Shown here: one piece after another, positions 1-64,000 of the stretch
How positions within the stretch are numbered: the stretch's first letter is position 1
Layout: every line of letters begins with the position of its first letter
From: Candidatus Wolframiiraptor sinensis
Lineage (GTDB): Archaea > Thermoproteota > Nitrososphaeria_A > Caldarchaeales > Wolframiiraptoraceae
Direction: 5' to 3'
Assembly: GCA_023268255.1 (NCBI GenBank)
Contig: JALNJX010000002.1
Location: 62,001-126,000, forward strand
Length of the DNA stretch: 64,000 nt
Notes under the pieces: generated by a model
Seen by the model: only the letters and a program-made list of their open reading frames with translations
Database searches by the model: none
Told to the model about the DNA's origin: nothing
Program-made: the position numbers and the translations under genes

Positions 1-563
1 ACGATAGCGGCCAGCTATACGATATCCTCAAGTTCAGGGCTGAGGAGGCGCTGATGCCCGGAGTCCTCCTAGAGGAGTCGCTGCGGCTCATCGCGGATCT
101 GGCAGGCGAGAGGGGAGACGCGAGATACGCCCTCGATATATTATGGAGGGCTGGAAAATACGCTGAGGCCGAGAGCTCAAGAGTGATCGCTCCGGAGCAC
201 GTGAGAAAGGCTGCGGCGAGCATTTACCCGGCGATAAGAAGGGAGCACCTCGAGTTCCTCAGCCAGCATGAGCGGCTAATCCTACTGGCGCTCACGAGAG
301 GGCTTCAAGGCGGGCAAGCATACGTCACGGCAGCGGACCTGTATCAGAACTATCAGCTCGTCTGCGAGGAATACTCGGCCGAGCCTAGAGCCTACACGAG
401 CTTCTGGGAGCATCTCCAGAGGCTCGACGACCTGGGAATAATCAGGATAAACGTGAGAAGCGAGGGGGCTAAGGGGAGAAGATCATACGTCTCGCTCCCG
501 GGAATCCCGGCGACGATACTCCAAGCCGAGCTCGAGTCAATACTGAGGAGAAGGCAGCTCTAG
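1..563 (+). CDS. cdc6: Cdc6/Orc1 replication initiator, C-terminal part (5' end outside window)
   Basis: The reading frame is open from the first bases and only about 187 C-terminal residues are visible. The early part contains the 'ILKFRAEEAL' segment and a helical lid typical of archaeal Orc1/Cdc6 AAA+ proteins ('RGDARYALDILWRAG', sensor-2 region). The rest fits the C-terminal winged-helix DNA-binding domain that recognises origin boxes. An internal ATG at 54 is not a believable start because the family match continues upstream of it. The gene converges on rfcL with a 4-bp stop overlap (CTAG, 560-563). Archaeal cdc6 genes often lie beside the origin, so oriC may be just left of the window; this is inference. 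Confidence 0.9.
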   Translation, partial: DSGQLYDILKFRAEEALMPGVLLEESLRLIADLAGERGDARYALDILWRAGKYAEAESSRVIAPEHVRKAAASIYPAIRREHLEFLSQHERLILLALTRGLQGGQAYVTAADLYQNYQLVCEEYSAEPRAYTSFWEHLQRLDDLGIIRINVRSEGAKGRRSYVSLPGIPATILQAELESILRRRQL

Positions 564-1849
564 CTCTTCCTCGCCCTGCGGCTCACTCTTCTGCGCGCTC
601 CAGCTTTCTCGACTTTTTCGACTTCTCCTCCTCGGAGATATGCCACCTCGGATGCCGTGAACTCGAAGTATCTCGCCATGGCGTCGCCCATCCCCCCATC
701 ATTAGCCATTATGAATGAGATGTATGGCAGCATCTGGCTCAACGCCTTGGACGTCGAGAGATGCAGCTTGGCCGCGATCTTCTGGGCTATGGATCTCCTC
801 AGCTCCCTCTCCGCGCTCGTCGACTGGAGGAACCTGATTCTCGGTGGGAAAGTGAATTTCACGAAGCCCGAGGGCTTATGCCTTCTCGCGAGCGCAACGC
901 CGCCGGTCATCACTGGAATGGCGTAGCGCATTAGCCTCCACTCCTGCCTCCTATTCACCCTCGCGAGCATCACGTCAGCTCTAGCCAGCGCCTCGAAGGC
1001 ATCGGCCAGATCGGATGGATCTGGGATCTGATCGGGCGTGTTATCAAGTATCCAAGTGTAGATCATGTCGAGATCTACCTCGAGGCCCTCCAGCGCGGCT
1101 CTAGCAGCCCTTATCGACTTCGCGTTGAAGACCATTCTGAGGGCGTCGAATATCTCCTTAACCCTGTTTCTCGCTCCTAGCGCTTCCAGGGCCTTTTCAT
1201 CAACGATTTTCCTGCCACCGGTTATGGCCTGGAAGTCGTTTATCGCCGACCTGAGATCTCCCTCACTCATCTCGGCGAGCTTCTCCAGAACCGCGTCAGG
1301 CACCTTGACTCCCTCCATCTCAGCGATCTCCCTAAGCCTCTTCACGACCTCGGCCTTTCTCAGCCTCCTGAACTCGAGCATCAAGCACTTCTCCCTAATA
1401 GGGGCAAGCTTCGGATCCCATGGATTATTTGCTATGAGAGCCAGCGGAACCCTCGTCTCGTCTATTATCCTGCTCAGCGCCGCTATCCCGCCGGCATCCT
1501 CCCTCCCGGCAACGCCATCCACCTCATCAACGACTATTATCTTCCTCGTGGAGCCATCCAGCGTGGCCTGGAGCGATGACTCCCCGACCACGGCCTTCAT
1601 CCTGGCCTCATCCCTCCAATCGCTCGCATTAACCTCGATGACGTCGTAGCCGTGCTCCTTCCCATAGGCCAGGACTAGGCTCGTCTTCCCGACGCCCGCC
1701 GGACCGTAGAGCAGAACGGCCCTCTTCTCCGGCGGCCTCCCAAGCTCCCACTGCTTCATCCACTTCACGAAGGCGTCGACGGACTCCTTATTGCCGACTA
1801 CATCGGCGACCCGCTTCGGCCTATACTTCTCAACCCAGAGTTCCGTCAA
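560..1849 (-). CDS. rfcL: Replication factor C large subunit
   Basis: 429 aa, the usual size of archaeal RfcL. It starts with the RFC signature 'LWVEKYRPK'. Walker A is 'GPAGVGKT' (about residues 49-56), Walker B is 'VVDEVDG' (about 106-112), and 'GDLRSAIND' near residue 197 is the sensor-2 region. The product is the single large subunit of the clamp loader that opens PCNA on primed DNA using ATP. The last 25 residues are very basic, and I see no clear PCNA-interacting motif at the C-terminus. The small-subunit gene ends 11 nt upstream on the same strand, so the pair forms a clamp-loader operon. Confidence 0.97.
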   Translation of the reverse strand: MTELWVEKYRPKRVADVVGNKESVDAFVKWMKQWELGRPPEKRAVLLYGPAGVGKTSLVLAYGKEHGYDVIEVNASDWRDEARMKAVVGESSLQATLDGSTRKIIVVDEVDGVAGREDAGGIAALSRIIDETRVPLALIANNPWDPKLAPIREKCLMLEFRRLRKAEVVKRLREIAEMEGVKVPDAVLEKLAEMSEGDLRSAINDFQAITGGRKIVDEKALEALGARNRVKEIFDALRMVFNAKSIRAARAALEGLEVDLDMIYTWILDNTPDQIPDPSDLADAFEALARADVMLARVNRRQEWRLMRYAIPVMTGGVALARRHKPSGFVKFTFPPRIRFLQSTSAERELRRSIAQKIAAKLHLSTSKALSQMLPYISFIMANDGGMGDAMARYFEFTASEVAYLRGGEVEKVEKAGARRRVSRRARKS

Positions 1850-1860
1850 GGATCACACCC

Positions 1861-2820
1861 TCAAGTCCGCCTCCTCTTCGCCGCGAGCCTTGCGAGAAAA
1901 GCCATGAGCTGAACCTCGGGAGTGGCTCCCTCCGATATCCTGTAATCCACCTCGCCGAGCAGGTCCAGTAGCTCAAGCTTGTCGCCCTCATCCAAGTCGA
2001 TGTAGAAGAGCTCGCGGTAGATCGCCGAGATTAAGTCGCTGGGCATGATTCCCTGCACGTAGAGGAGCCTCCTCACCTCATCTCTAGCATCCGTGAACTT
2101 TCCGGATAGCGCGAGCTCGAGTATTTTTCTTACCTCGCCCCTGCTCACGTATCCCATGACCTCGTAAACTGTCTTTTCCTCGATTCTCTTGGAGATGGAT
2201 GCGCATGCCTGAAGGATGTTTATCGCCTTCCTCATATCGCCCTCCGAGAAGTCGTAGATCACCTCGTAAGCCTGATCATCGGCCTCGAGCCCCTCATTAT
2301 TCGCTATCCGCTTGAGGTACTGGATTACGTGAGCCTTGTTCAGGGGCTTGAACCTGAAGACCGCGCACCTCGACTGTATCGGCTCGATTATCCTGTTGCT
2401 GTAGTTGGCGGCGAGTATGAACCTACACGTCGCCGAGAACTGCTCCATGACCCTCCTGAACGCGTGCTGGGCATCATCAGTCAGCTGATCGCTCTCATCC
2501 AGAAAGAGTATCTTGAAGCTGTACTCCCCCATGGGTATCTGCCTCGCGAACATCTTCACCTTCTCCCTGATAGTCTGGATCCCCCTCTCGTCGGAGGCAT
2601 TTATCTCTAAGAAGTATCCATCGTCGATGTAACTCGGGCCAAAGAGGTCTCTTGCGAACGCGTGCGCCGTCGCCGTCTTCCCTACACCGGGCGGCCCCGC
2701 GAAGAGCATGTGCGGAACAGCCTTGGTCTGGAGTATGTTTTTCAGGCTGCTGACCACCTCCTCCTGATCCACTATCTCGTCGAGGGATTTCGGCCTATAC
2801 TTCTCAACCCATGGTAGCAT
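1861..2820 (-). CDS. rfcS: Replication factor C small subunit
   Basis: About 319 aa. The N-terminus 'LPWVEKYRPK' is the RFC box. Walker A 'GPPGVGKTATAHAFARDLFG', Walker B 'LFLDESDQL' and the 'SRC' arginine finger of RFC small subunits are all present. It forms the AAA+ ring of the clamp loader with RfcL. I chose the ATG at 2820 because it starts ten residues before the conserved region and is preceded by a GAGAGGT Shine-Dalgarno-like run. An in-frame GTG at 2850 is the alternative. There is one small-subunit gene here, as in most Thermoproteota. Confidence 0.96.
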   Translation of the reverse strand: MLPWVEKYRPKSLDEIVDQEEVVSSLKNILQTKAVPHMLFAGPPGVGKTATAHAFARDLFGPSYIDDGYFLEINASDERGIQTIREKVKMFARQIPMGEYSFKILFLDESDQLTDDAQHAFRRVMEQFSATCRFILAANYSNRIIEPIQSRCAVFRFKPLNKAHVIQYLKRIANNEGLEADDQAYEVIYDFSEGDMRKAINILQACASISKRIEEKTVYEVMGYVSRGEVRKILELALSGKFTDARDEVRRLLYVQGIMPSDLISAIYRELFYIDLDEGDKLELLDLLGEVDYRISEGATPEVQLMAFLARLAAKRRRT

Positions 2821-2903
2821 TGATACCTCTCTTAGGCTCAAAGAGCTCACCTAGGAGGTTAGAGGCCATGGCTGGTAATTAGATCTTTCTCGGATTCCTC
2901 GGG

Positions 2904-3653
2904 TCATACCCTTAATCCGAATAGCTCGAGAGCATTTTGAGTGGTCTTCTCCTCAACCTTATCCAGCGAGACCCCCTTGATCCTGCTTATCCACTCTGCC
3001 GAGATCCTCACGTTTTTCGGGCGATTCACCTCATCTCTCGAGGGCGCGAGGACCGGGGCATCGCTCTCCAAGAGAATGTTTTCCAGTGGAAGCTTCTCGA
3101 CGAGCTTCTGCTTCTGCCTGCTCCTAGCGATCGATGGGGGTATGCTGAACATGTAACCCCTATGCGCGGCCCTGGCCGCGTGAGATGCATTGCCATCAAA
3201 CGCGTGCATGATCACGCGCTCAGCCCTCTTGCGTGACAAAATCTCGAGAGCATACTTCCCCGCGCTCCTCGAGTGAACTATTATCGGCAAGTCAAGTGCC
3301 TTGGCTAGATCTATGAACTCCTCGAAGACCATCTGCTGGAGCGCTCTGCTCTCTCTGCCGCCGCGCCAGTAGTCAAGCCCGACCTCGCCGACAGCAACTA
3401 TCCTCGATCTCTCCCTCTCGATAAGCCCGAGAACATCCTCGTAGCCCTCCAGATCGTATGGTGCCACGCCGATCGACGGATGAACCCTCGCGCCATCTGA
3501 TATCTCCAGGGCTTTGAGAGCATCCCGGTAGCCCAGGCCGGAGGTTATAATCAGCATCACGCCGGCCTCAACAGCCTCCTCAACTACTTGGAGCACCCTG
3601 CCCTCAAACTCCCGTGCAGTAAGATGACAATGAACGTCCACGAGCAAAGCCAA
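2904..3653 (-). CDS. TatD family metal-dependent hydrolase (DNase)
   Basis: The sequence opens with 'VDVHCHL', the first metal-binding motif of TatD amidohydrolase-fold nucleases. It continues with 'AVGEVGLDY', 'IVHSRSAG', 'MHAFDG' and 'LLESDAP', all in the expected order for the TIM-barrel family of about 250 aa. TatD enzymes are Mg-dependent 3'-5' DNases/RNases linked to DNA repair. The longest frame starts with TTG at 3713, but a TATA-like run (3712-3720) would put transcription start near 3690. TTG at 3653 or 3647, a few residues before the conserved HxH, is therefore more likely. The protein is monocistronic downstream of the broken MscS gene. Confidence 0.88.
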   Translation of the reverse strand: MALLVDVHCHLTAREFEGRVLQVVEEAVEAGVMLIITSGLGYRDALKALEISDGARVHPSIGVAPYDLEGYEDVLGLIERERSRIVAVGEVGLDYWRGGRESRALQQMVFEEFIDLAKALDLPIIVHSRSAGKYALEILSRKRAERVIMHAFDGNASHAARAAHRGYMFSIPPSIARSRQKQKLVEKLPLENILLESDAPVLAPSRDEVNRPKNVRISAEWISRIKGVSLDKVEEKTTQNALELFGLRV

Positions 3654-3711
3654 GCATCCATAAGCGACCCAGCTAATTACGATTTTTCCGGGGGCTCGTC
3701 CATCAACTTGC

Positions 3712-3720
3712 AAAATAAAA
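3712..3720 (-). promoter_or_regulatory. TATA-like box deciding the tatD start
   Basis: On the minus strand these bases read as a TTTATTTTG-type box. The expected transcription start, about 26 nt downstream, falls near 3690. That excludes the TTG at 3713 as the translation start and supports a start at 3653 or 3647. Confidence 0.45.
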
Positions 3721-3737
3721 TGTGGGGAGTTGATCGA

Positions 3738-4352
3738 TCACTGCTCCCTGGGCTTCAAGAGTATCTTTTCTCCTATTATCGCGTTATTGGGTATCAGAAC
3801 CTTGATTCCATCCGCTTTACTCAGCATCGTGAATAGCGTTGTAATGTCTTCCACCACGCCCTCCTCGCCCGCTATGATCATCGAGTCGCCTATCTTAGAT
3901 GGCCTAGCTATTAGAAGAAATAGCCCGGCCATCGTTTGCCCCAAAACCTGCTGGGATGCGAAGCCTATCACCATGCCGATGAAGCTGCCGAGAGTCACAC
4001 CTGCTGCTCCGCCGGCTATGGCCGCGAGCATTCCTCCGATGCCCATGAATCTAACAACATTTCTAATGGCGGCTGCTGTCGAATGGCCATACTTCCCGAT
4101 GGTGGACCAGTAAAAGAAGCCTGCCATGGCGCCGGCGATCATGAAGCCGAAGGCTAGGGCTAGGAGATCTGCGCGTAAACTTCATACTCCCCTACACTTA
4201 CCCCGAGCTTTAGGAGATATCCGAGATCAAGTATTTCGTGAGCACCGACACCCGATGTACAGAACTATGTAGATGACCAATTTGGCTATCGACTTGGAGA
4301 TATTCTTGGCGATCTCTGCAGGAGTTAGCTCATCTTGGGCTTGAAGAGTCAT
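3738..4352 (-). pseudogene. MscS-family mechanosensitive channel, broken by two frameshifts
   Basis: A continuous family-like protein can only be read by changing frame twice. Piece 1 runs from ATG 4352 ('MTLQAQDELTPAEIAKNISK...VLYIG') to about 4250. Piece 2 ('LGYLLKLGVSVGEYEVYA') covers roughly 4245-4165 in another frame. Piece 3 is an intact 134-residue stretch to 3738 with the MscS pore/beta-domain region ('GFASQQVLGQ', 'GEEGVVEDI', 'VLIPNNAIIG'). The two shifts cancel out. A TATA-like box near 4391-4402 sits properly for the ATG at 4352, so the promoter is preserved. The gene is either recently inactivated or carries two assembly errors, and the sequence alone cannot decide. It lies downstream of a DUF350 membrane gene. 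Confidence 0.75.
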
Positions 4353-4499
4353 CGAAGACACCTCATAACGTCAATTAAGTGCCTAAGGGGCATAAAAGAA
4401 TGCCGGGAGCCGTATTATCCGCCTCTTATGATGCAGTGGGCTAGAAACCGCGCTCATTATACCATAATTCGGGAAAAATAATTTGGGAAAGAGATTCAT

Positions 4500-5054
4500 T
4501 TAGCTTATTAGGCGTAGTATTGCGGAGGCCAGCGGCTCCGAGAGCCAGGCCACGCCTTGGCTCGCGACTAGAGAGATCGCGACGAAGGTTCCAAACAATA
4601 TTATCGCCGTCGCGATGTTTCCGTTCCTCAGCTCAGCCTCTATGTCGAATTCCTTTATGTCCGCTACTCCCGGCAGCTTCTCAGCAGCCTTCACGAGCCA
4701 TCTATAGACCCTCGACTGAGCCCATACTATCAGCACTATTGCTAGCGGCAGGCCTATGAATAGCTGAATAAGGCCTGCTATTAGCGCGGCCAGGTTGAAT
4801 TGCCCCGGTACGACTCCTCTGCTTATGCCGGTCACCGCCTGTCCGACGACGTTTCCAACGGCTATCAATATCCCGGCGATGTATATCGCCACCGCCATGT
4901 TTTTCTTGCGTATCTCCTCGAACTCGTTTATCGTCTTGGTGGTCCTATCCAAGATGTTAAGGGCTATGGTTATGCTGAATAGCGCCAAGGTCACGCCCAG
5001 AATCAGCTGTAATATCCCTATCGCGATATCCAGCAGGCTATACCACCAAGTCAT
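4500..5054 (-). CDS. Membrane protein with two DUF350-like repeats
   Basis: 184 aa with about four to six hydrophobic segments. Two copies of a DUF350-like signature are visible: 'FEEIRKKNMAVAIYIAGILIA' in the first half and 'IEAELRNGNIATAIILFG' in the second, each an amphipathic E/R-rich turn followed by a transmembrane helix. DUF350 (YjfL) proteins are inner-membrane proteins of unknown function. The start ATG has a minus-strand TATA-like CTTAAAAATATC at about 5085-5097. The broken MscS gene is 150 nt downstream with its own promoter. No function can be assigned. Confidence 0.7.
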   Translation of the reverse strand: MTWWYSLLDIAIGILQLILGVTLALFSITIALNILDRTTKTINEFEEIRKKNMAVAIYIAGILIAVGNVVGQAVTGISRGVVPGQFNLAALIAGLIQLFIGLPLAIVLIVWAQSRVYRWLVKAAEKLPGVADIKEFDIEAELRNGNIATAIILFGTFVAISLVASQGVAWLSEPLASAILRLIS

Positions 5055-5230
5055 ATAGCCCGCAACAAATAAGAATTCAGCTTATGATATTTTTAAGCTT
5101 CACATATGGATTCTATGTAACCCCTATAAGCTCTTCCGCATGCTCCATATTCTGCGCTCCGGGTACTTGTTAATGGTGCTTCTCATCCGAGGCTCGGCTA
5201 AGGAAAATGTCCTCTCCGCGCGGGGAAATC

Positions 5231-5238
5231 TTTTAAGA
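5231..5238 (+). promoter_or_regulatory. TATA box for the MBL-fold hydrolase gene
   Basis: TTTTAAGA lies 21-28 nt upstream of the ATG at 5259. That spacing predicts a leaderless or nearly leaderless transcript. Confidence 0.5.
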
Positions 5239-5258
5239 TTCCTCCCGAATGTATTAGC

Positions 5259-5915
5259 ATGCCCTTCAAGTACGGTGAGGTTGAGATTATTTGGCTCGGC
5301 CACGCGGCGTTCATGATCTCCCACCGCGGAAATATCATTTACATGGACCCGTTCAATATACAGCCGAAGGGAAGAGCCGACATAATCCTAGTATCCCATG
5401 AGCACTTCGATCATCTGAGCCTAGAGGACATCAGAAAGGTGATTAAGCCTGAGACTTATCTCATAGCGCCGGAGAATTGCCGGGATAAGCTCAGGCTCCT
5501 GAAAACCGGCGTGATAAGGCTCGTGAAGCCGGGCGACATCGCGGAGGTCAAGGGCGTTAGGATCGAGGCTGTTCCAGCCTATAATGTGAACAAGTTCAGA
5601 GCACCCGGAGTCGTCTATCACCCGAAGGAGGAGGGCTCAGTGGGATACATTCTCGAGCTCGACGGCGTCAGGATATACCATGCTGGAGATACGGACTTCA
5701 TCCCCGAGATGAGGAGCCTGAAGGTCGATATAGCGCTCGTTCCGGTTAGCGGGACATTCGTGATGACGGCTGAGGAGGCGGCCGAGGCAGTAAACGTCTT
5801 CAAGCCCAAGATAGCGATACCCATGCACTATGGCGCGATAGTCGGGTCGAGGGCCGACGCGGAGAGGTTCAAGGAGCTGGCTAAAGTCGAGGTAGTGATC
5901 CTGGAGAAAGAGTAG
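5259..5915 (+). CDS. UPF0173/UlaG-like metallo-beta-lactamase-fold hydrolase
   Basis: 218 aa. The HxHxDH metal motif is 'SHEHFDH' near residue 49. It is preceded by 'IIWLGHAAFMI' and followed by 'YHAGDTDFI' and 'AIPMHYG', the usual set of Zn ligands in the UPF0173 group of metal-dependent hydrolases related to UlaG. The natural substrate is not known. It is a single gene with its own TATA box, converging on the radical SAM gene with a 7-nt gap, so no terminator space exists between them. Confidence 0.88.
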   Translation: MPFKYGEVEIIWLGHAAFMISHRGNIIYMDPFNIQPKGRADIILVSHEHFDHLSLEDIRKVIKPETYLIAPENCRDKLRLLKTGVIRLVKPGDIAEVKGVRIEAVPAYNVNKFRAPGVVYHPKEEGSVGYILELDGVRIYHAGDTDFIPEMRSLKVDIALVPVSGTFVMTAEEAAEAVNVFKPKIAIPMHYGAIVGSRADAERFKELAKVEVVILEKE

Positions 5916-5922
5916 GGCTTGG

Positions 5923-7074
5923 CTAGGAGACGGGGCGAAAGACTATCCCGAGCTCCTCGGCGTAGCGGTAAGCTTCCTGCATCTCATCCCAGCTCGTCCT
6001 CCTAGCGATATCGGGATACTTCTCGGGATTTGTTAGGACCAGGTGCTCAGGCCTATACTGCTCCATGATATTCACTAGAACGCGGTCTCCAATGTTCTCG
6101 GCGATCCACTTCAGGATCGGCTTGGTATCGCATTCGAGGTGATTTGGTAGGACGAGGTGCCTAATAATCATGTCTCCATGTCTCGCAGCTATGAGATGAT
6201 TTCTCGTGACAGCCTCCCTATAGCCCAGCTTACCGCGGACATTCGACAGCCTCGCGGCGCACTCATTACTCCAATACTTGAAGTCTGGAAGCCATATATC
6301 CACCAGGTCTAGCAGGAGCTTCATGGACTCCATGCTGAGGTACATGTTGCTATTCCAGAGTATGGGAGCATTCACGTCCAGATACTTCAGCGACTCTATT
6401 ATGATCCAGGTATTGGGCGTCGGGTCTCCGCCGACGTAGTTTATGTTCGCGGCTCCTCCGAGCCTCAGGTTCTTCGCTATCAACGCCAGCCTCCGCGCAT
6501 CAACCCTCACCCCAGCCACCTCAAACCCTCCCCTAGGATGCGAGATATCCCAGTTCTGGCAGAAGACGCAGTGAAAGTTGCATGAGACGAAGAATATCGT
6601 CCCGGATCCGCCTTGCCCCTCCGTCCCGATTAGCGGCGCCTCCTCGCCATGATGGTGGAAGAATGAGGCGACATACGCCTCATCCCTTAAGCCGCAGACC
6701 CCCCTCTGCCCCGAGAGCCTATCGACCTCGCACCTCCACTCGCAGAACCTGCATCTTCTCAGCATCCTTCTAGCGATCTCTATCTTCAGGTCGAGGTATG
6801 ATGGGCTGGCCGGCTTAAGCCTATCCTCATCGACCCCGGAGCCGCGCATTTGCTTGAAGAGCTCCTCCGCGTCCTGCTGCAGCTCGTCGTGAATTTTCCA
6901 GAGCTCATCCTCGCTCAGCTCGGAGATGTTGCCCGGAGCCCTGATGGACCTGACGATCATGAACTTTGCCGGAGTCTCATCCAGCATGACGGAGCGGTAC
7001 CAGCTGAGCCTCCTCCGTACCTCAGGATCATTCCAGACTAGGATCGCGTCGGGCCTGATCACCCTAACCCACAA
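5923..7074 (-). CDS. PflX-like radical SAM protein (pyruvate-formate-lyase-activase-like)
   Basis: 383 aa. The radical SAM cluster motif is CxxxCxxC in 'CNFHCVFCQN'. Before it is a four-cysteine region ('CRFCEWRC' ... 'GVCGLRD'), which together with 'GSGTIFF' is typical of the COG1313/PflX group. The usual 'NINLVTPTHY' is replaced here by 'NINYVGGDPTPN'. The substrate is unknown. No pyruvate formate lyase lies nearby, so the 'activase' name should not be taken literally. The TTG start at 7074 is supported by a minus-strand TATA box about 30 nt upstream. A MEMO-family gene at 51 kb could be a functional partner as in AmmeMemoRadiSam systems, but this is not shown. Confidence 0.85.
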   Translation of the reverse strand: MWVRVIRPDAILVWNDPEVRRRLSWYRSVMLDETPAKFMIVRSIRAPGNISELSEDELWKIHDELQQDAEELFKQMRGSGVDEDRLKPASPSYLDLKIEIARRMLRRCRFCEWRCEVDRLSGQRGVCGLRDEAYVASFFHHHGEEAPLIGTEGQGGSGTIFFVSCNFHCVFCQNWDISHPRGGFEVAGVRVDARRLALIAKNLRLGGAANINYVGGDPTPNTWIIIESLKYLDVNAPILWNSNMYLSMESMKLLLDLVDIWLPDFKYWSNECAARLSNVRGKLGYREAVTRNHLIAARHGDMIIRHLVLPNHLECDTKPILKWIAENIGDRVLVNIMEQYRPEHLVLTNPEKYPDIARRTSWDEMQEAYRYAEELGIVFRPVS

Positions 7075-7103
7075 GGGTATCCATGGGTGAGATCATGAAT
7101 CGC

Positions 7104-7111
7104 TTTAAAAA
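7104..7111 (-). promoter_or_regulatory. TATA box supporting the TTG start of the radical SAM gene
   Basis: A TTTTTAAA-type box on the minus strand lies about 30 nt upstream of TTG 7074. This fits a leaderless transcript beginning at the TTG. Confidence 0.45.
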
Positions 7112-7124
7112 GGATTCCCGCGGC

Positions 7125-7646
7125 TTAGTCCCTGAATGAGGGAAGCCTCACGCCCCTCTGGCCCTGATACTTGCCCGCATAGGGCTTCTCAACCGGGGAT
7201 GAGAGCTTCGCGAAGACGACGTGAAGGAATCTATCGCCCGAGTAGAGCTTGACCGGGAATTCTCCTCCGACGAGCTCTATCGTCAGCTGGCCCTCGAAGT
7301 TCGCGTCAATTATCGTCGGCGGTATCGTTAAGCCTATCCTCGCATAGCTACTCCTCAGGTTCACGAACCCCATCAGGTCTAAAGGGAGCTTGATGTATTC
7401 TATCGTGTGGAGGAGGACGTGCTCCCTGGGCCTGATCACGAAGCTATCTCCCTCCTCGATCTCGTAGAACTCGGAGACATCGCTACCGTGGACATCCAAG
7501 ATCTTATCTACGGGCTTGAGCCTAGCTATCTGCCTCCCGATTCTCAAGTCGAGCCCATTCTCCCTAACAACATCATCCCTGAAGGGCTCTATCACGAGCC
7601 TCCCGCTCCTGATGTAGTTCCAGAGATCGAAGTCGCTCAGGATCAA
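7125..7646 (-). CDS. dcd: dCTP deaminase
   Basis: 173 aa, matching the trimeric dUTPase/Dcd fold. Visible motifs are 'ENGLDLRIG' near the start, 'EHVLLHTIEYIKLP', 'NLRSSYARIGL' (substrate-binding Arg-Ser-Ser) and 'GQLTIEL' with the catalytic glutamate. The enzyme deaminates dCTP to dUTP, or directly to dUMP in bifunctional forms, feeding thymidylate synthesis. Which form this is cannot be told by eye. The start is a TTG. The gene stands alone between the radical SAM gene and the RNase Z-like gene. Confidence 0.93.
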   Translation of the reverse strand: MILSDFDLWNYIRSGRLVIEPFRDDVVRENGLDLRIGRQIARLKPVDKILDVHGSDVSEFYEIEEGDSFVIRPREHVLLHTIEYIKLPLDLMGFVNLRSSYARIGLTIPPTIIDANFEGQLTIELVGGEFPVKLYSGDRFLHVVFAKLSSPVEKPYAGKYQGQRGVRLPSFRD

Positions 7647-7751
7647 ATGCCGTCACCAGCCCCATCAGGCTCGGATCAAAGGGATTAAAGAAATTTCCTC
7701 TCGATTGAGCATCCTGCGAGCACCCGGTAACATTCTCGAGGATTACCTAAG

Positions 7752-8516
7752 TCACACCTCGATCACGTCCAAATCCATTGGAGCGTAAACCCTTCCACCA
7801 AACTTTTCGCCGAGCTTTTCTAGGTAGCCTCGAAGCTCCTCCTCCATCTCCGGGTAGAGGTGCGTCAATATCAGGATCTCCGGGTTCACCTCGATCGCTA
7901 TTCTCAGGAGGTCTTCCGCCGACGTATGCTTGCCCTTAAGCTTATCCGCCGGGAAGGAGCACTCGTGGATTAGGACTCTTGTTCCGCGGGCGAGCTCCAC
8001 GAGCCTCGGATCAGGCACCGCATCTCCGGAATATGTTATCGATGCCGACGGCAGGTCTATCCTGTATGCAACCCCATTGAAGTGCTCCACGGGCTTGGAT
8101 CTTAAGCTGATGCCGGGCTCGAGCTCCACCATATCATCCCAGATCTCGTGGATGTCTAGAAGATCATGGCAGCCCAAGTCCGATAAGTAGCCGAATAGGT
8201 CTCGATCGGAGATCATGAGGTTTAGCATCCTCGCGATGCCCGGGGGCCCGAAGACCCTGAATGGCTTCCTGCAGCATAGGGCTCTAAGCTTAATGAATGG
8301 AAGGAGATCTGAGACATGATCGAGATGCAGATGCGTTACCAAGATGATGTTGATGCTTCCGGGATCCACGCCAGCCCTCCTGAGCTTCTCCAAGATTCCC
8401 GGCCCTATATCGAGGAGGATTCTAGGCCCATCATCCACCTCGAGCAGTATTCCCGAGGAGAACCTCTGACTTGTGGGTATTATCGAGCCCGTTCCCAGAA
8501 AGGTCAGCCTCGGCAG
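7752..8516 (-). CDS. RNase Z-like metallo-beta-lactamase protein, apparent CTG start
   Basis: About 254 aa. After 'LTFLGTGSIIPTS', the usual N-terminus of RNase Z-like proteins, come 'VTHLHLDHVSD' (HxHxDH metal motif), 'YSGDAVPD', 'HECSF' and 'ILTHLYPE'. It belongs to the COG1234 group but is shorter than classical tRNase Z. The conserved N-terminus lies between an in-frame TAG (8520-8522) and the first ATG/GTG/TTG (GTG, about 8438). The only plausible start there is CTG at 8516 (or 8507), preceded by GGAGGGAG at 8523-8530. Starting at the GTG would delete the first strands of the fold. The TAG is also the stop of the coiled-coil protein, so the gene is the last of the crenactin operon. Confidence 0.8.
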   Translation of the reverse strand: MPRLTFLGTGSIIPTSQRFSSGILLEVDDGPRILLDIGPGILEKLRRAGVDPGSINIILVTHLHLDHVSDLLPFIKLRALCCRKPFRVFGPPGIARMLNLMISDRDLFGYLSDLGCHDLLDIHEIWDDMVELEPGISLRSKPVEHFNGVAYRIDLPSASITYSGDAVPDPRLVELARGTRVLIHECSFPADKLKGKHTSAEDLLRIAIEVNPEILILTHLYPEMEEELRGYLEKLGEKFGGRVYAPMDLDVIEV

Positions 8517-8530
8517 CCGCTACTCCCTCC
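8514..8530 (-). promoter_or_regulatory. Shine-Dalgarno run and CTG start site of the RNase Z-like gene
   Basis: On the minus strand GGAGGGAG (8523-8530) is followed by TAGCGG and then CTG (8514-8516). The TAG ends the upstream gene in the same frame. The arrangement is nearly the same as at moaB (21995-22010). Confidence 0.55.
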
Positions 8531-9212
8531 GCGACAGGATCTCAACCCATGGATTGTCTATGAGGTATGAAGGGAGGCTTCCCCGCGGCTTCACCTCCAC
8601 ACGCGGCCTGGCCTCGGCGCTCTCAACCCCTTTCCTCGCCGTGGGCGGCGTCAAGCCGCTTCTCTCGATTCTGCTCACTTTCTCGACGATCTCCTTGTGA
8701 TCTTTCTCGAGCCTATCGAGCCTCGCCTCGAGCTCCTCGATTACTCGGAGTAGCTTGGAGATCTGCCTCTTCAGCTCGACGATCTCCTGAGCGCCGGCGA
8801 GCGCAGCCTGCTCGCGCACTTCCTGCTTCTCCGAGCCCTCTCTCCTTATCGCAAGCCTAGGCGGAATTATTTCCTCGGCTCCCATCTTGTCGTAGATTAT
8901 CAGCCCGAAGCCATGCAGCATCATGACGTTCTCATCTATCATCTTGGCGTATTTTCGCGGTATGGCTATGCAGACTCCATCGAACTTGGACTTCATCTTC
9001 TCGGCGTGCAGGAGGGCATCTTGAAGAGCGCCCTTGCTCATTAAAGCATCCTCATCCAATATGCTCACGAACACCTCCCTGAATCCATCAGATAATATGA
9101 GCCTGCTCGAGTAGAGCGACTCGGGATCACTTCCTCTCTCGACCTCATAGAATCCCTCCTCCTCGTAGAATGCCGAAATAACATCCTCGGGCTTGAGGCG
9201 GTTACGCGACAT
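8520..9212 (-). CDS. Coiled-coil protein in the crenactin operon (arcadin-2-like candidate)
   Basis: 230 aa, not recognised by family. Residues 1-115 look like a small alpha/beta domain. Residues about 140-190 form a heptad-rich coiled coil ('ELKRQISKLLRVIEELEARL'). A Pro/Arg-rich linker follows, and the chain ends in a short segment 'LPSYLIDNPWVEILSRRE'. The ATG overlaps the end of crenactin by 11 nt, so the two are translationally coupled. In Pyrobaculum, arcadin-2 is a coiled-coil protein whose C-terminal helix binds crenactin. The layout here is similar, but homology cannot be shown by eye. Confidence 0.6.
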   Translation of the reverse strand: MSRNRLKPEDVISAFYEEEGFYEVERGSDPESLYSSRLILSDGFREVFVSILDEDALMSKGALQDALLHAEKMKSKFDGVCIAIPRKYAKMIDENVMMLHGFGLIIYDKMGAEEIIPPRLAIRREGSEKQEVREQAALAGAQEIVELKRQISKLLRVIEELEARLDRLEKDHKEIVEKVSRIERSGLTPPTARKGVESAEARPRVEVKPRGSLPSYLIDNPWVEILSRRE

Positions 9213-10470
9213 ACATCCACCCCTCCATCCTCTCCCATCTCCACTCGTAGTCGTGTGGAACCGCGTAGCCGTATACTATGCATCCCCTCCAGACAGAGTA
9301 TTTCGGGTCCTCGACGATCGAGACACTTGCCCCCTCTATCTCCTTCTCCAGGAGGAGCTGCTTCAACTTCTCATCGGCTCTAACGGCCACGGTCTCGAGA
9401 CCCTCGGGGATGTTCCAGCTGAAGTTGCCGCCCGATAGGAGTATTCTGGAGTATAGGTGGGGCTGAAGCTCGATAGAGCACTTCTCGATCGATGCTATTA
9501 CCGCCTCCGCCATATCCATCATGCCATAAAAGTATGTGTCCCCGAGCTTTACATCGCTGGGCTTCGGCATTCCACGCGTGAAGTAACTCTGGAAGATCTC
9601 GTGGCCCGGATTGAAGACGAACTCGCCTATCAGGAACCTGGTCCACGCCATGTCATCTAAGACTAATTTTATCCTCGTCCCCGGGATCTTCAGCGAGACC
9701 TTGATCTTCTCTGGATTGCTCCTCGCGTATCTGATCGCCTCATCCAGGTTCCTCGGAATGAGCCCTATTTTCTCCTTGACGAGCCTCACGAAGCTCTCCT
9801 CCTTGGCTAGGTCGCCATAGCCCGCATCCTTTAGTATCTCCATCGTGAGCACGTTCGCGGCCGCTCCACCCCTATTCAAGGCTATAACAGCATTCCTCAC
9901 GGGATACATGGAGATCGGGCATATCTGGGTGTTCCCGTGGCCGGACTCGACCACCGTGCATGTCGGGGTCTTTTGAGCGATCGCGACCGCCAGAGGCTGA
10001 GGAATTATGGTAGCGGCCTTAACCAGCACCCTCTCGCGATTGAGCTCTCGGAAGATCTCGAAGAGCCTCTCGTACATGTATCTCGGCGAGACGACTGAGA
10101 TGCTCGCGACGACGTAGAAGCCCTCGAACTCCTCGTCGGGAGGGGCGAAGCTTTCTAAAGCGTACTTTGTGAGCTCCTTTATGACTTTCCACGCCCGCTC
10201 ATCGTCCTTCGCTATGACGCCGTTCCGCATCGGGTAGACCATCCGCTCCACCAGGTCCTCGCGGGACTCTAGGAACCTCGGAATATCCCTGCCCACGACG
10301 ATCTCCCTATTAACGCCCATTATCCTCGACATGAGGGAGCTTCTATCGATGAAGTAGCCCCTGTTCTCGACGATCTCAGGCGTCTCTCCCAGTACTATGG
10401 GCCCGAACTTGAAGTCGCTCGTCCCATAATCCAGCCCGAAGACGTGCTCCCGCTTATACTCCTCGCTCAT
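9202..10470 (-). CDS. Crenactin, archaeal actin-like filament protein
   Basis: 422 aa. I recognise it from residues shared with Pyrobaculum crenactin: 'FGLDYGTSDFKFGPI' (phosphate-1 loop), 'IIPQPLAVAIA', 'ESGHGNTQ' (phosphate-2), 'ALNRGGAAANVLT' (connect/adenosine region), 'WTRFLIGE', 'ILLSGGNFSW' (adenosine loop) and 'YSVWRGCIVYGYA' near the C-terminus. Crenactins form ATP-dependent double-helical filaments related to eukaryotic F-actin. The gene overlaps its upstream neighbour by 4 nt (ATGA) and its downstream neighbour by 11 nt. Its partner set differs from, or has diverged beyond recognition from, the known arcadins. Confidence 0.9.
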   Translation of the reverse strand: MSEEYKREHVFGLDYGTSDFKFGPIVLGETPEIVENRGYFIDRSSLMSRIMGVNREIVVGRDIPRFLESREDLVERMVYPMRNGVIAKDDERAWKVIKELTKYALESFAPPDEEFEGFYVVASISVVSPRYMYERLFEIFRELNRERVLVKAATIIPQPLAVAIAQKTPTCTVVESGHGNTQICPISMYPVRNAVIALNRGGAAANVLTMEILKDAGYGDLAKEESFVRLVKEKIGLIPRNLDEAIRYARSNPEKIKVSLKIPGTRIKLVLDDMAWTRFLIGEFVFNPGHEIFQSYFTRGMPKPSDVKLGDTYFYGMMDMAEAVIASIEKCSIELQPHLYSRILLSGGNFSWNIPEGLETVAVRADEKLKQLLLEKEIEGASVSIVEDPKYSVWRGCIVYGYAVPHDYEWRWERMEGWMYVA

Positions 10471-11006
10471 TTAACCCACCCCATAAGCCTGCTGAATATG
10501 CTTCTCCCGCCCCCCGCTCCGAGAATTTTCTCATGAATTCTCGTGACAGCGCCCGAATTAACCTCCCTCCAGCCAGCTCTATAGGAGATCGTCAAAGCAC
10601 CGTGCCCCGGGTAGGCATCAACCCTAAGCTCCACGCCTGAAAGCTTCACGCTCGACCTGTAAACGCCATCACCTGGAAGCTGCATCTTGAGGCTCTTAGC
10701 GGCCGCCCAAGCATCCCCACCCCTCAAGTGGTAGTAAACGTCAATGTACCAGCACTCCCTGGCGAGGAGGCTTAGGAGGTCCTTGAGATCATAGGCCTCC
10801 GCAGACTTAACGAGGATAATCGCCTCATCGCCCGAGAGGCTGGCCGCCTTAAACTCGGCTTTAAGCGAGCCCCTCAAAATGCTATTTCCCTCAATGGTGT
10901 AGCCGGCGGCCTCTAGAGCTCTCATGAGAGCATCTACTCTCCGGCTGCCTGGCTGAAGTTTGCAGATCAGCCTGATCTCGCGGCCACCGGGCGACCTCTC
11001 CAGCAC
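10467..11006 (-). CDS. Hypothetical protein, first gene of the crenactin operon
   Basis: 179 aa, unrecognised. Predicted alpha/beta by eye, with repeated strand-rich segments ('REIRLICKL', 'DEAIILVKSAE', 'SVKLSGVELRVDAY', 'GALTISYRAG') and a basic, Gly-rich tail ending 'RLMGWVK'. No signal peptide or membrane span. It shares ATGA with the crenactin start, so it is co-translated with it. Position suggests a crenactin regulator or anchor (an arcadin-1-type role), but there is no sequence proof. Confidence 0.55.
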   Translation of the reverse strand: MLERSPGGREIRLICKLQPGSRRVDALMRALEAAGYTIEGNSILRGSLKAEFKAASLSGDEAIILVKSAEAYDLKDLLSLLARECWYIDVYYHLRGGDAWAAAKSLKMQLPGDGVYRSSVKLSGVELRVDAYPGHGALTISYRAGWREVNSGAVTRIHEKILGAGGGRSIFSRLMGWVK

Positions 11007-11078
11007 CCCTTCTCCGGAGAATTTCTGCCGCGGCCTATAGGATATATTTTGGGGGGTTGGGTGAAAGTGCTTCTAGGA

Positions 11079-13262
11079 CTATTCGACGAAGTCCGAGATC
11101 TCGGGGATCTTTGGAGGCAGGCCTTTCCTCTTCCTAATCTCCTGTATGATCTTGTCTTTTAGGGATGCTGGAACAGGCTTCCAAGCGTAGAACTCCGTCG
11201 CCCAGAAGGCCTTGCCCATGGTGGCGCTCCTCATCACCTCGCTCAGATCGAACGTCTCGGCGGCTGGCACCTCGCCCGTCACCACGGTTATGTATTCCTG
11301 CTGTGCGACATTCAATATCCTCCCCCTTTTGCTCGATATGACGGAGGTTACGGCTCCAAGCAGATCGGAGGTCGTCTTCACCTCTATCTTCAGGACCGGC
11401 TCTAGGAGAATCGGGTCCGCGCTCAGAATGCTGGCGTAAAGCGATCGCCTCGTGGCAGGAACTATCTGGGCATAACCCCTATGAACAGGGTCCTCGTGAA
11501 GCTCCGCGTTCACCAAGATCGCCTTGATGCCTCTCATCGGCTCCTCGGCCAGCGGACCCCGCTCCATCACGTCCTGAAAGCCGGCGATTATAAGGGCCTT
11601 GGACTCGTGCAAGTACTGGATTCCCTTAGTCATGTCCACGAGGATGTTGCCTCTGGGATCTATGCACCAGACGTTTCTAGCCATATCAGCATCCCAGCCA
11701 TAATCTCTCAGGATCTTAGCCACCTGCTTTCGATCCATCTCATCGAAGATCTCGCCCTTTCTGATGAGCTCGATTATCTCGGGCTCCAGCGGCTCCACCT
11801 GTAGGTAGATCCTGTTATGCTTGTTGGGCGATTTGCCCTCAAAAGCTCTGCCCCTCTTCGAGACCGTCTCCCTGTAGAGTATTATGGGCTTGCTAGCGAT
11901 CACCTCTATGCCCGCCTTAGCTATCCACGTGAGAGCTATCTCGAGGTGGAGAGTTCCCATGCCGCTTATTAGGTACTCCCCGGTCTCGGGCCTTACGGTC
12001 GTAACGAGCGTCGGATCCTCAATCGAGAGCTTATTCAGGAAGTCCACGAGCTTTGGCAAATCCCTGCTATTCTTCGGCTCAACAGAGATCGTAACAACAG
12101 GCTCGGATACATATCTCAGGGACTCGAATGGCACCATATCGACTATCGAGAGCGTCTCTCCCGCCCTCGCCTCATCTATTCCCAGGAGCGCCGGGATATT
12201 TCCAGCTGGCAAGCTTCCAACAATCTCCCTGTTCGGGCCCATGTAGACCGCTACCTGCTGGATCCTCTTCGCGATATTCCTGCCGACGATCTTGATCATA
12301 TCGCCCTCCTTGACTGTCCCGCTGAAAAGCCTCCCGGTGGCGACTACGCCTGCCTGAGGATCCACCTTGACATCCGTGACGATCATCACAGGAGGACCAT
12401 TCTCGTCGCAGTTGAGCATCGCCTGTCCAACATCGCTATCTATATCGCCCTTCCAGATCTTCGGGATCCTATATTTCTGCGCGACATGCGGCGGCGGATG
12501 ATGATTGATGACCATCTCCAGTATCGCCTCGTGAAGTGGCGCGTTTTCCTGAAGCCATGCGATGTCGTTGTTCTGGAAGGCCTTCATGACGTCGCTGAAC
12601 TTTATCCCCTTCTTCTGCGCCTGGGGGACCGTGAATCCCCACCTATCCTTAGCGCTCCCAATAGCAACAGTCCCATTCTGGAAGCTAACCTTCCACTTCT
12701 CCCGGTACTCCGGCTCGGCATACATCTCGATGAGCCTATTAACCTCGGTCACTATCCTCGCCAAGGTCTCCTGAATTTTCTCCGGCGTCAATCTAAGCTC
12801 CTTTATCAGCCTATCAATCTTATTTATGTAGAGGACTGGCCTGACCCTCTCCTCGAGAGCCTGCCTGACAACGGTCTCCGTCTGAGTCATGACGCCCTCA
12901 ACGGCATCGACGACAACTATCGCGCCGTCAATAGCCCTGAGAGCCCGGGTAACCCTGCCGCTGAAATCAACGTGGCCCGGAGTATCGATCATGTTGATGA
13001 TATACGGCTTGCCGTCCATCTCATAGTAGAGGGAGATGTTGGCAGCCTTGATGGTCATCTGCCTCTGCTGCTCCTCCTCCAAGTAATCGAGGGCGAGAGC
13101 CTTGCCGGCGAGCGTGGGCGAGAGAAGGCCGGCGGCAGCGAGCAGGCTATCCGTAGTCGTGGTCTTACCATGATCAACATGAGCAATAGTACCTATGTTC
13201 CGGATGCAATCCTTCTGTCTAAGGATCTCCAAGACCTCGCTAATCCTCTTAACCCTCGGCAT
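11079..13262 (-). CDS. fusA: Translation elongation factor 2
   Basis: 727 aa, full length. GTPase motifs are 'AHVDHGKTT' (G1), 'DTPGHVDF' (G3) and 'NKIDRL' (G4), followed by EF-2 domains II-V. It moves tRNA-mRNA through the ribosome using GTP. The domain-IV loop around the diphthamide histidine reads 'HEDPVHRGYAQ' instead of the more common HEDAxHRGPAQ; the histidine itself is kept. On its strand a GGAGAGGG Shine-Dalgarno run precedes the ATG, and a TATA box (CATAATATATTAAGG, about 13296-13311) lies further upstream. It is transcribed alone, away from the crenactin operon. Confidence 0.97.
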   Translation of the reverse strand: MPRVKRISEVLEILRQKDCIRNIGTIAHVDHGKTTTTDSLLAAAGLLSPTLAGKALALDYLEEEQQRQMTIKAANISLYYEMDGKPYIINMIDTPGHVDFSGRVTRALRAIDGAIVVVDAVEGVMTQTETVVRQALEERVRPVLYINKIDRLIKELRLTPEKIQETLARIVTEVNRLIEMYAEPEYREKWKVSFQNGTVAIGSAKDRWGFTVPQAQKKGIKFSDVMKAFQNNDIAWLQENAPLHEAILEMVINHHPPPHVAQKYRIPKIWKGDIDSDVGQAMLNCDENGPPVMIVTDVKVDPQAGVVATGRLFSGTVKEGDMIKIVGRNIAKRIQQVAVYMGPNREIVGSLPAGNIPALLGIDEARAGETLSIVDMVPFESLRYVSEPVVTISVEPKNSRDLPKLVDFLNKLSIEDPTLVTTVRPETGEYLISGMGTLHLEIALTWIAKAGIEVIASKPIILYRETVSKRGRAFEGKSPNKHNRIYLQVEPLEPEIIELIRKGEIFDEMDRKQVAKILRDYGWDADMARNVWCIDPRGNILVDMTKGIQYLHESKALIIAGFQDVMERGPLAEEPMRGIKAILVNAELHEDPVHRGYAQIVPATRRSLYASILSADPILLEPVLKIEVKTTSDLLGAVTSVISSKRGRILNVAQQEYITVVTGEVPAAETFDLSEVMRSATMGKAFWATEFYAWKPVPASLKDKIIQEIRKRKGLPPKIPEISDFVE

Positions 13263-13435
13263 AAGCGCCCTCTCCTAACGCACACCCACAAAAGCTCCTT
13301 AATATATTATGCCCAATAACCCCCTCCAAAGCCCAGAAAAACTCAACCCAGGCAAACCTCCACAGACCCCTCGCCAACCCCCCAGACATCGCATGCAAGA
13401 CATAGTAAATTGAAGATGATGCAAAATTAGAAAAG

Positions 13436-13476
13436 GTTTACCGTTTAAGAAAAATCTTTAACCATAAATGGTAAAC
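13436..13476. promoter_or_regulatory. Inverted repeats, possible operator
   Basis: GTTTACC (13436-13442) and GGTAAAC (13470-13476) are perfect inverted copies 27 nt apart. Inside, ACCAT-AA-ATGGT (13461-13472) is a smaller palindrome overlapping a TATA-like stretch. A related GGTAAAT lies at 13771. A regulator, perhaps the basic protein encoded next door, could bind here; this is inference. Confidence 0.4.
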
Positions 13477-13495
13477 TTAATTCGATGAGCAAAAT

Positions 13496-13602
13496 AGGCG
13501 CGCATAGCGCGACATCGGTTATAATCCCATTTAACCGGAATTACTGTTACAACCGTACGACCCCCAGCCGATTTGGAACCGATCCTCGTTGCGTGAATGC
13601 CT
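13496..13602 (+). ncRNA. Candidate structured RNA
   Basis: AGGC (13496-13499) can pair with GCCT (13599-13602), and GCGCA (13500-13504) with TGCGT (13590-13594), closing a multi-branch structure with a 4-nt bulge. Inside, CGGTTA/TAACCG (13516-13521 with 13532-13537) or ATCGGTT/AACCGAT (13514-13520 with 13577-13583) can form alternative stems. A TATA-like CTTTAAC sits about 35-40 nt upstream. Chance pairing in an intergenic region is possible, and no known RNA family is recognised. Confidence 0.3.
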
Positions 13603-13796
13603 TCCTTTATAAGATGAAGTGGGGGGTTAGGCGTATTTTGTGGTTGGTTGTGGCGGCTAATCCCATTGTTATGGGATTGGTGTGGGCTGAATTATTTCCA
13701 TTCATTTGGGATTGTATATTTTTCGGGATTAATGTTGTTTAAAGTAAAATTTTTATGTTAAATGTTTGATGGTAAATCTTATTGTGGTGAAAGGTT

Positions 13797-14111
13797 TTGA
13801 GTGTCGAGCGTGAGAGTGAGCGTGAGGAGGCTGGGAGAAAGGCTGGGGGGAGGAGGCGTTCAGGGAGGCTTGAGAAGGTTGATGAGAGGCTTTTCAGGGA
13901 GGCTGTGGAGAGGGCCATGGATCAGCCCAGGCTTGCTTTCTATTCCCCAGTTGCTAGCTGCGTCCTGAACTACTGGAAGAGCGCTGTGCCCAGGTTTAGT
14001 ATAAGTGAATTTCTGGCTAGGGTTGTTGAAAGGGAGATTGCTAAGGCTTGGCCCAAGCTTTATGAGAGGTCTAGGAGGGCGTTAGAGAAAAAGGCGATTA
14101 GGAGGAGGTAG
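13797..14111 (+). CDS. Small basic protein, possible DNA-binding regulator
   Basis: 104 aa starting with TTG. The first 28 residues are a charged, Arg/Glu/Gly-rich extension. Then comes 'LFREAVERAM', a central 'RLAFYSPVASCVLNYWKSAVPRF' and 'SISEFLARVVEREIAKAWPKLYERS'. The 'FSISEFLARVVEREI' part resembles the helix pattern seen in small Thermoproteota proteins with ribbon-helix-helix-like or related folds. I do not recognise a named family. It lies 11 nt before the DUF89 gene, so both are probably co-transcribed. Inverted repeats upstream could be its own operator. Confidence 0.5.
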   Translation: MSVERESEREEAGRKAGGRRRSGRLEKVDERLFREAVERAMDQPRLAFYSPVASCVLNYWKSAVPRFSISEFLARVVEREIAKAWPKLYERSRRALEKKAIRRR

Positions 14112-14122
14112 GGGGTGGTCAA

Positions 14123-14992
14123 ATGCTCAGGATTAGGCTGGAGTGCCTTCCATGCACGCTTTCAACAGGAGTTAGAATGGTGAAGCTTGCGACGCAAAAT
14201 CTCAGGCTTCAACGCTTAGCGGTGTGCGAGCTGGCTCGCAGGCTCAGCAACATTACTTGGGATGAAGCGCCCATTGACTTATCTTACATCGCCCAGCGGG
14301 TCATTGAGGAGGTAACCAGGGTCAAGGACCCATATGAGGAGATTAAGAGGAAGAGCAATTCGGCTGTTTTGAAGCATTATGCGGATTTGAAGGCGAGTGT
14401 GAGGAGCGCTGCTGATCCGCTGGAGGCTGCTGTGAGGCTCGCCATAGCAGGGAACCTCATAGACTTCGGCCCCTATGATAAGGTCGATCTAGAGCAACCA
14501 TTTAGGAAGGCTTCCGAAGATCTCGTAATAAAAGATTACGAGATTTTTAGAAGGGCTGTTATGAAATCAAGCTCATTACTCTACTTTCTCGACAACGCTG
14601 GTGAAGCAGTATTTGATAGACTTCTAATCGAGACCATGATAGAGGTTAGGGGAATGCCATTTGAGGAAGTGAGATTAGTGGTTAAGGAAAAACCGCTCGT
14701 AAATGACGTCACTCTGAAGGACGCGAAGGAAATCGGCATCGATAATATCTGGAACTCCTCTTTCATGCTAATAGGTGATGGAAGCGGAAGCGCGCCAAGC
14801 TTCAGAAGCGATGAGGTTAAAGAGTGGATTGAGAAACATGATCTCGTGATCTTTAAGGGTCAGGCGAACTTCGAGATTTTCGAGGATGAGGCCGGGTCTT
14901 TCTTTTTACTGATCGTTAAATGCCCTGTTATTGCCGAGGTTTTAGGAGTTGGAGTGGGCGATATGGTCCTGAGACACTCTGGGCCTCGGTGA
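14123..14992 (+). CDS. DUF89 / ARMT1-like damage-control phosphatase
   Basis: 289 aa. The N-terminal 'LECLPCTL' (CxxC of the archaeal subfamily), 'FLDNAGEAVFDRLL' (the metal-binding Asp-Asn) and 'FKGQANFE' late in the protein are the DUF89 signature motifs. The family removes phosphate from damaged or side-product phosphometabolites with Mn or Co. The substrate of the archaeal CxxC branch is not settled. Its neighbours handle sugar phosphates and alcohols (Fe-ADH, IMPase-like), which fits a metabolite-repair role. Codon choice is more A/T-ending than in the surrounding operons. Confidence 0.88.
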   Translation: MLRIRLECLPCTLSTGVRMVKLATQNLRLQRLAVCELARRLSNITWDEAPIDLSYIAQRVIEEVTRVKDPYEEIKRKSNSAVLKHYADLKASVRSAADPLEAAVRLAIAGNLIDFGPYDKVDLEQPFRKASEDLVIKDYEIFRRAVMKSSSLLYFLDNAGEAVFDRLLIETMIEVRGMPFEEVRLVVKEKPLVNDVTLKDAKEIGIDNIWNSSFMLIGDGSGSAPSFRSDEVKEWIEKHDLVIFKGQANFEIFEDEAGSFFLLIVKCPVIAEVLGVGVGDMVLRHSGPR

Positions 14993-15045
14993 AAAATGCG
15001 AAATGTAGAAATAGCGGTATCAAAAATCCTGGGCCAGATTGATTC

Positions 15046-16203
15046 ATGAATTTCTCCGGAGCATTTCCGAGAAAGCTACTCTTTGAAAGAGGAGGGATTG
15101 AGAAGATTCCGGAGATAATATCCGATCTGGGTTTAAGTGGCAGGTGTATGCTGATTACCGGTAAAAGATTCGCGAGAAGCTCGGGGTATCTGGATAAGCT
15201 CAAGGGACTTCTCGAATCCGCTGGCGTGAAAGAGGTTATAGTTTTCGATAGAGTTGAGCCCAATCCATCCGCGAGCATCGTGGATGAGGCTGGAAGAATC
15301 GCGGCAGAGCGTGAGGTGGATTTTGTGGTTGGATTTGGAGGTGGAAGCGCCTTGGATACCGCTAAAGGCGTAGCCGTCGTAGCGATGAGCGGTAAAAGCA
15401 TAAGGGACTACTTTTATCCGGTTGAGGTCAAGCACGATGTCTCGCCCGTGATCGCTATTCCAACAACATGCGGCACAGGGAGTGAGGTAACGAAGTACGC
15501 CGTCATCAGTTATGAGTATAGGAAGAATGTAGTTTTGGGTGATAACTTGGTCCCCATCGCGGCCATACTCGATTCCGAGGTTCTGAGCTATCTACCGCGC
15601 GAGGTCCTAGCCCATACGGCCATGGACGCCCTTTCGCACGCCATTGAATCATATTTTCACATCAAGTCGAATGAGCCAACTTACATGTTCTCGGCGGAGG
15701 CGTTGAAAATGATACTCGAGAATTTTGCGCGAGCTTATGATGGTGATCCTCTTTGCAGGGAGAAGTTATTCTATGCTAGCATGGTCGCGGGTTTGGCGAT
15801 AAACCTATCCGGAACAGTCGTGGTTCATGGGCTCGGATACTATCTAACCGAGAAATATGGCGTTCCCCATGGCCTAGCTAATGCTCTTTTCCTACCACAG
15901 CTCATAAGATACTCCGCGGAGAGGCTTCCCGAAAGATTGATCTCATTATGCCAAGGGCTTGGAATATCATCCGATGATGCGGCGAAGTGTTCAAGGGCTC
16001 TCGTGCGAAGGCTGGATGAGCTGCGCAACTATGCCGGGCTTCCAATGAATCTACTTGAAGCCGGGATCCCGGAATCGGAGCTGGAGAGAATCGTCGAAGA
16101 AGGATTATCCTATAGAAGGAATGTTGAGAACTACGCGGCCCCTCTGAGCAGAGAGGATGTGGAGCAAATGGTCAGGGACGCCTTTGGAGGAGCACGCTCA
16201 TGA
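15046..16203 (+). CDS. Iron-containing alcohol dehydrogenase
   Basis: 385 aa, the full size of group III ADHs. The NAD(P) loop is 'VGFGGGSALDTAKG' (about 96-109), followed by 'IPTTCGTGSEVTKYAV'. Metal ligands are in 'DSEVL', 'MDALSHAIES' and 'VPHGLANALFLP'. The substrate is unknown: an alcohol/aldehyde or a phosphorylated polyol. The glycerol-1-phosphate dehydrogenase group has a different N-terminus and is less likely. The stop overlaps the start of the phosphatase gene (ATGA, 16200-16203), so the two are coupled. Confidence 0.92.
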   Translation: MNFSGAFPRKLLFERGGIEKIPEIISDLGLSGRCMLITGKRFARSSGYLDKLKGLLESAGVKEVIVFDRVEPNPSASIVDEAGRIAAEREVDFVVGFGGGSALDTAKGVAVVAMSGKSIRDYFYPVEVKHDVSPVIAIPTTCGTGSEVTKYAVISYEYRKNVVLGDNLVPIAAILDSEVLSYLPREVLAHTAMDALSHAIESYFHIKSNEPTYMFSAEALKMILENFARAYDGDPLCREKLFYASMVAGLAINLSGTVVVHGLGYYLTEKYGVPHGLANALFLPQLIRYSAERLPERLISLCQGLGISSDDAAKCSRALVRRLDELRNYAGLPMNLLEAGIPESELERIVEEGLSYRRNVENYAAPLSREDVEQMVRDAFGGARS

Positions 16204-17018
16204 GCCCTCCGCGCTCAGTGCTTAAGAATATCATTCGAGAGGCACTTCTAAGGGGCCATGATGCTCTAATGAATTGCATCGCCAGAGGCTTAACCAGAGT
16301 GAAGGGGCGAGGGAGCTTCGGGGATCATTCACATCAATTTGATCTAATAACAGAGGAGGCGATTATAGGCCATCTGAAATCGTCTCTTGAAAATGCTTAC
16401 ATAATCTCCGAGGAAGTTGGAGAGATCCAGTGCCGCGATCCGGAGATTTATGCGCTGATCGATCCCGTTGATGGTAGCAATAATGTCGCTAATGGGCTTC
16501 CTTTTTGTGCATCCGCGATCCTGCTCGCCAAGGGGCCATACTTATCGGACGCCATCGTAGCTGGCGTGATAGACCATTTCTCCGAGAAAATTTATCTAGG
16601 AGATGAGGATGGGGTTAGCGTAAACGGTGAATCTCCACGCATCAGGAGAAGACTCGGACTCTCGGACGCGTTGGTATTCCTAGATCTAGCAAGCTTAACG
16701 AAGGATTCTGAGGATTCTTATGATCCGACGAAGCTGAGCATTAGGCTGATTAGGAGAGCTAAGAATACTAGGTTCTTCGCCGCGGCCAGCCTTGAGATAG
16801 CGTATATCTTGGAGGGAAGAGCTGATGCCTTCGCATGCTTCTCAAGGGATCTTAAGCTCATGGATTTCGCCGCGTCCGTGCACTTATTGAAGTGGGCTGG
16901 AGGCGCTTACAAGATCCTCGGCAAGGACAATCCATCATTACTGGATACCGGGAAATACGGCGTCATCGCGGCCTCGAGCAGGAAGATCCTCGAAGAAATT
17001 CTGGATCTCTGGGGTTAA
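16200..17018 (+). CDS. Inositol-monophosphatase/FBPase family phosphatase
   Basis: 272 aa. Mg-binding motifs are 'ISEEVG' (about residue 73), 'LIDPVDGSNNVANG' (about 90-103) and a final 'LMDFAASVHLLKWAGG' that replaces the usual WDxAA with a Met-Asp-Phe. Family members hydrolyse inositol phosphates, fructose-1,6-bisphosphate or related sugar phosphates. The substrate here is open. Translational coupling to the Fe-ADH suggests the two act on the same small molecule. Confidence 0.88.
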   Translation: MSPPRSVLKNIIREALLRGHDALMNCIARGLTRVKGRGSFGDHSHQFDLITEEAIIGHLKSSLENAYIISEEVGEIQCRDPEIYALIDPVDGSNNVANGLPFCASAILLAKGPYLSDAIVAGVIDHFSEKIYLGDEDGVSVNGESPRIRRRLGLSDALVFLDLASLTKDSEDSYDPTKLSIRLIRRAKNTRFFAAASLEIAYILEGRADAFACFSRDLKLMDFAASVHLLKWAGGAYKILGKDNPSLLDTGKYGVIAASSRKILEEILDLWG

Positions 17019-17053
17019 CGCTTATATCCGCGAGTTATTGAAGGTGGCATACA

Positions 17054-18061
17054 ATGAGACCGAGGGTGTATATTACTCGCAGGATTCCGGAGATAGGGGT
17101 GAAGATTCTGAGGGAGTATTGCGAGGTCGTATATAGGGATGAGGCTCCTCCGCCGACTAGAGATGAGCTTCTCAAGATGATCGAAGATGCTGATGCCATC
17201 TATTGCACGCTGAGCGAGACCATTGATAGGGAGTTGATCGATAGGGCTGAAAAGCTCAGGGTAATCGGGACGATGAGCGTCGGCGTCGATCACATAGATG
17301 TCGATTACGCGACTGAGAAGGGGATATACGTCGTTTATACTCCCGGTGTTTTGACGGAGACCGTGGCGGATCACACGTGGGCGCTCCTACTCGCGGCTGC
17401 CAGAAGAATCGTTGAAGGGGATTCCTGCATAAGGAGGGGTGATTGGAAGATCCCGTGGGCGCCCACGATGATGCTCGGATATGATGTCTATGGGAAGGTT
17501 CTCGGGATAATAGGCCTCGGGAGAATTGGGCAGGCTGTAGCAAGAAGGGCTAAGGGCTTCAACATGAAGGTCCTCTATTATGATGTCGTCAGGATGAGGG
17601 AGGTTGAGGAGGAGCTCGGCGTGGAGTATGCTCCGCTAGAGAGACTCCTGAGGGAATCGGACTACGTTTCGATCCACGTTCCATTAACGCCTGAGACGAG
17701 GAGACTCATCGGCGAGAGGGAGCTCAGGCTCATGAAGAGGACCGCGATCCTCGTTAACACCTCTCGCGGCCCGGTGATCGATCAAAGGGCGCTTTTCAGG
17801 GCTTTGAAGGAGGGTTGGATCGCCGGCGCCGGGCTTGATGTCTTCGAGAAGGAGCCGATAGATCCCGATGACCCGCTCCTGAAGCTTGAGAACGTCGTCC
17901 TCACGCCGCACATCGGAAGCGCCTCTCATGAGACTAGGAGTAAGATGGCCGAGCTCACCGCAACCGGCATAATAAAGGTCCTTAGAGGGGAGAAGCCCGA
18001 GAACCTGTTCAACCCAGAGGTCATGAAAGTCAGGCCGCTGAGTGAGGTGAAGATTCTCTGA
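17054..18061 (+). CDS. D-isomer-specific 2-hydroxyacid dehydrogenase (glyoxylate/hydroxypyruvate reductase type)
   Basis: 335 aa. The nucleotide loop is 'GIIGLGRIGQAVARRAKGF' (about 155-173). The catalytic triad is visible as Arg in 'NTSRGPVID', Glu in 'FEKEPID' and His in 'LTPHIGSAS'. It resembles archaeal glyoxylate reductase and D-glycerate dehydrogenases, which reduce 2-oxoacids with NAD(P)H. A TATA box (GCTTATATCC, 17021-17030) precedes the ATG. The reductoisomerase-like gene starts 1 nt after its stop, which ties both to one pathway. Confidence 0.92.
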   Translation: MRPRVYITRRIPEIGVKILREYCEVVYRDEAPPPTRDELLKMIEDADAIYCTLSETIDRELIDRAEKLRVIGTMSVGVDHIDVDYATEKGIYVVYTPGVLTETVADHTWALLLAAARRIVEGDSCIRRGDWKIPWAPTMMLGYDVYGKVLGIIGLGRIGQAVARRAKGFNMKVLYYDVVRMREVEEELGVEYAPLERLLRESDYVSIHVPLTPETRRLIGERELRLMKRTAILVNTSRGPVIDQRALFRALKEGWIAGAGLDVFEKEPIDPDDPLLKLENVVLTPHIGSASHETRSKMAELTATGIIKVLRGEKPENLFNPEVMKVRPLSEVKIL

Positions 18062-18062
18062 G

Positions 18063-19076
18063 GTGATCGATGTGGCCGAGTTGCTCTTTGATGGAGACCT
18101 GAGCTTGCTCAGGGATCTAACGATAGCCGTCATCGGGTATGGTAATCAGGGTAGCGTTCAGGCGAAAATCCTCAGAGAGAATGGCTTGAACGTTATAGTC
18201 GGCAATGTGAGGGATGAGTATTGGAGGAGAGCTGAGAGCGACGGCTTCAAGGTTTACGAGATAAGGGAGGCGGTTAGAAGAGCCGACGCCGCGCTGCTGC
18301 TGGTTCCGGATGAGGTTGCCCCCGAAGTCTATTACAGCGAGATCGATGAGGAGTTGAGGAGGAAGAGCTTCTTTATACTGGATTTCGCGAGCGGCTACAA
18401 CATAGCATATGGGCTGATCAAGCCGGCGCCAAGCGCCGATGTCGTGATGGTGGCTCCGAGGATGTTCGCCTGGGGAATCCTCGAGAGGCACAGGCTGGGG
18501 CTCGGATACCCTGTCCTGCTTGGCGTCGCGCAAAATGCATCCGGGAGGGCATGGGATTATGCTCTGGCCCTCGCGAAGGGCATCGGGGCGATAGGGCTTC
18601 CTGGAGGAGCCGCGCTCAAGTCATCCTTCGAAGAGGAGGCGTTCTTGGATCTTCTGAGCGAGCACACGTATATCCCGCTTCTCATAGCCTCTATCATAGC
18701 CTACTTCGAGGTCGCGACTAAAATTTACGGGGCATCACCCGAGGCCACGATTCTAGAGCTTTACGCTTCGGGAGAGCTCGCCGAGCAGGCCAGGGCCATG
18801 GCCGAGGAGGGCTTAATAGAGCAGCTGAAGCATCATTCTAGGACCAGCCAATACGGCCAGCTAACTAGGATAAGGAGATATTATGACGTGATTAGGGAAA
18901 TTGTTGAAAGCGAGGCTGATGAAATCTGGAGCGGCGAGTTCGCGAGAGAGTTTGCCGAGGAGAAATACTCTGGGATGATACTGATGAATAGGCTCAAGGA
19001 AATCTTCGGGTCAAGCGATTTAGTCAAGGTCGAGAGAAAATTGCTGAAGGCGATCAAGGAGGGGAAACTGGATTAA
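18063..19076 (+). CDS. Divergent ketol-acid reductoisomerase-like protein
   Basis: 337 aa, the length of class I KARI. The N-terminal Rossmann domain has 'VIGYGNQGSVQAKILRENG', 'VLLLVPDE'-like ('LLLVPDEVAPEVYY') and 'ADVVMVAPRM'. The C-terminal half aligns with the knotted domain ('SSFEEEAFLDLLSEH', 'SRTSQYGQL'). Key KARI residues differ: the catalytic His of HGFNI is Ser ('ASGYNIAY'), the Lys of VAPK is Arg, and the second distal Glu appears to be Ser, while the metal Asp and Glu in 'DLLSE' are kept. A role in valine/isoleucine synthesis is therefore doubtful. It starts with GTG right after the 2-hydroxyacid dehydrogenase. Its true substrate is unknown. Confidence 0.8.
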   Translation: MIDVAELLFDGDLSLLRDLTIAVIGYGNQGSVQAKILRENGLNVIVGNVRDEYWRRAESDGFKVYEIREAVRRADAALLLVPDEVAPEVYYSEIDEELRRKSFFILDFASGYNIAYGLIKPAPSADVVMVAPRMFAWGILERHRLGLGYPVLLGVAQNASGRAWDYALALAKGIGAIGLPGGAALKSSFEEEAFLDLLSEHTYIPLLIASIIAYFEVATKIYGASPEATILELYASGELAEQARAMAEEGLIEQLKHHSRTSQYGQLTRIRRYYDVIREIVESEADEIWSGEFAREFAEEKYSGMILMNRLKEIFGSSDLVKVERKLLKAIKEGKLD

Positions 19077-19092
19077 GGGGGCTGTCCGAGAC

Positions 19093-19878
19093 TCAGTATC
19101 CGACTTTAACCTCCTCCTTCATCCTACCTAACATTGCGAGCGCGCTGGCGAGACTTCTTCTCATGAGCCCGAGATCGGACATTAATGCGACGAACCTGAA
19201 GCCCTGGGAGATGAATTCTTGAGCTTGCTCCGGGCTGAACGCGTGTATCCCGGGCGTAACGCCGTGCCTCTCGCAAGCATCCCTAACATTCTTCAGAGCA
19301 TCCTGGAACCTCGCGTCGCTGAATCTCATGGGTATTCCGAGGCTGACCGATAGATCCATAGGGCCCACGTATGCCACGTCTATTCCCGGCGTCGAGAGGA
19401 TCTCATCCAAGTTCTCCAGCGCTTTCCTAGTCTCTACCTGCACTATAATTATCCGCTCATTCTTCTCGAAGTTCTCGTAATAGTCTAGGAAACTTCTCTG
19501 GCCGTATCTCACGGCCCTCCTAGGCCCGACGCCCCTAAGCCCCCTCGGAGGGTAGGATGCGTAGCTGACAGCTTTCTCAGCCTCCTCCCGGCTATTGATC
19601 CACGGGACAAGTATTCCCTCGGCCCCTATGTCCAGTGCCCGTTTTATGATCACCATATCATTCCATGGAACCCTGATTATAGGCGAGATGTCTGATCCCC
19701 TGAGGGGCATGAGCAGAATCTCGGCATCCGATATCTCGAGGGGCGCGTGCTCCATATCGAAGACGAGCCAGTCTAGCGGGAGCTCTGATAAAGCATCAAC
19801 GATATCCGGATGGTTTATCGTTATCCAAGTCCCGAGAGCTATCTCCCCGCTTCTGAGCTTCCTCTTCAGGCTGGACAT
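19093..19878 (-). CDS. HpcH/HpaI family aldolase
   Basis: About 261 aa. 'GTWITINHPDIVDAL', 'DWLVFDMEHAP', 'ILVPWINSREEAEKAV', 'YPPRGLRGVGPRRA', 'VQVETRKALENLDEI' (metal Glu) and 'DVAYVGPMDLS' (metal Asp) are the class II pyruvate-aldolase motifs. The enzyme would cleave or make 4-hydroxy-2-oxoacids to pyruvate and an aldehyde. I chose ATG 19878 because a minus-strand TATA box (about 19903-19912) puts the transcription start just before it; ATG 19905 and a start at 19935 are unlikely. It converges on the reductoisomerase-like gene, suggesting a shared 2-oxoacid pathway. Confidence 0.9.
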   Translation of the reverse strand: MSSLKRKLRSGEIALGTWITINHPDIVDALSELPLDWLVFDMEHAPLEISDAEILLMPLRGSDISPIIRVPWNDMVIIKRALDIGAEGILVPWINSREEAEKAVSYASYPPRGLRGVGPRRAVRYGQRSFLDYYENFEKNERIIIVQVETRKALENLDEILSTPGIDVAYVGPMDLSVSLGIPMRFSDARFQDALKNVRDACERHGVTPGIHAFSPEQAQEFISQGFRFVALMSDLGLMRRSLASALAMLGRMKEEVKVGY

Positions 19879-19945
19879 AGCTCGCACATGGGGCTCGCCG
19901 CTCATATATTTTGCTCTCCAGCACGCCCGGATCACCGGCTCTGGA

Positions 19946-19955
19946 ACATATTTAT
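19946..19955 (+). promoter_or_regulatory. TATA box for taw1
   Basis: CATATTTATG here predicts transcription from about 19976-19980. It excludes an earlier in-frame ATG at 19911 and leaves GTG 19983 or ATG 20004 as starts. Confidence 0.45.
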
Positions 19956-20003
19956 GAAGTTCTGAGCCTACTCGTGAATGCGGTGGCGGGATTACCGGGA
20001 TCC

Positions 20004-21002
20004 ATGCCCGCGGAGCCTGTTGAGATCGTGAAGGCTGAGCTCGCGAGGCTGAGGAGAGTAGGTTACAGGATCGTGGGAAGGCACTCAGCCGTCAAGATAT
20101 GCCACTGGACGAGGAGCGTCTTAAGGGGTGGCAAGAACTGCTATAAGACGTGGTATGGCATTCGAAGCCATAGATGCCTTCAGATGACCCCAGCGCTCCA
20201 GTATTGCAACATGATGTGCATCTTCTGCTGGAGGCATCACACGATAAACCGCGTAACGGGCATTAGGGAGGAGTGGGATAGGCCGGAGGACATACTCGAT
20301 GACTTGATTCGCGAGCAGAGGCAGCTCCTTTCCGGTTTCAAGGGTAATCCGATCGTTGATAGGAAGCTTTTCCAGGAGGCATTGGAGCCGCGGCACGTCG
20401 CGATCTCCCTCGACGGCGAGCCGACAATGTATCCTTATCTCGCCGACCTGATAAAGCTGATCAAATCCAGGAGTATGACCGCCTTCCTAGTTACGAATGG
20501 CACTAACCCCGAGAGGCTTAGAGAGCTCATGGAGCAGAGCGCCGAGCCAACAAACCTGTACATCAGCCTTTACGGACCTGATCCAGAGACTCATAGGAGG
20601 GTCTGCAGACCATTGATCGCGGATAGCTGGGAGAGGCTGATGAGGAGCCTTGAAGCCATGAATGAGTTTCAAGAATCCGTGAAGGTCGTGAGGCTCATAA
20701 TGATCAACGGCTACACCATTGAACATCCCGAAAAATATGCGGAGCTCATTAGGATTGCTGAGCCAGATTTCATCGAGTGTAAAGGCTACATGCACGTCGG
20801 CGAGTCCCAGATGAGAATGGGGAGAGAGGCGATGCCATCTCTTGACGAAATTAGGCCTTTCGCCATGAAGCTCGCCGATGCTCTGGGATACGAGTATCTC
20901 GCGGAGGATAGGCCGAGCAGGGTCTCGCTCATAGCCAATCCATCCTCGCCCCACTATGACGCGGTCAGGATGAGGGCTTCAGGCTCCGAAACCGGTCTCT
21001 GA
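20004..21002 (+). CDS. taw1: 4-demethylwyosine synthase (Taw1/TYW1)
   Basis: About 332 aa. The radical SAM cluster CxxxCxxC is 'CNMMCIFCWRHH'. The N-terminal cysteines ('KICHW', 'KNCYKTW', 'HRCLQM') are the ligands of the second 4Fe-4S cluster found in Taw1. 'SLDGEPTMYPYL' and 'LVTNGTNPE' follow. It condenses pyruvate-derived carbon with m1G37 of tRNA-Phe to make 4-demethylwyosine. The m1G37-forming Trm5 homologue is at 38.5 kb. GTG 19983 is an equally possible start. The 3' end overlaps the HIT gene by 38 nt in convergent orientation. Confidence 0.93.
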   Translation: MPAEPVEIVKAELARLRRVGYRIVGRHSAVKICHWTRSVLRGGKNCYKTWYGIRSHRCLQMTPALQYCNMMCIFCWRHHTINRVTGIREEWDRPEDILDDLIREQRQLLSGFKGNPIVDRKLFQEALEPRHVAISLDGEPTMYPYLADLIKLIKSRSMTAFLVTNGTNPERLRELMEQSAEPTNLYISLYGPDPETHRRVCRPLIADSWERLMRSLEAMNEFQESVKVVRLIMINGYTIEHPEKYAELIRIAEPDFIECKGYMHVGESQMRMGREAMPSLDEIRPFAMKLADALGYEYLAEDRPSRVSLIANPSSPHYDAVRMRASGSETGL

Positions 21003-21465
21003 GCTTTCTCCAGCTCTCCTCCAGAGACTCGGGAACCACCTTCGTGTCTGCCAGAACGGGCATGAAGTTCGTGTCTCCAAACCATCTCGGTACAACGTGG
21101 AGGTGGATGTGCTCCTCGAGCCCGGCTCCCGCGGCCCTCCCCAGATTCAGCCCAACATTGAATCCATCGGGCTTATACTCCGCCTCCAATGCTGCAATAG
21201 AGAGCTTGAGGAGCTCAATGAGCTCGAGCAACTCATCATCCCCGAGATCCGAGATTTTCCCTGCATGCTTGCATGGCGCTATCATCAGGTGGCCATTATT
21301 GTAGGGGTACTTGTTGAGGATCACAAAGCATGAGCGGCCCCTGTAGACGATGAGGCTCCTCGCATCATCCTCCTCGCGTGAGGCATCGCAGAGAAAGCAC
21401 TCTCTCTCCTTCTTAGAGAACCACTTTATGTAGGCGATTCTCCAAGGAGCGTAAAGTATCTTCAT
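20965..21465 (-). CDS. HIT family hydrolase (AP4A/ADP hydrolase-like)
   Basis: About 166 aa from ATG 21465 ('MKILYAPWRIAYI', the usual start of this branch). A Zn-type 'CFLCDA' precedes the body, and the histidine triad is 'HIHLHVVPRW'. 'LNKYPYNNGHLMIAP' is the other family motif. HIT proteins hydrolyse or phosphorolyse dinucleoside polyphosphates and nucleotidyl adducts. An upstream in-frame start at 21504 would add 13 residues. It overlaps the end of taw1 on the other strand. Confidence 0.88.
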   Translation of the reverse strand: MKILYAPWRIAYIKWFSKKERECFLCDASREEDDARSLIVYRGRSCFVILNKYPYNNGHLMIAPCKHAGKISDLGDDELLELIELLKLSIAALEAEYKPDGFNVGLNLGRAAGAGLEEHIHLHVVPRWFGDTNFMPVLADTKVVPESLEESWRKLRDRFRSLKPSS

Positions 21466-21560
21466 CGGATGAGGATCTACTAGATTCTTTAAGAGTATTT
21501 CCATCGCCTCTGCGCGGAAGGGTAATTAACCCGGCGCGGCCATCATCGCTCGGACCAGAT

Positions 21561-22004
21561 ATGGCGGAGATAAGGCAGGTGGACATATCGGGGAAGGATG
21601 TTGTTAGGAGAGAGGCGGTTGCAAGGGGGTTTATCAGGCTCAAGCCCGAGACGATTCGAAGAATCAGGTCCGGGGACTTGGAGAAGGGTGACCCGCTCCA
21701 GGTCGCGAGGCTCGCTGGGATAAATGCCGCGAAGCTCACCCCGCTTCTGCTCCCCCTATGCCACCCGCTAAAGCTGGAGCACGTTGACGTGAACCTTAAC
21801 GTGATGGATGATGGCGTTGAGGTTGTTGTTAGGGTCCTCGCGCACGAGAAGACCGGCGTCGAGATGGAGGCCTTGACCGCCGCCTCAATAGCCCTCCTCA
21901 ACATATGGGACGTCGTCAAGAGGTATGAAAAGGATGAGTCGGGGCAGTATCCATCCACCGAGATCTCGTCGATAAAGGTCGTGGAGAAGATTAAGGAGGG
22001 GTGA
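21561..22004 (+). CDS. moaC: Cyclic pyranopterin monophosphate synthase MoaC
   Basis: 147 aa. 'LLLPLCHPLKLEHV', 'EKTGVEMEALTAASIALLNIWD' and the Lys-rich region ('VKRYEKD') are MoaC hallmarks. It converts the GTP-derived cyclohydro intermediate to cyclic pyranopterin monophosphate in molybdenum/tungsten cofactor synthesis. MoaB follows immediately; MoaA is not in the window. The 3' end carries the GGAGGGG run that serves as ribosome-binding site for moaB. Confidence 0.94.
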   Translation: MAEIRQVDISGKDVVRREAVARGFIRLKPETIRRIRSGDLEKGDPLQVARLAGINAAKLTPLLLPLCHPLKLEHVDVNLNVMDDGVEVVVRVLAHEKTGVEMEALTAASIALLNIWDVVKRYEKDESGQYPSTEISSIKVVEKIKEG

Positions 22005-22010
22005 ATCCTG
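21995..22010 (+). promoter_or_regulatory. Shine-Dalgarno run and CTG start site of moaB
   Basis: GGAGGGG (21995-22001), then TGAATC (including the moaC stop, 22002-22004), then CTG (22008-22010). The spacing of 6 nt and the same-frame stop match the arrangement at the RNase Z-like gene. Confidence 0.55.
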
Positions 22011-22535
22011 GCCTCGCCTGTTCATGAGCACGAGAGCCGCGCGCCCAGAACTCTAAGATTCGCCCTAGTGACTGTCAGCAGCTCGAGATATGCCGCGATG
22101 CGCGAGGGCAAGCCTTACACGGATGAGTCGCAGGGCCTCGCGGCCGCAATGATAAGCGGGGTCGGCCACGTGGTCGCGGTCAGGGAGCTCGTGGACGACG
22201 ATATCAGCGCCGTGAGGACAGTTCTAGAGAAGCTTTTGGAGAGCGAGGGCTTGGACGCGATAATCTTCATCGGCGGAACCGGCTTCTCGAGTAAAGATGT
22301 GACGATAGAGGCTGTTAAGCCGTTCTTCGAGAAGGAGGTGGAGGGCTTTGGCGAGCTCTTCCGCTGGCTCAGCTTCCAGGAGATAGGCGCGGCTGCTATC
22401 CTTAGCAGAGCCGTGATGGGAGTAGCTCGTGGAAAGGCCATAATGTGTCTGCCCGGATCACCGGCGGCGGTGAGGCTCGCGCTAGAGAACTTCCTCCAGG
22501 CTCTACCGCACCTGATCTACATTGCGAGGTCTTGA
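22008..22535 (+). CDS. moaB: Molybdenum cofactor biosynthesis protein MoaB, apparent CTG start
   Basis: About 175 aa. 'FALVTVSSSRYA', 'YTDESQG', 'FIGGTGFSSKDVTIEAVKPF' and 'LPGSPAAVRLALENFL' are MoaB/MogA motifs (molybdopterin adenylylation). The first normal start codon is GTG 22068, which falls inside the first beta strand. Residues upstream ('VHEHESRAPRTLRFA') look like the usual archaeal MoaB N-terminus. The frame is open back to the moaC stop, with CTG 22008 as the only reasonable start (ATC 22005 being worse). It probably forms an operon with moaC and converges on rpsD. Confidence 0.85.
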   Translation: MASPVHEHESRAPRTLRFALVTVSSSRYAAMREGKPYTDESQGLAAAMISGVGHVVAVRELVDDDISAVRTVLEKLLESEGLDAIIFIGGTGFSSKDVTIEAVKPFFEKEVEGFGELFRWLSFQEIGAAAILSRAVMGVARGKAIMCLPGSPAAVRLALENFLQALPHLIYIARS

Positions 22536-22548
22536 GCGAGGGTGGATG

Positions 22549-23061
22549 CTATCGCTCCTCACCTTTCTCTTGGCTCGCTTGCGCGGCTACTGGTAGAGCG
22601 ACCCTGATAAGCCTCTCCTCGCCCCTCATCACATGGTAGCTGGGCGATCGCACCTTCCTGTCGCCAACATAGACGTGGCCGTGGACGATAAGCTGCCTCG
22701 CCTGGTAGATCGTCCTCGCGAACCCGAGCTTGTAGATCACTGTCTGAAGCCTTCTCTCAAGAATGTCTCTCACGGTCAGCTTTAGGACGTCGTCGGCCGT
22801 AGCATTCTCGTCGACGAGCCCCATCCTGTAAAGCCTTCCCATGAGGATGCGCTCTTCTTTGGCCCGCTCCTCGCCGGTTAAGCCGAATAGCCTCCTAGCA
22901 TGGGCCCTGATCTTCCTCAATATCGTCTGAGCTCTCCATAGCTCTCTCTTATTTCTTAAGCCATATTCTCCGACGAGTTGTAGCTCGGCGGCCAGCCTAT
23001 CTGCCTTCCAGGGATGACTCGGAGTCTCATACTGCTTCCTAGGTCTCTTCGGATCGCCCAT
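22549..23061 (-). CDS. rps4: Small ribosomal subunit protein uS4
   Basis: 170 aa. The N-terminus 'GDPKRPRKQYETPSHPWKADRL' is the archaeal form. The S4 RNA-binding domain is 'RRLQTVIYKLGFARTIYQAR' and 'VHGHVYVGDRKVRSPSYHV'. It binds 16S rRNA early in 30S assembly. In most archaea this gene sits in an S13-S4-S11-RpoD operon; here it is alone, between moaB and the MBF1 gene, so that operon has been split. Confidence 0.95.
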   Translation of the reverse strand: MGDPKRPRKQYETPSHPWKADRLAAELQLVGEYGLRNKRELWRAQTILRKIRAHARRLFGLTGEERAKEERILMGRLYRMGLVDENATADDVLKLTVRDILERRLQTVIYKLGFARTIYQARQLIVHGHVYVGDRKVRSPSYHVMRGEERLIRVALPVAAQASQEKGEER

Positions 23062-23146
23062 CCTGCCCGAGACCCGCCACGACCTCCCTTATTAACATAA
23101 TCCATTATTTGGGCTAGACTTATTAGCGAATCGATGACACCATAGC

Positions 23147-23500
23147 TTGAATATGGGGAGAGCTAGACGGCTCGGTGGATCTTTGCCAGGCGAGGACCTC
23201 GAGCTCGTCGAGAATTATGGTGAGCTTGTTAAGGAAGCTAGGTCTCGAATGGGCTTGACACAGGAGGAGCTGGCCAGCCAGATAGGCGAGAAGGCGACCG
23301 TGATAAAGAAGATCGAGCACGGCGAGCTCAGGCCATCAATAGAGCTCGCGAGAAAGCTCGAGAGGTTCCTGAAGATAAGGCTTCTGGTGCCGGCTGAAGA
23401 GGAGCCATCCTCGGAGCTCAGGAGGTATCTAGCTAAGCCCGGAGCCTCCGGCGGAGTGAGCCTCGGAGACCTCATCAAGAAGAGGCAGCGGGAGCTTTAG
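23147..23500 (+). CDS. MBF1-like HTH protein lacking the zinc ribbon
   Basis: 117 aa. The Cro/C1-type HTH covers about residues 25-80 ('LVKEARSRMGLTQEELASQIGEKATVIKKIEHGELRPSIELARKLERFL'-type pattern), and the tail 'SLGDLIKKRQREL' matches archaeal MBF1. Archaeal MBF1 normally begins with a four-cysteine ribbon; none is present and no cysteines occur at all. The start is TTG 23147 or ATG 23153. It is a transcription or ribosome-linked factor by family, with a divergent promoter region shared with rps4. Confidence 0.8.
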   Translation: MNMGRARRLGGSLPGEDLELVENYGELVKEARSRMGLTQEELASQIGEKATVIKKIEHGELRPSIELARKLERFLKIRLLVPAEEEPSSELRRYLAKPGASGGVSLGDLIKKRQREL

Positions 23501-23510
23501 GAGGATCAAG

Positions 23511-23519
23511 GTTTTAAGG
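23511..23519 (+). promoter_or_regulatory. TATA box for hflX
   Basis: GTTTTAAGG sits 17-25 nt upstream of the ATG at 23536, predicting a leaderless transcript. Confidence 0.45.
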
Positions 23520-23535
23520 CCGGCTTGCGGGGATA

Positions 23536-24807
23536 ATGCTTGAAGGCGGAGCTTTGAGGGTTGCAATAGTTCATCGAGTTGATAGAGGCGAGGATGATAA
23601 TCTTAGCGAGCTTAAGGAGCTCTGTAGAACCGCGGGCTATGAGGTGGTTTATGAGCTGAAGCAGGTTAGGCCCCCTCACCCCGAGTACCACATCGGCCCG
23701 GGGAAGGTCGAGGAGCTGAAGAGAGCCGTCGAGATGCTTGGAATAGAGAAGGTGGTCTTCGAGAATGAGCTGAAGCCCGTCCAAGAATACAATCTCGCCA
23801 AGGAGCTCAAGGTCCCGATATTGACGAGAACAAAGCTGATCCTCGAGATATTCAGCCTTCACGCTAGCAGCCTTGAGGCCAAGCTCCAGATAAAGCTGGC
23901 GGAGCTGAAATATGAGCTCTCTAGGGCGAAGGAGAAGGTGAGGCTGGCGAAGAAGGGCGAGCAGCCTGGATTCCATGGACTAGGAGCATATGAGGCGGAC
24001 ATCTACTACGATGAGATTCACAGGAGGATGGTCTCGATAGCGAGGAAGCTCGAGAGCCTCAAGAAGCACATGGATCTCATCAGGTTGGAGAGGAGGAAGC
24101 GGGGCCTGCCGCTGATATCTCTCGCCGGCTACACGAATGCGGGGAAGTCCACGCTCTTTAACGCGCTTACGATGGAGAATGTTCTCGTGGATTCCAAGCT
24201 CTTCACAACGCTCACGCCCACCACGAGAATCGTCCGGATCGCGGGGAAGCCCGTCTTCCTCTCCGACACCGTCGGATTCATCAAGAACCTCCCAACCCTG
24301 CTCGTGGAAGCATTCTACGCGACCCTCAGGGAGATAGCACTCTCAGACCTGATACTGCTCGTTGCCGACGCATCGGACCCCGTGGAGAAGCTGAGGGAGA
24401 AGATCACGACATCGCTCCAGACGCTTTACAATATCGGGGCGCACGAGGTCCCAGTGCTCCTAGTGCTGAATAAGGCCGATCTCCTCGACCGCGATGAGAT
24501 CGAGCTGAGAATCAGCGAGCTGGACCTAGACCTGCCGCGCGTCGTCATATCCGCGAAATACGGTTGGGGCCTAGATGAGCTTCAGAAAAAGGTCTCCGAG
24601 CTCCTGAGAGGCTTCATCAAGGTCGAGACCACGCTTCCCTACAACGATGAGACGGCCAAGATCCTCAACGAGATATTCAGGAGCTCCAAGGTGGATCTCC
24701 TTAACTACGAGAATGAGTTTATCAGGCTTAGGGCCGAGATGCCCATTCAGCTGGCCGAGAAGATAAGGAGGAAGTTCAATAATGAGTGCTTCAGGGTCAT
24801 CAGGTGA
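23536..24807 (+). CDS. hflX: GTPase HflX
   Basis: 423 aa. The N-terminal HflX domain has 'YHIGPGKVEELK', followed by a helical linker ('GFHGLGAYEADIYYDEIHRRM'). The G domain has 'GYTNAGKSTLFN' (G1), 'DTVGFIKNLP' (G3) and 'NKADLL' (G4). HflX binds the large ribosomal subunit and can rescue or split stalled ribosomes. The PUA gene starts inside its last 26 nt, so the two are co-expressed. The fold and length are normal. Confidence 0.95.
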   Translation: MLEGGALRVAIVHRVDRGEDDNLSELKELCRTAGYEVVYELKQVRPPHPEYHIGPGKVEELKRAVEMLGIEKVVFENELKPVQEYNLAKELKVPILTRTKLILEIFSLHASSLEAKLQIKLAELKYELSRAKEKVRLAKKGEQPGFHGLGAYEADIYYDEIHRRMVSIARKLESLKKHMDLIRLERRKRGLPLISLAGYTNAGKSTLFNALTMENVLVDSKLFTTLTPTTRIVRIAGKPVFLSDTVGFIKNLPTLLVEAFYATLREIALSDLILLVADASDPVEKLREKITTSLQTLYNIGAHEVPVLLVLNKADLLDRDEIELRISELDLDLPRVVISAKYGWGLDELQKKVSELLRGFIKVETTLPYNDETAKILNEIFRSSKVDLLNYENEFIRLRAEMPIQLAEKIRRKFNNECFRVIR

Positions 24808-25267
24808 CCTGCTTCTCCGAATAGTCCGCGATATGGCCGACTATCAGTTTGGGAGGGGAGTGGGTGAGAGGCTCTTCCCCGAAGGATGCGTCGTCGAGCT
24901 ATCGAAGAGGACTGGGAGACCGCGCTACGTCCGGTTAGATGATGAGATTATCGCGACCATCAGGTACCCGGATAACATGATAGCTCTAAGCCTCAAGGGT
25001 GCTGAGAGGCTTAAGGAGATTCTTGGGGAGAGGGCGCCGAGGGTGGTGTTGCGGGAATCGGGTGTAGAGCGCGTGAGCAGGGGCATGAACCCTCTAGCGG
25101 CTGATATCGAGTACTGCTCTGAGGGGATAAGGCCGGGGGAGGAGGTTCTGGTGGAGTCAGGCGATGGGAAGCTCATAGCCGTCGGAAGAGCCATTACCTC
25201 ATCGCGGATCATGAGGGAGCTTAGGGCGGGCGCGGTCATCAAGATAAGGAGAGTAAGGAAAGACTAG
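24782..25267 (+). CDS. PUA-domain protein related to the C-terminus of archaeosine tRNA-guanine transglycosylase
   Basis: 161 aa. 'DMADYQFGRGVGERLFP', 'SKRTGRPRYVRLDDEIIATIR' and the PUA part 'SRGMNPLAADIEYCSEGIRPGEEVLVES' followed by 'AVGRAITSS' resemble the C2/PUA region of archaeal TgtA/ArcS. The catalytic barrel is missing. It probably binds RNA and may help position tRNA for archaeosine formation, or have a separate role. It overlaps hflX by 26 nt. Confidence 0.8.
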   Translation: MSASGSSGDLLLRIVRDMADYQFGRGVGERLFPEGCVVELSKRTGRPRYVRLDDEIIATIRYPDNMIALSLKGAERLKEILGERAPRVVLRESGVERVSRGMNPLAADIEYCSEGIRPGEEVLVESGDGKLIAVGRAITSSRIMRELRAGAVIKIRRVRKD

Positions 25268-25368
25268 GAGGCTCGGCAATAAATCAGCCTGCTGGGAGAA
25301 CTTTCCCGAGCATGGGCTTTATCGAAAAGTAATCTTAAATTCCTTGAGGTTCAGCTTACTCGTGAGCG

Positions 25369-25734
25369 ATGAAGCGCGTCTCCCCGAGGCAGTTGAGGCG
25401 CCTGCAGGCGAAGATGCTTGGCAGCCTGGGCTTGGATGTTAAGGAGCTCGGCAGGGCCAGCAAGATCATAATCGAGCTCGAAGATAAGATTATCACGATC
25501 CAAGATGCCAACGTCCTGGAGATGAAGCTCGAGAACGAAAGCGTCTTCCAGATAATTGGCGGCGAGATATCGGAGGAGGGAAGAGTTGAGGAAAGGTATG
25601 AGCCGTCGAGCGAGGACGTGATTCTCGTGGCGGCTCAGGCCGGCGTCAGCGAGGAGGAGGCGAGAAGCGCCCTGATAGAGGCCAATGGCGACCTCGCAAA
25701 AGCAATACTCCTACTCAAGTCAAGGAGGCATTAA
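25369..25734 (+). CDS. nac: Nascent polypeptide-associated complex protein (NAC alpha)
   Basis: 121 aa. The NAC domain begins with 'SPRQLRRLQAKMLGSLG' and contains 'ELEDKIITIQDANVLEM'. The C-terminal UBA domain is 'VILVAAQAGVSEEEARSALIEANGDLAKAILLL'-like. The archaeal homodimer binds nascent chains at the ribosome exit. A TATA box (TCTTAAAT, about 25331) precedes it. The gene ends 4 nt before the stop of the convergent regulator gene. Confidence 0.95.
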   Translation: MKRVSPRQLRRLQAKMLGSLGLDVKELGRASKIIIELEDKIITIQDANVLEMKLENESVFQIIGGEISEEGRVEERYEPSSEDVILVAAQAGVSEEEARSALIEANGDLAKAILLLKSRRH

Positions 25735-25738
25735 CCAC

Positions 25739-27484
25739 TCATGTGACTACTATTACGCCATGCTTATTGTATTTCCTTAATTCCTCGGCAATGTATATCG
25801 CCTCACTCAGGGTTCTCGGAAGCCTGCTCAGCCTCATCCACAGGCAGAACCCGCCATTAAGATTCTGTACCATCTGCTTGGCGGGCTCAATCCATGAATC
25901 CAGGCTCCTGAACTCGCTCAGTTCAGGAATCGGGGTCAAGCTGTATGCTTTGGCTCCGCGTGTGAGGTTCCTCAATAACTCATTGTCGTGTCTCTGCGAG
26001 TCTAGGTGGAAGAATCGCTTCGCGGCTGAGATGGGGCATCTGCCAACGAGCATCACGTCATTCGCCTGCTGCATGAGCTTTGACAGCTCCCTCAGCGCGG
26101 CGAGCTCCAGCTCCACAGCCTCCTCTATTGTCGCCGACTTGCCCCTCGCCATAAGCTTCGCGGCCTCGATCAAGCCGCTCAATGCGATCATGGAGCAGGG
26201 CTTGCTCTCGCCATGAAATCTCCCCGCAAGCATTAATCCCCTCCTGATGATTGGTAAAATGCTCTTCAGCCATCCTCTGAGATTCGAGATCATCCCCTCC
26301 AGGTCGCCATCGCCCTCCATGGCGGCTCTAAGCGCATTCAACGTGATTATGGAGTGGATCGCCCGGCAATCTTCATCTAGGCGGAACCCTGTGAAATAAG
26401 TTTCACCGGATAGCGCGTATGCGTGCGGGATTCCGAGCTTCCACAACTGCCTGCTCACCGAAGCTATATCCCGGATATCATGCTTTCCGCAGTCGAATAT
26501 TACCCCGATGCTGGATCTTGTGTCTCTCGAGATCTCCTGAAGAAACCTCATAATATCGTCAAAGGCCTCGGTGGATATTATCCGCCTCCCGGGTAGCTTG
26601 TCCGGCAGCGATGAGATGAGCTGCTTGACGCCGGCCTCAGATCCCAGGAGCCTTATCTCGTGCTTGATGTGGAATATTGAGGAACATAACTTCATCGCGG
26701 ATTTAACCAGCTCCTCCGAATCGAGTTTAATCGCCTTCGAGAATAAGCATGAGAGCCAGCCGGATATCGGATATATGTCGATCTTTCCGCTGAGGTGCAT
26801 GTCCGAGATGCTTCTCGGGAGAAATCCCAATAGCAGGTACTCCCTCATTATGGCGCCGGATGTTTCTTGGGTGAAAAGCATCCAGTCCCCGCTCTCCAAG
26901 GCTCTTCTGAAAAGCGCCTCGGCGTCATGTAGGGGCATGCCTATCCTCGTGAGCCTATGCCTATATTTTTCCAAGCCCATATCCAAGAGGATGGCGTTGA
27001 CGAGCTCGCGGATTAGGGGGGCTGAAAGGTATTCTATCCTGAGGTCGAGGAGCTTCCTCTCGGCAACTGCAGCTATCTCGCTCGCTAGCTTCGGCGGGAG
27101 CTTTCCCTCCCTTATCAGGGCCTCGGCTATCTTGCTTCTATCAAATGGCTCGACTATCTGATTGCTCCTTCTCACCATCATCCGGCTCTTATCCCTCAGC
27201 TCCTCCTCAATGGATTCTAAGGCGCTCAGGATCCTGGCCCCCCTGCTCGATAGCACGTATTTCCCCGTAGGTGCTTCTACCTCCACGAGCCCAACGGCGA
27301 GAAGCTTCTTGAGGTGGTAGGAGAATTTGCCGGCATCCCTATCCCTATTGAGCCCAACGGCCTTCACGAGCTCCGTGTAGCTCAGCTTCCGGCCCGCTAG
27401 AGCCTTCAAGATCCTCAGCCTCATGGGCGAGGCAACGCTCTCCAGAACAGACTCCAGATCTAAGGATCCCTTGTGAGAATCCAT
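25739..27484 (-). CDS. ArsR-type HTH / ATP-cone / NrdD-like protein, probable nucleotide-sensing regulator
   Basis: 581 aa. Residues about 10-85 form a winged helix ('SPMRLRILKALAGRKLSYTELVKAVGLNRD', 'KFSYHLKKLLAVGLVEV'). Residues about 105-195 are an ATP-cone ('RRSNQIVEPFDRSKIAEAL', 'YRHRLTRIGMPLHDAEALF'). The remaining 380 residues follow the layout of class III ribonucleotide reductase, but no glycyl-radical RxxGY motif or zinc-cysteine cluster is seen at the C-terminus. It is therefore unlikely to be a working reductase. By analogy with NrdR, it could sense ATP/dATP and repress RNR or related genes; this is inference. It diverges from the secE operon. Confidence 0.7.
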   Translation of the reverse strand: MDSHKGSLDLESVLESVASPMRLRILKALAGRKLSYTELVKAVGLNRDRDAGKFSYHLKKLLAVGLVEVEAPTGKYVLSSRGARILSALESIEEELRDKSRMMVRRSNQIVEPFDRSKIAEALIREGKLPPKLASEIAAVAERKLLDLRIEYLSAPLIRELVNAILLDMGLEKYRHRLTRIGMPLHDAEALFRRALESGDWMLFTQETSGAIMREYLLLGFLPRSISDMHLSGKIDIYPISGWLSCLFSKAIKLDSEELVKSAMKLCSSIFHIKHEIRLLGSEAGVKQLISSLPDKLPGRRIISTEAFDDIMRFLQEISRDTRSSIGVIFDCGKHDIRDIASVSRQLWKLGIPHAYALSGETYFTGFRLDEDCRAIHSIITLNALRAAMEGDGDLEGMISNLRGWLKSILPIIRRGLMLAGRFHGESKPCSMIALSGLIEAAKLMARGKSATIEEAVELELAALRELSKLMQQANDVMLVGRCPISAAKRFFHLDSQRHDNELLRNLTRGAKAYSLTPIPELSEFRSLDSWIEPAKQMVQNLNGGFCLWMRLSRLPRTLSEAIYIAEELRKYNKHGVIVVT

Positions 27485-27541
27485 TCCACGAGGGATGAAT
27501 ATTCCCGGATTAAAAGCATTGAGGGCTGAGGCTAAACATAT

Positions 27542-27739
27542 ATGATGGATTGCTCGGGTTTCGACGGGATGGGGCTTAGGGGCTTTCTCAGATCCGCGGC
27601 CACCACGATCAAGCTAGCTAGAAAGCCTACTAGGGGGGAGTTCACGCAAGCCATGAAGATCGTGGCGATAGGGGTTGCGGCGATAGGGCTCATAACATTC
27701 GTGATCAAGTTTCTAGCTCTAGTAATTCAGGGTGCGTGA
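27542..27739 (+). CDS. secE: Preprotein translocase subunit SecE (Sec61-gamma)
   Basis: 65 aa with one C-terminal membrane helix ('IVAIGVAAIGLITFVIKFLAL') preceded by the amphipathic 'KLARKPTRGEFTQAMK' typical of SecE. It clamps SecY in the membrane. It overlaps the spt5 start by 4 nt (GTGA), and the order secE-spt5-rpl11-rpl1-rpl10 is the standard archaeal arrangement. Confidence 0.9.
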   Translation: MMDCSGFDGMGLRGFLRSAATTIKLARKPTRGEFTQAMKIVAIGVAAIGLITFVIKFLALVIQGA

Positions 27740-28227
27740 GGGAGATGGAAGGACACTCCGAGGTTCAGCGCAAATCGTCAAAGTTCTTCGTGGTAAAGGT
27801 CACGGCAGGCCAGGAGAGGAATGTTGCCAGGATACTTGAATCCAGGATCACGTCCCCCGAGCAGCAGGGGGTATACTCGATCATCATACTGCCGGATATC
27901 AAGGGATACATCTTCGTAGAAGCCGAGAGCAGGGATAAGATCTCGGTGCTCGTGCAGGGGATAAAGCACGTGAAGACGGGGTCGATACTGCCCGTTAAGA
28001 AGGAGGAGATCGTGATCCACTTGGTCGAGAAGCCGACCATAGAAATGCTCTCGGTTGGAGATATCGTGGAGATAATCTCCGGACCGCTTCAGGGAATAAG
28101 CGGCAAGATAATCAGGATAGATAAACCTAAAAATGAGGTGACTATAGAGCCCGCTGACGCCGCGTTCGTCATCCCGATCTCGGTGCCAGCGGACCAGGTT
28201 AGAGTGATAAAGGAGAAGGAGGTTTAG
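27736..28227 (+). CDS. spt5: Transcription elongation factor Spt5
   Basis: 163 aa. The NGN domain runs from 'KFFVVKVTAGQERNVARIL' to about residue 100, including 'DIKGYIFVEAE' and 'GIKHVKTG'. The KOW motif is 'VGDIVEIISGPLQGISGKIIRID'. It pairs with Spt4 (gene at 47.0 kb) on RNA polymerase to improve processivity. The GTG start overlaps secE, and rpl11 follows after 6 nt. Confidence 0.95.
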   Translation: MREMEGHSEVQRKSSKFFVVKVTAGQERNVARILESRITSPEQQGVYSIIILPDIKGYIFVEAESRDKISVLVQGIKHVKTGSILPVKKEEIVIHLVEKPTIEMLSVGDIVEIISGPLQGISGKIIRIDKPKNEVTIEPADAAFVIPISVPADQVRVIKEKEV

Positions 28228-28233
28228 AGGGAG

Positions 28234-28728
28234 ATGCCCGAGAAGACCTTGAAGTTCCTCATTCCGGGCGGCGAGGCCACGGCTGGGCCGCCGATAGGCC
28301 CTGCTCTGGGCCCGCTTGGAGTAAACGTGCTTCAAATCGTTGAGGAGATTAATAGGAGAACCGCGGAGTTCAAGGGCATGAGAGTTCCCGTCGAGGTTGT
28401 GGTGAACACGGATACAAAGACGTTTGAGGTTAAGGTTGGAATTCCCACAACAGCCGCTCTCCTAGTCAAGGAGGCCGGCATCGAGAAGGGCTCATCGCAG
28501 CCGAATCGCGACTTCGTCGCAGACCTCAGCATGGAGCAGATAGTCAAGATAGCGAAGATCAAGATGCCGGGCATGCGCGCTAAGACCCTGAAGGCGGCAG
28601 TCAAGCAGGTTCTAGGCACATGCCTTAGCATGGGGATAACTGTCGGTGGAAAGAGGGCTAAAGAAGTGCTCAAAGAGGTTGATGCCGGCGCATACGACGA
28701 CCTCATCAGGAAGTATGAGGAATCCTGA
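28234..28728 (+). CDS. rpl11: Large ribosomal subunit protein uL11
   Basis: 164 aa. 'FLIPGGEATAGPPIGPALGPLGVN' is the invariant N-terminus. The C-terminal RNA-binding domain contains 'IAKIKMPGMRAKTLKAAVKQVLGTCLSMGI'-type sequence. It binds the GTPase-associated region of 23S rRNA. It is in the spt5 operon and rpl1 follows after about 80 nt with its own TATA-like signal (about 28768-28780). Confidence 0.97.
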   Translation: MPEKTLKFLIPGGEATAGPPIGPALGPLGVNVLQIVEEINRRTAEFKGMRVPVEVVVNTDTKTFEVKVGIPTTAALLVKEAGIEKGSSQPNRDFVADLSMEQIVKIAKIKMPGMRAKTLKAAVKQVLGTCLSMGITVGGKRAKEVLKEVDAGAYDDLIRKYEES

Positions 28729-28807
28729 GCTGCGGCAGAGGATCTCACCCTCCTAGCCGAAGAGCAACTATATCCTTAAATCCTCCAGCCCAGCCGTTAG
28801 CTGGGAA

Positions 28808-29476
28808 ATGCTTAGAACACTCGAAGAGCCACTTGTCAAGGTGATGGAGAAGGCGAGGCAAGCCGGCAAGCCTAGGAACTTCAAGCAATCGATCGAGCTG
28901 ATAGTGAATTTGCAGGACATAGATTTGAAGAAGCCTGAGAACAGGATCTACGAGGTGGTCGAGCTTCCTCATGGTAGGGGAGGCAAGCCGGCTAAGATCT
29001 GCCTCATCGCTGGCCCCGCTTTGGCGACGGAGGCGAAGAAGATCCCGGAGATCGATAGGATAATCGGTAAGGATGAGCTCGAGGCTCTTGTGGGTAATAA
29101 GAGGCTGGCCAAGAAAATTGCATCGCAGTATGACTTTTTCTTGGTTGAGCCGGCGATGATGGGGCTCGCGGCGAAGGCTCTCGGAGCAGCTCTGGGCGGG
29201 CGGGGCAAGAGGCCTCATCCGATTCCACAAGGAGTTGATCTAGCGGATCTCGTCAGAAGCTTGAAGAGGAGTGTTGTAATCAACGTGAGAAAGAATCCGC
29301 AGGCCATGTGCTTGATCGGGACGGAGGACATGGACTCGAAATCGCTGGCCGAGAACGCGGCAGCCGTCATCTCAAAGATCGCTGAGAGGCTTGAGAGGAG
29401 ATTCAGAAACATACAGTCGATCTACATCAAGAGGACTATGGGCGAACCCATCAAGGTCGAGCTGGAGGAATCCTAG
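28808..29476 (+). CDS. rpl1: Large ribosomal subunit protein uL1
   Basis: 222 aa. 'KPRNFKQSIELIVNLQDIDLKKPENR', 'KLAKKIA'-like ('KRLAKKIASQYDFFL') and 'GRGKRPHPIP' are archaeal L1 motifs. It forms the L1 stalk at the E site and in archaea often autoregulates its own mRNA. A short palindromic stretch around the start (GTTAGCTGGG) could be part of such a site, but I cannot show it. rpl10 follows. Confidence 0.96.
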   Translation: MLRTLEEPLVKVMEKARQAGKPRNFKQSIELIVNLQDIDLKKPENRIYEVVELPHGRGGKPAKICLIAGPALATEAKKIPEIDRIIGKDELEALVGNKRLAKKIASQYDFFLVEPAMMGLAAKALGAALGGRGKRPHPIPQGVDLADLVRSLKRSVVINVRKNPQAMCLIGTEDMDSKSLAENAAAVISKIAERLERRFRNIQSIYIKRTMGEPIKVELEES

Positions 29477-29517
29477 AAATAGGGGTTAAATCTAGGCTTA
29501 AAGCCGGTGAGGGGGTC

Positions 29518-30390
29518 TTGTCGTCCGAAGCCGTTGTCAAGAGGGCTCGAAGAGTTCCAGAGCGAAAAGTCAGGATAGTCGAGGAGCTGGCCCAGCTCCT
29601 AGCATCTAATAGGATCGTTGCGATATTCAGGCTCGTCGGCCTGAGAGCAAACTTGCTCCATGAGATGAGGAGGAAGCTTCGGGGGATCGCCGTGATAAAG
29701 ATCGCAAAGAAGAATCTCTTCATCAAGGCGGCTGAGAAAGCTGGCAGGCCGGAGCTCAAAGCCCTGGTCGAGGACATCAAGGAGCCTGCGGGCTTCATCT
29801 TCTCGAATACCAGCGCCTTCAAGCTCAAGATAATTCTGGATAAGAATAGGATACCTATGCATGCTAGAGCAGGCGAGAAGGCGGACTTCGACGTGGTCGT
29901 TCCGGAGATGAATACCGGGCTTCCGCCAGGTCCGATTCTAAGCGAGTTCGGAAAGCTTAAGATCCCGACGAGGATCGATGGCGGCCAGATCTGGATAGCC
30001 AGGGATACCGTCGTCGCAAGGAAGGGCGATGTGATCTCACCGGAGCTCGCCTCCCTCCTGGCAAAACTCGACATCAAGGCCGTTCTCAAGGGGATAAGCA
30101 TCGAGAAGGCCTTCGAGGATGGAGTCCTGCTCACAAGAGAGCAGCTCGAGCTGGATCTCGAGAAGATCGCCGAGGAGGTTAAGTCGGCCCACCTCCGGGC
30201 GCTCGGGCTAGCGATGGAGATAAGCTACGTTACGAGGGAGACCGTGATCCCGCTCCTCGTGAAGGGCGCGCTAGAGGCCAGAGCACTGGCAATAGAGGCC
30301 GAGATTCCGTCCAAGGAGATTATCAGAGATATAATAATGCTCGCGGAGAGAAGAGCTCAGGCGCTCAAGGCGGCCGCAAAGCTCGAGTAA
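29518..30390 (+). CDS. rpl10: Large ribosomal subunit protein uL10 (P0), lacking the acidic C-terminal tail
   Basis: 290 aa from a TTG start with a GGTGAGG run ahead of it. The rRNA-binding domain ('IFRLVGLRANLLHEMRRKLRG', 'KIAKKNLFIKAA') and the insertion domain are present. The chain ends after the helical spine ('DIIMLAERRAQALKAAAKLE') that carries the L12 dimers. The Glu-rich linker and the 'LFG'-type tail of typical archaeal P0 (about 335 aa) are missing. Downstream comes alaS in the opposite orientation, where L12 would normally stand. Confidence 0.95.
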   Translation: MSSEAVVKRARRVPERKVRIVEELAQLLASNRIVAIFRLVGLRANLLHEMRRKLRGIAVIKIAKKNLFIKAAEKAGRPELKALVEDIKEPAGFIFSNTSAFKLKIILDKNRIPMHARAGEKADFDVVVPEMNTGLPPGPILSEFGKLKIPTRIDGGQIWIARDTVVARKGDVISPELASLLAKLDIKAVLKGISIEKAFEDGVLLTREQLELDLEKIAEEVKSAHLRALGLAMEISYVTRETVIPLLVKGALEARALAIEAEIPSKEIIRDIIMLAERRAQALKAAAKLE

Positions 30391-30402
30391 AAATTTCAAT
30401 TT

Positions 30403-33174
30403 CTAAGACTTATTCAGCTGCTGGCGCAAAGCTCTCGCTGATACCTCGACCAATCTCGCCTCAGAGACATCTTTGCCGAGGCCTCCTTGCCCGAGCCTAT
30501 CTCTTCCCCCTCCCTTCCCGCCGAGCTCCCCGGCTATAATTGACGCGAGCTTTCCAGCGTGAACCCCGGATCTCACCGCCGCCTCATTCGCCGTAATCAG
30601 GAGGTGGGGCTTCTCACCGCCATATGCCGCGATAAAGCACGCGGGCTCATCGCCCTCTAGGAGCTTATCCGAGATCATGAGTACATAGTCTCTATCATCC
30701 TCGAGCTCACGCGCAGTATAGATCTTTATGCCGCTCAGGTTCATGGGCTTCTCCTTCAGCTCGCGATATCTCAGCTCCGCGGCCGCTGAGAGAAGCCTTC
30801 TAACGGAAGATCTGAGCCTCTTCAATTCCGATAGCGTCTCATCCAGCACTTTCTCAACTGCCTCGACGGGTGCTCCGAGCTTCTCCGCGATCCTCAATGT
30901 CAGGATCCAGTTCTGCTGGATGTATCGTAGGGCCGCCGGCCCGGCCGCGAATACGAGCCTCTCAACGCCATCCTGTATCCTCTCAGTCCTGATTATCTTT
31001 ATCAGGCCCACGTCCTCCGTGTTCTCGACGTGGAGACCTCCGCATGCCTCGGCATCCCATCCCGGTATCTCCACGACCCTTATAGTCGCCGACGGCACCT
31101 CGCCACCCTGATAAAGCTGGAACCCGTATCTTCTCTCGGCCTCATTCCTATCCATCTCCATTATCCTGACGGGTATTCTGGCGGCCACTATCCTGTTGGC
31201 CTCCTCCTCTATCCGCGTGATCTCCTCGGCGCTAAGCCTCCTATGATGGCTTATGTCAAGCCTCGCGAGCTCGGGCTCCTTCCTAGCTCCAGCCTGCCAT
31301 GCATGCTTCCCGAGAACCCTCCTAGCGGCGCCCAAGATTATGTGCGTCGCCGTGTGATGCCTCATGAGCGAGAACCTGCGCGCCCGATCAACGAAGCCCT
31401 TGACGAGCTCGCCCTCAGCCGGCGGAGGCCCATCAATCTTATGGACTATGACGCCGCCCTCGAGAATCTGGGCATCGAGCACCCTGCATTCTCCTCCGGA
31501 GTGCCTCAACGTTCCTTGATCTGATACCGCTCCCCCGCCCTCGGGATAGAAGCATGTCCTATCTAGGACGACGTTATTTCCGCGAACCCTTAGAACCCTC
31601 GCCTCGAACTCGAGCATGCTCGGATCCTTGTAATATAGCTTCTCAGTTGACGGGAGATCTCTGAACTCCTCCTCGAGCATCCTCAGCGCCTCATCTGCTG
31701 CCTTCACCGGCTCCTCCCTCAAGTGCCTGGATGCCACCAGCTCGTAGAAGTTCTCCGGGATCCTGAGCTCCATTCCGAGCTTCTCCGCCACGGGCTTCAC
31801 GATGTCCGGCGTTATCCCCCTCTCATCGTATGCCTTGATGAGGAACTCTGTGGGAACCTCGGCTGCGCCGCTCCTCCTCATCTCCGCGAGCTCCCTCTCG
31901 ATGTAGCTCACGCCCTTCGCTATCGTGTCCTCGAACTTCCTCACCTCATGCTCGATTATGTCTATAGTCTCGTCCCTCATCGCCCTCAGGTGCGGGAAGT
32001 CCTCGCCCCAGTAGTCTATCTGGAGGTTTATCAGGTCTATGAGCTTGTCCTCGTATCCGAGATCCTTGAGAAGCCTATAAGCCTTCCTGATGAGGAGCCT
32101 CGCCAAGTATCCGACCCTCACATTCGATGGGACGACGCCCTCGCTCATTATGAATGCTATCGACTTAGTGAAATCTAGCGAGGCGTAGATCTTCTCGAGC
32201 GGCGCGATCTCGCTCATTATCGTCTCAAGAGGGATTCCCGAGGCCTCGGAGATCCTCCTCCTCGCCTCCGCGATCGTCATCCCTGCCTTCGGCACTACGA
32301 GAGCCGTGTAGGGCGAATATCTGATCAGGAGCTCTCCATCAACCTCTGGGATCTCGATTATTTCCTTGAGCCTCGGGTAAAGCTTCCCATAGATCGCGTC
32401 GAAGCAGCTCGGCGTCCCCTGAGTAAGCCATGTGAACCGCTCCATGCCATAACCCGTGTCAACAGTCCTTATCGGGAGCTTCACGAGATCTCCATCAGCG
32501 GTCTTGTATTGCATGAAGACGAGGGTCGCGACCTCGAGCCCATATGAAATCGCCTCGAAGCATGGCCCAGCGTTGCCCCCGCCAGCCCACACGCCCTCCT
32601 TGTAGATTATCTCCTCCTCTGGTATGCCGAATACCTCCTGCGCGAACTCGTGATAGTATTGAACTGTCTCCTCCTTCCAGTAAACCTCCTTGTCGGGGTA
32701 GTTGAAGGCGTGAGCGCCTCCCATCTCGAAGATCGTGAGGTGCCTGCCGAACGTCAGCCCAACCTTATCTATGTCGACGAGCCTTATGCATGGCTGGCTT
32801 ATGACCAGGGGGTTCGCTGGCGGAGGAGCTATGCCCGACGTGACGAATGGCTGGAAATCGACTATGCTCGCGTCTGTTAGGAATATGTCGGATCTCCATC
32901 GGGCCACGACCGGGTATGGCGCGATTACCGCGTGACCCCTCCTTTCAAAGAAATTGAGAAATGCTTCTCGAACCTCGCGGAGGCTCATTCTCCGCCTGGT
33001 CAAGCTCTTGCCGACAAATCGATAGGGCTCGCATGGAGACTCGCCGCAAACCACCCTATCTGGGTTGAGGGTCCAGAAGTGCTCGCCGCAGCTAATACAG
33101 CGCTTCCTAGCATAGCCGCGCTCCCTCAGGAAGTTTAGAGAATATTCCTCGGGCCCGAACCTCAAGCCTCTCAC
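30403..33174 (-). CDS. alaS: Alanyl-tRNA synthetase
   Basis: 923 aa, archaeal type. The N-terminal extension has cysteines ('KRCISCGEHF', 'VVCGESPC') that look like a zinc site. The class II catalytic core includes 'RRRMSLREVREAFLNFFERRGH' and 'FEMGGAHAFNY'. The editing domain has 'LMRHHTATHI' and 'ACGGLHVENTEDVG', and the C-terminus carries a Gly-rich DHHA1-like segment ('GGKGGGRDRLGQGG'). It charges tRNA-Ala and clears Ser/Gly errors. The GTG at 33174 is the start. It lies 79 nt downstream of rpl12 on the same strand. Confidence 0.97.
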   Translation of the reverse strand: MRGLRFGPEEYSLNFLRERGYARKRCISCGEHFWTLNPDRVVCGESPCEPYRFVGKSLTRRRMSLREVREAFLNFFERRGHAVIAPYPVVARWRSDIFLTDASIVDFQPFVTSGIAPPPANPLVISQPCIRLVDIDKVGLTFGRHLTIFEMGGAHAFNYPDKEVYWKEETVQYYHEFAQEVFGIPEEEIIYKEGVWAGGGNAGPCFEAISYGLEVATLVFMQYKTADGDLVKLPIRTVDTGYGMERFTWLTQGTPSCFDAIYGKLYPRLKEIIEIPEVDGELLIRYSPYTALVVPKAGMTIAEARRRISEASGIPLETIMSEIAPLEKIYASLDFTKSIAFIMSEGVVPSNVRVGYLARLLIRKAYRLLKDLGYEDKLIDLINLQIDYWGEDFPHLRAMRDETIDIIEHEVRKFEDTIAKGVSYIERELAEMRRSGAAEVPTEFLIKAYDERGITPDIVKPVAEKLGMELRIPENFYELVASRHLREEPVKAADEALRMLEEEFRDLPSTEKLYYKDPSMLEFEARVLRVRGNNVVLDRTCFYPEGGGAVSDQGTLRHSGGECRVLDAQILEGGVIVHKIDGPPPAEGELVKGFVDRARRFSLMRHHTATHIILGAARRVLGKHAWQAGARKEPELARLDISHHRRLSAEEITRIEEEANRIVAARIPVRIMEMDRNEAERRYGFQLYQGGEVPSATIRVVEIPGWDAEACGGLHVENTEDVGLIKIIRTERIQDGVERLVFAAGPAALRYIQQNWILTLRIAEKLGAPVEAVEKVLDETLSELKRLRSSVRRLLSAAAELRYRELKEKPMNLSGIKIYTARELEDDRDYVLMISDKLLEGDEPACFIAAYGGEKPHLLITANEAAVRSGVHAGKLASIIAGELGGKGGGRDRLGQGGLGKDVSEARLVEVSARALRQQLNKS

Positions 33175-33253
33175 CTAGAGCATCGTAACTTTCGCTCCAA
33201 GCCTTTCTCCCGATAAAAGGTTGTAATAAAGGGTTTTGCCGAGGCCGCGGATC

Positions 33254-33568
33254 TCAGCCGAAGAGCGCGCTCAGCCCTGCCAAGGCCTCCTCCTCGGACT
33301 TCTCCTCCTCTTTCTTCTCCTCCTTCGCCTCCGGCTTCTTCTCTTCTGATGGTGCTGCTGCTGGAGCGGCGGCTACTGGCGCGAGCGGCATCGCTATCGC
33401 GCTCTTCAACACCTCATCTATATTGATCTCCGAGAGGGCTGCTACGAGGGCCTTAATCCTCGCCTCATCCGGGTTTACTCCGGCGGCGGAGAGAACCTTC
33501 TTCACATTCTCCTCGGTGATCTGCTGACCGGCCCTGTGCAGGAGCAAGGCGGCGTAAATGTACTCCAT
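33254..33568 (-). CDS. rpl12: Ribosomal stalk protein P1/L12
   Basis: 104 aa. '[30 protein letters not shown]' is the dimerisation domain. It is followed by an Ala-rich hinge, a Glu/Lys run and the invariant 'GLSALFG' end that recruits elongation factors. In related archaea the gene directly follows rpl10; here it is about 2.9 kb away, on the other strand, together with alaS. Confidence 0.97.
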
Positions 33569-33627
33569 GACTATTCGGCCGAATCACGGTTAAGCCTCTT
33601 CTTAAATTTTACCCGAGCGGGCCGTGC

Positions 33628-34026
33628 TCACTCGCGGCTCTCCAAGGCGCGCCTTATCGCCTCCATCTGCCCGCGCAGGTAGCTCAGATAAACCATTTCT
33701 CCGGCGAGCGCCTTTCTGGCAGCGGATAGATCCCTAAGCCTAATCAGCTTATCCTCATGGACCTCTCTCGAGAATGGCATCCCCCTGGATCTCGGCTCGA
33801 CGAGGATTACTTCATCGGACTCGAGGTCGCGGATGGCCTCGTCTAAGAGCTCTTCTCGGAGCGCGTAGTCCGGAATGCCGCCGCGAAGCTTCAGTATATC
33901 GGGAATTATCTCCGTCATCCATGAGACGCCGTTGAAGATCGCGAGAACCCTTATGACGTCTAGCTTCAGCTTACTCAGATCATCGTCTCTTTTCCTCATG
34001 CTCCTGATCTCATCCTCTATGCGCAT
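33628..34026 (-). CDS. Hypothetical winged-helix-like protein
   Basis: 132 aa, no family recognised. A Lys/Asp-rich N-terminus leads into 'LKLDVIRVLAIFNGVSWMTEIIPDILKLRGGIPDYALREELLDEAIRDLESDEVILVEPR', whose helix-helix-strand pattern looks like a winged helix. A helical C-terminus follows ('EMVYLSYLRGQMEAIRRALE'). It lies 59 nt upstream of rpl12 on the same strand and downstream of the tRNA. A regulatory role for the stalk operon is possible but unproven. Confidence 0.6.
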   Translation of the reverse strand: MRIEDEIRSMRKRDDDLSKLKLDVIRVLAIFNGVSWMTEIIPDILKLRGGIPDYALREELLDEAIRDLESDEVILVEPRSRGMPFSREVHEDKLIRLRDLSAARKALAGEMVYLSYLRGQMEAIRRALESRE

Positions 34027-34137
34027 CTCAAGCCATCATCAGACATGCCGAAAGCACTTCCGAATAAAAAGGATTCGTGAAGAGAGGAAATTGGAGAGAT
34101 GGTAGCCCGGCTGGGATTCGAACCCAGGTCCCCGGGT

Positions 34138-34168
34138 CTCTTCCCACGACCCTCCAAGCGGCCATGAT
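34138..34168 (-). other. tRNA-Gln intron 2, canonical 37/38 position (31 nt)
   Basis: It forms a textbook bulge-helix-bulge. Outer helix CCGGG/CCCGG, 4-bp helix CTTT/GAAG, 5' bulge GG|A, 3' bulge AG|A, and an inner 8-bp stem (TCATGGCC with GGTCGTGG, including G-T pairs) closed by an 8-nt loop. Cutting inside both bulges leaves the exons in register. Confidence 0.88.
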
Positions 34169-34184
34169 CCAAAGCCCGGGATCC

Positions 34185-34210
34185 ATGACCCCGCGATCTG
34201 ACCAGCTGGA
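34185..34210 (-). other. tRNA-Gln intron 1, D-arm position 21/22 (26 nt)
   Basis: The relaxed bulge-helix-bulge has 5' bulge AA|T, 3' bulge AT|G and a 4-bp helix of exon GGCC with intron GGTC. An inner stem CCAGC/GCGGG has one A-G mismatch. Cuts at these bulges restore A21-G22 and a normal D arm. The outer helix is weak, as is common at non-canonical sites. Confidence 0.75.
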
Positions 34211-34348
34211 TTGGCCGCTAGACGACCGGGCTTCAAAACATAATATACACAGTGGTTTATCTTAAATATAATTCGACGCATGGCGCTATCCCGCTAACCA
34301 ATTCGCGGTGATGGTTGATATACGCGTCTTCTGAGGCTTTTCATCGGG

Positions 34349-34567
34349 TTGAGGGTCTATAAGGTTGTTAGGTGCCCTAAATGCGGCTTTCTCCAGTTGA
34401 CGGCGGCGTCGAGGTCTGTGAGGTGCTTCGGCTGCGGGGTCTCCTGGGCTCTTGAGCCGGACTCAATACTCTTCTCGAGCGCGGACTTGGAGAAGGCTAG
34501 AGAGTTTCTCCTGAGGCTGAAGCGGGGCGGCAGCATGGGGTTCAAGAGGGCTTCCGAGGCCGATTAA
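34349..34567 (+). CDS. DUF1922 zinc-ribbon protein
   Basis: 72 aa starting at TTG. Two CxxC pairs ('VRCPKCGF' and 'VRCFGCGVSW') form a rubredoxin-like zinc ribbon, followed by 'ADLEKAREFLLRLKRGGSMGF'. The pattern and size match the archaeal DUF1922 family, of unknown function. It is the first gene of a rightward run with endonuclease IV. Confidence 0.75.
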   Translation: MRVYKVVRCPKCGFLQLTAASRSVRCFGCGVSWALEPDSILFSSADLEKAREFLLRLKRGGSMGFKRASEAD

Positions 34568-34614
34568 AAGCGCATTCGTAAAGATTTAAGGCTGGATTAG
34601 GGTCCTCCTAGTGG

Positions 34615-35466
34615 ATGCTTCTGGGAGCTCATGTCTCAATCTCGGGATCCATCGATAAGGCCGTTGACAGGGCTGTTGAGCTCGGGTGCACGACCTTCCA
34701 GATCTTCACGAGGAATCCGAGGGGCTGGGAGGCTAAGCCCCTCACGAAGAAGGAGATTGAGGAATTTAGGAGGAAGCTAGAGGAGAAGGGGTTCAAAGTG
34801 GTCGTTGCGCACATGCCTTATCTCCCGAACATCTCCTCGCCGGATAAGACCGCTCATAAGAGGTCGACGAAATCCCTGATTCAGGAGCTTAGGAGGTCGG
34901 GAGAGCTTGGCCTCCAGCATCTCGTGGTTCATATTGGGAGTCATATGGGCAAGGGGGTTGAAGTCGGGATAAGGCAGGCGGCTGAGGCCGTGAACACTGC
35001 CCTCTCCGAGGTGGATAACGACGTCATGCTCCTGCTGGAGAACATGGCGGGCCAGAGAAATAGCGTTGGATCGAGGTTCGAGAACATAAGAAGCATACTC
35101 GACTTGATGGAGGATGAGAGTAGAGTTGGAGTCTGCCTCGACACATGCCACGCCTTCGCCGCCGGATACGATCTCAGGACGCGTGAGGCGATAGATGAAA
35201 CCCTGAAGGAGTTCGATCAGATAATAGGACTCGAGAAGCTCAAGGTGATTCATGTGAACGACTCGAAGGGCGACTTGGGGAGCGGGATAGATCGGCACGA
35301 GCACCTCGGTATGGGGAGGATCGGCGAGAGGGGGTTCTTCGAGCTCTTCCATCACCCGTTGATCAGGCCCCTTCCACTTATACTTGAGACGCCGGTGGAT
35401 TCGCGGGGAAACTTTGCCACGAACATGGCTAAGCTGAAGGAGCTATACCTGAAGGAGAGGCTCTGA
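34615..35466 (+). CDS. nfo: Endonuclease IV (AP endonuclease)
   Basis: 283 aa. The metal-ligand motifs are in order: 'LGAHVSI', 'VVHIGSHMGKG', 'LLENMAGQ', 'CLDTCHAFAAGYD', 'IHVNDSKGDLGSGIDRHEHLGMG' and 'LILETP'. The enzyme cuts 5' of abasic sites using three zinc ions in base-excision repair. The ATG is preceded by a TATA-like stretch near 34585. The GtrA gene follows after 6 nt. Confidence 0.96.
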   Translation: MLLGAHVSISGSIDKAVDRAVELGCTTFQIFTRNPRGWEAKPLTKKEIEEFRRKLEEKGFKVVVAHMPYLPNISSPDKTAHKRSTKSLIQELRRSGELGLQHLVVHIGSHMGKGVEVGIRQAAEAVNTALSEVDNDVMLLLENMAGQRNSVGSRFENIRSILDLMEDESRVGVCLDTCHAFAAGYDLRTREAIDETLKEFDQIIGLEKLKVIHVNDSKGDLGSGIDRHEHLGMGRIGERGFFELFHHPLIRPLPLILETPVDSRGNFATNMAKLKELYLKERL

Positions 35467-35472
35467 AAAGCC

Positions 35473-35922
35473 ATGAATGCGTTCAAGAAGCTCTTGAGCT
35501 GGATTAGAAGGAAGATCTTCTCGACGATCTTCCTGAAGTTCGGGATTGTTGGGGCCAGCGGCGTGGTCGTCAATTACGCGGTCTCGTATGCGTGCTATGC
35601 CGCCGGATTGAGCGATATCCTCGCGCTCGCCATAGGCGTTGAGGCGGCCATAATCAGCAACTTCATCTGGAACGATCTCTGGACATTCAAGCACAGGAGA
35701 ACCTTGAAGCTCCATCTAAGAATACTCTTTTTCCACGCGTCGAGGTTATTGGGGTTCTTCGCGACGCTGGTCTCGCATTATCTCTTCGCGCACCTCCTCG
35801 GCATAATGGTCGAGATATCATACATACTGGCGATAGGCGTCGGGACTCTGACGAACTTCCTCACGAGCGATCTCTTCGTCTGGCCTGAGCGGAGGCTTGA
35901 AGTCCGAGAAGCTGGCTCATAA
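35473..35922 (+). CDS. GtrA family membrane protein
   Basis: 149 aa with four hydrophobic spans. 'KFGIVGASGVVVNYAVSYACY', 'EAAIISNFIWNDLWTFKHRR' and 'GTLTNFLTSDLFVWP' are the GtrA/DPMS signature regions. Members are thought to move polyprenyl-linked sugars or assist glycosyltransferases. Its 3' end overlaps thiW by 62 nt in convergent orientation. Confidence 0.9.
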   Translation: MNAFKKLLSWIRRKIFSTIFLKFGIVGASGVVVNYAVSYACYAAGLSDILALAIGVEAAIISNFIWNDLWTFKHRRTLKLHLRILFFHASRLLGFFATLVSHYLFAHLLGIMVEISYILAIGVGTLTNFLTSDLFVWPERRLEVREAGS

Positions 35923-36454
35923 CGCCGAGCTTATCCAATGCCAGTAATATGAGGTAGCTGGCGATCGAGCCCGGGATCGAGCTTATGGCCCAGCCCGACC
36001 AGAATATCGGGAGGAACTGGTAGAAACCATACTGACCTATCGCAGCGGCAAGCCGCTGATCCCCTATTAACGGCGCTATCACCGCCAGGGATAATGTTCC
36101 GCCTATGAGCACTGTTCCAATCGGCTCAGCGAGGGCGGCGAGATATCTCACTGAGCGCTTCCGAGCTCTGCGCGTTATGAGATATGCGAGCCCAACGATA
36201 ATTCCTCCGGGAACTCCTCCGGGGAACGCGTATATCGTTCCGAGCCCGAGAGCGTTTCGTATGACTCCTATTAGTGCGGCAGCGGCAGCCGCCCACCATG
36301 GCCCAAGCAGCACTCCGGCAAGAGCATTTATCATGTGCTGGCCCGGATAAGCCTTCGTGGTGAAGAAGGGGAACCAGAGCAGTGGCGCTATTATTATGCC
36401 GAGCGCCGTGAGCATTATGAAGAGCGAGGTCTTCTTGGTGGATGAAGCGCCCAC
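35861..36454 (-). CDS. thiW: ThiW, thiamine-precursor ECF transporter substrate-binding subunit
   Basis: 197 aa with about five or six membrane helices. 'PLLWFPFFTTKAYPGQHMINALAGVLLGPWWAA' and 'RNALGLGTIYAFPGGVPGGIIVGL' match ThiW, proposed to import the thiazole moiety of thiamine. The energising ECF module (A and T subunits) is not in the window. It is divergent from the P-loop gene and near thiDN, which supports a thiamine-salvage role. Confidence 0.88.
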   Translation of the reverse strand: MGASSTKKTSLFIMLTALGIIIAPLLWFPFFTTKAYPGQHMINALAGVLLGPWWAAAAAALIGVIRNALGLGTIYAFPGGVPGGIIVGLAYLITRRARKRSVRYLAALAEPIGTVLIGGTLSLAVIAPLIGDQRLAAAIGQYGFYQFLPIFWSGWAISSIPGSIASYLILLALDKLGVMSQLLGLQASAQARRRDRS

Positions 36455-36489
36455 GACAAGCTCTCCGGGCGATTTTCATCAAAACACAG

Positions 36490-36498
36490 TTATAAATA
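36490..36498 (+). promoter_or_regulatory. TATA box for the P-loop ATPase gene
   Basis: TTATAAATA lies about 33-41 nt upstream of ATG 36531, in the short divergent region shared with thiW. Confidence 0.45.
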
Positions 36499-36530
36499 TT
36501 ATCTTCATCCAAGTCCCTGGATGAGAGACT

Positions 36531-37073
36531 ATGAACTTTGAGAAGCTCCTCGATAGGCGGGTTCTAATATGCGGCGAGGTCGGCGCCGGTAAGACGAGGC
36601 TTCTGGCGAGCTTCCTCAAGTTCTTGGTGGATAGGGATCTTGGGGGCGATGTCACGGTAATAGATCTCGCGCCGGGCTACAGCGACATCGGCAGGCTCGT
36701 GGAATCATATTATCCCGAGGTCAAGATGCTGAGATACATGAGGCCGGGAAGGATTCATCCTCCGAGACTTCTCGGCAGGAGCCATGAGGAGGTTCTCAGA
36801 TACGCGGAGATAAATCTGCTCGAGGCGAGGAAGCTTCTCGAGGATTATGTCCGAGCACCCTCGAGAATCCTCCTGATCAATGACTTGACGATCCATCTTC
36901 ATGCGGGCGATCCAGATGACATATTGCGCCTGCTCGATCTCTGCGAGACCTTCGCGGCCACGGCTTATGAGGGCGAGGTGCTTGAGGATGATAAGGGCTC
37001 CGGGATAACCATGCGCGAGAGAAGAGGCCTCTCGAGAATCAAGGAGCATATGGACATCATCGTGAATCTCTAA
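36531..37073 (+). CDS. P-loop ATPase of unknown role
   Basis: 180 aa. Walker A is '[11 protein letters not shown]' (about residues 14-24) and a Walker B-like '[11 protein letters not shown]' lies near residue 112. There is no ABC signature, so it is not an ECF ATPase. '[16 protein letters not shown]' resembles the substrate strand of GTPases or ParA-like and kinase-like folds. It sits between thiW and thiDN, but may be there by chance. I do not recognise a named family. Confidence 0.65.
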
Positions 37074-37106
37074 AGCTTATAACCTCGGCTAACGGCGCTT
37101 GTCTCG

Positions 37107-38468
37107 ATGATACCGCGAGCACTGACTATCGCGGGCTCGGACTCGGGCGGCGGCGCGGGGATCCAGGCCGATCTCAAGACATTCGCAGCCCTCGGGGTTC
37201 ACGGGATGAGCGCGATAACCTCGATAACCGCGCAGAACACCATGGAGGTCACAATGATATATGATCTGCCCGTGGAGCTCATCAGGGAGCAGATAAGGGT
37301 CGTGGTCAGAGATATCGGCGTCGACGCCGTGAAGACCGGGATGCTGCATACATCTGAGATAATTGAGGCGGTCGCATCGGAGCTGAGGCGGATAAGCGCG
37401 CCAATCGTCGTCGATCCCGTGATGATAGCTAAAAGCGGCGCCCGGCTCTTGGAGGAGAGCGCGGTCAAGGCCTTGATAGAGGAGTTGTTGCCACGCGCAT
37501 ACGTCGTCACGCCGAACGCGCTTGAGGCCGAGGCATTATCCGGCATCAGGATTAGGGATTTGGAGTCCCAGAAGAGGGCTGCCAAGATGATCTCGGAGCT
37601 CGGCGCGAGAGGTGTCGTGGTTAAGGGAGGCCATGTGGAAGACCCGAGAGCTGTTGACATCCTTTATTTCGATGGAGAATTCAGGGTCTATGAGGCCGAG
37701 AGGATCGAGACGCGGACGACTCACGGCACAGGCTGCACGTTCGCCTCAGCGATCGCCGCGGAGCTTGCCAAGAAGAAGAGCATATTTGAGGCTGTCGAGC
37801 GCGCGAAGATATTCGTCACCGATGCGATCAGATATGGCTTTCAGGTTGGGGGAGGGAGCGGGCCCGTAAACCCTGTTGGAAGGCTTCTGAGGGATGCTGA
37901 GAGGTTCAGGGTATTGGAGGTTATGAGGAGGGCTGTTGGGAGGATTGAGCGGAGCGAGATCATCGCAAAGGCCATTCCCGAGTGCCAGATGAATCTATGC
38001 ATGGCGATACCGGGCGCGAGGAGCCTCGACGAGGTGGCCGGAGTCCCCGGGAGAATCGTGAAGCACCCCGATGGCCCGAGAGCATCGGATCATCCATGGT
38101 TCTCGGCTTCATGGCATGTGGCGAGAGCGGTTCTGAAGGTGCTGGAGCACGACCCAGAGATAAGAGCCGCGATGAACATAAGATATGATCCGAGGTTTAT
38201 CGAGGCGGCGAGTAGGCTTGGCTGGATCATCGGATTCTATGATAGGAGGCTGGAGCCTGAGGAGGTTAAAAGGGCTGAGGGCGGCACGATACCATGGGGC
38301 ATCGAGGAGGCGATTAAGAGTGCTGGCGGAAGGGTTCCGGACCTCGTTTATCATGAGGGCGATTGGGGCAAAGAGCCCATGATAACGATCTTCGGCAAAG
38401 ACGCGATCGAGGTCGTGGAGAAGGTCGAGAAGCTTCTGAGGAAGGCGCTCGGGGAAGGAGAAGAATAG
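37107..38468 (+). CDS. thiDN: Bifunctional HMP/HMP-P kinase (ThiD) fused to thiamine-phosphate synthase (ThiN)
   Basis: 453 aa. The ThiD half has '[17 protein letters not shown]', 'DPVMIAKSG' and '[16 protein letters not shown]' (about residues 1-260). The ThiN half has '[24 protein letters not shown]', '[15 protein letters not shown]' and '[31 protein letters not shown]'-like sequence. It phosphorylates hydroxymethylpyrimidine twice and joins it to thiazole phosphate. With ThiW this gives a route to thiamine phosphate from an imported thiazole. Confidence 0.95.
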
Positions 38469-38471
38469 GCC

Positions 38472-39584
38472 TTGAGTAGCTTCACGAGGGTTTCCAGGAG
38501 CGCGGCCAAGATAGCGAGGAGTAGGGCCGAGGAGCTCAGGAGAAGGCTCATAGCGCTCGGCGCGCTGGACAATTCGCTGAAGCCATTCGAGGAGGATGGA
38601 TTCGTCTTTTTCCCGCTGAAGGAACTAGAGGGGGTTCGCGGCATAGTGGAGGAACTCGGCGGAGAGCTCACCCGGGCGACATTCGAGGTGAGAGAAAGAA
38701 AGCCCAGGACCCTGAGAGAGGCCTTGAGCAGGAGGCTTCCAGGCCATCTCCTCGACAAGCTCCCCTCATCATACGACATCATCGGAAATCTGATACTTGT
38801 CGATTTATGTGAAGAGCTCAGGGATTATGCTCGTGAGATTGGCGAGGCTCTACTGAGAATTCACCCAAGGGCTAAAGTAGTCCTAGCTAAGGGCGAGACT
38901 ACTGGAGACTACAGGATCAGGCACGTTGAGATCATCGCGGGATCAGGCGATACTGAGACAATCCACAGAGAACATGGATGCGTTTACAAGCTCGATCTGA
39001 GGAAGGCATTCTTCAGCCCGAGGCTATCCGGTGAGCGGCTCAGGGTGGCTCGGCAGGTCTTGCCGGGCGAGAGCGTGCTCGACATGTTCGCGGGCGTAGG
39101 CCCATTCTCGATACTCATAGCAAGGATCCAGCCATCCGCGAGGGTCGTCGCGATCGAGATCAACCCGGATGCCTACAGATATCTCCTCGAGAACATGAAG
39201 CTGAATAATGTCGAGGATCGGGTGACGCCGATGCTCGGCGATGCTAGGAAGATCTTGGAGAATGTTCGCGAGGAGTTTGACCGCATCATAATGGATCTGC
39301 CATATCGTTCTCTCGAGTTTCTTGACGTCGGGCTTAGAGCATGCAGGCGCGGCGGAATCATACACCTCTACGCGGTCTCCGGGTCGCTCGAGGATCTCTC
39401 GAGGCTCGTGGAGAATAGGGCTGCGGAGCTAGGCCACATGGTGGAAGTTGAGGCTGGTAGGGAGGTTATGGAGGTCGCTCCGAGAAGGAGCATCTTCGCC
39501 CTAGATCTCAGAAAAGCATCCCAACCTTTATACGGCTTCAAGAACAGACTCTCTCCCGGAGGACTGGGATGGGGGTTAAGATAA
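38472..39584 (+). CDS. trm5: tRNA (guanine-37-N1) methyltransferase Trm5
   Basis: 370 aa. The N-terminal helical/D1 region is followed by 'GETTGDYRIRHVEIIAG', 'DLRKAFFSPRLSGERLRVA' and the SAM site 'VLDMFAGVGPFSILIA'. 'AIEINPDAYRYLLENMKLN' and 'DRIIMDLPYRSLEFL' complete the Trm5 catalytic core. It makes m1G37, the substrate of Taw1. It starts at TTG 3 nt after thiDN and its C-terminus overlaps fen1 by 16 nt. Confidence 0.94.
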   Translation: MSSFTRVSRSAAKIARSRAEELRRRLIALGALDNSLKPFEEDGFVFFPLKELEGVRGIVEELGGELTRATFEVRERKPRTLREALSRRLPGHLLDKLPSSYDIIGNLILVDLCEELRDYAREIGEALLRIHPRAKVVLAKGETTGDYRIRHVEIIAGSGDTETIHREHGCVYKLDLRKAFFSPRLSGERLRVARQVLPGESVLDMFAGVGPFSILIARIQPSARVVAIEINPDAYRYLLENMKLNNVEDRVTPMLGDARKILENVREEFDRIIMDLPYRSLEFLDVGLRACRRGGIIHLYAVSGSLEDLSRLVENRAAELGHMVEVEAGREVMEVAPRRSIFALDLRKASQPLYGFKNRLSPGGLGWGLR

Positions 39585-40603
39585 GGGAGATAATCCCGGA
39601 TAACGCGGTCGAGACTATCAGCCTCGAGTCCCTGGGGGGGAAGGCGATAGCACTCGACGCATATAACGCGCTCTACCAGTTCATCACGATTATCAGGGGG
39701 CAGGATGGGAGGCCGCTAATGGATAGGCATGGGAGGATCACGAGCCATTTGAGCGGATTATTCTTCAGGACGATAAATCTTCTGAAGCTGGGGATAAAGC
39801 CCATCTTCGTATATGATGGGAAGCCTCCGGAGCTGAAGAAGGCGACTGTTGAGGAGAGGAGTGAGCGGAGGCAGGAGGCTCAAAGGCTCTACGAGCAGGC
39901 TCTCGCCGAGGGCAGGATCGAGGAGGCCCAGAAATACGCGAAGCAAGCCGCGACCCTCAACGAGTTCATAGTCGAGAGCTCGAAGAGACTCTTGAGCCTG
40001 ATGGGCATACCCGTCGTGCAGGCTCCAAGCGAGGGTGAAGCCCAGGCGGCATATATCGCGATGAGGGGAGATGCTTACGCCTCGGGCTCGCAGGACTTTG
40101 ACTCGCTCCTCTTCGGCTCTCCAAGACTCGTCAGAAACCTCTCGATCGTCGGGCGGAGAAAGCTTCCCGGCAGGAAAGAGTACGTGGAAGTCGAGCCGGA
40201 GCTTGTGCACCTAGATAAGCTGCTTCAGGGGCTTGAGATAACCAGAGAGCAGCTGATAGACGTCGCGATACTCGTCGGGACGGATTACTGCGATGGTGTT
40301 AAGGGTGTCGGGCCCAAGACCGCGCTAAAGCTCATCAAGACGCATGGCTCCGCCGAAAAGGCCTTAAGGGCTCTTGGAAAGACCCTGGAGATCGAGCCGG
40401 CCGAGATCAGGCGCATCTTCCTGAGCCCGGAAGTCACGGAGGATTACAGAATCGAGTGGAGGGAGATTGATCATGAGGGGGTTAAGAGGATGCTCTGCGA
40501 TGAGCATGATTTCTCGGAGGAGAGGATTGAGAAGGCCTTGAAGGAGCTAGAGGAGTCAATGAGGAGGACGCGGGGGGTTACGAGCCTCGACCAGTGGTTT
40601 TAG
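39569..40603 (+). CDS. fen1: Flap endonuclease 1
   Basis: 344 aa. 'FVYDGKPPELKK', 'APSEGEAQAAYIA', 'SQDFDSLLFG' and 'GTDYCDGVKGVGPKTALKLI' are the FEN1 metal and H3TH motifs. The last residues 'TSLDQWF' form a PCNA-interacting box. It removes 5' flaps during lagging-strand synthesis and repair. Its stop overlaps that of the convergent small HTH gene (TTAG, 40600-40603). Confidence 0.97.
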   Translation: MGVKIREIIPDNAVETISLESLGGKAIALDAYNALYQFITIIRGQDGRPLMDRHGRITSHLSGLFFRTINLLKLGIKPIFVYDGKPPELKKATVEERSERRQEAQRLYEQALAEGRIEEAQKYAKQAATLNEFIVESSKRLLSLMGIPVVQAPSEGEAQAAYIAMRGDAYASGSQDFDSLLFGSPRLVRNLSIVGRRKLPGRKEYVEVEPELVHLDKLLQGLEITREQLIDVAILVGTDYCDGVKGVGPKTALKLIKTHGSAEKALRALGKTLEIEPAEIRRIFLSPEVTEDYRIEWREIDHEGVKRMLCDEHDFSEERIEKALKELEESMRRTRGVTSLDQWF

Positions 40604-40872
40604 CTCTTATCAGCGCTCCTGAGCCTTACGAGAAGCTCGACGACACGTCTCTCCTCGTCGAGGCTGAAAACTCTAACCTTATCCCTTATCTCGAGCTTCA
40701 TCAACATGTTTCTCAGCTCTGGTAGGCTTACATCGAAGCCCCTCTTTCTAAGCTCATCCAGCAGGTTCAGCTCCATCGCCTTTCCACCGAGCTTCTCCAA
40801 AACCTCTATTATCCTCGAGTAGATCTCGCTTCCGGGCCTAGTGAGTTTCCTGCCGTGCTCTCTTCCGGACAT
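40600..40872 (-). CDS. Small winged-helix-like protein, downstream of CDC48
   Basis: 90 aa. 'GSEIYSRIIEVLEKLGGKAMELNLLDELRKRGFDVSLPELRNMLMKLEIRDKVRVFSLDEERRVVELL' has the helix-helix-helix-wing pattern of a winged helix. No family is recognised. It starts 7 nt after the stop of the CDC48 gene on the same strand and is probably co-transcribed with it. A role in unfoldase regulation is only a guess from position. Confidence 0.6.
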   Translation of the reverse strand: MSGREHGRKLTRPGSEIYSRIIEVLEKLGGKAMELNLLDELRKRGFDVSLPELRNMLMKLEIRDKVRVFSLDEERRVVELLVRLRSADKS

Positions 40873-40879
40873 GCTCTCA

Positions 40880-43054
40880 TCAGCCTATCATCGTCAGCTG
40901 CTCCTTCCTGTATCTGATCATCTCGCTCATCCTCTCATACTCTTTCAGGAGCTGCGGTGTTATGCTGGGCTTAATCACCTCTAGGGCCTGCTCGAAGTCC
41001 TGCCTCGTGACGTATTCTGCATCAAGGCTTCTTCTCAGCGCGTTCATCGCGGCTTCCCTGCAGAGGGCTGCCAAGTCTGCGCCGCTATACATCTCGGTCC
41101 TCATCGCCAGATCCCTGAGCGAGACATCCGGGGCGAGAGGCATCCTCTTTGTATATATCTTGAGGATCTGGTACCTCGACTTCTCTTCTGGGGGAGGCAC
41201 GTAGATCAGCTTATCGAATCTCCCGGGTCTCAGTATTGCTGGGTCTAGAAGGTCCGGCCTATTCGTCGCGCCTATGACTATCACGTCCGTCAGTTCTTCG
41301 ATCCCATCCATCTCCGCGAGTATCTGGCTCGTCACCCTGCTTGAGACGCCCGATGAATCCTCCACAAGATCCTTCCTCATCACGACGGACTCTATCTCGT
41401 CGAAGAATATTATGCATGGAGCGGCCTGCCTAGCCTTCCTAAATATCTCTCTGACGGCTTTCTCCGATTCTCCAACCCACTTGTTGAAGATCTCGGGGCC
41501 CTTGACAGAGATGAAGTTTGCCTCGGCCTCCGTCGCGACGGCCTTCGCGAGCATTGTCTTGCCGCATCCCGGCGGACCATAGAGGAGGACGCCCTTCGGC
41601 GGCTTTATGCCCATCCTCTCGAACTTCTCCGGGTATTTGAGCGGCCACTCGATCGCCTCTACGAGCTGGCGCTTAACATCCTCGAGCCCGCCGATATCCT
41701 CCCAGCGGACATTCGGGATCTCGATCTCTATCTCCCTGAGCGCAGTCGGCGTTATCTCCTTGAACGCGTCCATGAAATCCTTCATCGTCACCACGAGCTT
41801 ATCCAGTATCTCCGGCGGTATCCGCTCCTCGGAGAAGTCTATGCTTGGCAGAATCCTCCTGATGGCCTTCATCGCGGCCTCCCTGCACAGCGCCGCGAGA
41901 TCAGCTCCGGTGTAGCCTTTGGTCATCTCGGCGAGCTTATCGAGATCAACGTCCTCAGCGAGCGGCATGCCTCGAGTATGGATCTGGAGAATCTCCCTCC
42001 TCGCATTCCTGTCGGGTATCCCTATCTCGATCTCGCGGTCAAATCTTCCAGGTCTCCTGAGAGCCGGGTCGAGGGCGTTGGGCCTATTCGTGGCACCTAT
42101 GACTATGACCTGGCCCCTGCTCTCGAGGCCGTCCATCAAGGCGAGGAGCTGGGCTACAACCCTCTTTTCAACCTCTCCCGTGACCTCGCTCCTCTTGGGC
42201 GCAATCGCGTCAATCTCGTCTATGAATATTATGGATGGCGCGCTCTCCTCAGCCTTCCTGAATATCTCCCTCAACCTCGCCTCGCTCTCACCATAATACT
42301 TGTTCATAATCTCCGGGCCGTTCACGAGGATGAAGTTCGCCTCGGCCTCCGTCGCTACCGCCTTTGCGAGGAGGGTTTTTCCGCACCCAGGCGGACCATA
42401 GAGGAGGACGCCCTTCGGCGGCTCTATCCCGAGCTTCTGGAAGAGCTCCGGGTAGCGGAGTGGGAGCTCTATCATCTCCCTTATCCTCTGTATCTGCTCA
42501 TGCAGCCCGCCTATGTCCTCGTAGGTCACAGTCGTCTTCAAAACCTTCTCCTGCATCGCCTTCGAGTGTATTATGAGCCTGGTTCTCGGCGTTATCTTGA
42601 CGATTCCCTGGGGCTTGGTCTGGAGAACTGCGAAAGTGAATAGGTTCCCGAAGAACATCACGGGAATTACGTTCTTCTGAACGATCGGGTACTCTATCAG
42701 CCTGCTCTTAACGAGCCTCGTAAAGTTCTCATCCGGCTTTATCGAGGAATTTACGGGGGCGAGGACGACGAGCTGTGCCTCGGCAACCTTTGCCTCGCGT
42801 ATCGTCACCCACTCATTCAATGATACCCCAGCGTTATTCCTGATATAGCCGTCTATTCTAATCGCGTCCTTCTCATCTTCCATGTAGCCGAGCCATAGGG
42901 TGGCGGCTGTAACCTTTCTACCGACGATCTCGACGATGTCTCCTGTCTGAAATCCCGCCGCTGCTCCAACTTCCCGGTCGATCCTCGCTATCCCATATCC
43001 TACATCCCTTTGACGCGCCTCGACAACTCTTAAGCGCAGCTCGCGTGGACTCAT
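40880..43054 (-). CDS. CDC48/VCP-type AAA ATPase (paralogue 1, divergent D2)
   Basis: 724 aa: N domain (about 1-185) and two AAA modules. D1 has '[21 protein letters not shown]' split over the Walker A region, Walker B '[14 protein letters not shown]' and '[20 protein letters not shown]'. D2 has Walker A '[14 protein letters not shown]', but the region after Walker B reads '[20 protein letters not shown]' and '[12 protein letters not shown]' instead of the usual [11 protein letters not shown] and [10 protein letters not shown]. It unfolds proteins for the proteasome or remodels complexes. The second paralogue at 58-60 kb has a normal D2. Confidence 0.95.
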
Positions 43055-43117
43055 CTATTCCGCATTATCCATAGATGCTCAGCCACTATTTAAGTCACAA
43101 ACGCCATGATCAAGCAG

Positions 43118-43384
43118 CTATATTCTCGTTGAGGCCACGATATTTACTTCCTGGATGCCTTCCACCTGGCTTAGAGCTTTCTCGAGAATCTCGGATGAGC
43201 CCTCTCTATCGGGTAGCACGAACATCGCTCTTAGCAGCTTGAGGCCGAAGGCCACGGGCTTGACCTCTACATGCTTCAGCTCGAATTCTTGGGGGAGGCC
43301 GCTTCTTATCCTCTCAACCAGCTGATCCAAGTCCATGTCCGGGTCCTCCGGCATTATCTCAACTATAATGGCCACCTTAGCCAT
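43118..43384 (-). CDS. ef1b: Elongation factor 1-beta
   Basis: 88 aa, the size of archaeal aEF1B. 'VAIIVEIMPEDPDMDLDQLVERI' and 'VKPVAFGLKLLRAMFVLPD' are family motifs, and the fold is a small alpha-beta sandwich. It exchanges GDP for GTP on EF-1 alpha. The zinc-ribbon gene ends 12 nt upstream on the same strand, and the two form a known archaeal gene pair. Confidence 0.95.
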   Translation of the reverse strand: MAKVAIIVEIMPEDPDMDLDQLVERIRSGLPQEFELKHVEVKPVAFGLKLLRAMFVLPDREGSSEILEKALSQVEGIQEVNIVASTRI

Positions 43385-43396
43385 GCGTGGATCACC

Positions 43397-43582
43397 TCAT
43401 GGGCCTGTGAAGCCGCAGGAGGGGCACGTATAGGGCTTCGCGAGCTCCCTGCATAGCCTGCACCTCCAGATGATCACCTTACCGCAATTGGGGCAGGGAA
43501 ATTTAACAGCATACTCATGGGGCTCGATGGGCTTCCTGCACGACGTGCAGAGCGGCAGAACAATTTCTTCACCTCTGCTCAT
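43397..43582 (-). CDS. Zinc-ribbon RNA-binding protein (COG2888 type)
   Basis: 61 aa with four CxxC motifs: 'PLCTSCRK', 'FPCPNCGK', 'WRCRLCRE' and 'YTCPSCGF'. These give two zinc ribbons, the pattern of the small archaeal COG2888 protein commonly paired with aEF1B. The function is taken to be RNA binding. It lies just upstream of ef1b. Confidence 0.88.
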
Positions 43583-43696
43583 TATGAGGTTGCCCCTCCG
43601 CCCTCAATATAAGGGCTCTTCTCGGAGGCATGATCTCTTAGCTGATCTTCCCGTAAAGGTTAATTTTACGGCCGTGCATATGGCTGAGGGCTTGCT

Positions 43697-44305
43697 GTGA
43701 GCTTTCCCGAGATCCTGAAGCTACCCGAGAAGCTCGAGGTTAAGGATGTCGTGGTCAAGCCCGCGGAGTCCGCGCTCTTGATAATTGATGTTCAGAACGA
43801 CTTCGCGAGCCCATCTGGAAGGCTTTATGCTCGAGGCGCCGAGAAGATCATCCAGCCTATCAAGAGCATTCTATTATCCGCGAGAAGAGCCGGCGCGACC
43901 GTGATCTATACTCAAGACTGGCATATTAGGGATGATCCGGAGTTCAAGATCTGGGGAGAGCACGCTGTTGAGGGAACGTGGGGCGCCGAGATAGTTGATG
44001 AGCTCAAGCCCGCTGAGGGCGAGATAACGATCAGGAAGCCAAGCTACGATGCCTTCTACTCGACTCCTCTCGACCACATTCTCAGATCTAAGAATATCGG
44101 GACTCTCATTCTGACGGGGCTGCTGGGAAACGTGTGCGTTTTATGTACGGCTATCGGCGCCGCGATGAGGAGCTATAAGCTCATAGTCCCCGTTGATGCG
44201 GTGTTCACGATCCACGAGTTCGATCATATCTCATCTTTAAGATTTATGAGCGCGATTCTTAAGGCTGAGCTGACATCATCTGATAGGCTCAAGTTCGGGG
44301 TGTAG
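43697..44305 (+). CDS. Isochorismatase-family nicotinamidase
   Basis: 202 aa from a GTG start. The catalytic Asp is in 'ALLIIDVQNDF', the Lys in 'TIRKPSYDAFYST' and the Cys in 'LTGLLGNVCVLCTAIGA'. 'YTQDWHIRDDPEF' supplies a metal-binding Asp/His. It probably turns nicotinamide into nicotinate. The nicotinate phosphoribosyltransferase gene starts 3 nt later, making a two-gene NAD-salvage operon. Confidence 0.9.
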   Translation: MSFPEILKLPEKLEVKDVVVKPAESALLIIDVQNDFASPSGRLYARGAEKIIQPIKSILLSARRAGATVIYTQDWHIRDDPEFKIWGEHAVEGTWGAEIVDELKPAEGEITIRKPSYDAFYSTPLDHILRSKNIGTLILTGLLGNVCVLCTAIGAAMRSYKLIVPVDAVFTIHEFDHISSLRFMSAILKAELTSSDRLKFGV

Positions 44306-44308
44306 CGC

Positions 44309-45517
44309 ATGGATAGGAAGCTCTATGTGGCCTCCGAGGAGGAGATTCTGGCGGGCAAGGTCACCGATGTCTATTTCGCGAGAACGAAGGAGGTTTTGGA
44401 GAAATCGGGTAAAGCGTATGTCAGAGCTTATGCGGAGATCCACGCATACAGCTTTCCGAGGGGCTATGATTGGGCGATAGCTGCGGGCATAAGCGAGGCC
44501 GCGACACTTCTCGAGGGAAGAAATGTTGATGTTTACGCTGTCGAGGAGGGCGAGTTTTTCAGGGTCTATGAGCCCATAATGGCGATAGATGGCAGATATG
44601 TCGAGTATGGAGTATATGAGTCGAGCCTGCTGGGCATACTCAGGCATGCTACGAGTATAGCGACCAAGTCAGCAAGGCTGAAGATCGCCGCTAACGGCAA
44701 GACCCTGCTCTTCTTCGGAATAAGATCCATTCACCCGGCAATAGCTCCCATGGCGGATGTCTACGCGCTGATAGGCGGATGCGACGCCGTCTCGAACATC
44801 TTGGGAGCGGAGCTCGCGGGCGTTAAGCCAGTCGGCACGATGCCTCATGCCCTCATACTGGTATTCGGTAACCAGCCCGATGCTTGGAGGGCCTTCGACA
44901 AAGTGATGCCGCCAGATGTGCCCAGAATAGCGTTGTGCGATACGCTCTCAGATGAGCGCTTCGAGGCTCTAATGGCCGCTGAGGCTCTCGGCGAAAAGCT
45001 CTACGGTGTCAGATTCGATACCCCGGGCTCTAGGAGGGGCAGCATGAGAAGGATCGTCGAGGAGGCGAGGTGGGCTCTCGACATAGCGGGCTACAAGCAC
45101 GTGAAGATCTTCGTGAGCGGTGGGCTGGATGAGGAGCAGGTTCGGGAGCTCGCCGACATCGCAGACGGCTTCGGGGTCGGAACCTCGATAGCATTCCCAC
45201 CATCAATAGACCTAGCCCTGGACCTGGTCGAGGTAGATGGGAAGCCTTTCTCTAAGAAGGGGAAGCTTCCGGGCAGAAAGCAAGTTTACAGGTGCGGGAA
45301 GCTCCATGATACTATAACGCCATTCAACGCTGTGCTCGAGAGATGCCCCGTATGCGGCGAGAAGGTCGAGCCCCTACTCAAGCCTCTGATAAAGAATGGT
45401 AAGATCATTAGGGAGAAGGCGAAGCCCGTCGAGATCCGCGAGAAGGTCTTGAAGAGGCTTGAGCAGCTCTCGGAGGCCAAGGAGTTCAGCAGGGAGCCGC
45501 TGCTCCGCGTTCCATGA
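44309..45517 (+). CDS. pncB: Nicotinate phosphoribosyltransferase
   Basis: 402 aa. 'HAYSFPRGYDWAIAAGISEAATLLEG', 'GIRSIHPAIAPMADVYALIGGCD', 'GTMPHALILVFGN' and 'KIFVSGGLDEEQV' match the archaeal NAPRTase group. A C-terminal zinc-type site is formed by 'YRCGKLHD' and 'ERCPVCGE'. It converts nicotinate and PRPP to nicotinate mononucleotide. It is translationally close to the nicotinamidase. Confidence 0.94.
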   Translation: MDRKLYVASEEEILAGKVTDVYFARTKEVLEKSGKAYVRAYAEIHAYSFPRGYDWAIAAGISEAATLLEGRNVDVYAVEEGEFFRVYEPIMAIDGRYVEYGVYESSLLGILRHATSIATKSARLKIAANGKTLLFFGIRSIHPAIAPMADVYALIGGCDAVSNILGAELAGVKPVGTMPHALILVFGNQPDAWRAFDKVMPPDVPRIALCDTLSDERFEALMAAEALGEKLYGVRFDTPGSRRGSMRRIVEEARWALDIAGYKHVKIFVSGGLDEEQVRELADIADGFGVGTSIAFPPSIDLALDLVEVDGKPFSKKGKLPGRKQVYRCGKLHDTITPFNAVLERCPVCGEKVEPLLKPLIKNGKIIREKAKPVEIREKVLKRLEQLSEAKEFSREPLLRVP

Positions 45518-45525
45518 TGGTTTGG

Positions 45526-45535
45526 TTTATTTAAT
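45526..45535 (+). promoter_or_regulatory. TATA box for cmk
   Basis: TTTATTTAAT lies 23-32 nt upstream of ATG 45558 and so fixes the start there, rather than at an earlier in-frame ATG inside pncB. Confidence 0.5.
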
Positions 45536-45557
45536 GCCGACTGGAGGACATTTTCCG

Positions 45558-46130
45558 ATGCGGAAGATCGTGGTCTGCATTAGCGGGTTCGCGGGATCCG
45601 GGAAGAGCACTCTCGGGAGAAAGCTCGCAGAGGCGCTGGGGCTCAGCTACATATCCGGCGGAGATGGATTGAAGCTCTTAGCGATAAAGAGGGGATATAG
45701 GCCGGGTGGAGTGGAGTGGTGGGAGACAGGTGATGGACTGAGGTTTCTGGAGGAGAGGATGAGGAACCCGGACTTCGACAGGGAGGTCGATCAGCAGCTC
45801 ATAGAGCTCGCTGAGAAGGGCAATGTTGTCATCGATAGCTGGGTTTTACCATGGCTATACAAGGGCGGCTTCAACATATGGCTCAAGGCGAATCTCGAGG
45901 TCAGGGCTAGAAGGGTATCAAGGCGCAGCGGGGTATCGTTTGAAGAGGCGTTAAGGATTCTCGAGAAGAGAGATAGAGAGAGCTCCGAGCTTTATCAGAG
46001 GATTTATGGCATAGCGCTTGGAAGAGATTTCGAGCCATTCCACTTGATCCTCGACACGAGCAACTTGGATGAGGAGTCCGTTTTCAGGATAGCGCTCACA
46101 GCGGTTAAGGAGTTTTTCAGGCTCGAGTAA
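45558..46130 (+). CDS. cmk: Cytidylate kinase (archaeal type 2)
   Basis: About 190 aa. The P-loop is 'ISGFAGSGKSTLGRKLAEALGLSYISGG', and the CMP-site and lid regions follow ('VVIDSWVLPWLY', 'RRVSRRSGVSFEEALRILEKRDRES'). It phosphorylates CMP/dCMP. ATG 45558 is chosen because it begins directly before the P-loop strand and follows a TATA box. It converges on rpl34e with a 14-nt overlap; cmk-L34e neighbourhood is common in Thermoproteota. Confidence 0.93.
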   Translation: MRKIVVCISGFAGSGKSTLGRKLAEALGLSYISGGDGLKLLAIKRGYRPGGVEWWETGDGLRFLEERMRNPDFDREVDQQLIELAEKGNVVIDSWVLPWLYKGGFNIWLKANLEVRARRVSRRSGVSFEEALRILEKRDRESSELYQRIYGIALGRDFEPFHLILDTSNLDEESVFRIALTAVKEFFRLE

Positions 46131-46398
46131 TAGCCTCCCACTCCCTCGCGACCTGCGCTCTGATCAGCTCCTCCAAGCAGTTCTGGCATAGGACTCCGCC
46201 GTAATATCTCTCGACGGTTCTCTCGCTATGAGCAAGCTTAAAGTCCTTCTCCCTCGGTATGCCGTGGATTATGCCGCCGCATCTAGCGCAGTGATGATGA
46301 CTCCTCTTCTCCTCGACGTAATGGATCACAACCCTGCCGCCCGGAGTCCTCACATACTTCCTCTTCCTGCTCCTGGTCCTGAGGTATCTTCGGGGCAA
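46117..46398 (-). CDS. rpl34e: Large ribosomal subunit protein eL34
   Basis: 93 aa. 'RYLRTRSRKRKYVRTPGGRVVIHYVEEKR' is the basic N-terminus, and the zinc site is 'CARCGGIIHG' with 'LCQNCLEEL'. It binds 23S rRNA. The protein is full length for the archaeal/eukaryotic family. Confidence 0.95.
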   Translation of the reverse strand: MPRRYLRTRSRKRKYVRTPGGRVVIHYVEEKRSHHHCARCGGIIHGIPREKDFKLAHSERTVERYYGGVLCQNCLEELIRAQVAREWEAITRA

Positions 46399-46455
46399 GC
46401 CGCCTCCCTCCGACTTGAAGGGCGCTTTTCAGGATAAGCGAGCACTAAATAAACT

Positions 46456-47025
46456 TCATCCCTCCGATGAGGCGCTGGACTCCGCGAGCTCGAGTATCTC
46501 AAGAGCCCTCTCTTTCATATTCTTATCCACTTTCACGTAAACGCTTCCAGCTCCCGGCTGGCCGTAGATTATGGCTGAGCCCTCGGGCGCGGAGATTATG
46601 GCCGCTAGGGTGAGGAGGTCTTCCTCGCCCCTCACGAGAAGAACGACGTCTCTGATGCCGGGCCTCGCTAGAAGCTCGTGAAGCCTTGAAGCAGCTTCCG
46701 GGCTTATGGTCCCGGGCTCATTCACGCACTCGATTATCCTCAACCCGGTTGCATCGAACACTGCGGACGGCCTTCTCTCGATCCTCCCGTCAACGACGTA
46801 TACGTTCACGCGCGCCGCGTGCTCCCTCAGCTTCGCTGAGGTATAATCTCCAACCGCGATGACGAGCGGCGGATTATCCGCCTCGATCAGCCGCTTAACC
46901 TCCTCTATCACCTGATCCGGGTCTCCGGATATGAGCTTGCCCGCCGGCTCCTTGAGAAGCTTCTTGACGCTCTCTGGGAAGATCAGCTTATGCTTTGGAG
47001 GCCACTTAGGCGACTCGGATCGCAT
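46456..47025 (-). CDS. GTP-dependent dephospho-CoA kinase (DUF359)
   Basis: 189 aa. 'LISGDPDQVIEEVKRLI', 'VIAVGDYTSAKL', 'NVYVVDGRIERRP' and 'LLVRGEEDLLTLAAIISAPEGSAIIYGQPGAG' are the family motifs. The enzyme phosphorylates dephospho-CoA with GTP, the last step of CoA synthesis in archaea. Its start overlaps the end of spt4 by 20 nt, the usual archaeal order rpoE1-spt4-DUF359. Confidence 0.93.
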   Translation of the reverse strand: MRSESPKWPPKHKLIFPESVKKLLKEPAGKLISGDPDQVIEEVKRLIEADNPPLVIAVGDYTSAKLREHAARVNVYVVDGRIERRPSAVFDATGLRIIECVNEPGTISPEAASRLHELLARPGIRDVVLLVRGEEDLLTLAAIISAPEGSAIIYGQPGAGSVYVKVDKNMKERALEILELAESSASSEG

Positions 47026-47200
47026 AGGCCCCCTTCTTCCTTATCCCGAGCTCACGCGCTATCTCGGACCTCTCCTCATCCAGGATTATTATCATCCCGG
47101 AGAATGCTTGCGTGAGATTCGTTGAGCCGCAGTTCTCGCATCTATCCTTCGAGGCCGTTATGTGCTTGCAGTCCCTGCATGCTCTAAGCGCCGCGGGCAA
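47006..47200 (-). CDS. spt4: Transcription elongation factor Spt4
   Basis: 64 aa with a zinc ribbon 'RACRDCKH' and 'DRCENCGSTNLT', followed by 'FSGMIIILDEERSEIARELGI'. It is the partner of Spt5. The TTG start comes immediately after the rpoE1 stop (TAG-TTG), so the two are coupled. Confidence 0.94.
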   Translation of the reverse strand: MPAALRACRDCKHITASKDRCENCGSTNLTQAFSGMIIILDEERSEIARELGIRKKGAYAIRVA

Positions 47201-47788
47201 CTACTCCTCACCCGCCACGGCTTTCGCCTTCTTCGGCTCAGGCGCGAGCTTCTCCAAGCTCTTCTTAATCCAATCCAGCTTCCCGAGATACGGCTGCCTC
47301 GTCGTTACCCCGATCTTGCCCGTAGTTCCATGCGTTAATGATACGGCGACGACTCTGAATCTTACATCATCTCCTACTTCGAGCTTATTACCGCTCTTCT
47401 TGCCCATGAGAACTGAATGCCTCTCATCGTATGTTATGTAGTCATCCATTATCTGTGAGATGTGTAGGAGCGCGTCAAGCGGGCCGACCCTGATGAATGC
47501 GCCGAACTCGGTGATCTCGACAACTTCTCCTTCGCCGACCTCCTGTATCCTCGGATGGAAGCAGAGAAGCTTCGCCCTAGCCCTGTGATATGTCGCGCCA
47601 TCTCTGGGAAGAAGCACTCCGATCGGGTCGGCGTCAACATCCACGACCATGACGACGTATCCGAGATCTTCTAGGATCTTTCCCTCATAAGCCTCCTTAA
47701 CCCTCTCCAATACCACCTTCTTAAGCGGTTTGCCGAAATCCCTCGGAGGAACCGCAACAACATCCTCTATCTCCACGAGGTAGAACAT
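47201..47788 (-). CDS. rpoE1: RNA polymerase subunit Rpo7 (RpoE1)
   Basis: 195 aa. The N-terminal RNP-like domain ('MFYLVEIEDVVAVPPRDFGKPL') is followed by an S1 domain ('GEGEVVEITEFGAFIRVGPLDALLHISQIMDDYI'). It forms the stalk of archaeal RNA polymerase with Rpo4. It lies in the common archaeal order aIF2-gamma, PIN, rpoE1, spt4, CoA kinase. The last 15 residues are an Ala/Lys-rich extension. Confidence 0.96.
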   Translation of the reverse strand: MFYLVEIEDVVAVPPRDFGKPLKKVVLERVKEAYEGKILEDLGYVVMVVDVDADPIGVLLPRDGATYHRARAKLLCFHPRIQEVGEGEVVEITEFGAFIRVGPLDALLHISQIMDDYITYDERHSVLMGKKSGNKLEVGDDVRFRVVAVSLTHGTTGKIGVTTRQPYLGKLDWIKKSLEKLAPEPKKAKAVAGEE

Positions 47789-47855
47789 TTTCCTAACCCT
47801 TCAAAAACTAGCGAAATTTAGATATTTGCTCCGGATTTAAGGATTGCTCTTCAGC

Positions 47856-48242
47856 CTAGAGCCTAACCCCCTCGAAAACTATCCTCATATCCGATCCGAT
47901 GCTTATTACCGGTATTCCCAGGGATCTAGCCCTTCTTATCAGGCTTAGATCCGCCGTGGCTATGGCGGCCTTGAGCCGCGCGGCTTCCTGGAGGAGTCTC
48001 ATATCCGCCGGCACGCCTCCCCCTCCCCGGATGAGGCTCATCCCGCCGGCTATTTTGAGCGCGAGCGCCGCGAGCCGCCCCCTCCTACCACCCCTCCCAG
48101 CGATGCTCTTCAGCTCATTGAGCACCTCCTCGGTCACATAAGGCTCTATGGGCTCTCCGATCGCCTCCTCTGCCATCTGCATGAAGTCTCTCCCTACTTC
48201 CGCGCATAGCATCAGAAAGCTTGCATCAACCAAGACCTTCAT
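47856..48242 (-). CDS. PIN-domain protein (Fcf1/Utp24-like)
   Basis: 128 aa from ATG 48242, 2 nt after the aIF2-gamma stop. 'KVLVDASFLML' has the first acidic residue, 'YVTEEVLNELKSIA' the second, and 'AAIATADLSLIRRARSLGIPVI' the third, as in PIN nucleases. Archaeal members next to aIF2-gamma are related to Fcf1, which cleaves pre-rRNA. The longer frame to 48278 would overlap aIF2-gamma and is less likely. Confidence 0.88.
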   Translation of the reverse strand: MKVLVDASFLMLCAEVGRDFMQMAEEAIGEPIEPYVTEEVLNELKSIAGRGGRRGRLAALALKIAGGMSLIRGGGGVPADMRLLQEAARLKAAIATADLSLIRRARSLGIPVISIGSDMRIVFEGVRL

Positions 48243-48244
48243 CG

Positions 48245-49477
48245 CTAGACTATCTTCCCGTACCCTATTAACCTCCATGCTGACCCCATTATTCTGGATA
48301 TCGCGACCTTGTCGCCGTCATCGGCCACGATCGGCCTCCTCAGGGCCAGCTCCATCTTATCGCTCGTCCGCCTTTTGACGACCCCACTCGTGACCGCAGA
48401 GTAGATGTTTATCACGATGTTCTCGCCCTCCCTTATGGGAGCCACCGCGACATCCTCGCTCAATCCAACCACCTTCTCGAAGAGCTTGTACTCTATCTCC
48501 AAGTGGCTTCTTACGGGTGGAAGTGTTCCAGGCTTTCCAGCCATGTTACCCGTCATACCGTCGGCTTTCGTCAGGGCTGGATCGAGTTTTGTCTCTATCC
48601 CCGTCAGCCCGCCGCTCCTGGCCTCCTCGACATTTCTTCCACCGGCTTTGATGTTCACCACCTCCGTAATAATTGGCTCACACTTTCCATCGATTATCGG
48701 GCCCGGTGCGATCTCTATCTCGTCGCCAACCCTGATGACGCCCCTGATTATTGAGCCCCCTATTACACCGCCTTTCAGCTTCTGCGCCGGTGTCCCGGGC
48801 GGGTTGATGTCGAATGACCTGAGGATTGGCATGCGGAATGGCTTATCCAGTTCTTTGGGAGGCGTTGGTATGAACTTCTCCATGGCCCAGAGAAGCACGT
48901 CTATTCCGATCTCATGTTGGCCCGAGACCGGGATTATCGGCGCATTCTCAACGATTGTCTTCTTAATGTAGCTCCTGATCTCCTCGTAGTTCTCCAGAGC
49001 CCTCTCCCTAGTCGAGACATCAATCTTGTTCTGGGCGAATATCACGTTTTTGACGCCGAGTATTAGCGCTGCTTGAAGATGCTCTCGATCCTGTGGCTGC
49101 GGGAACTTATGCCTGACATCGGCGACGAATATCGCCCCGTCGAAGAGCGCTGCGCCGGATAGCATGGTAATCATGAGGGAGTGATGGCCCGGGCAGTCTA
49201 TGAAGGAGATGGCCCTGACGAACTCAGTATTCGAGCCGCATCTCGGGCACTTCTCCCGCGTCGTGTAGTTGTGGGGCTCCTCGCAGCTGGGGCAACGGTA
49301 AATCGCGGCATCAGCGTATCCTATTTTGATCGTAATCCCCCTCTTCAGCTCCTCCGAGTGCCTCGCCGGCCAAATGCCCGTTATCGCTTGAACTATCGTG
49401 CTCTTACCATTATCGACGTGGCCCAACGTCCCGATATTCACCTCAGGCTGAGCTGGAAGCGGCTTAATGGTCGACAA
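48245..49477 (-). CDS. eif2g: Translation initiation factor aIF2 subunit gamma
   Basis: 410 aa. G1 is 'LGHVDNGKSTIVQAITG', and the zinc knuckle is 'YRCPSCEEPHNY' with 'EKCPRCGSN'. G3 is 'DCPGHHSLM' and G4 'AQNKID'. Domains II and III follow to the C-terminus. It carries Met-tRNAi to the small subunit. The TTG start is followed directly by the conserved region. Confidence 0.96.
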   Translation of the reverse strand: MSTIKPLPAQPEVNIGTLGHVDNGKSTIVQAITGIWPARHSEELKRGITIKIGYADAAIYRCPSCEEPHNYTTREKCPRCGSNTEFVRAISFIDCPGHHSLMITMLSGAALFDGAIFVADVRHKFPQPQDREHLQAALILGVKNVIFAQNKIDVSTRERALENYEEIRSYIKKTIVENAPIIPVSGQHEIGIDVLLWAMEKFIPTPPKELDKPFRMPILRSFDINPPGTPAQKLKGGVIGGSIIRGVIRVGDEIEIAPGPIIDGKCEPIITEVVNIKAGGRNVEEARSGGLTGIETKLDPALTKADGMTGNMAGKPGTLPPVRSHLEIEYKLFEKVVGLSEDVAVAPIREGENIVINIYSAVTSGVVKRRTSDKMELALRRPIVADDGDKVAISRIMGSAWRLIGYGKIV

Positions 49478-49535
49478 CCTCCTTTTACAGGTCTGGAGCC
49501 TCCAGCTCTTAACATTTATGCTTTGGCCGAGGCGA

Positions 49536-49973
49536 TCATGCTGTCTCTAGCTCCTCCTCGCTGAAGAATATCCTGTGCTCGCGCTCATATGATTCGGGGC
49601 TATCCGAGGCGTGGATCAGGTTGTCGGTTAGGTCTATTGCGAGGTCTCCGCGGATTGTGCCTGCCTCCGCTTGCGCTGGATCGGTTGCGCCTATAATCTT
49701 CCTGACGACGCTTATCGCCCTCCTGCCCTCGAGAACCATCAGGGCCACGGTCTTTCCGGATATCGCGTTTATCAGGCTTTGGTAGAAGGGCTTGCCCTCA
49801 TGAACCCTGTATAGCTCCTCCGCCTTCTCCCTGGGCATCTTCAGGATCTTTATCTGGAGTATCCTGAATCCCTTTCTCTCGAATCTGGAGATGACTTCGC
49901 CCATCAACCCCCTTTGGATGCAGCTGGGCTTGAGCATTACGAATGTTCTCTCGATCTCGCTTCTCTCGCTCAT
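49536..49973 (-). CDS. ndk: Nucleoside diphosphate kinase
   Basis: About 145 aa from ATG 49973. 'RTFVMLKPSCIQRGLMGEVISRFERKGFRI' is the NDK start, 'GPVVALM'-type strand appears as 'GKTVALMVLEG', and the catalytic His is in the C-terminal 'NLIHASDSPESYEREHRIFF'. It balances NTP/dNTP pools. It is the last gene of the S28e-L24e-ndk group. Confidence 0.94.
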   Translation of the reverse strand: MSERSEIERTFVMLKPSCIQRGLMGEVISRFERKGFRILQIKILKMPREKAEELYRVHEGKPFYQSLINAISGKTVALMVLEGRRAISVVRKIIGATDPAQAEAGTIRGDLAIDLTDNLIHASDSPESYEREHRIFFSEEELETA

Positions 49974-50023
49974 ATCCTGTGGCTTGATGAGCGGCAATAT
50001 ATGGATGATCTCTAGGGAGCGCC

Positions 50024-50221
50024 TCACCTGGCCCTGATGGTCTCGGGCGCGTACTTCTCCGTCCACTTGAATTTGCGCGGATCCCTCCTCAGGTCTATCA
50101 TGCTGATCCTGCATTTCCTAGAGCAGAACCAGAGCTGCGACCCATCATTCCTCACGTATAGCATGCCCTTGCCGTGGAGGAACTCTCTCCCGCAGAAGGC
50201 GCATTTATGCCTCGTCGGCAT
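50024..50221 (-). CDS. rpl24e: Large ribosomal subunit protein eL24
   Basis: 65 aa from ATG 50221 ('MPTRHKCAFCGREFLHGKGMLYVRNDG'). The second zinc pair is 'WFCSRKCR', followed by 'RDPRKFKWTEKY'. An in-frame ATG at 50230 would add three residues. It lies between rps28e and ndk, as in many Thermoproteota, though L7Ae, often first in this group, is elsewhere (54.3 kb). Confidence 0.94.
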   Translation of the reverse strand: MPTRHKCAFCGREFLHGKGMLYVRNDGSQLWFCSRKCRISMIDLRRDPRKFKWTEKYAPETIRAR

Positions 50222-50236
50222 GGCAGCCACCCCGCC

Positions 50237-50458
50237 TTACCTTATCTTCTCAGCTTCCCTCTCAGTGTCCAAGAGCATTATGATGTCTCCGATCCTCACC
50301 GGACCCTTGACGTTCCTCGAGATGACCCTACCAGCATCCCTTCCCTCGAGTATCCTGACTCTGACCTGGGTAACCTCGCCGGTTACGCCGGTCCTGCCCA
50401 CTATCTGCTCGACGACCGCTGGGACGGGCTCCTCGATCTTCTCAACCCTCTTGCTCAT
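50237..50458 (-). CDS. rps28e: Small ribosomal subunit protein eS28
   Basis: 73 aa. '[48 protein letters not shown]' is the S28e fold, ending in '[13 protein letters not shown]', close to the invariant tail. It binds 16S rRNA near the mRNA exit. It begins the S28e-L24e-ndk group. Confidence 0.95.
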
Positions 50459-50511
50459 CGCCAGCCTCTTCCAGACGAGGTAAAGGCTCTCCTCTTAACC
50501 CTTTTCCCGGG

Positions 50512-51360
50512 CTACTCTGGAAGCCCTATCTTGACGGCCGCGTAGCCGACGACGGAGCTGTAGTCGCCGGATATGTCGCCGCTCGTGGCATATTTCAGGA
50601 CCTCGGCTTGATGGGCACCAATTCTCCTGCAGGCGTGGAGCACCGCGGCCACAGGCCCATATCCGCACATGGATATATCGTGCTCGAGAATTGCCTCGTA
50701 GAGGCCCTCGACGTCCAGGCTTCTTATCTTCTCCAGCGCTATGGAATCCTTTCTGCACGCGCGCTCATGGGGCTCATAATGCGTCATGTCACTTGATGCT
50801 ATCAGGGCGACATCATTCCTCCTCCTGAGGATCTCTGCTATCGCCTCGCCAACCCTCATGGCAGTCTCGATGCTCTGGTCTAGCATGCATATTGGGACCA
50901 GCTTGAAGCCGCCGACAACGTATTGGAGGAATGGCAGCTGAACCTCTATCGAGTGCTCGTGCTCATGGGATATCTCGTCCAAGGAGAAGACGTCGGATAT
51001 CCTTGATAGCTCCATGGCCAGCTCGGTGTCGATCGGGATCTCGCCGAGCGGCGTCGCCCAGACGCCCTCCGGGAAGATGGAGACAGGAGTTCCAACACCA
51101 TAGTGATTTGGGCCGAGTAATATGGCCGTCTCAACCCTGCATTCATCCAGCTGCGCATAAGCGTGAGCGGCGACGGGCCCTGAGTACATGTAGCCGGCAT
51201 GGGGCGAGATCAGGGCGCTCGGCCTCTTATCCCCCTTAACTCTCCTCGGGAGCGCTCCAGGCCCGAGCATATGCAGGAAGCAGGATTCTATCTCCCTTAG
51301 CAGGCTTTCTCGCGCCGATGGATAGAACATTCCTGAGACCGCGGGCCTCCTCCTAGCCAA
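50512..51360 (-). CDS. MEMO1 family protein (AmmeMemoRadiSam system protein B)
   Basis: 282 aa from TTG 51360. 'RRPAVSGMFYPSARESL', 'ISPHAGYMYSGPVAAHAYAQL', 'ILLGPNHYG', 'EHEHSIEVQLPFLQY' and 'LIASSDMTHYEPH' are MEMO motifs, with conserved His and Cys residues ('MCGYGP') lining the pocket. The fold resembles LigB-type dioxygenases. The biochemical role in archaea is unknown. The other AmmeMemoRadiSam parts are not adjacent; the only radical SAM gene of a similar type is at 5.9 kb. Confidence 0.9.
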   Translation of the reverse strand: MARRRPAVSGMFYPSARESLLREIESCFLHMLGPGALPRRVKGDKRPSALISPHAGYMYSGPVAAHAYAQLDECRVETAILLGPNHYGVGTPVSIFPEGVWATPLGEIPIDTELAMELSRISDVFSLDEISHEHEHSIEVQLPFLQYVVGGFKLVPICMLDQSIETAMRVGEAIAEILRRRNDVALIASSDMTHYEPHERACRKDSIALEKIRSLDVEGLYEAILEHDISMCGYGPVAAVLHACRRIGAHQAEVLKYATSGDISGDYSSVVGYAAVKIGLPE

Positions 51361-51421
51361 GGCCGGGCAAATATATCGTCAGCATCAGCTATATATCATT
51401 TCGTTTACTGGCTTGAGACAC

Positions 51422-52510
51422 ATGGGAGGGATTGAGGAGAGGAAGAGGGATCATATCAGCCTGTGCCTGGACTTAGGCGATGAGGCTGATTTCTCTGAGA
51501 AGACGACCTGGCTCGAGCACGTCGAGCTCATCCATAATGCTCTGCCAGAGCTAAGCTGGGATGAGATCTCTCTCGAGGCAAGACTTCTCGGCAGGAAATT
51601 CTCCTACCCCATCCTGATTGAGGGTATGACCGGCGGGGCTCGGGAGGCTTACGAGATCAACAGGAACCTGGCCGAGGCCGCTGAGAAGCTCAATATACCG
51701 ATGGGCGTTGGAAGCCAGCGCGCGGGAATCGAGAACCCAGCGCTCGCGGAGACTTATGATATCGTGAGGAAGATTGCTCCCCGATGCTTTCTAATCGGAA
51801 ACCTTAGCGGTGTGGAGCTCGCGAAGCACGGCGTCGGCTACGCGGAGAGGGCTGTGGAGATGATCGAGGCCGATGCTCTCGCGATACACCTGAATGTTCT
51901 CCAGGAAATTATTCAGCCCGAGGGCTCTAGGAGCTTCAAAGGGATACTCCGCGCGATCGAGTTGCTGTGCGAGAAGCTGGATGTTCCGGTGATCGTGAAG
52001 GAGGTTGGGTTCGGCGTCTCGCGCGAGGTCGCTGAGAGGCTCGCCAAGGCCGGTGTTAAGGCCGTGGATGTCGCCGGCGCGGGCGGGACCAACTGGGCCA
52101 AGATAGAAGCCGAGAGGGTTAAGGGCTTAAACGCAGCCAAAGCCCTAATTGCGGAGCTATACTCAGAATGGGGCATACCGACCGCCGCCTCCATACTCGA
52201 GGTCTCCAGGGTCAGGGGGCTGGATTTAATAGCGTCGGGAGGAATAAGGAATGGTCTTCAAGCCGCTAAGGCCATGGCCATTGGAGCTGACTTCGTCGGC
52301 ATGGCCCGCCCGCTCCTCAAGCCAGCTCTAGCCGGGCCCGAGCATGTTGAGAAGATGATCGCGCGCGTGGCGGAGGAGCTAAGGGTCGCGATGCTTCTAA
52401 CAGGCTCGAAAACAATATCGGATCTTAAGAGATGCAGGTATGTTCTCTTGGGGCCTCTCAGCGAGTGGGCTTCGCAAAGAGCTCGAAAGGCTAGTCGTGG
52501 GCGAAGATGA
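51422..52510 (+). CDS. fni: Type 2 isopentenyl-diphosphate delta-isomerase
   Basis: About 362 aa. 'ERKRDHISLCLDL', 'PILIEGMTGGA', 'PMGVGSQRAGIENP', 'ALAIHLNVLQEIIQPEG', 'VIVKEVGFG' and 'IASGGIRNGLQAAKAMAIGADFVGMARPLL' are type 2 IDI motifs for FMN and Mg binding. It interconverts IPP and DMAPP for archaeal lipids. ATG 51422 is taken; TTG 51413 is possible. It converges on gltX with a 20-nt overlap. Confidence 0.94.
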   Translation: MGGIEERKRDHISLCLDLGDEADFSEKTTWLEHVELIHNALPELSWDEISLEARLLGRKFSYPILIEGMTGGAREAYEINRNLAEAAEKLNIPMGVGSQRAGIENPALAETYDIVRKIAPRCFLIGNLSGVELAKHGVGYAERAVEMIEADALAIHLNVLQEIIQPEGSRSFKGILRAIELLCEKLDVPVIVKEVGFGVSREVAERLAKAGVKAVDVAGAGGTNWAKIEAERVKGLNAAKALIAELYSEWGIPTAASILEVSRVRGLDLIASGGIRNGLQAAKAMAIGADFVGMARPLLKPALAGPEHVEKMIARVAEELRVAMLLTGSKTISDLKRCRYVLLGPLSEWASQRARKASRGRR

Positions 52511-54230
52511 ATCTCAGCTCGCTCGCCGAGTCCCTTCTGCAGAAGCCGAATCTCTCGAACTGAACTATCTCATCGAGCCTCACCGTCTCGACGGCCCTTT
52601 CTCCGAGGCCCCTCACGATCCTCAAGCTTTCCTGATTTATCTCGTCATTGACGTATAGCACGCCGGGGACTAGGACCTCGACCTCGACGCACTCGCCCGC
52701 GGGAACCCACTGGATTATCTGCACATCCCTTATCGGCTCCCTGCCCATGAACTCCGCTCGGATAATATTCCCGCTAACTTCTAGGACTTTGAAGTTCATG
52801 AGGTATTTCAGCCTGTAAACGTCGCCGGGTCTCATCCTCTCAGCATCGATTCCCGATATGTAGAGCTCGCCGCCGGCCCTGAGGTTCCTCGATCCGAGAT
52901 CCATATTCGATGGATGATATGGCGCCTCCACGGATATCTCGGGCGCTCCATCAATGAGGAGCTTAACGGGGTTAGGCGCGAAGAAGAGCCTTCTCGCAAC
53001 AGGGTCCAAGATCCTCCTATTTATCGCGAAGAGGAGCGACCAGTCGTACTCCCGCTTCGCGTAAGAGAAGCCCGTCTGCGTTATCGTGAACTCCCTTATC
53101 GCCTCCGGGAGTATCCCCCTTCTCCTGATCCCCTCGATGGTTGGAAACCGCGGGTCATCCCAGCTTCTCGCGAGGCCGGCCTCGAGTACCGCTCTAAGCC
53201 TCCTCTTCGAGACCGGCGTGCCCTGGAACTCGAACCTCGAGTACTCGATGTATATCGGGTGGCGGCTTATGCCGAGCAGGCTCCTGATGTAGTTCTGGAG
53301 CTCGTCTCTCAGGGCGAATTCGCTTGTCCTAAGGACGTGCGTAACCCCGCAAAGGTAGTCCTCGATCGAGACCGCGAAGTCGTAGAGGGGCCAGACCCTA
53401 TACCGGTCTCCGGTGAGTGGATGCTCATGCTCTATTATCCTGAATAAAGCCGGATCTCTCATCGTGGTATTCGCGTGCTTCATGTCCCCGACCAGCCTCA
53501 TTATCGCCTCGCCCTCGCCGAATCCTCCAGCGAGCATCTCATTCCACAGATGCAGGTTCTCATCAGCTCCATGGGATCTGTGCTCGCACTCCTCGCCTAG
53601 CGCCCTAAGCCTCCTGATCTTCTCAGCGGGGCACGTGCATACGTATGCTTTACCGGACTTGATGAGCTGCTCCGCGTACCTGTAGAATAACTCCATGTCG
53701 TCGCTGTTATTCTTCTCGTGATCCCACTCTATCCCAAGCCACTTATACCCCTTCCTGAAGCTCTCATAGTATTCCGGCTTGACCTTCCGGGGATCCGTGT
53801 CCTCGAATCTCAGCCAGATCACGCCACCATACATCCTCGCATAGAGATAGTTTAGGAGGCCGCTCATCGCGTGGCCTATATGCATGTATCCGCTCGGCTC
53901 CGGAGGCAGCCTAGTGATGACCTTGCCCGGCTCAGCTCCAGGTAAGGGCGGAAGCCTCTTCTTCTCAACGCGCTTAGCTTCAAGGAGCTCCGGCGCTATC
54001 CGCGCGAGCAGTGCTCGCTGCTCCTCGAGACTCATCGAGTTAACCTTCTCGACGGCTGCTTCAGCGGCTCTTCTAACGCTCCCGATGTTTGTCTTGAGCT
54101 CCGGCCTCTCGCCGAGCATCTTCGCGATGACGGGACCGACCATCGCCTTTCCATCATGCTCGACGGCGTTCTTCAGCGCCCACTTCAGGGCCATCTCATC
54201 CAGGCTCATCTTCACAGCGACTTGAAGCAT
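52491..54230 (-). CDS. gltX: Glutamyl-tRNA synthetase (archaeal, class I)
   Basis: 579 aa. The HIGH motif is 'PSGYMHIGHAMSGL', the KMSKS-like motif is 'GTPVSKRRLR', and 'WLRFEDTDPRKV' precedes the catalytic core. The C-terminal beta-barrel anticodon domains are of the archaeal GluRS/GlnRS type. In archaea without GlnRS it charges both tRNA-Glu and tRNA-Gln, the latter finished by GatDE; the tRNA-Gln of this window would be a substrate. The start is ATG 54230. Confidence 0.96.
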   Translation of the reverse strand: MLQVAVKMSLDEMALKWALKNAVEHDGKAMVGPVIAKMLGERPELKTNIGSVRRAAEAAVEKVNSMSLEEQRALLARIAPELLEAKRVEKKRLPPLPGAEPGKVITRLPPEPSGYMHIGHAMSGLLNYLYARMYGGVIWLRFEDTDPRKVKPEYYESFRKGYKWLGIEWDHEKNNSDDMELFYRYAEQLIKSGKAYVCTCPAEKIRRLRALGEECEHRSHGADENLHLWNEMLAGGFGEGEAIMRLVGDMKHANTTMRDPALFRIIEHEHPLTGDRYRVWPLYDFAVSIEDYLCGVTHVLRTSEFALRDELQNYIRSLLGISRHPIYIEYSRFEFQGTPVSKRRLRAVLEAGLARSWDDPRFPTIEGIRRRGILPEAIREFTITQTGFSYAKREYDWSLLFAINRRILDPVARRLFFAPNPVKLLIDGAPEISVEAPYHPSNMDLGSRNLRAGGELYISGIDAERMRPGDVYRLKYLMNFKVLEVSGNIIRAEFMGREPIRDVQIIQWVPAGECVEVEVLVPGVLYVNDEINQESLRIVRGLGERAVETVRLDEIVQFERFGFCRRDSASELRFIFAHD

Positions 54231-54317
54231 CCATCTTATAACGTTCTCCGATCATCGAGGGCCTGGGGGAAAGTTTTTAGCTTGGGCTCTCATGAAGTGC
54301 TGGGGAGATGAGGGCGT

Positions 54318-54704
54318 ATGCCTAATCCGAAGCCCAGTTATGTAACGTTCGAGGTTCCTGAGGAGCTGATGAAGGCGACTCTCGAGGTAGTGAGGCTCGC
54401 CAGGGAGACGGGCAAGATCAGGAAGGGCGTGAATGAGGTCATCAAGTCGATCGAGCGAGGTCAGGCGAAGTTCGTCGTGATAGCCATGGACGTGGATCCC
54501 CCGGAGATAGTCGCATTCCTGCCGACATTATGCGATGAGCGCAAGATACCCTATACTTTCGTCGCTTCTAAGAGGGAGCTGGGGGAGGCCGCGGGCCTTC
54601 AAGTTAGCGCCAGCTCCGTCTCGATAATAGAGCCAGGAGATGCCAAGGACTTCATGGATGAGGTCGTTAAGAAGATTAATGAGATGAGGGGGATTAAGGG
54701 CTAG
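54318..54704 (+). CDS. rpl7ae: Ribosomal protein L7Ae
   Basis: 128 aa. '[55 protein letters not shown]' spans the kink-turn binding motif region. It serves the ribosome, box C/D and H/ACA RNPs and RNase P. It stands alone, away from S28e-L24e, and its stop overlaps that of rpoP on the other strand (CTAG, 54701-54704). Confidence 0.97.
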
Positions 54705-54916
54705 TCTTCGGTCAGGAGCCTCTGCTCCTCCGTCAGCTTCGAGGATACTATCAGCTTCGCCGTCGGCGACCTCGCCTTCATTATCACGTTGAACCCGCAA
54801 TATGGGCACCTAGTCTCGGCTATCTTCGAGAGCATTCTCTTCTCGAACTTCTTCCCGCACCAGACGCACTGGTAGATGATGCTAGCAGCGGACTCCTGCT
54901 GAGAGGACATTTCCAT
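54701..54916 (-). CDS. rpoP: RNA polymerase subunit Rpo12 (RpoP)
   Basis: 71 aa. '[39 protein letters not shown]' is the zinc ribbon of Rpb12/RpoP, with an N-terminal extension of about 13 residues and a C-terminal one of about 15. The core is about 45 aa as in other archaea. The ATG follows a TATA-poor region. It shares a 4-bp stop overlap with L7Ae. Confidence 0.88.
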
Positions 54917-55000
54917 GGAGGCGGGCAGCCCGCGGTTAATAAGTATTGCCGAGGGCGCGGAGAAACTTGATAAGCTATCCCACGCATCTCGATCTCGGAG

Positions 55001-55642
55001 ATGATCTTCAGGGATAGGCTTGATGCGGGCGAGAAGCTGGCCGAGCTTCTATCCAATTATCGTGGCGAGAGACTAGCCATAATAGCTATTCCGAGGGGAG
55101 GGGTTGAGGTCGGATACGTCCTAGCAATGAGGCTAGATTCTCCGCTGGAGGTCACCGTGCCGAGGAAGATTGGGGCGCCGATGGATCCCGAGCTCGCGGT
55201 CGGAGCGGTCGCGGAGGACGGGACGATATACGTGGATGAGGAGGTCGCCAGGCTCGTGGGAGTCAGCCTTGACTGGATAAGAAGCGAGGGAGAGAGGGAG
55301 CTCAGGGAGGTGAGGCGGAGAATCGAGCTATATCGAGGCGGCAAGCCTTTGCCAGCGCTCAAGGATTACATCGTGATCCTCGTTGATGATGGTGTGGCAA
55401 CTGGCGCCACGATTATAGCAACCGCGAGATTTCTCAGGAAGCTTGAGCCAAGAAGGCTCGTCATCGCCGTGCCCGTAGCTCCCCCGGAGACTCTTCCAAA
55501 GCTCTCGAGAGAGGTGGATGATGTGAGGTGTCTCGAGACCCCGACCCCATTCTTCGCGATAGGCCAGTTCTACTACGATTTCTCCCAGCTGAGCGATGAC
55601 CAGGTCCTGAACTATCTCATGAGGGTTAGGAGGCTTGTTTAG
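55001..55642 (+). CDS. Phosphoribosyltransferase-family protein (COG1926)
   Basis: 213 aa. 'IAIPRGGVEVGYVLAMRL' and the PRPP loop 'VILVDDGVATGATIIATARFL' are clear. 'VPRKIGAPMDPELAVGAVAEDG' is typical of COG1926. The substrate is not known, though a nucleobase salvage role is usual for the fold. The stop overlaps that of the small membrane gene (TTAG, 55639-55642). Confidence 0.88.
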   Translation: MIFRDRLDAGEKLAELLSNYRGERLAIIAIPRGGVEVGYVLAMRLDSPLEVTVPRKIGAPMDPELAVGAVAEDGTIYVDEEVARLVGVSLDWIRSEGERELREVRRRIELYRGGKPLPALKDYIVILVDDGVATGATIIATARFLRKLEPRRLVIAVPVAPPETLPKLSREVDDVRCLETPTPFFAIGQFYYDFSQLSDDQVLNYLMRVRRLV

Positions 55643-55875
55643 CCCCGCCTCAGAAGAAGGAACGCGATGTATAGCGCGGCCATGATTATTATCAGCAGCG
55701 GAGACGTCCCGATATAAACTCCATCAAATCTCTTTCCGAGGAGTATTAGCGGGTGGACTTCCTCGAGCCTTATCCCCATTCTCGCGATCAGCGGGAGGAT
55801 TAGCAAAATCGCTCCAACCATCATCAGCATTATTCCGAGGAGCATGAGGGGGCTGAGGATCTCCTTGCCGAGCAT
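55639..55875 (-). CDS. Small membrane protein, DUF131/TIGR00304 type
   Basis: 78 aa with two hydrophobic helices ('LMLLGIMLMMVGAILLILPLI' and 'LLIIIMAALYIAFLLLRRG') and a short loop 'LEEVHPLILLGKRFDGVYIG'. The shape and 'LGIxLmxxG' opening fit the archaeal DUF131 family, function unknown. It starts 3 nt after rtcB's stop on the same strand and is likely co-transcribed. Confidence 0.7.
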   Translation of the reverse strand: MLGKEILSPLMLLGIMLMMVGAILLILPLIARMGIRLEEVHPLILLGKRFDGVYIGTSPLLIIIMAALYIAFLLLRRG

Positions 55876-55878
55876 GCT

Positions 55879-57333
55879 CTAGCCCTTCACGACGCCCATC
55901 GGTATCAGTCTTGCGACCTTGGTTCCTATGCCGGCTCGATGGCTCACCTCAGCGACTATGTCAACGTTCTTGTATGCTTGGTCGGCCTCCTCGACTACGG
56001 TCTCCATGCTATCGCTCTTGATGTATATCCCCTTCCTGCTGAGGGCGTCTATGACCTGGCTTGCGGTGAGCCTTCTCTTCGCCTCAGCCCTGCTCGCGGT
56101 CCTGCCAGCGCCATGAGCCGTGCTGCCGAAGGTCATCTCCATGGCCTTCGGGCTTCCGAGAAGAACCCAGCTGGCTGTGCCCATCGATCCGGGAAGAAGA
56201 ACGGGCTGCCCGATATCCTTGTAGTCCTCTGGGACGAGCGGGTGGCCGGCTGGAAAGCTTCTCGTTGCGCCCTTCCTGTGAACCCAGACCTTCCTCCTCG
56301 CGCCGTCGATCACGTGCTCCTCGAGCTTGACGATGTTATGAGCAACATCGTAGATGAGCTGGAGTCCCATGGCCTCGGCCGGCTGCCTGAACACCTCCGC
56401 GAAGCTCTGCCTAATCCAGTGGCTTATCGCCTGCCTATTCGCAAAGGCGAAGTTAACGGCGCAGGCGAATGCCTTCAGATAGCTCTCGGCCTCCTTGCTA
56501 TTAGCCGGCGCGCATGCGAGCTCCCTATCCGGGAGCCTTATCCCATACTTGTGCGCGGCCCTCTCCATGACCCTGAGATAGTCGCTGCAGATCTGGTGGC
56601 CATAGCCCCTGCTCCCCGTGTGGACGAGGACTGTCACCTGCCCCTTATGGGTTATGCCCATCTGCTTGGCAGCTCTCTCATCGAATATCTTATCGACTAC
56701 TTGGATTTCTAGGAAGTGGTTGCCGCTTCCCAGCGTGCCTATCTGGGGCAGGCCTCGCTCCCTCGCCGCCGCGCTCACGTAGCTCGGGTCAGCTCCCTCC
56801 AAGCAACCCTCCTCCTCGATGTGCTTTAGGTCCTCGGGCCATCCCAGCCCGAACTTCTCGATGACATATCTCGCGCCCTCAACCGCTATTCTATCGAGCT
56901 CGCTTCTAGTAACCTGGAAGTCTCTTCTCCTAGATCCGAGTCCTGAGGGGACATTCCTGAATATCGTGTTTACCAGCTCCTGGATTCTCGGCCTAACATC
57001 CTTCTCATCCAAGTTGGTGACCATCAGCCTGACCCCGCAGTTTATGTCATAGCCGACTCCCCCCGGGGAGATGACTCCATCCTCGTAGTCTGTTGCTCCA
57101 ACTCCTCCTATGGGGAAGCCGTAGCCCTCGTGGGCATCCGGCAGAACCACCGCGTGCTTCAGTATCCCGGGCAACGTGGCCACGTTAGCCGCCTGGATGA
57201 GCGTCCTATCCTGCATCATCTTCTCCAGCAGATCCTCTGAGGCGAAAACTAGAACTGGGACGCGCATATCCGGCCTATGCTTCGGAATCCTCCAGACAAC
57301 CTCATCCACACGCTCCAGTGGAACCTGCGGCAT
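55879..57333 (-). CDS. rtcB: RNA-splicing ligase RtcB
   Basis: 484 aa. 'VLPDAHEGYGFPIGGVGA', 'GVGYDINCGVRLM' (Mn-binding Cys), 'GTLGSGNHFLEIQ', 'VLVHTGSRGYGHQ' and 'TFGSTAHGAGRTASR' with the guanylated His are all present. It joins tRNA exons after BHB-endonuclease cleavage using GTP and Mn. No intein is visible. The two-intron tRNA-Gln at 34 kb is a natural substrate. Confidence 0.97.
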   Translation of the reverse strand: MPQVPLERVDEVVWRIPKHRPDMRVPVLVFASEDLLEKMMQDRTLIQAANVATLPGILKHAVVLPDAHEGYGFPIGGVGATDYEDGVISPGGVGYDINCGVRLMVTNLDEKDVRPRIQELVNTIFRNVPSGLGSRRRDFQVTRSELDRIAVEGARYVIEKFGLGWPEDLKHIEEEGCLEGADPSYVSAAARERGLPQIGTLGSGNHFLEIQVVDKIFDERAAKQMGITHKGQVTVLVHTGSRGYGHQICSDYLRVMERAAHKYGIRLPDRELACAPANSKEAESYLKAFACAVNFAFANRQAISHWIRQSFAEVFRQPAEAMGLQLIYDVAHNIVKLEEHVIDGARRKVWVHRKGATRSFPAGHPLVPEDYKDIGQPVLLPGSMGTASWVLLGSPKAMEMTFGSTAHGAGRTASRAEAKRRLTASQVIDALSRKGIYIKSDSMETVVEEADQAYKNVDIVAEVSHRAGIGTKVARLIPMGVVKG

Positions 57334-57438
57334 AAATGGACACCGGAAGACTATTTTCTGTGGCGCTAGCTTTAAGTATTATCCTCCCCCGGGCTCGGCG
57401 GAAAAATTTTGTCTAATCATTGATCACCACTTTTATCT

Positions 57439-60386
<2,948 letters not shown>

Positions 60387-60427
60387 CTAGACCACTCCGA
60401 AGAAGGATGGGGTCGCGGATCTTATAA

Positions 60428-61156
60428 CTATTCCGCGGATCGTTGGATGTGCCTTCTCACCAGCATATACGTTGGTATTGCGACGGCGATGCCCAATATT
60501 ACCTGCCCTAGGTTTACTGGAACCTCAGCCAAGGCATAGTATCCCAGAATAAGCTGCTCGTAGAGATAGTATCCCAGAATCATTATCGATCCCGCGAAGA
60601 GCAGTGATAGCAGGATGAGCCCTATCTCGCCCCTCTTCCTGACGAGCACGTAGATCGGCGTCGCGATTAAGGCCGATGCGATGAAAGTCCATATGACGGG
60701 GTCTATGAAGCCCCTGAGCCTCAGGAACTCGGAGAGCGTCAACTCCACCTCACCGACGAAGATCGTGTAACCGATTATCAGGATCAGGAGTGAGTACGCG
60801 AGGACTGTGCCCGTGGAGAGGGCCAGGAGAGCTCGCCCTCCAACCCTCCCTCCAACCCTCAGCCTGCGAAACAGCGCTGATGCCACTGCCCCCTCCACCG
60901 CCTTAATAACGAGAGTTGCCGGCGCGTAGATCGTGTAACCCAGTATTATGTCCGCTAAGGCGGAGCCCACTCCTCCCGCGAACGCCGCGGTGAACGGGTT
61001 AAAGAGGAGCGCGACAAGGTAGATCATGGTTTCGCCGAGGTTGAAGTACCCCCTGGTCGCGGGAACGTAGACATTCACCATGATTGTGGCCGCTAGGACT
61101 AGGGCTGTTGAGAGAGCAATCTCCGCGGCCTTTAACGACTGCTTTCTCGCTAGCAT
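60428..61156 (-). CDS. ECF transporter S component (vitamin/precursor uptake)
   Basis: 242 aa with about six membrane helices. 'YFNLGETMIYLVALLFNPFTAAFAGGVGSALADIILGYTIYAPATLVIKAVEGAVASALF'-type sequence is the S-component signature of the HmpT/PdxU-like group. The C-terminus is longer than usual, with two more hydrophobic segments. It would bind a vitamin or precursor; which one is unknown. ECF A and T subunits are not nearby. It follows acylphosphatase with its own TATA-like ATATATTAA (about 61181-61190). Confidence 0.85.
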   Translation of the reverse strand: MLARKQSLKAAEIALSTALVLAATIMVNVYVPATRGYFNLGETMIYLVALLFNPFTAAFAGGVGSALADIILGYTIYAPATLVIKAVEGAVASALFRRLRVGGRVGGRALLALSTGTVLAYSLLILIIGYTIFVGEVELTLSEFLRLRGFIDPVIWTFIASALIATPIYVLVRKRGEIGLILLSLLFAGSIMILGYYLYEQLILGYYALAEVPVNLGQVILGIAVAIPTYMLVRRHIQRSAE

Positions 61157-61194
61157 TCTCAGGAGGCTGAAATTGAGCCCGATATATTAAGCTT

Positions 61195-61211
61195 GAGCAC
61201 CGGAGGTGCTC
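61195..61211. terminator. Hairpin between acylphosphatase and ECF S-component genes
   Basis: GAGCACC-GGA-GGTGCTC is a perfect 7-bp stem with a 3-nt loop. It lies 18 nt after the acylphosphatase stop on its strand. There is no long T tract after it, so it could be a terminator-like or processing element only. Confidence 0.35.
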
Positions 61212-61228
61212 GAATCCGCTCCAGCTCT

Positions 61229-61522
61229 CTAGTAGAGTATGCGGAAGTCCTTGTATTCGCCGAGATACTCCTCCCACTCGACGTCTATGCTTATCACTTT
61301 TGCTCCCGGGGGCCCGACCCAGCACCATGATATCATGCGCTTCACGGCGTCTTCTTCGCCCTCAAAAACCGCCTCGACCCTGCCATCCGGCAGGTTCCTT
61401 ATCCAGCCCTTCACGCCGAACTTATCCGCGGTTTTTTTCGCGCTAACCCGGTAAAAAACCCCTTGAACCTTCCCGGTTATTATCACGTGCGCGCGAGCCA
61501 GCTTCAAAGCCTCCACGCCCAC
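61229..61522 (-). CDS. acyP: Acylphosphatase
   Basis: 97 aa. 'KVQGVFYRVSAKKTADKFGVKGWIRNLPDGRVEAVFEG' has the catalytic Arg and Asn. It hydrolyses acyl phosphates such as acetyl phosphate. The first eight residues precede the usual family start by a few positions. Confidence 0.93.
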   Translation of the reverse strand: MGVEALKLARAHVIITGKVQGVFYRVSAKKTADKFGVKGWIRNLPDGRVEAVFEGEEDAVKRMISWCWVGPPGAKVISIDVEWEEYLGEYKDFRILY

Positions 61523-61894
61523 CTCTCAGGATAGCGTTAAACTCTGGATCAACGCGATATTTTCCTTTTTCTTGCCTACGATCTCACCCTAAATCATTTG
61601 TCTACATAATATACCTATACCTGTGCCTATATATTCTCCCCCTTATGAGCCCAAGGAGTAGCTTTGAATGAATCGTCCCTAGACGGTTCTAACTGGAATG
61701 AGTAACAGGTTAAAGGAAAGGAGAATGATGGGATGGAGGAAGCATTTTGGACGGCCCTTCGCCTGCACTATGGTATCCATCACTCCTACGAGGGGAGCCC
61801 TAAAATATCGACTACAGGTCTCATCAGGGCCTTTATCCTACCTCCTCCATCAGCATTGACTGCATCGCAAATTGATTGCAAGCCTTCAGAATTT
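61523..61894. other. Gene-free, AT-richer stretch
   Basis: 372 nt. It holds the acyP upstream region, a CTATACCTGTGCCTATA near-repeat (about 61611-61632), a 9-bp inverted repeat (61732-61740 and 61843-61851) and a 60-codon open frame (61733-61915) without family resemblance. I see no tRNA, CRISPR or insertion-sequence ends. Confidence 0.4.
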
Positions 61895-62185
61895 CTAAGC
61901 AATCTCTTTTTTTAATACGCTCCTTAGTGCATCAGCATACTTATTACACCATCTTTTCCACGTCCACGACCTGTTAAAGTAAGATGAGTTTGCGCCATTG
62001 TCTATCAGCGCCCTCAGCTGAGGTATCGCATTCGGAAAGAGCGAACCACCAAGGTAAACTTCGTCATATTCCTTTATGAGCCTCCTGAGATCATTTACCT
62101 CAAAGAGCCTAACTCCATCTGGATCGTAGCATGTACGCGGTTTGGAGTTCCACGTCATGTTGATGAAAATCATTCTAATCATCAC
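61895..62185 (-). CDS. Hypothetical orphan protein
   Basis: 96 aa, unrecognised. 'IFINMTWNSKPRTCYDPDGVRLFEVNDLRRLIKEYDEVYLGGSLFPNAIPQLRALI' looks like a real folded protein, and the end is Trp-rich ('SYFNRSWTWKRWCNKYADALRSVLKKEIA'). Codon use and base composition are more AT-rich than in neighbouring genes, which suggests a mobile-element or viral origin or a decaying gene. There is no clear promoter. Confidence 0.4.
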   Translation of the reverse strand: MMIRMIFINMTWNSKPRTCYDPDGVRLFEVNDLRRLIKEYDEVYLGGSLFPNAIPQLRALIDNGANSSYFNRSWTWKRWCNKYADALRSVLKKEIA

Positions 62186-62516
62186 CGCATCGCAGGAAAA
62201 ATATTCTCACAGAGGCTTAAGAGTTTGGGAGTATGATGAAAGTGAACATGGGGGGTAAATGAACGTTTTTATGTTATGGATGCGGGATTGGTGATGTTAG
62301 AGTGGCGAGTATTATGAGGGGTTAGAAATATTGGAGTTCTACTGGATTATATCTCCCTACCTAAAATACTTCCAGGGGATAATAGTCGAGCCAGGAAAGG
62401 ATCTTAGGATAGAGGATAGAGTATCCATGCGAGGTAGAGACAGAGGGATGACTCAATAATCACAACAGACATGAGTAAGGCCCATAAAATGGTATCCCGA
62501 CGAGAGGTTCTGAAAA
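62186..62516. other. Gene-poor stretch with a possible gene remnant
   Basis: 331 nt. A plus-strand frame from 62301 to 62459 (TTG at 62331) encodes a protein-like piece with 'EFYWIISPYLKYFQGIIVEP' and 'RIEDRVSMRG'. It has no good start or ribosome site and ends in TAA at 62457-62459. It may be the 3' remnant of a lost gene. The last 50 nt contain the upstream region of the reductase gene. Confidence 0.35.
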
Positions 62517-63617
62517 ATGATTGAGATGGCCGTGGTCGGGGGAGGGCCAGCGGGCTTGATAGCTGCTCGGGAGGCGGCGAGGGCGGGCGCCGAGGTGATG
62601 GTGTTCGAGGAGCACGTGGAAATAGGTGAGCCGGAGAGATGCGCGGGCCTCATAAGCCTCTCAGGACTCGAGAGGCTGATGCTCCCGGCTAATGGAGTAT
62701 ATCTGCAGAATGTCGTGAGAGGGGCGGCGATAAAGAGCTCCACGGGTTTCTGGAGAGTTCTTGATGCCGGCAGGCCCATGGCGGCGGTCGTTAGCAGGAG
62801 GCTTTTTGACGCGGAGATCGCGAGGCAGGCTGAGAGAGCTGGAGCCGAGATAATCCGCGGGGCCAGAGTAAGGAATGTCGAGAGAGATGGAGAATGCTTT
62901 CGAATAATCACAAGCGAGGGAGTTTATCGAGCATGTTGGGTGGTGGATGCCGAGGGAGCTGGAGCGGCCTTAATGAGAAGATTTCTGGGAGCCGGAGCCG
63001 AGTCGAGGAGATGGATCCCGATAATCCAGCTCATCGTGGAAGATCACGGGCTCGACCCGAGATTCGCGTACATATACCTGAAGGATTATCTCCCGGACTT
63101 CTTCGCCTACCTAATACCCATCAATGATCATCTGGGCAAGCTCGGCATCGCGTCCAGGATTCCCGGATTGAGAAAGCTACTGGATAGATTTCTGAGAGAA
63201 GAGTTTCCGAGCGCGCGCCGCCTCAATTCATCTTCTCACGTAATTTACACGGGCTATCCCATTGATAGCACGAGGCTGTTTCCGACGAGGTTTATTCCGG
63301 TCGGTGATGCCGCGGGCCACGTGAAGGCGACGACGGGCGGCGGGGTTGTAATGGGCGGGCTAATCGCGGCGAAGATCGCATCTGCCATCGCGATGAGCCT
63401 CAGAGGCGAATCGCCGGAGAAGTCCCTCGCCGAGGCCGCCTGGATCATCGGAGAGCTTAAGAGAATAGCGCTCCTCCGGAGGCTGATCGGGAAAATAAGC
63501 TCTCCTCTCCTCGATCTTCTAGTAATTCTCGCGACATCGAGAATCGGGTGCTTCTACTTCTCGAGGATGGGCGACATGGATTTTCAAGCATCATCCATAT
63601 TCGGGGTGCGCCGCTAG
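62517..63617 (+). CDS. Geranylgeranyl reductase family flavoprotein
   Basis: 366 aa. The FAD site is 'AVVGGGPAGLIAAREAARAG', followed by 'EIGEPERCAGLISLSGLERL' and 'FIPVGDAAGHVKATTGGGVVMGGLIAAKIA'. These match archaeal digeranylgeranylglycerophospholipid reductase relatives, which saturate isoprenoid chains of membrane lipids. It converges on a second family member with a 4-bp stop overlap (CTAG, 63614-63617). Which of the two is the main lipid reductase is unknown. Confidence 0.87.
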   Translation: MIEMAVVGGGPAGLIAAREAARAGAEVMVFEEHVEIGEPERCAGLISLSGLERLMLPANGVYLQNVVRGAAIKSSTGFWRVLDAGRPMAAVVSRRLFDAEIARQAERAGAEIIRGARVRNVERDGECFRIITSEGVYRACWVVDAEGAGAALMRRFLGAGAESRRWIPIIQLIVEDHGLDPRFAYIYLKDYLPDFFAYLIPINDHLGKLGIASRIPGLRKLLDRFLREEFPSARRLNSSSHVIYTGYPIDSTRLFPTRFIPVGDAAGHVKATTGGGVVMGGLIAAKIASAIAMSLRGESPEKSLAEAAWIIGELKRIALLRRLIGKISSPLLDLLVILATSRIGCFYFSRMGDMDFQASSIFGVRR

Positions 63618-64000
63618 ATGCTGAGAAGCTGCCTCGCCAGCTTCACGGCGAGCCTCGGGTGGCTTAGGAGCTTCCTCGCAACCCTCCCCACGTTAAGGCC
63701 GTTCGCGAGATCCACTATATCCTCGTCATCGAGTATCTCTGCGAGCTCGTTTAGATCCTCGTCGCTTAATCCCTCGATGACTCTCAGCACTCGGAGGCTC
63801 CTTCTTATCCTCTCAAGCCACGGCCTATACTTCTCGTCAAAACTCCTGAGCCTCTTCTCCGATGCCTCTCCTTCCTGAGAGGCTTCCCCCACCACTTCTC
63901 CGGCGGCAATCCCCGCGGCTATCGAGGAGTGTATTCCCCCGCCGGTCATCGGTATGACCATTCCCGCGGCATCGCCGATTAAGATCACGTGATCGAAGAT
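63614..64000 (-). CDS. Geranylgeranyl reductase family flavoprotein, C-terminal part (start outside window)
   Basis: About 128 residues are visible and the frame runs off the right edge. 'ILIGDAAGMVIPMTGGGIHSSIAAGIAAGEVVGEA' is the FAD-binding GD motif of the family. A helical C-terminus follows with 'EKYRPWLERIRRSLRVLRVI'. It is a second, distinct paralogue of the neighbouring gene. Confidence 0.85.
   Translation of the reverse strand: MFDHVILIGDAAGMVIPMTGGGIHSSIAAGIAAGEVVGEASQEGEASEKRLRSFDEKYRPWLERIRRSLRVLRVIEGLSDEDLNELAEILDDEDIVDLANGLNVGRVARKLLSHPRLAVKLARQLLSI

Follow-up and report, generated by a model that had tools for sequence, protein, structure and literature searches.

A variant arcade operon in a Wolframiiraptor-like genome, with P179 as a candidate new component of the crenactin system

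The crenactin locus described here is a variant of the known arcade system. It has one promising candidate for a new component, the product of its first gene, for which the working name P179 is used. The locus lies within the window, the 64,000-nucleotide stretch of DNA analyzed, which belongs to a heat-loving, Wolframiiraptor-like member of the Caldarchaeales (Aigarchaeota) with a genome of 1.23 Mb that is 93% complete. Four genes follow one another on the minus strand in the order P179, crenactin, arcadin-2 and MBL-fold hydrolase (Table 1). Few prokaryotic proteins are as closely related to eukaryotic actin as crenactin. P179 is likely to be a functional component of this system, because it is translationally coupled to crenactin, is linked to it genome-wide, and persists at very low sequence identity while the other neighbors change. 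That P179 serves in this arcade-type operon as a dedicated adaptor tethering crenactin to another structure is in our estimate an evenly balanced proposition.

Gene layout of the locus

The layout proposed in an earlier sequence-only reading of this DNA was confirmed by the ORF coordinates, including the ATGA shared by P179 and crenactin, the 11-nt overlap between the crenactin and coiled-coil ORFs, and an RNase Z-like gene directly after them. Its suggestion of a variant actin cytoskeleton operon is likewise borne out. The 230-aa protein that it mentioned does exist, as the coiled-coil protein; the one with the nuclease fold has a length of about 254 aa.

The EF-2 gene is located upstream of P179 on the same strand, and the 72-nt gap between them contains the TATA-like AAAATATAT, which, judged from its letters, is the probable operon promoter. 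Both EF-2 and dcd, which neighbor the locus, are housekeeping genes. Conservation beside the locus within the home family extends to dcd and the MBL gene. Among named organisms, the nearest crenactin loci (91% identical) belong to ‘Candidatus Wolframiiraptor allenii’ and ‘Ca. W. gerlachensis’, whose contigs fall in the same genus as the window, hence its description as Wolframiiraptor-like. In the nearest species P179 is 68-71% and crenactin 91-92% identical. The reading frames are conserved across the genus, and the ORF arrangement is therefore not due to chance.

Table 1. Features of the crenactin locus, with positions numbered from the first letter of the window
Feature	Position	Strand	Basis
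P179 (working name), first gene	10467..11006	-	ORF, GTG start, 179 aa
Crenactin, 422 aa	9202..10470	-	phmmer to 4CJ7, Pfam Actin, NCBIfam crenactin
Arcadin-2 (close to certain), 230 aa, with an N-terminal domain followed by a coiled coil, a linker and a C-terminal helix	8520..9212	-	Profile matches, alignment
Arcadin-2 C-terminal motif DNPWVEILSRRE	8523..8558	-	Corresponds to the peptide bound in the crenactin groove in PDB 5LY3
Hydrolase of the MBL fold with an RNase Z-like N-terminus and, probably, a CTG start; co-transcribed, most likely as a bystander	7752..8516	-	
ATGA start-stop overlap, P179/crenactin	10467..10470	-	ORF coordinates
P179 C-terminal basic amphipathic tail SIFSRLMGWVK, candidate membrane-targeting or partner-binding helix	10470..10502	-	
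Probable promoter, TATA-like AAAATATAT in the gap separating P179 from EF-2	11042..11050	-	Read from sequence

Crenactin, arcadins and the MBL-fold hydrolase

The identity of crenactin is close to certain. With phmmer, it matches the Pyrobaculum calidifontis crenactin 4CJ7 over its full length (residues 2-420, E=1.4e-115), and a second P. calidifontis crenactin entry, 5LY3, is also matched over the full length. It is the sole Pfam Actin match in the genome (54.3 bits). The NCBIfam crenactin equivalog is by far its closest curated family, with 581.9 bits over the full model; this falls below the cut-off of 630, which was probably set for a narrower group.

The coiled-coil protein encoded after crenactin is, with near certainty, arcadin-2, because of its profile, its position beside crenactin and its crenactin-binding C-terminal motif. 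In each of the two Pyrobaculum-type genomes, the coiled-coil family profile picks out the gene next downstream of crenactin (E=2.3e-5 and 2.8e-4), and alignment with the P. calidifontis arcadin-2 revealed homology over the N-terminal domain and the coiled coil. At the C-terminus (DNPWVEILSRRE in the window, ENEWVKILRSKR in Pyrobaculum), the tryptophan-containing helix that occupies the crenactin groove is kept, following an unstructured linker. In P. calidifontis, a 17-aa C-terminal peptide of arcadin-2 (R187-R203) binds the hydrophobic groove of crenactin and depolymerizes the filaments (PMC5173319). The 203-aa arcadin-2 of the Pyrobaculum-type genome G059 carries RGGIGENEWVKILRSKR at residues 187-203, which fits this published peptide. 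When scored within the last 35 residues, the motif [DEN]N[PE]W[VILF]x[IVL]L was present in 53 of 60 arcadin-2 homologues and in 0 of 3,339 other ORFs. The sequence-only reading had rightly seen a resemblance to arcadin-2 in layout, which both the profile and the groove motif support; its statement that it recognized no arcadin by sequence does not hold, on the same grounds and by position.

The conserved match and motif therefore make arcadin-2 recognizable far outside the Thermoproteales, which fits what an earlier report gives for Caldarchaeales gene content (PMC9723716). Conservation of the groove-binding helix extends through the phylum, far past the Thermoproteales, and crenactin disassembly by arcadin-2 is therefore probably widespread.

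The remaining arcadins are arranged differently. The true arcadin-1 orthologue is encoded on another contig, G000:C3 (L183, 5009-5344; profile E=1.8e-42), and the possibility that P179 is itself arcadin-1 was rejected, with an hhalign probability of 0.2% between the two families. In canonical clusters, arcadin-2 is followed by a helical 60-75-aa gene in the arcadin-3 position and then by the Rad50-like arcadin-4 of approximately 800 aa. Both are missing from this locus, where neither follows arcadin-2. Furthermore, no arcadin-4 distinct from the Mre11-Rad50 operon was found anywhere in the 93% complete genome; the best arcadin-4-like match, and the sole substantial one, is a 797-aa Rad50 beside an Mre11-like gene.

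The MBL-fold hydrolase gene probably begins further upstream than listed. The listed start, GTG 8438, lies too far downstream, as homology begins at CTG 8516, in a region with no ATG, GTG or TTG. Only 3 nt separate this CTG from the stop of arcadin-2, and GGAGGGAG precedes it; three sister species have CTG at this place too. Assignment as tRNase Z was rejected: the protein scores 113.4 bits against an RNase_Z cut-off of 292.95, and the true tRNase Z is another gene (367.8 bits). The hydrolase is most likely a co-transcribed bystander, because its orthologues (38-50% identity) occur away from crenactin in nearly all Caldarchaeales. It could instead be a true working part of the actin system, acting for example on a regulating nucleotide or RNA ligand; that it directly follows arcadin-2, as a coupled gene, in three genera would agree with this. 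We regard such a role as highly improbable, since the unlinked orthologues extend to genomes without a crenactin hit (G031, G036 and G039) and since no orthologue turned up in family f3, where P179, crenactin and arcadin-2 stay together. The same distribution speaks against the sequence-only proposal that the nuclease-fold protein is a new part of the operon.

The P179 family

Single-sequence and profile searches of P179 against Pfam, NCBIfam and the PDB returned no match. A profile was built from the upstream proteins of three families and run on 398 whole Thermoproteota genomes, 128 of which contain crenactin. Confident matches (E of 1.6e-6 or better) were obtained in 28 of the 398 genomes, and all 28 adjoin crenactin directly upstream and in the same direction, across seven families; as most seeds were picked beside crenactin, the independent part of this result consists only of the four families outside the seeds (f14, f19, f51 and f54) and the whole-genome negative space. 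One additional weak match (E=0.005), unlinked to crenactin, is probably spurious. Comparison of the home-family profile with that of the distant upstream proteins gave an hhalign probability of 89.5 (E=2e-6, 130 columns). With an enlarged profile, a 184-aa protein upstream of crenactin was identified in family f37 (L161, E=8e-11), and family f31 is a likely further case. Across the seven families, the position is held at 12-15% identity while other neighbors change. The 179-aa protein, which the sequence-only reading had put forward as a new part, is thus a conserved and apparently undescribed crenactin-linked protein.

The family is unevenly distributed. No P179 was found in those genomes of the order that lack a crenactin hit (G006, G031, G036 and G039), and it is also absent from other crenactin-bearing Caldarchaeales (genus g3, families f2 and f4), in which arcadin-2 precedes crenactin or is not adjacent to it. 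P179 is therefore a lineage-variable part rather than a universal one. Many crenactin lineages, including other genera of the same family and order, do without it, and crenactin therefore does not in general depend on P179 to function. A wider search in the order of G363 recovered the two known members only.

To our knowledge, the named arcadins are 1-4 only. No description of the P179 family was found in the titles, abstracts and selected passages of the literature searched, which did not include the founding Ettema 2011 paper, and the family is apparently new to the literature.

AlphaFold2 models were obtained for P179 (pLDDT 87, pTM 0.82) and for its f14 homologue (pLDDT 86, pTM 0.82). Both models consist of two tandem alpha/beta units, each with a strand and a helix followed by antiparallel strands and a second helix. 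The predicted secondary structure thus repeats, although no internal duplication was detectable in the sequence. Structure searches with the two models gave no fold-level match. Aspartate kinase ACT, AdoMetDC and KH folds were rejected, their low E-values being accompanied by an rmsd of around 10 A and a TM of 0.2-0.4. TATA-binding proteins (TBPs) recur among the weak structural matches and have a similar order of elements, but a TM of about 0.24-0.32, against the approximately 0.5 or more of a fold-level match, does not support a TBP-like fold for the core.

The C-terminal region of P179 is variable. In the window protein, a flexible linker leads into the 11-residue basic amphipathic tail SIFSRLMGWVK, and its predicted helix (168-174) sits in a low-confidence segment of the model. 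Similar tails were observed in families f3, f10 and f19, while L042, L043, L161 and L162 have a weak amphipathic tail or none. The hydrophobic moment of the tails was compared with the E. coli MinD and FtsA tails and with 843 control C-termini; most P179 tails fall within the FtsA/MinD range in a joint ranking of amphipathicity and hydrophobicity, with modest statistics. Families f14, f51 and f54 (L150, L153 and L154) have, instead of the tail, a stretch of about 55 residues that bears a ribbon-helix-helix (RHH) signature, SVRVPxxxRExxLxxAxxxGLSxSDxxRxAL. The RHH_1 model matches the L153 C-terminus with E=0.0023 and 18.3 bits, below the Pfam gathering cut-off of 20.5, and in L150 helices are predicted at 199-211 and 218-231, after the SVRVP segment. 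A basic tail in most members and an RHH-like end in three lineages suggest that P179 is a modular tether.

Proposed role of P179 and comparison with known systems

In the mechanism we propose, crenactin would assemble actin-like filaments, and arcadin-2 would dismantle them, its C-terminal tryptophan helix entering the hydrophobic groove of crenactin, a disassembly shown in Pyrobaculum and expected here because the motif is conserved. P179, translated first and coupled to crenactin, would contact crenactin; in it, a flexible linker would join the two predicted alpha/beta units to a C-terminal module that can be exchanged. In the window lineage it may tether crenactin to the membrane through the amphipathic tail, and in three other lineages it possibly links crenactin to DNA through the RHH-like domain. 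Among the alternatives, a tether with exchangeable anchors is the reading we prefer, with a chance of being correct close to even. In a bolder form of this proposal, all members of the family are adaptors for archaeal actin that share a core facing crenactin and carry an exchangeable C-terminal anchor, mostly a membrane helix and elsewhere a DNA-binding RHH domain; this form is speculative and on balance unlikely. If true, it would mean that some lineages fix crenactin to the membrane and others to the chromosome, and that a eukaryote-like actin has a ParR-like, DNA-linking adaptor.

The coupling of P179 to crenactin would also fit a direct action of P179 on filament assembly, as a nucleator, capper or monomer-binding factor whose tail enters the groove as that of arcadin-2 does, rather than as a tether. 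A short hydrophobic and basic C-terminal helix after a flexible linker is also the layout of the arcadin-2 binding helix, and the groove is a known hot spot (PMC5173319). The tail is, however, unlike the arcadin-2 motif, and its replacement by an RHH-like domain in three lineages is hard to reconcile with groove binding, so we consider this role possible but rather unlikely. The same RHH-like C-termini, together with the recurrence of TBPs among the weak fold matches and a MazE/AbrB-like protein upstream of crenactin in another lineage, would suit a transcriptional or DNA-binding autoregulator of the operon, with RHH forms ancestral and a TBP-like core that binds DNA. The low TM to TBPs and the window protein, which contains no RHH domain, make an autoregulator a doubtful choice, distinctly unlikely in our view.

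Finally, P179 might be an ordinary unrelated gene kept beside crenactin by shared operon history, as the conservation of dcd and the MBL gene beside the locus within the home family illustrates. We judge this very unlikely, since P179 has kept its place across seven families despite its divergence and the turnover of other neighbors, and since the MBL gene, found order-wide elsewhere, behaves as a real bystander and P179 does not. A protein family linked to crenactin in seven families, and bearing alternative C-terminal modules, offers a direct way to find out to what crenactin filaments attach.

The Pyrobaculum arcade cluster comprises arcadin-1, crenactin, arcadin-2, arcadin-3 and arcadin-4. 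As in that cluster, arcadin-2 directly follows crenactin here with its groove-binding helix kept, and a gene for a small protein lies directly upstream. In contrast to it, the upstream gene is P179, with arcadin-1 on another contig, and the MBL gene stands in place of arcadin-3 and -4. Crenactin sets of Caldarchaeales (Aigarchaeota) are reported with arcadin-1 and arcadin-2 (PMC9723716), the same gene content as here. The present operon differs in being headed by P179, a protein that the search did not find mentioned in the parts of the literature it covered. The short C-terminal basic amphipathic helix of P179, placed after a linker, resembles the membrane-targeting tails of FtsA and MinD as a candidate of the same kind, whereas the P179 core is unrelated to these proteins. 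In ParM-ParR, a plasmid actin is paired with a ribbon-helix-helix adaptor. The likeness to the crenactin operon is one of working principle only, with an adaptor gene beside an actin and RHH-like domains in three P179 lineages. No relation in sequence or fold was seen for the P179 core, the window P179 contains no RHH domain, and, unlike in ParM-ParR, the groove-binding peptide of this operon sits on arcadin-2.

Genes upstream of crenactin and a second crenactin-like gene

Upstream of crenactin, some homologues of P179 (the 179-aa protein encoded directly upstream of crenactin in the window) carry a C-terminal ribbon-helix-helix-like domain. In family f20, crenactin is immediately preceded by the gene for a 63-aa MazE/AbrB-like DNA-binding protein. 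Short ORFs of about 71–78 aa, coiled-coil or uncharacterised, stand upstream of crenactin in some arcadin-4-bearing lineages; ORFs similar to that tabulated for L163 occur in L160, L165 and L172. Additionally, genome G002, assigned to the window's genus, contains a further crenactin-like gene, 54% identical to window crenactin, which represents either a paralogue or contamination.

Features of the compared loci (L), genome G002 and the window
Feature	Locus	Position	Strand
P179 homologue, ribbon-helix-helix-like end	L150	2909-3637	
same	L153	2867-3565	
same	L154	5186-5956	
MazE/AbrB-like gene, f20	L156	3484-3675	
same	L157	3641-3832	
Short ORF upstream of crenactin	L163	5549-5785	
Second crenactin-like gene	G002:C27	6937-8190	
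MBL gene start region, apparent CTG start + Shine-Dalgarno (L032-L034 equivalents compared)	window	8510-8530	-
Four-cysteine protein gene, after arcadin-2	L154	3052-3330	
same	L156	5588-5872	
same	L161	5709-5987	
same	L164	5641-5940	
same	L179	846-1151	
Arcadin-1 region	L183 (L184-L188 equivalents)	4139-5344	

Apparent start codon of the MBL-fold hydrolase gene

The metallo-beta-lactamase-fold (MBL) hydrolase gene of the window appears to start with CTG, 3 nt past the arcadin-2 stop and preceded by a strong Shine-Dalgarno sequence, GGAGGGAG. No ATG, GTG or TTG was found at this position in the sister species either.

Arcadin-1 and the gene following arcadin-2

In Caldarchaeales, arcadin-1 is encoded away from the crenactin locus, where it is flanked by conserved genes for proteins of about 130 and 135 aa; genomes without a crenactin match carry it too. 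In several lineages, the gene immediately 3' of arcadin-2 encodes a conserved 90–103-aa protein with four cysteines (VCPED..PVL.TEC..CPKFIRR....C), also present in genomes G023 and G026, and possibly a zinc protein. No Rad50-like arcadin-4 was seen at that place in these lineages; the four-cysteine protein gene occupies the place of arcadin-3.
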